Source: Anaerolineales bacterium UBA2232 (GTDB taxonomy: Bacteria > Chloroflexota > Anaerolineae > UBA2200). Taken from it: a stretch of DNA of 10,862 nt. How positions within the stretch are numbered: position 1 is the stretch's first letter; the number at the start of each line of letters is the position of its first letter. Position numbers and translations under genes: made by a program. The DNA lies in NCBI GenBank assembly GCA_002348045.1, contig DDYO01000226.1, positions 1-10,862 of the forward strand, given 5' to 3'. Of this stretch, positions 1 to 10,862 are shown piece after piece. The notes under the pieces are model-generated. The model did not search any database, was not told the DNA's origin, and was given only the letters and a program-made list of their open reading frames with translations.

Positions 1-558
1 TTCGGCCACTGGTGGTTCGAAGGGGTCACCTGGCTAAAAGAGGTCCTGCGGCGCCTGGATAAGAGCGATGTGGTTGAGTTGAGCACCGCGGGCGACTATC
101 TGGAAGCCTATCCGCCCGAAGAGGTGATATCCCTGCCTGAGAGTTCGTGGGGACAGGGCGGCGGCCACTGGACCTGGCTCAACCCGGATACGGAGTGGAT
201 GTGGCCCTTGATTCACAACGCCGAATCCAGCATGGAGCGGTTAGTGGCGGCTCACCCTGCGGCAGAAGGTCCTTTGCGGGACGTGCTCAACCAGGCCGCC
301 CGGGAGCTCTTGCTCCTGGAGAGCAGCGACTGGCCTTTCCTCGTCAGCACGGGCCAGGCCAAGGAGTATGCCAGCGGCCGGTTCCAACAGCACATGGCGC
401 GCTTCAATCACCTGGTCTCTATTGTTGGCTCGGGAGCGGTGGACGACGCTTCTTTGAGCTTTCTGACCAACGTTGCCGACCTGGACAATCCTTTCCCCGG
501 TGTGGACTATCGGGTCTTTGCGTCCCGAGAGGTCGTGGCGCCGCCAGCTGGTCTGTAA
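1..558 (+). CDS. GH57/DUF1957 alpha-glucan enzyme (branching-enzyme type), C-terminal fragment
   Basis: Open from the first base in frame 1 to TAA at 556-558, so the N-terminal part lies outside the window; 185 residues are visible. The fragment opens with FGHWWFEG, the motif that in GH57 branching enzymes and DUF1957 proteins directly follows the catalytic Asp, which would be just off the edge. It then has ESSWGQGGGHWTWLN (around residue 48) and RELLLLESSDWPFLVSTGQA (around residue 96), both typical of the helical C-terminal part of this family. Family members cleave and re-form alpha-1,4/1,6 links in glycogen-like glucans in the cytoplasm. The next gene, 58 nt downstream, is a sugar-type binding lipoprotein, which fits carbohydrate metabolism. 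Amylase or glucanotransferase activity cannot be excluded without the catalytic domain. Confidence 0.85.
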   Translation, partial: FGHWWFEGVTWLKEVLRRLDKSDVVELSTAGDYLEAYPPEEVISLPESSWGQGGGHWTWLNPDTEWMWPLIHNAESSMERLVAAHPAAEGPLRDVLNQAARELLLLESSDWPFLVSTGQAKEYASGRFQQHMARFNHLVSIVGSGAVDDASLSFLTNVADLDNPFPGVDYRVFASREVVAPPAGL

Positions 559-566
559 CCGGGCTT

Positions 567-594
567 TGGCCGCGGCGCTGTCTCGCGCCAGCCA
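567..594 (+). other. imperfect GC-rich hairpin between the GH57 and binding-protein genes
   Basis: GGCGC (574-578) pairs with GCGCC (585-589) across a 6-nt loop. The stem is extended by TGGC/GCCA (567-570 with 591-594) across a small internal loop. There is no T-run after it, so it is not a standard intrinsic terminator. It may lower read-through or protect an mRNA end, or it may be chance in GC-rich DNA. Confidence 0.2.
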
Positions 595-616
595 GGTTCA
601 GTTCTGAGGAGGAGAG

Positions 617-1936
617 ATGCAGAGGTGGCTCTGTCTTTGGCTAGTGGTAGCGGTGGCCCTGGTATCCTGCGCCCGCGGGCCCACGCCAACCGTTGCGCCG
701 CAAATCCTGCCCACCGAAACCCCTGCGACCAAGCCCACGCCGGCAGTGCAGGCAGTCCAGATCACCCTGTGGGAACAGGAGGACGAGAGCGGGCGGACCA
801 GCGTGCTCTATCCCCTCATCGACGAGTTCATGAAGGAGAACCCCTACATACGGGTGGTGGCCCAGTCGTACCGTACTGAGGAGCTGCGCAGTCAGTTCCT
901 GACCGCTGCTCAGGAACAAGCTGTACCTGATGTGGTCCGCGGCCCCAACGATCTAGTCGGCGTCTTTGGGGCGACGGGCGCCTTGTTGCCCCTAGAGGAG
1001 ATGTTTGACCCACAGGACCTGGAGGCATTCTTCCCCGGAGTTCTGGCTGGGGCGACGTTAGCAGGCACCCTGTACGGCCTTCCCGACCGCTGCGGTGGGC
1101 ACCTGATGCTGGTCTACAACAAGAAGCTGCTGCCCACACCTCCGGTAACCACCGACGCGCTCATTGCGATGGCCCAGGCGGCCACGGATGCGGCGGCCGG
1201 AATCTGGGGACTGGCCTACAACACCCGGGAGCCGTTCTGGCTGGCGCCCTGGCTCATGGGTTTTGGCGGCGCGGTGCTCGATCCAGCCGACGACAGGCCC
1301 CGTCTCGACAGCCCGGCCATGGTGAATGCACTCCAATTTCTGTACGACCTCAGTGCTACGCACCAGGTCGTTCCCTCCGGCTGCGACTATGAGATGGCAC
1401 GTAGCCTCTTCGCCACAGGCAAAGCTGCCATGGTCATCGACGGGGATTGGTCCCTGAGTGGTTACGTTCAGGCGGGGATTGATGTGGGCACTGCTCCCCT
1501 GCCGCAGGTGACGCAGACCGGGCTCTGGCCCGCACCGCTGGTGGAGGGCCGCTATTTTATGGTGAGCCGGCAACTGGCTCCGGGTAGCCCCGAGTTCGAA
1601 GCAGTGCGTGACTTTGTCACCTTCATGACCAGCGAGAGCACCCAGCAGGTGTGGCTCGAGAAGCTAAAGAAACTGCCCTCCAACAAGGCGGTTGCCCAAT
1701 CCCCGATGATTCAACAGGATCCTCTCCTGGCGGGGGCAGCCGCTCAGTTACAGTACGCACGGGGCAGGCCGGCCTCTCCCCTCTTGGGCTGTTTCTGGGA
1801 CAGCGTGTACGGCAACCAGCAAGCAGTACTGGCGGGAACCCTCACTCCGCAGGATGCGGCGCGCACGATGCAGGAATCCGCCGAGCAGTGCGTCCAGTAC
1901 ATGCTGCAGGCGCCGCCCATGGAGAGTAAGCAGTAA
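617..1936 (+). CDS. ABC transporter sugar-type substrate-binding lipoprotein (family 1)
   Basis: A 439-residue extracellular solute-binding protein of the maltose/oligosaccharide type. Residues 1-17 form a lipoprotein signal peptide (MQR, hydrophobic LCLWLVVAVAL, lipobox LVSC) with Cys18 as the lipidated residue. A Thr/Pro/Ala-rich linker runs to about residue 46. The mature fold starts at VQITLWEQ; YGLPDRCGGHLMLVYNKKLL, then FATGKAAMVIDGDW near the middle, are typical of MalE-like proteins. It would sit on the outer face of the cytoplasmic membrane and deliver a sugar to a permease. The start is fixed by the GAGGAGGAG ribosome site at 606-614. It follows the GH57 gene by 58 nt, possibly in one operon, but no permease or ATPase gene is in the window. 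The substrate cannot be read from the sequence. Confidence 0.9.
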   Translation: MQRWLCLWLVVAVALVSCARGPTPTVAPQILPTETPATKPTPAVQAVQITLWEQEDESGRTSVLYPLIDEFMKENPYIRVVAQSYRTEELRSQFLTAAQEQAVPDVVRGPNDLVGVFGATGALLPLEEMFDPQDLEAFFPGVLAGATLAGTLYGLPDRCGGHLMLVYNKKLLPTPPVTTDALIAMAQAATDAAAGIWGLAYNTREPFWLAPWLMGFGGAVLDPADDRPRLDSPAMVNALQFLYDLSATHQVVPSGCDYEMARSLFATGKAAMVIDGDWSLSGYVQAGIDVGTAPLPQVTQTGLWPAPLVEGRYFMVSRQLAPGSPEFEAVRDFVTFMTSESTQQVWLEKLKKLPSNKAVAQSPMIQQDPLLAGAAAQLQYARGRPASPLLGCFWDSVYGNQQAVLAGTLTPQDAARTMQESAEQCVQYMLQAPPMESKQ

Positions 1937-2050
1937 CCTCCGTATGGTCCTCGCTACGACTAAGCGATGATTGGACTGCAGCCCCGCGGATAGGCACAAG
2001 GATCGTTCGGCCGAGGCCGGGGGTACGCTTCTGACTGGCGATCATTCAAT

Positions 2051-2060
2051 GAGGAGGAAA
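2051..2060 (+). promoter_or_regulatory. ribosome binding site deciding the aldolase start
   Basis: GAGGAGGAAA lies 9 nt before the ATG at 2070. It overlaps the alternative ATG at 2049, so it can only serve the downstream start. Confidence 0.75.
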
Positions 2061-2069
2061 CGACCAAAG

Positions 2070-2858
2070 ATGTTGGGCAACAGTATCTTTCGCGATGATG
2101 GTCGATCGGTGATCATCCCTATCGACCATGGCTTGAGTGGCCTGGTGCCGGGCTGGGAGCATCCCGGCGAGACCCTGGAGAAGTTAGTCGCCGGAAAACC
2201 AGATGCGGTCATGACCACCTATGGTAACCTGAAACGCTATCGGCATCTGCTGGAAGGCAAGGTGGCGATGCTGCTGCGCCTGGACACTGGGGCCAGCCCG
2301 TACTCCGTCCACGAGAGGCTGACCGACTGGCGGCTGCGCTACACCGTCGAGGACGCGGTCCGGTTGGGCTGCAAAGGGATCCTGCTCTTTGCTTGGTTCG
2401 GCGCTCCGTGCGAGATGGACAGCATCCAGATCTGCGCCGAGGTGGCAGCAGAGTGTGATCAGATGGGATTGGCTTGCGCCATCGAGACCTTTCCACTGCC
2501 GGGCCCCAAAATCCCCCAAGAGGACATCCTCCTTCCCAAACATGTGGCTACGGTGTGTCGCCTGGCCTACGAGTACGGGGCGGACATGATCAAGACCCAC
2601 TACACTGGCACCATCGAGGGGTTCAAGCAGGTCACCGATGTGGTACCGGTTCCCGTGATGATTGCTGGCGGAGCAAAGACAGAAACGGATCGTGAACTGC
2701 TGCAGACGGTGACAGAGATGTTGGCTGCTGGGGGTAAGGGCGTCTGGTGTGGCCGCAACACGTGGCAGCACAAGAATCCTACGGCGATGGTCAGGGCATT
2801 GGTGGACGTCATCCACAACGGAGCCAGTGTCGATGACGCACTGAAGCAACTAACGTAG
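2070..2858 (+). CDS. DhnA/LsrF-type class I aldolase
   Basis: A 262-residue TIM-barrel aldolase of the DeoC/LacD/FbaB group, about the usual family length. The ATG at 2070 is chosen because of the Shine-Dalgarno just upstream, and because the protein then begins with the usual short lead into IPIDHG (Asp19-His20). MIKTHYTG places the Schiff-base Lys at 175. MIAGGAK (197-203) and GVWCGRNTWQHKNP (from 224) match the phosphate-binding loops. Relatives include archaeal fructose-bisphosphate aldolase, 2-amino-3,7-dideoxy-hept-6-ulosonate synthase and LsrF, so the reaction is Schiff-base aldol or thiolase-like chemistry on a phosphorylated sugar, in the cytoplasm; the exact substrate is not determined. 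Where archaeal FBP aldolases have a YPRG-like motif with the acid/base Tyr, this protein reads TFPLPG (Phe141). A 133-nt gap with no clear promoter separates it from the binding-protein gene. Confidence 0.85.
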   Translation: MLGNSIFRDDGRSVIIPIDHGLSGLVPGWEHPGETLEKLVAGKPDAVMTTYGNLKRYRHLLEGKVAMLLRLDTGASPYSVHERLTDWRLRYTVEDAVRLGCKGILLFAWFGAPCEMDSIQICAEVAAECDQMGLACAIETFPLPGPKIPQEDILLPKHVATVCRLAYEYGADMIKTHYTGTIEGFKQVTDVVPVPVMIAGGAKTETDRELLQTVTEMLAAGGKGVWCGRNTWQHKNPTAMVRALVDVIHNGASVDDALKQLT

Positions 2859-2866
2859 TACATGGA

Positions 2867-2916
2867 GGAGGGTGCGAAAGGAGTAAGGGGTGGTGCCTTG
2901 GACCGCCTTTCCCTCC
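2867..2916 (+). other. imperfect stem-loop between the aldolase and TIGR04076 genes
   Basis: GGAGGG (2867-2872) pairs with CCCTCC (2911-2916), AAA (2877-2879) with TTT (2908-2910), and GGTGGT (2889-2894) with ACCGCC (2902-2907, one G-T pair). Bulges lie between the three stems. No U-tract follows. It is a purine/pyrimidine-skewed spacer that could fold in the mRNA; function unknown. Confidence 0.25.
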
Positions 2917-2960
2917 GCGCCCCTCCCTACCTTGAAAGGTCTGCCCATATCATGTGCCTG

Positions 2961-2970
2961 AGGAGGAGGA
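2961..2970 (+). promoter_or_regulatory. ribosome binding site deciding the TIGR04076 gene start
   Basis: AGGAGGAGGA ends 4 nt before the ATG at 2975, with its GGAGG core a few bases farther back. It lies inside the longer reading frame that starts at 2954, so 2975 is the likelier start. The same CTGAGGAGGA string precedes the binding-protein gene at 605-613. Confidence 0.7.
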
Positions 2971-2974
2971 AACA

Positions 2975-3280
2975 ATGGCTGGAAATCCCGTGAGGATCAC
3001 TGTTCTAAAGAGGCTCTCCAATCCTGACCTGATTGACCGCTACGGGGTGAACGTGGTAGCCCAGTGTGGCGTCATGAAAGATGGACAACAGTTCATCTCC
3101 GAAGGACTGAAGATACCCGATGGTTTCTGCGCCTGGGCGTGGGCCGACATTCAGAGGGATGCGACCGTCTTGGCCCTGGGTGGGAATTTCCCCTGGATCA
3201 ATGAAGAAGGGGTGACCATCGCCTGTTGTACTGACGGCCTTCGGCCCGTGGTGTTCAAGCTGGAGAGGATCACACCCTAG
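2975..3280 (+). CDS. TIGR04076-family small protein
   Basis: A 101-residue protein of unknown biochemical role, recognised from its whole pattern: an opening RITVLKR, then DGFCAWAWADIQRD (49-62), GGNFPW (69-74) and the near-invariant end CCTDGLRPVVFKLERI (84-99). These are hallmarks of the TIGR04076 family found in anaerobic and thermophilic bacteria. Cysteines are at 31, 52, 84 and 85; the C52 and C84-C85 positions lie in the conserved blocks and could bind metal or form disulfides, which is inference only. There is no signal peptide or membrane segment, so it is probably cytoplasmic. It is the last + strand gene before the convergent junction, 116 nt after the aldolase. No function should be assumed. 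Confidence 0.85.
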   Translation: MAGNPVRITVLKRLSNPDLIDRYGVNVVAQCGVMKDGQQFISEGLKIPDGFCAWAWADIQRDATVLALGGNFPWINEEGVTIACCTDGLRPVVFKLERITP

Positions 3281-3349
3281 GGCTGCTACGATTGGCAGGA
3301 GCAGTGTTCCAGATCGGGCGCTGTTCTGCACCGTTCGGTGGCGCGACTT

Positions 3350-3381
3350 GCAGCTTCGGCCGATGGGTTGGCCGAAGCTGC
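3350..3381. terminator. perfect inverted repeat, probable bidirectional terminator
   Basis: GCAGCTTCGGCC (3350-3361) and GGCCGAAGCTGC (3370-3381) form a perfect 12-bp stem with an 8-nt loop, directly beside the rlmB stop codon and 69 nt after the end of the TIGR04076 gene. The position between convergent genes supports a terminator for both strands. Neither side has a strong T-run, so efficiency is uncertain. Confidence 0.65.
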
Positions 3382-4149
3382 TCAGCTTCCCTCCTCAAGC
3401 GCTGAGGATGCCGCAGGTCGTTGCTGCCAGGCCTCGTACAGGGCGATGGATCCAGCTACCGACGCGTTCAAGGAATTGATCTGACCTCTCATGGGCAGCT
3501 CAATGAGCAGGTCGCAATGCTCGCTGACCAGACGGCCCAACCCCTGGCCCTCGCTGCCCACCACCAGCGCCAGGGGCATGTTCAGGTCTACTTCGCGATA
3601 GTTCCGCGCTGCAGGCCGCTGATCGAGGCCCACCACCCAGAGTCCTGCCTTCTTGAGGTCTTCCATCGATCGCACCAGGTTCGTAACCTGGGCGATCAGA
3701 AGGTGCTCTACTGCCCCCGATGAAGAGTTGCTCACCGCTGGAGTGATTTGTACGGCGTGGTGACGGGGGATCAGCACTCCATGGACTCCGACAGCCTCCG
3801 CCGTCCGCAAGAGCGTACCGAGGTTCTGTGGGTCCTGCAGGCAATCGAGCAGTAGCAGCAAGGGAGGTTCCTGGCGCTGGCTTGCCAACTTGAGCATCGC
3901 ATCGGTTTCCCCATAAGGGTATGGTGCGGCCTGGGCGGCCACTCCCTGGTGGTTGACCGCGCCAAGGGATTCCAGTTGCCGGCGATCGACGCGATGAACC
4001 ACAACACCGCGCTCAGCGGCAAGGGACAAGATGCGTTCGATGGGCCCACGATCGCGAGCTCCTTCGGCGAGGAGGATCTGATCGACCTTCCGGCGTCCCG
4101 CTGCCAGGGCTTCCGCCACCGCATTCCTTCCGTAGAGCATTTCCCACAT
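3382..4149 (-). CDS. rlmB: 23S rRNA (guanosine-2'-O-)-methyltransferase, RlmB/TrmH (SpoU) family
   Basis: A 255-residue SPOUT-fold methyltransferase that uses S-adenosylmethionine to methylate a ribose 2'-OH; by family and gene order the target is probably the 23S rRNA peptidyl-transferase region (G2251 in E. coli). The N-terminal substrate-binding part opens with LYGRNAVAEAL (6-16) and contains NHQGVAAQ. The three SpoU motifs are all visible: DPQNLGTLLRTAEAVG (106-121), LVVGSEGQGL (195-204) and LPMRGQINSLNASVA (218-232), which include the conserved Asn, Glu and Ser/Asn residues. The ATG at 4149 is preferred over TTG at 4155 because AAGGGAGAG at 4157-4165 is 7 nt from the ATG but abuts the TTG. 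It follows cysS by 84 nt, as in the classical cluster. Related TrmH-type targets such as tRNA remain possible. Confidence 0.92.
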   Translation of the reverse strand: MWEMLYGRNAVAEALAAGRRKVDQILLAEGARDRGPIERILSLAAERGVVVHRVDRRQLESLGAVNHQGVAAQAAPYPYGETDAMLKLASQRQEPPLLLLLDCLQDPQNLGTLLRTAEAVGVHGVLIPRHHAVQITPAVSNSSSGAVEHLLIAQVTNLVRSMEDLKKAGLWVVGLDQRPAARNYREVDLNMPLALVVGSEGQGLGRLVSEHCDLLIELPMRGQINSLNASVAGSIALYEAWQQRPAASSALEEGS

Positions 4150-4156
4150 GTTCAAT

Positions 4157-4165
4157 CTCTCCCTT
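4157..4165 (-). promoter_or_regulatory. ribosome binding site of rlmB
   Basis: AAGGGAGAG on the - strand is 7 nt before the ATG at 4149 and too close to the in-frame TTG at 4155. It decides the start. Confidence 0.7.
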
Positions 4166-4176
4166 CAGAAGCAGCA

Positions 4177-4206
4177 AGGGTGCTCGCTCGTGGAGCAGAG
4201 CACCCT
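4177..4206 (-). terminator. strong hairpin between cysS and rlmB, terminator-like
   Basis: AGGGTGCTC (4177-4185) pairs with GAGCACCCT (4198-4206), continued by GCTC/GAGC (4186-4189 with 4193-4196). The result is a 13-bp stem with a single bulged A and a 3-nt loop. On the - strand it is followed by TTGCTGCTTCT, a poor U-tract. It lies 27 nt after the cysS stop and about 28 nt before the rlmB start, so it may be a partial terminator or mRNA-end stabiliser that sets the cysS/rlmB ratio. Confidence 0.5.
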
Positions 4207-4233
4207 CCTGGTGTTGAGCGGCGACAAATCGGT

Positions 4234-5637
4234 CTAACGCAGGGTGTACTTCCAGATCGTGCCTTCCGCGCCATCTTCCAGCACCACACCTAGGTCGACC
4301 AAACGATCACGGATGCTGTCGGCCAGCGCCCACTGCTTCGCCTCGCGCAGTTGCGTACGCACCTCAACCAGCAGAGCGATGAACGGTTCAGCCGCGGACG
4401 GCCCGGCAGCCCCCTTGAGCGTTAGTCCGAGGACATGGACCATGTCCCGCAAGACACCCTGGGCATATGCCAACTCTGGCTCGTTCGTCCCACTGTCACG
4501 GGACTGGTTGATGATCCTCGCCAGGTCATAGACCTGAGCGATGGCTCGTGAGGTGTTAAAGTCGTCATCCATCGCCGTGACAAACTCGTCGCGAGCGGCA
4601 TCGGCCTGGCCCGATAGGACATCGCCGGGGTTGGTCTGTGGCGCGTCGACAAAACCCCGCAGGGCGACCCGCAGTCGTTCAGCGCCACGCTCGGCGGCGG
4701 ACACATTGTCTTCCCTCCAGGTCAGAGGGCTGCGGTAGTGGGAGGAAAGGATGAACAGCCGGATGGCGTCGGCGCTGTGCGCGGCCAGGGCATCCTGGAT
4801 GCTGATGACGTTGCCCAGATGACGGGTCATCTTCTCGTCTTCTTCCCGCAATCTCAACAGGCTGTTGTGGACCCAGTACTTGACGAACGGCGACTTGCCA
4901 GTAAAGGCCTCGGACTGGGCGATTTCATTCTCGTGGTGCGGGAAAATAACATCGCCGCCACCGCCGTGGATGTCCAGCTGCTCACCCAGGAACTCGATGG
5001 ACATGGCGGAGCATTCGATGTGCCAGCCCGGTCGGCCCTTGCCCCACGGGCTGTCCCAGGAAGGTTCGCCCTCTTTGGCCGCTTTCCACAGTGCAAAGTC
5101 CATTGGGTGCTCTTTGCGCTCGTCAATCTCGATACGTGCGCCGGCCTCCATTTGGTCCAGGTTACGCTTGGAGAGGCTGCCATAGTTCGGGAACTTGCTG
5201 ACCCTGAAGTAAACGTCACCGTCGACCTCATAGGCATGGCCTTTGGCGATCAAGGTCTCCACAATCTCGATGATTTTGGGAATGGACTCGGTGGCGCGGG
5301 GGTGAAGGTCAGAACGCTCGATGTTCAGGGCGTCCATCTCGGCAAAGAAGCGGGCAATGTATCGGTCTGCAAGCTCCTTGATGGTGATCCCTTGGGCACG
5401 CGCTGTCTCCATGATCCGATCTTCGATGTCTGTAAAGTTCTGCACGCTGCGGACGCGATAGCCGCGGTACTTTAAGTAGCGCTTGATGGTATCAAAAATG
5501 ATGTAGGACATGGCATGTCCAACGTGAGCTGGTCCGTATAGATTGGGACCGCACACGTACATCTTGACTTCGCCTGGCACGAGGGGTACAAAGTCTTCTT
5601 TTTGACGCGTGAGGGTATTAAAGACCCTGAGTGACAT
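4234..5637 (-). CDS. cysS: cysteinyl-tRNA synthetase
   Basis: Class I aminoacyl-tRNA synthetase, 467 residues, about the normal length; charges tRNA-Cys with cysteine in the cytoplasm. The start FNTLTRQKEDF is the classical CysRS opening. The four zinc ligands are present (Cys29, Cys209, His234, Glu238, matching E. coli C28/C209/H234/E238), as are WHIECSAMS (205-213) and GGGGDVIFPHHENE. The HIGH motif is HVGH (38-41) within PNLYGPAHVGH, and the KMSKS position reads KMTRH (269-273) in KMTRHLGN; both contexts are unusual. The C-terminal helical domain ends with the anticodon-region pattern WALADSIRDRLVDLGVVLED. The ATG at 5637 is supported by GAGGAG 9 nt upstream; the open frame continues 41 codons farther but looks non-coding. 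A repeat-rich leader precedes the gene. Confidence 0.95.
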   Translation of the reverse strand: MSLRVFNTLTRQKEDFVPLVPGEVKMYVCGPNLYGPAHVGHAMSYIIFDTIKRYLKYRGYRVRSVQNFTDIEDRIMETARAQGITIKELADRYIARFFAEMDALNIERSDLHPRATESIPKIIEIVETLIAKGHAYEVDGDVYFRVSKFPNYGSLSKRNLDQMEAGARIEIDERKEHPMDFALWKAAKEGEPSWDSPWGKGRPGWHIECSAMSIEFLGEQLDIHGGGGDVIFPHHENEIAQSEAFTGKSPFVKYWVHNSLLRLREEDEKMTRHLGNVISIQDALAAHSADAIRLFILSSHYRSPLTWREDNVSAAERGAERLRVALRGFVDAPQTNPGDVLSGQADAARDEFVTAMDDDFNTSRAIAQVYDLARIINQSRDSGTNEPELAYAQGVLRDMVHVLGLTLKGAAGPSAAEPFIALLVEVRTQLREAKQWALADSIRDRLVDLGVVLEDGAEGTIWKYTLR

Positions 5638-5646
5638 GGTGACGTT

Positions 5647-5653
5647 CTCCTCT
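5647..5653 (-). promoter_or_regulatory. ribosome binding site of cysS
   Basis: AGAGGAG on the - strand, 9 nt before the ATG at 5637. It supports this start over the in-frame codon at 5760. Confidence 0.7.
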
Positions 5654-5680
5654 ACAATGCGGTGTCGGGCGGTTGATCCA

Positions 5681-5713
5681 GGGACACTACGCAGGCTAGT
5701 GTCCCACGGGACA
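5681..5713 (-). repeat. three-armed inverted repeat in the cysS leader
   Basis: GGGACACTA (5681-5689) and TAGTGTCCC (5697-5705) form a perfect 9-bp stem with a 7-nt loop. The second arm can pair instead with GGGACA (5708-5713), making the 14-nt palindrome TGTCCCACGGGACA. On the - strand the arms come in the order TGTCCC, GGGACACTA, TAGTGTCCC, so two structures are mutually exclusive. No U-tract follows. It lies between the kinase-like gene's stop and the cysS start. It could be an operator, a leader switch or a weak terminator. Confidence 0.5.
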
Positions 5714-5799
5714 GATACAGAGGGCACCTGGGCAGCGGAGCAAGATGATCGCGGCGACAATCAAGGTGTCGGGTAGCATCTGGTTCAACCTGATCCTCT

Positions 5800-6507
5800 T
5801 CATGCCCCGCGCTTCCCGTCGGAAGTCACCCGCTGTACCAGCGCCATTGCGACAAGCTGGATGCACGTTTGGATGGACAACCTTCCCGTGTTGAGCACAA
5901 AGCTATACAGATGGGGGTCCAGCCAGTTTACGCCATAGTAGCGCCGCATATAGTCCGAACGAGCCCGGTCACTGGAGACGATGCGCTGAGAGGCTTCGCG
6001 CTGACCGATGCCGAGGGTGCGCATTAACTTTTCCACCCTGAGGGCCATGGGCGCGATGACCTGGACATGCAGTGCTTCGGGATGATCCTTCAGTACGACC
6101 TGGCTTCCTCGGCCGATGATCAGGACATTCCCTTGCGCCGCCATGTTGAGGATTACCATTCCGACAATGCGGACATAGTCCTCCATGGCCACGCTCATGA
6201 GGGGCATGGCAGGCGTAAAGATACCGCGGGTTGAGATGTTGATAGAGGTAACCAGCTCCCGCCTGCGAAGCTCTTTGGGGCTGGGAATCGCTGGAGAAGC
6301 CTTGAGAGCGTTCAGGATCTGCTCCATCAGGCCACGACGTCCCTCGTAAGTCAGATCATGGAGGGCCAGCTCTGGTACACCGGCTTCCGAGGCAGCGCGA
6401 TCGATGGTTTCGCCATCGATCAGGCGCAGCCCTAGAGGCTTGGCCACACCACAGGCAATCTCGGCGCCGCCAGCGCCCAGCTGTCTAGAGATAGTGACTA
6501 CTGGCAT
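5800..6507 (-). CDS. cytidylate-kinase-like family protein
   Basis: A 235-residue P-loop protein of the cytidylate-kinase-like (Cytidylate_kin2) family. The start VVTISRQLGAGGAEIA (3-18) is the characteristic glycine-rich nucleotide loop of this group, which lacks the canonical GK[ST]. LGLRLIDGETIDRAASEAGV (26-45) follows, then NVLIIGRGSQVVLKDHPEAL (127-146) and an Arg-rich lid-like stretch (DRARSDYMRRYYG, 180-192), which in NMP kinases contacts phosphates. Cytoplasmic; phosphoryl transfer is likely but the substrate is unknown, and it should not be equated with Cmk. Its ATG comes 4 nt after the stop of the PIN/TRAM gene, with GGAAGG spanning that stop region as ribosome site, so the two are probably translationally coupled. 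It occupies the place where ispD and ispF stand in Firmicutes. Confidence 0.8.
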   Translation of the reverse strand: MPVVTISRQLGAGGAEIACGVAKPLGLRLIDGETIDRAASEAGVPELALHDLTYEGRRGLMEQILNALKASPAIPSPKELRRRELVTSINISTRGIFTPAMPLMSVAMEDYVRIVGMVILNMAAQGNVLIIGRGSQVVLKDHPEALHVQVIAPMALRVEKLMRTLGIGQREASQRIVSSDRARSDYMRRYYGVNWLDPHLYSFVLNTGRLSIQTCIQLVAMALVQRVTSDGKRGA

Positions 6508-6511
6508 CGGG

Positions 6512-7618
6512 TTACCTTCCGTTGGGCAGGTCTGAACGGCCTCCGCGGTTGCTCAGTTGGGCAAAGATCATGCGTCCCGCCACGGTCTGCAGCACGCGGG
6601 TGACCATCACGTCTACTGTCTGGCCAATGTGGCGACGGCCATCCTCAATCACGACCATAGTACCGTCGTCGAGGTAACCCACGCCCTGGCCGAGCTCTTT
6701 GCCCTCCTGCAGAACGTGCAGGGTGACCGTCTCACCTGGGAGGACCACCGCCTTGACTGCATTAGCCAGCTCATTGATGTTCAACACCGTTATGCCCTGC
6801 AACTCGGCGACACGGTTCAGATTATAGTCGTTGGTGATGATGGGGCAGCCCAGTTCTTTGGCCAACCGGACGAGTTTGTCGTCTACCTCTCGTGTGCCAT
6901 TGACGTCCATCTCAACGATGCGGATCGGAACGAGGGATTCCTTTTGCAGCTTGTTCAGCATGTCCAGACCACGGCGCCCACGATTCCGGCGCAGCGAGTC
7001 AGGTGAGTCCGCAATGTGCTGCAGTTCATTCAACACGAAACGTGGAATCAGGATTGTTCCACTGATAAACCCCGTCTGACTGATATCTGAGATGCGACCA
7101 TCGATGATGACGCTGGTATCTACCAGAACTTGAACCTCTTTTGGGGGTGGCTTGTCTTTGAGTGAGCGAAGGCTCAAAGTGGTGAGTATCTCCCTTTCTC
7201 GCGTGACCATGATCGTTACCCCAAAGTAGCTACAGAGCATGGCAGCAACAAAGGGGAGAATGTCTCCTAGCGGCGATGGCAACATCGACAAGGGTAGAGA
7301 GAGCAAAGCTGAAACGATCAGGCCGATGACGAGGCCGGCCAATGATACTGCCAGGGTACGCACTGGTACCTGGCGAACTTTGTTGCGCAGCCAGAAGAAT
7401 GGCCGGGTCGTAAGATGAGGTGTTATGAAGAAGCCTAAGACTCCTCCCGCAGCACCCAGGACGTAGGGCAGCACGGCAACGAAAGGTTCACCCAGAACCC
7501 GAATGATGCTGCGGAGATAGGCGGGCTGAGCCTGACTGCTGATCGCGAAACCAAAACGCCAACTGATAAAACCAATGATGAAAGCACCGATAATTCGTGC
7601 AATGAGTTCTATGTACAC
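6512..7618 (-). CDS. membrane-anchored PIN/TRAM domain protein (YacL type)
   Basis: A 368-residue protein from a GTG start, the usual YacL length. Four hydrophobic segments lie at about 4-22, 45-65, 88-110 and 118-138. A PIN nuclease domain follows from about 163: LVDTSVIIDGR gives Asp167 and Asp173, VLNEL gives Glu198, EVDDKLV gives Asp246/247, and TNDYNLNRVA gives Asp264, so the acidic metal site looks complete. A TRAM domain, often RNA-binding, covers about 288-352 (LPGETVTLHVLQEGKELGQG). A membrane-tethered ribonuclease role is inference. The GTG at 7618 is chosen because GAGGAGA (7626-7632) lies 7 nt upstream; the frame stays open to 7822 but those residues lack family features. It follows radA as in Bacillus, but after a 361-nt leader with its own promoter and an internal terminator-like hairpin. 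Confidence 0.9.
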   Translation of the reverse strand: MYIELIARIIGAFIIGFISWRFGFAISSQAQPAYLRSIIRVLGEPFVAVLPYVLGAAGGVLGFFITPHLTTRPFFWLRNKVRQVPVRTLAVSLAGLVIGLIVSALLSLPLSMLPSPLGDILPFVAAMLCSYFGVTIMVTREREILTTLSLRSLKDKPPPKEVQVLVDTSVIIDGRISDISQTGFISGTILIPRFVLNELQHIADSPDSLRRNRGRRGLDMLNKLQKESLVPIRIVEMDVNGTREVDDKLVRLAKELGCPIITNDYNLNRVAELQGITVLNINELANAVKAVVLPGETVTLHVLQEGKELGQGVGYLDDGTMVVIEDGRRHIGQTVDVMVTRVLQTVAGRMIFAQLSNRGGRSDLPNGR

Positions 7619-7625
7619 GGAAATT

Positions 7626-7632
7626 TCTCCTC
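7626..7632 (-). promoter_or_regulatory. ribosome binding site deciding the GTG start of the PIN/TRAM gene
   Basis: GAGGAGA on the - strand, 7 nt before GTG at 7618. No comparable site precedes the upstream in-frame starts. Confidence 0.75.
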
Positions 7633-7738
7633 GTGTTTGGTCTTCTCGTAAACTACCTAGATGGGGCGCATTGCAGGCTGATGCGGCCCGCGCGCCTGAA
7701 ACCTCCTTTCTTGGCACATTGGTACTGAACCTGGGAAG

Positions 7739-7769
7739 AAAAAAGTGTGCACAATGGCGATGGCACACT
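7739..7769 (-). terminator. intrinsic terminator inside the leader of the PIN/TRAM gene
   Basis: On the - strand AGTGTGC (7769-7763) pairs with GCACACT (7750-7744) across a 12-nt loop, followed directly by a run of T (complement of six A at 7739-7744) and then CTT. The hairpin plus U-tract is the best terminator-like structure in the window. It lies downstream of the 7905-7933 promoter and about 120 nt before the GTG start, so it would stop both radA read-through and leader transcripts. Confidence 0.65.
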
Positions 7770-7898
7770 CTGGCACTGAGTCTATTCTGGACGCGCAGCA
7801 CGAACCAGAGGTCCTCAACCAAGGACTATACGGCTGTGCACTAGCTGTACAGGTGCAGCCGCCCCCAAACGCAATCATGCGGGCATCGCGTTCGAACT
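7739..7898 (-). ncRNA. candidate small RNA or attenuator leader upstream of the PIN/TRAM gene
   Basis: The predicted transcript begins about 7 nt past the -10 box (near 7898) and ends at the U-tract of the 7739-7769 hairpin, about 160 nt in all. On the way it can fold AACGC/GCGTT (7868-7892), GGC-TGCAC/GTGCA-GCC (7832-7860, 2-nt bulge, loop containing the palindrome CTGTACAG) and GTCCT/AGGAC (7811-7826, 6-nt loop). The segment 7834-7841 (GTGCACAG on the - strand) can instead pair with 7747-7754 (TTGTGCAC), part of the terminator's 3' arm, giving a possible antiterminator of 8 pairs including one G-U. There is no convincing reading frame with a ribosome site inside. I do not recognise a known family (not T-box, SRP RNA or tmRNA). 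Promoter and terminator are seen; the RNA itself is inferred. Confidence 0.45.
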
Positions 7899-7904
7899 AG
7901 TGCT

Positions 7905-7933
7905 ATACTATCACAAGCAGATGTAGTTGTCAA
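7905..7933 (-). promoter_or_regulatory. near-consensus sigma-70-type promoter between radA and the PIN/TRAM gene
   Basis: On the - strand TTGACA (7933-7928) and TAGTAT (7910-7905) are separated by exactly 17 nt, with TG one base before the -10 box (extended -10). The expected start is near 7898. It lies about 47 nt downstream of the radA stop, so the PIN/TRAM operon has its own promoter in addition to possible read-through from clpC-radA. Confidence 0.75.
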
Positions 7934-7979
7934 TGGGACTCTGCGACAACGCAGGGGACAATGGGAAGATTATGTCCAA

Positions 7980-9362
7980 CTAGTCGTCCGACCTGCCGTT
8001 CCCATGTCCCAGGGCAATGTCAAGGGCTTCACCCAATGACCGAGCATGAAGAACCTGCAAGCCCGCCACGGACGGTTTGCTGAACCGAGTCAACCTCGGC
8101 ACCACGCATCGCTTGAATCCCAGTTTGGAGGCTTCGTTCAAGCGGCGATCCAGATGCGCCACCGATCTCAGCTCACCGGAGAGTCCAATTTCACCCAGCA
8201 TCACGAAATCTTCTGGCACACTTGTGTTGCGCAGACTGGAGACAATGGCCGTGGCCACGGCCAGGTCGGCGGCAGGTTCATTGATGCGCAGTCCACCTAC
8301 CACGTTGACGAACACGTCCTGAGAGGACAGATTCAGCCGAATCCGTTTGGCCAGCACCGCCACAAGAAGCAAGAGTCGGTTGAAATCAATGCCGTTCGCT
8401 GTGCGCCGCGCGAGGCTCGTATGGGTTGTGGTCGTCAGCGCCTGAATCTCCACCAAAATGGGCCGTGTGCCTTCCATTGTGACCGCGACGACGGATCCGG
8501 TGGATCCACTCAGCCGCTCGGCAAGGAATGCCTCAGAGGGGTTGGTGATCTCTGCCAACCCTTTCTCCTGCATCTCGAATACGCCTACCTCGTTGGTTGA
8601 TCCAAAGCGGTTCTTGACACTGCGCAGGATTCGATACGAGTGGAACCGCTCGCCTTCTAAATAAAGAACAGTGTCCACCATGTGCTCTAACACGCGGGGA
8701 CCGGCGATGGCTCCTTCCTTGGTGACATGTCCCACCAGAAACATGGGCACACCCAACGACTTGGCCTGTCGAACCAGTGCTGCTGTGCACTCTCGTACCT
8801 GAGTGATACTCCCGGCCGAGGATTCGAGGTCGTCCGTTGAGACTGACTGGATCGAATCTACAACCACGAGCTGTGGCGCCATGCGCTCGATATGCCCGAT
8901 AATGTGGTCTAGTTTCGTCTCCGAAAGGATGAGGAGTTGGGGCTGGGCAATGCCGAGCCTTTCAGCTCTCAACTTGATCTGGTGCGAGGACTCTTCGCCC
9001 GAGATGTATAGGATTGACTGGCCCATCCCTGCCAAGAGGGCCGATATCTGCAGAAGCAGGGTGGACTTGCCGATTCCGGGGTCTCCCCCAATCAGCACCA
9101 CCGAACCGGGCACGATTCCCCCGCCCAGAGCCCGACTGAATTCCTCCATGGGCACAGGGATACGGACGAACCCATCGGATGGAATGTCGGCAATTGAGCG
9201 AGGTTCGTTGGAAGGCGTGGCGCGCGCGAGGCTTGCTGAACTGCGTTCTTCCACGGTCTCGACCAGCGTGTTCCACTGGTCGCATTCTGGACAACGCCCT
9301 GACCACCGGGGTGTGCTGTAGCCGCACTGTTGGCAGACGAACCGGGTCCTGGTCTTTGGCAA
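7980..9362 (-). CDS. radA: DNA repair protein RadA (Sms)
   Basis: A 460-residue RecA-like, hexameric DNA-branch-migration ATPase acting in homologous recombination, of normal length. An N-terminal C4 zinc finger is formed by Cys10/Cys13 and Cys24/Cys27 (CQQC, CPEC). Walker A is GGDPGIGKST (92-101), Walker B is LVVVDS (165-170), and the RadA signature KNRFG is at 250-254. A Lon-protease-like C-terminal domain follows from about 285 (FVNVVGGLRINEPAADLAVA, GEIGLSGELR). The start is TTG at 9362: the resulting PKTRTRFVCQQCG matches the family opening and no ATG is available. The first in-frame codon upstream that is not sense is the clpC stop itself, eight codons away, and the ribosome site (AAAGAG) is weak, so re-initiation after clpC is likely. 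The next gene is separated by a 361-nt leader. Confidence 0.95.
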   Translation of the reverse strand: MPKTRTRFVCQQCGYSTPRWSGRCPECDQWNTLVETVEERSSASLARATPSNEPRSIADIPSDGFVRIPVPMEEFSRALGGGIVPGSVVLIGGDPGIGKSTLLLQISALLAGMGQSILYISGEESSHQIKLRAERLGIAQPQLLILSETKLDHIIGHIERMAPQLVVVDSIQSVSTDDLESSAGSITQVRECTAALVRQAKSLGVPMFLVGHVTKEGAIAGPRVLEHMVDTVLYLEGERFHSYRILRSVKNRFGSTNEVGVFEMQEKGLAEITNPSEAFLAERLSGSTGSVVAVTMEGTRPILVEIQALTTTTHTSLARRTANGIDFNRLLLLVAVLAKRIRLNLSSQDVFVNVVGGLRINEPAADLAVATAIVSSLRNTSVPEDFVMLGEIGLSGELRSVAHLDRRLNEASKLGFKRCVVPRLTRFSKPSVAGLQVLHARSLGEALDIALGHGNGRSDD

Positions 9363-9383
9363 GCGGAATCTCTTTCTGCGGTT

Positions 9384-10862
9384 CTAACTAGCACACCCGG
9401 GCAGTATGGGGACGGCTATCTCGTCAGAGCCGCTACGCTCCTTCAAGCAAAGTTGAATCTCGTCATCAGCACGATCAATGAGGATTGTATCCCCCGGCTT
9501 GAATTTGCCTTCCAGCAAACCCTCGCACAAAGGATCCTCCACCAACTGCTGTACGGTTCGCCGCAACGGCCGAGCCCCGTATTGCGGCTCAAAGCCTTTG
9601 TCTGCCAGCAGGCTTCGGGCGTCGTCCGTCAATTCCAGTATCAGCTTTTGGTCCCTGACCCGGTCGCTTATCTCGGCAATCTTGAGATCAACGATCTGCT
9701 GAATTTGCTCTTTGGTCAGCGTACGGAAAACGATGACGCTGTCGATACGGTTGAGGAACTCGGGCCGAAAGCCCCGCTTCAACTCAGCCAATAGCTTGTC
9801 TTTCATCTTCTGATAGTTGTCTTCAGCCGTCTTGGCTTCATCCTTGGTCACCGCAAAGCCCAGGCTGGACTCCCGGTGGAGCAACTCTGCGCCGATATTG
9901 GAGGTCATGATGACGACGGTATTGCGGAAATCAACCTCACGTCCGCGAGCATCGGAGAGATGACCATCTTCCATGATCTGAAGCAAGATGTTAAAGGCTT
10001 CACTGTGAGCTTTTTCCACCTCATCGAAACAGACGACGCAGTAGGGCCGCCGACGAACGGCTTCGGTCAGCTGCCCTGCATCTTCGTACCCCACATAGCC
10101 TGGGGGAGCGCCGACCAGGCGAGCGACCGAGTGACGCTCCATGAACTCGGACATATCCAATTGCACCAGTGCGTCCTCGCTGCCGAACATGAACTCGGCC
10201 AAAGCCTTGGCCAGTTCAGTCTTGCCAACGCCTGTTGGGCCCAAGAACAGAAACGAACCGATGGGTCGCCGAGGGTCTTTCAGTCCAGCCCTGGCTCTCC
10301 GCACCGCCTTGGCCAGCGCGGTGAGTGCTTCATCCTGGCCAACAACGCGCTGGTGCAGGGCAGACTCCATGTTCAAGAGACGCGCGGTCTCTTCGCTGGC
10401 GAGTTGGGCAACAGGAACGCCTGTCCACATAGCAACGATCTCGGCAATGTCCTGCTCAGTGACCAGAGGCTCTGGAGTGCTGCCCTCCACGCTTTGCACC
10501 ACACGCAGTTGTTCGAGCCGTTTCTGCAATTCCTGTTCCTGATCCCGCAGCTCTGCGGCTGTATCGTATTGCCTTTCCTCGAGTGCCCGCTCCTTTGCTT
10601 GCTGGATCTGGCGGATTTGCACAAACAGATCCTTGAAGCTGGATCGCTGTGTGACCTTGAACGTGCGCACCCGCGATGAGGCCTCGTCGATCAGGTCAAT
10701 GGCTTTGTCGGGCAAAAAGCGATCAGAAACGTAGCGGGCCGACAGGTTGGCGGCCGCCACAAGGGCCTCATCGGTGATCTTGAGGCGATGATACTCCTCA
10801 TACCGTGAGCGTATCCCATGCAGAATCTCAATGGTTTCATCAATGGTTGGCTCATCCACCAT
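9384..10862 (-). CDS. clpC: ATP-dependent Clp protease ATP-binding subunit ClpC, C-terminal part
   Basis: The last 492 residues of a ClpC unfoldase; the N-terminal domain and most of AAA+ domain 1 lie beyond the right edge, and the ATG at the edge is internal. Visible in order: the end of D1 (SARYVSDRFLPDKAIDLIDE), the UVR/middle coiled-coil region (about 75-120 of the fragment, ERQYDTAAELRDQEQEL), and the whole D2 AAA+ module with Walker A GPTGVGKT (208-215), Walker B CVVCFDE (275-281), sensor 1 TSN (320-322) and sensor 2 GAR (429-431). LGF at 334-336 fits the ClpP-docking loop ([LIV]G[FL]), so it should feed substrates to ClpP. The UVR region separates it from ClpA/ClpB; in ClpC, adaptors such as MecA or McsB act there. 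Its TAG stop is 21 nt before radA, in the same frame. Confidence 0.95.
   Translation of the reverse strand: MVDEPTIDETIEILHGIRSRYEEYHRLKITDEALVAAANLSARYVSDRFLPDKAIDLIDEASSRVRTFKVTQRSSFKDLFVQIRQIQQAKERALEERQYDTAAELRDQEQELQKRLEQLRVVQSVEGSTPEPLVTEQDIAEIVAMWTGVPVAQLASEETARLLNMESALHQRVVGQDEALTALAKAVRRARAGLKDPRRPIGSFLFLGPTGVGKTELAKALAEFMFGSEDALVQLDMSEFMERHSVARLVGAPPGYVGYEDAGQLTEAVRRRPYCVVCFDEVEKAHSEAFNILLQIMEDGHLSDARGREVDFRNTVVIMTSNIGAELLHRESSLGFAVTKDEAKTAEDNYQKMKDKLLAELKRGFRPEFLNRIDSVIVFRTLTKEQIQQIVDLKIAEISDRVRDQKLILELTDDARSLLADKGFEPQYGARPLRRTVQQLVEDPLCEGLLEGKFKPGDTILIDRADDEIQLCLKERSGSDEIAVPILPGCAS

Follow-up and report, generated by a model that had tools for sequence, protein, structure and literature searches.

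A probable lineage-specific transcription-attenuation leader before yacL in Anaerolineales bacterium UBA2232 and its relatives

Transcription-attenuation leaders consist of a promoter, a leader and a terminator that precede the genes under control. The DNA upstream of yacL described here has the same anatomy, with a promoter upstream and a predicted terminator before the first gene, and over 39 leaders taken together, though not in that of the window alone, a pairing that competes with the terminator is favoured. Unlike the known leaders, it has no common leader peptide that we could see and no known sensor, and its stem is conserved in sequence. In Bacillota, the operons of cysS and other synthetases are often preceded by T-box leaders. 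The yacL unit likewise includes cysS, and its terminator stem, too, is conserved in sequence; unlike T-box leaders, however, it gives no match at the Rfam gathering threshold, and by eye no UGGN motif adjoins the terminator strand. A third relative is the STAB-SD of cry3A, which is reported to bind the 30S subunit and block RNase J1 (PMC4113751). Like STAB-SD as described there, the Shine-Dalgarno (SD)-like element found here would be a 5' UTR sequence that does not direct initiation; unlike it, our element lies downstream of a terminator hairpin and is degenerate in the window (AAAGGAGGTTT).

The window, that is, the whole stretch of 10,862 nt analysed here, had been given an initial annotation as either a small RNA gene or an attenuator. 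We consider it probable that the 361-nt gap before yacL serves the yacL-cmk-cysS-rlmB unit as a transcription-attenuation leader specific to its lineage. This half of the annotation gained support from the co-occurrence of promoter and terminator, from compensatory changes and from the lack of an Rfam family, whereas the small RNA gene did not. Our best reading is that the leader is of a known kind but carries a new, gene-specific stem; judged by its sequence, the element looks like a real, so far undescribed gene-control leader.

The gap between radA and yacL

The minus strand of the window carries, in order, a gene at 10862-9384 that we take, by eye, to be clpC, then radA (9362-7980), the gap, yacL, a cmk-like gene, cysS and an rlmB-type gene. 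The features of the leader and its unit are as follows.

7905..7933, minus strand: extended -10 sigma-70-type promoter, TTGACA-N17-TAGTAT, with a predicted start near 7898
7739..7898, minus strand: predicted short leader RNA of about 160 nt, inferred from promoter and terminator, if transcription stops there
7786..7894, minus strand: variable leader segment with four hairpins in the predicted fold, without excess over shuffles
7739..7770, minus strand: predicted intrinsic terminator, stem GAGUGUGC/GCACACUU plus U6, lineage-conserved (from folding and comparison)
7699..7709, minus strand: SD-like AAAGGAGGTTT, some 80 nt ahead of the yacL start and lacking its own start codon
7627..7632, minus strand: ribosome-binding site of yacL, GAGGAG, read from the sequence
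6512..7618, minus strand: yacL, encoding a protein with PIN and TRAM domains, start codon GTG at 7618
5800..6507, minus strand: cytidylate-kinase-like gene (PF13189), placed in the yacL unit by spacing
4234..5760, minus strand: cysS (PF01406, PF09190), placed in the yacL unit by spacing
3382..4155, minus strand: open reading frame, last of the yacL unit, presumably an rlmB-type gene (named by gene order and by eye)

The GTG start at 7618 is consistent with an alignment of 34 sequences and, given this start, the gap does span the 361 nt first ascribed to it (7619-7979). The true start of cysS probably lies inside the listed frame. YacL-type PIN/TRAM proteins are widespread (at least 7,999 candidates scored, all with E <= 0.001); among the matches listed, six relatives have a named source organism, and all six are Chloroflexi, Chloroflexota or Anaerolineae. 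A narrow literature search found nothing on YacL-type PIN/TRAM proteins, and a search of plasmid DNA gave no match. The plus strand at 70-3280 holds convergent genes for a branching-enzyme C-terminal domain, a solute-binding protein and a DeoC/LacD-type aldolase, together with a 108-aa frame without a Pfam match.

The near-ideal promoter of the initial annotation is indeed present on the minus strand: TTGACA at 7933-7928, a 17-nt spacer and TAGTAT at 7910-7905 with a TG extension. No other sigma-70-like site occurs on the two strands of 6000-10862. Shuffles of the scanned stretch contain on average 2.1 loose sigma-70-like sites, so the match to TTGACA/TAGTAT alone proves little.

The hairpin with a U-tract that had been noted past the promoter was found as well. 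It consists of GAGUGUGC, a 12-nt loop and GCACACUU at 7770-7743, counting an outer G-U pair, and runs into six U (7744-7739) followed by CUU, ending 120 nt before the yacL start. Our first hairpin scan missed it because the scan limited loops to 8 nt. The segment 7774-7730 folds at -12.9 kcal/mol (z -3.10) and beats 200 of 200 shuffles, while 7771-7746, with its outer pairs cut off, shows no excess (z -1.15). The further hairpins of the annotation fared less well. Four are predicted upstream of the terminator (7894-7866, 7862-7830, 7826-7811 and 7809-7786), but the whole leader is not clearly more structured than its shuffles (z -1.64 for 7730-7898 and -0.83 for 7619-7900).

Several known explanations were tried and rejected. 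Neither the window nor any of 20 related loci matched an Rfam 15 family at the gathering level, and a permissive search of 7600-7990 returned only SNORD66 (E 2.2, below its gathering score); by that test the leader is no known T-box or riboswitch, nor another Rfam RNA. A leader peptide was discarded on two grounds: the 73-aa minus-strand frame at 7878-7657 has no Pfam match, and related leaders share no ATG frame by eye. For the latter reason a Cys-codon attenuator serving cysS was dropped as well.

Promoter and terminator before yacL in relatives

A single window cannot settle what is due to chance, and we therefore collected yacL upstream regions from relatives: 80 loci from named genomes and 90 from the class of G001, in which 396 genomes were searched and 353 had a match. 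With repeats merged and the window added, the set comprises 163 distinct upstreams, none longer than 600 nt, from Chloroflexota and some Bacillota; L007, L031, L047, L056, L097 and L186 were dropped as too short. A set of 165 upstreams had contained two duplicates, and eight of 40 later stretches were already in it; the recount reported here excludes both.

A terminator with the stem sequence RRGUGURC/GYRCACYY, sought with one regular expression, occurs in 39 of the 163 upstreams, and an extended -10 promoter between -520 and -120 in 57; shuffles yielded none of either. In the 159 distinct upstreams that reach 350 nt, a terminator of 7 bp or more is found 60 times and the extended -10 promoter likewise 60 times. 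Both occur together within 350 nt in 25, the promoter coming first in 23. Five shuffled sets of these 350-nt upstreams gave two to eight terminators, no promoter and no pair in either order. Upstreams of other genes of the neighbourhood had terminators in six of 106 cases (radA 2/19, cmk 0/15, cysS 0/12, rlmB 4/60) and a promoter in none of the 106, an easy control, the majority of the genes being internal to operons. The pair of promoter and terminator is not an accident of this window.

Matches to the stem expression fade with distance, from 18 of the 29 best-ranked genomes of the class and 19 of 59 in the next set to two of 76 in the named-genome set and one of 32 new genomes of the later set, which held one further near-match. 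Two other small groups were searched as well and yielded no additional usable locus. In L009, L137, L142, L158 and L159 a second class of terminator, with GGTGAG/CTCACC-like stems, occupies the same place before yacL.

The six nearest genomes belong to one family (YacL 69-74%), and here conservation is complete for the promoter and partial for the terminator. The promoter is present in all six, its -10 box ending 299-472 nt before yacL. A terminator follows in G148, G129 and G165 and, in a weak form with a weak U-tract, in G057; G109 and G085 have the promoter with no terminator after it. Within the stretches examined, radA was not found upstream of yacL in five of the six.

These neighbourhoods bear on whether the gap harbours the gene of a trans-acting small RNA, for which a promoter-to-terminator unit of about 160 nt would be suitable. 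Of 44 loci that carry the element, 16 have radA as the upstream gene and three have clpC, 22 show neither within 600 nt, and three are too short to judge; ten of the 22 have over 1.2 kb of upstream sequence. The element thus accompanies yacL even where the upstream neighbour differs, as expected of a yacL leader and not of a small RNA tied to radA. The distance from promoter to hairpin ranges from 12 nt (L196) to over 200 nt, which also speaks against a small RNA gene. A DNA search with the window's gap, run without a positive control for this query, covered the seven genomes of the nearest order and found nothing; a conserved trans-acting stretch is accordingly not seen. We therefore set the small RNA gene aside as very improbable, and the yacL attenuation leader remains the preferred reading.

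A terminator stem kept before yacL

The initial annotation had named conserved structure as a check, and the terminator stem is in fact kept in related yacL upstreams, with some compensatory changes among its substitutions. We aligned 40 stems, 37 of them distinct, comprising 39 dereplicated elements of 44 plus L196; the variants L089, L091, L107 and L145, which the expression misses, are absent from this alignment. All 40 read RRGUGURC...GYRCACYY, with five letters invariant. Pairing in 99.7% of the cells is biased upward, as the expression demands letters on both strands. Two-sided changes occur in 23 cells against a shuffled mean of 4.9. Covariation reached 0.346 versus 0.239, a value matched by none of 500 shuffles, and slid versions reached at most 0.101; two weaker measures were unremarkable (26/500 and 98/500 shuffles). 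Related sequences are not independent in these statistics, nor in the duplex, swap and antiterminator statistics given below.

Searching 396 whole genomes with a more stringent pattern gave 18 sites in 17 genomes, and the reversed pattern gave three sites. Fifteen of the 18 lie directly before yacL, by coordinates or by reading. A terminator stem tied so closely to a single gene is unusual, as any stem will do for an ordinary terminator. Promoter, element order and terminator stem are conserved, the stem with compensatory changes.

The other three sites comprise one before lgt and after clpC, one that lies at the end of a contig and has the same promoter arrangement, and one that is unrelated. 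The first of these (L207, contig 141 of G123) is a near-identical leader standing before lgt instead of yacL. The sister genomes G077 and G142 have just one match each; L207 may therefore be a duplication or a chimeric assembly, and we gave it no weight.

Competing pairing and possible mechanisms

A switch implies that leaders pair with the terminator strands more than their shuffles do. We therefore penalised the terminator hairpin and compared the gain of the alternative fold with that in shuffled leaders. Across 39 leaders the mean z was -0.58 (combined z -3.60 if they were independent), and the alternative fold was the global optimum in eight of the 39. One group of clades shares a motif as its alternative strand, GUACCGG-N-GAGACAYC, located about 60-90 nt upstream. 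It pairs better with its own than with swapped terminators (p 0.0006-0.004 in 19 sequences; 0.004-0.013 in 14 after removal of near-duplicates; 0.08-0.12 in the eight-member clade alone), the own pairing ranking first in two of the 14. The register of this pairing differs between L108 and L110, which makes it weaker as covariation.

Other tests were less favourable. In a blind duplex test of the 39 leaders the 3' half of the terminator was not enriched (mean z +0.30) and its 5' half slightly so (mean z -0.62). RNAalifold, applied to nine leaders of one family, the row of L145 being shortened by its start estimate, recovered the terminator only. In L196 (G137) the hairpin starts 12 nt after the -10 box, leaving no room for an upstream antiterminator in that genome. 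For the leader of the window itself the gain does not stand out (z -0.30), and the GUACC motif was not recognised there. Antitermination is thus a supported lead for the family, unproven for this window. Most of the nine leaders L104, L108, L110, L113, L115, L134, L136, L145 and L010 also share the short stretches CCTAACTGCATAC, GGAGAGACACCCAAC and TTGCAATTGTAATT, strongly conserved in sequence and without predicted structure.

The ordinary gain in the window would suit a hairpin that acts as an insulator, ending readthrough from the upstream gene, here radA, while yacL would be expressed at a constant level, either through leakage or from a different promoter. The scan lists no terminator in the stretch from the end of radA (7980) to the promoter, so that polymerase running on from radA would reach this hairpin. 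An insulator, however, needs no conserved stem sequence, the strong promoter stands upstream of the terminator in those 23 of 159 distinct loci, and the promoter scan found no promoter-like site between terminator and yacL in the window. We judge insulation unlikely.

Under the preferred attenuation reading, RNA polymerase would start near 7898 from the strong extended -10 promoter, make a leader of about 160 nt and then meet an intrinsic terminator whose stem sequence appears to be under selection. Part of the polymerases would stop there and others continue into yacL. In several relatives, the upstream GUACCGG...GAGACAYC could pair with the terminator instead and let the polymerase through. 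We infer termination, its regulation, recognition of the hairpin by a factor and attenuation itself, in the sense of a stop/read-on switch.

As for the signal, the likeliest single candidate, doubtful as it is, would be the PIN/TRAM protein acting back on its own leader. This is our boldest reading; it derives from a stem kept in sequence before a gene that encodes an RNA-binding TRAM domain and a PIN nuclease domain. Specifically, we tentatively suggest, at low odds, that the RRGUGURC/GYRCACYY hairpin might be a recognition or cleavage site of YacL that sets the readthrough of its own operon. If true, this would be an autoregulatory RNase leader present in some of the Anaerolineae, and it would offer a first clue to the targets bound by YacL. 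A stem kept specifically before yacL is in any case a concrete, testable RNA candidate, and the leader would add a cis-regulatory RNA without an Rfam 15 family in the loci searched.

The hairpin and the SD element that lacks a start might instead mainly stabilise or process the mRNA, as a 5' barrier and by 30S binding in the manner of STAB-SD, with termination secondary. In the six closest genomes the element reads AAAGGAGGTGA or differs from it by one mismatch, at -75 to -88 in five and at -211 in G148, and in L196 the hairpin comes directly after the promoter. An upstream frame behind the element was rejected, as by eye starts and frames are not common to the relatives, which accords with a role other than initiation. 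Yet a hairpin plus U-run is what termination requires; retention of the U-run is not independent evidence either way, because every match to the expression contains it by construction. Moreover, the hairpin enclosing the SD-like element is weakly supported (mean z -0.83 over seven, combined -2.2, two sequences carrying the signal), and the window's AAAGGAGGTTT has two mismatches to AAAGGAGGTGA, not significant alone with 2.5 such matches expected by chance. A main role in mRNA stability or processing is therefore, in our estimate, very unlikely, and we retain attenuation as the preferred reading.

The two leaders of the nearest family without a terminator, L116 and L117 (G109 and G085), contain a long-range complement upstream of yacL, GCATCCGTAT with ATACGGATGC (in L117, GTACGGATGC). 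Its strands lie some 200 and 40 nt ahead of the yacL start and enclose the SD-like element, and the complement could act on translation.
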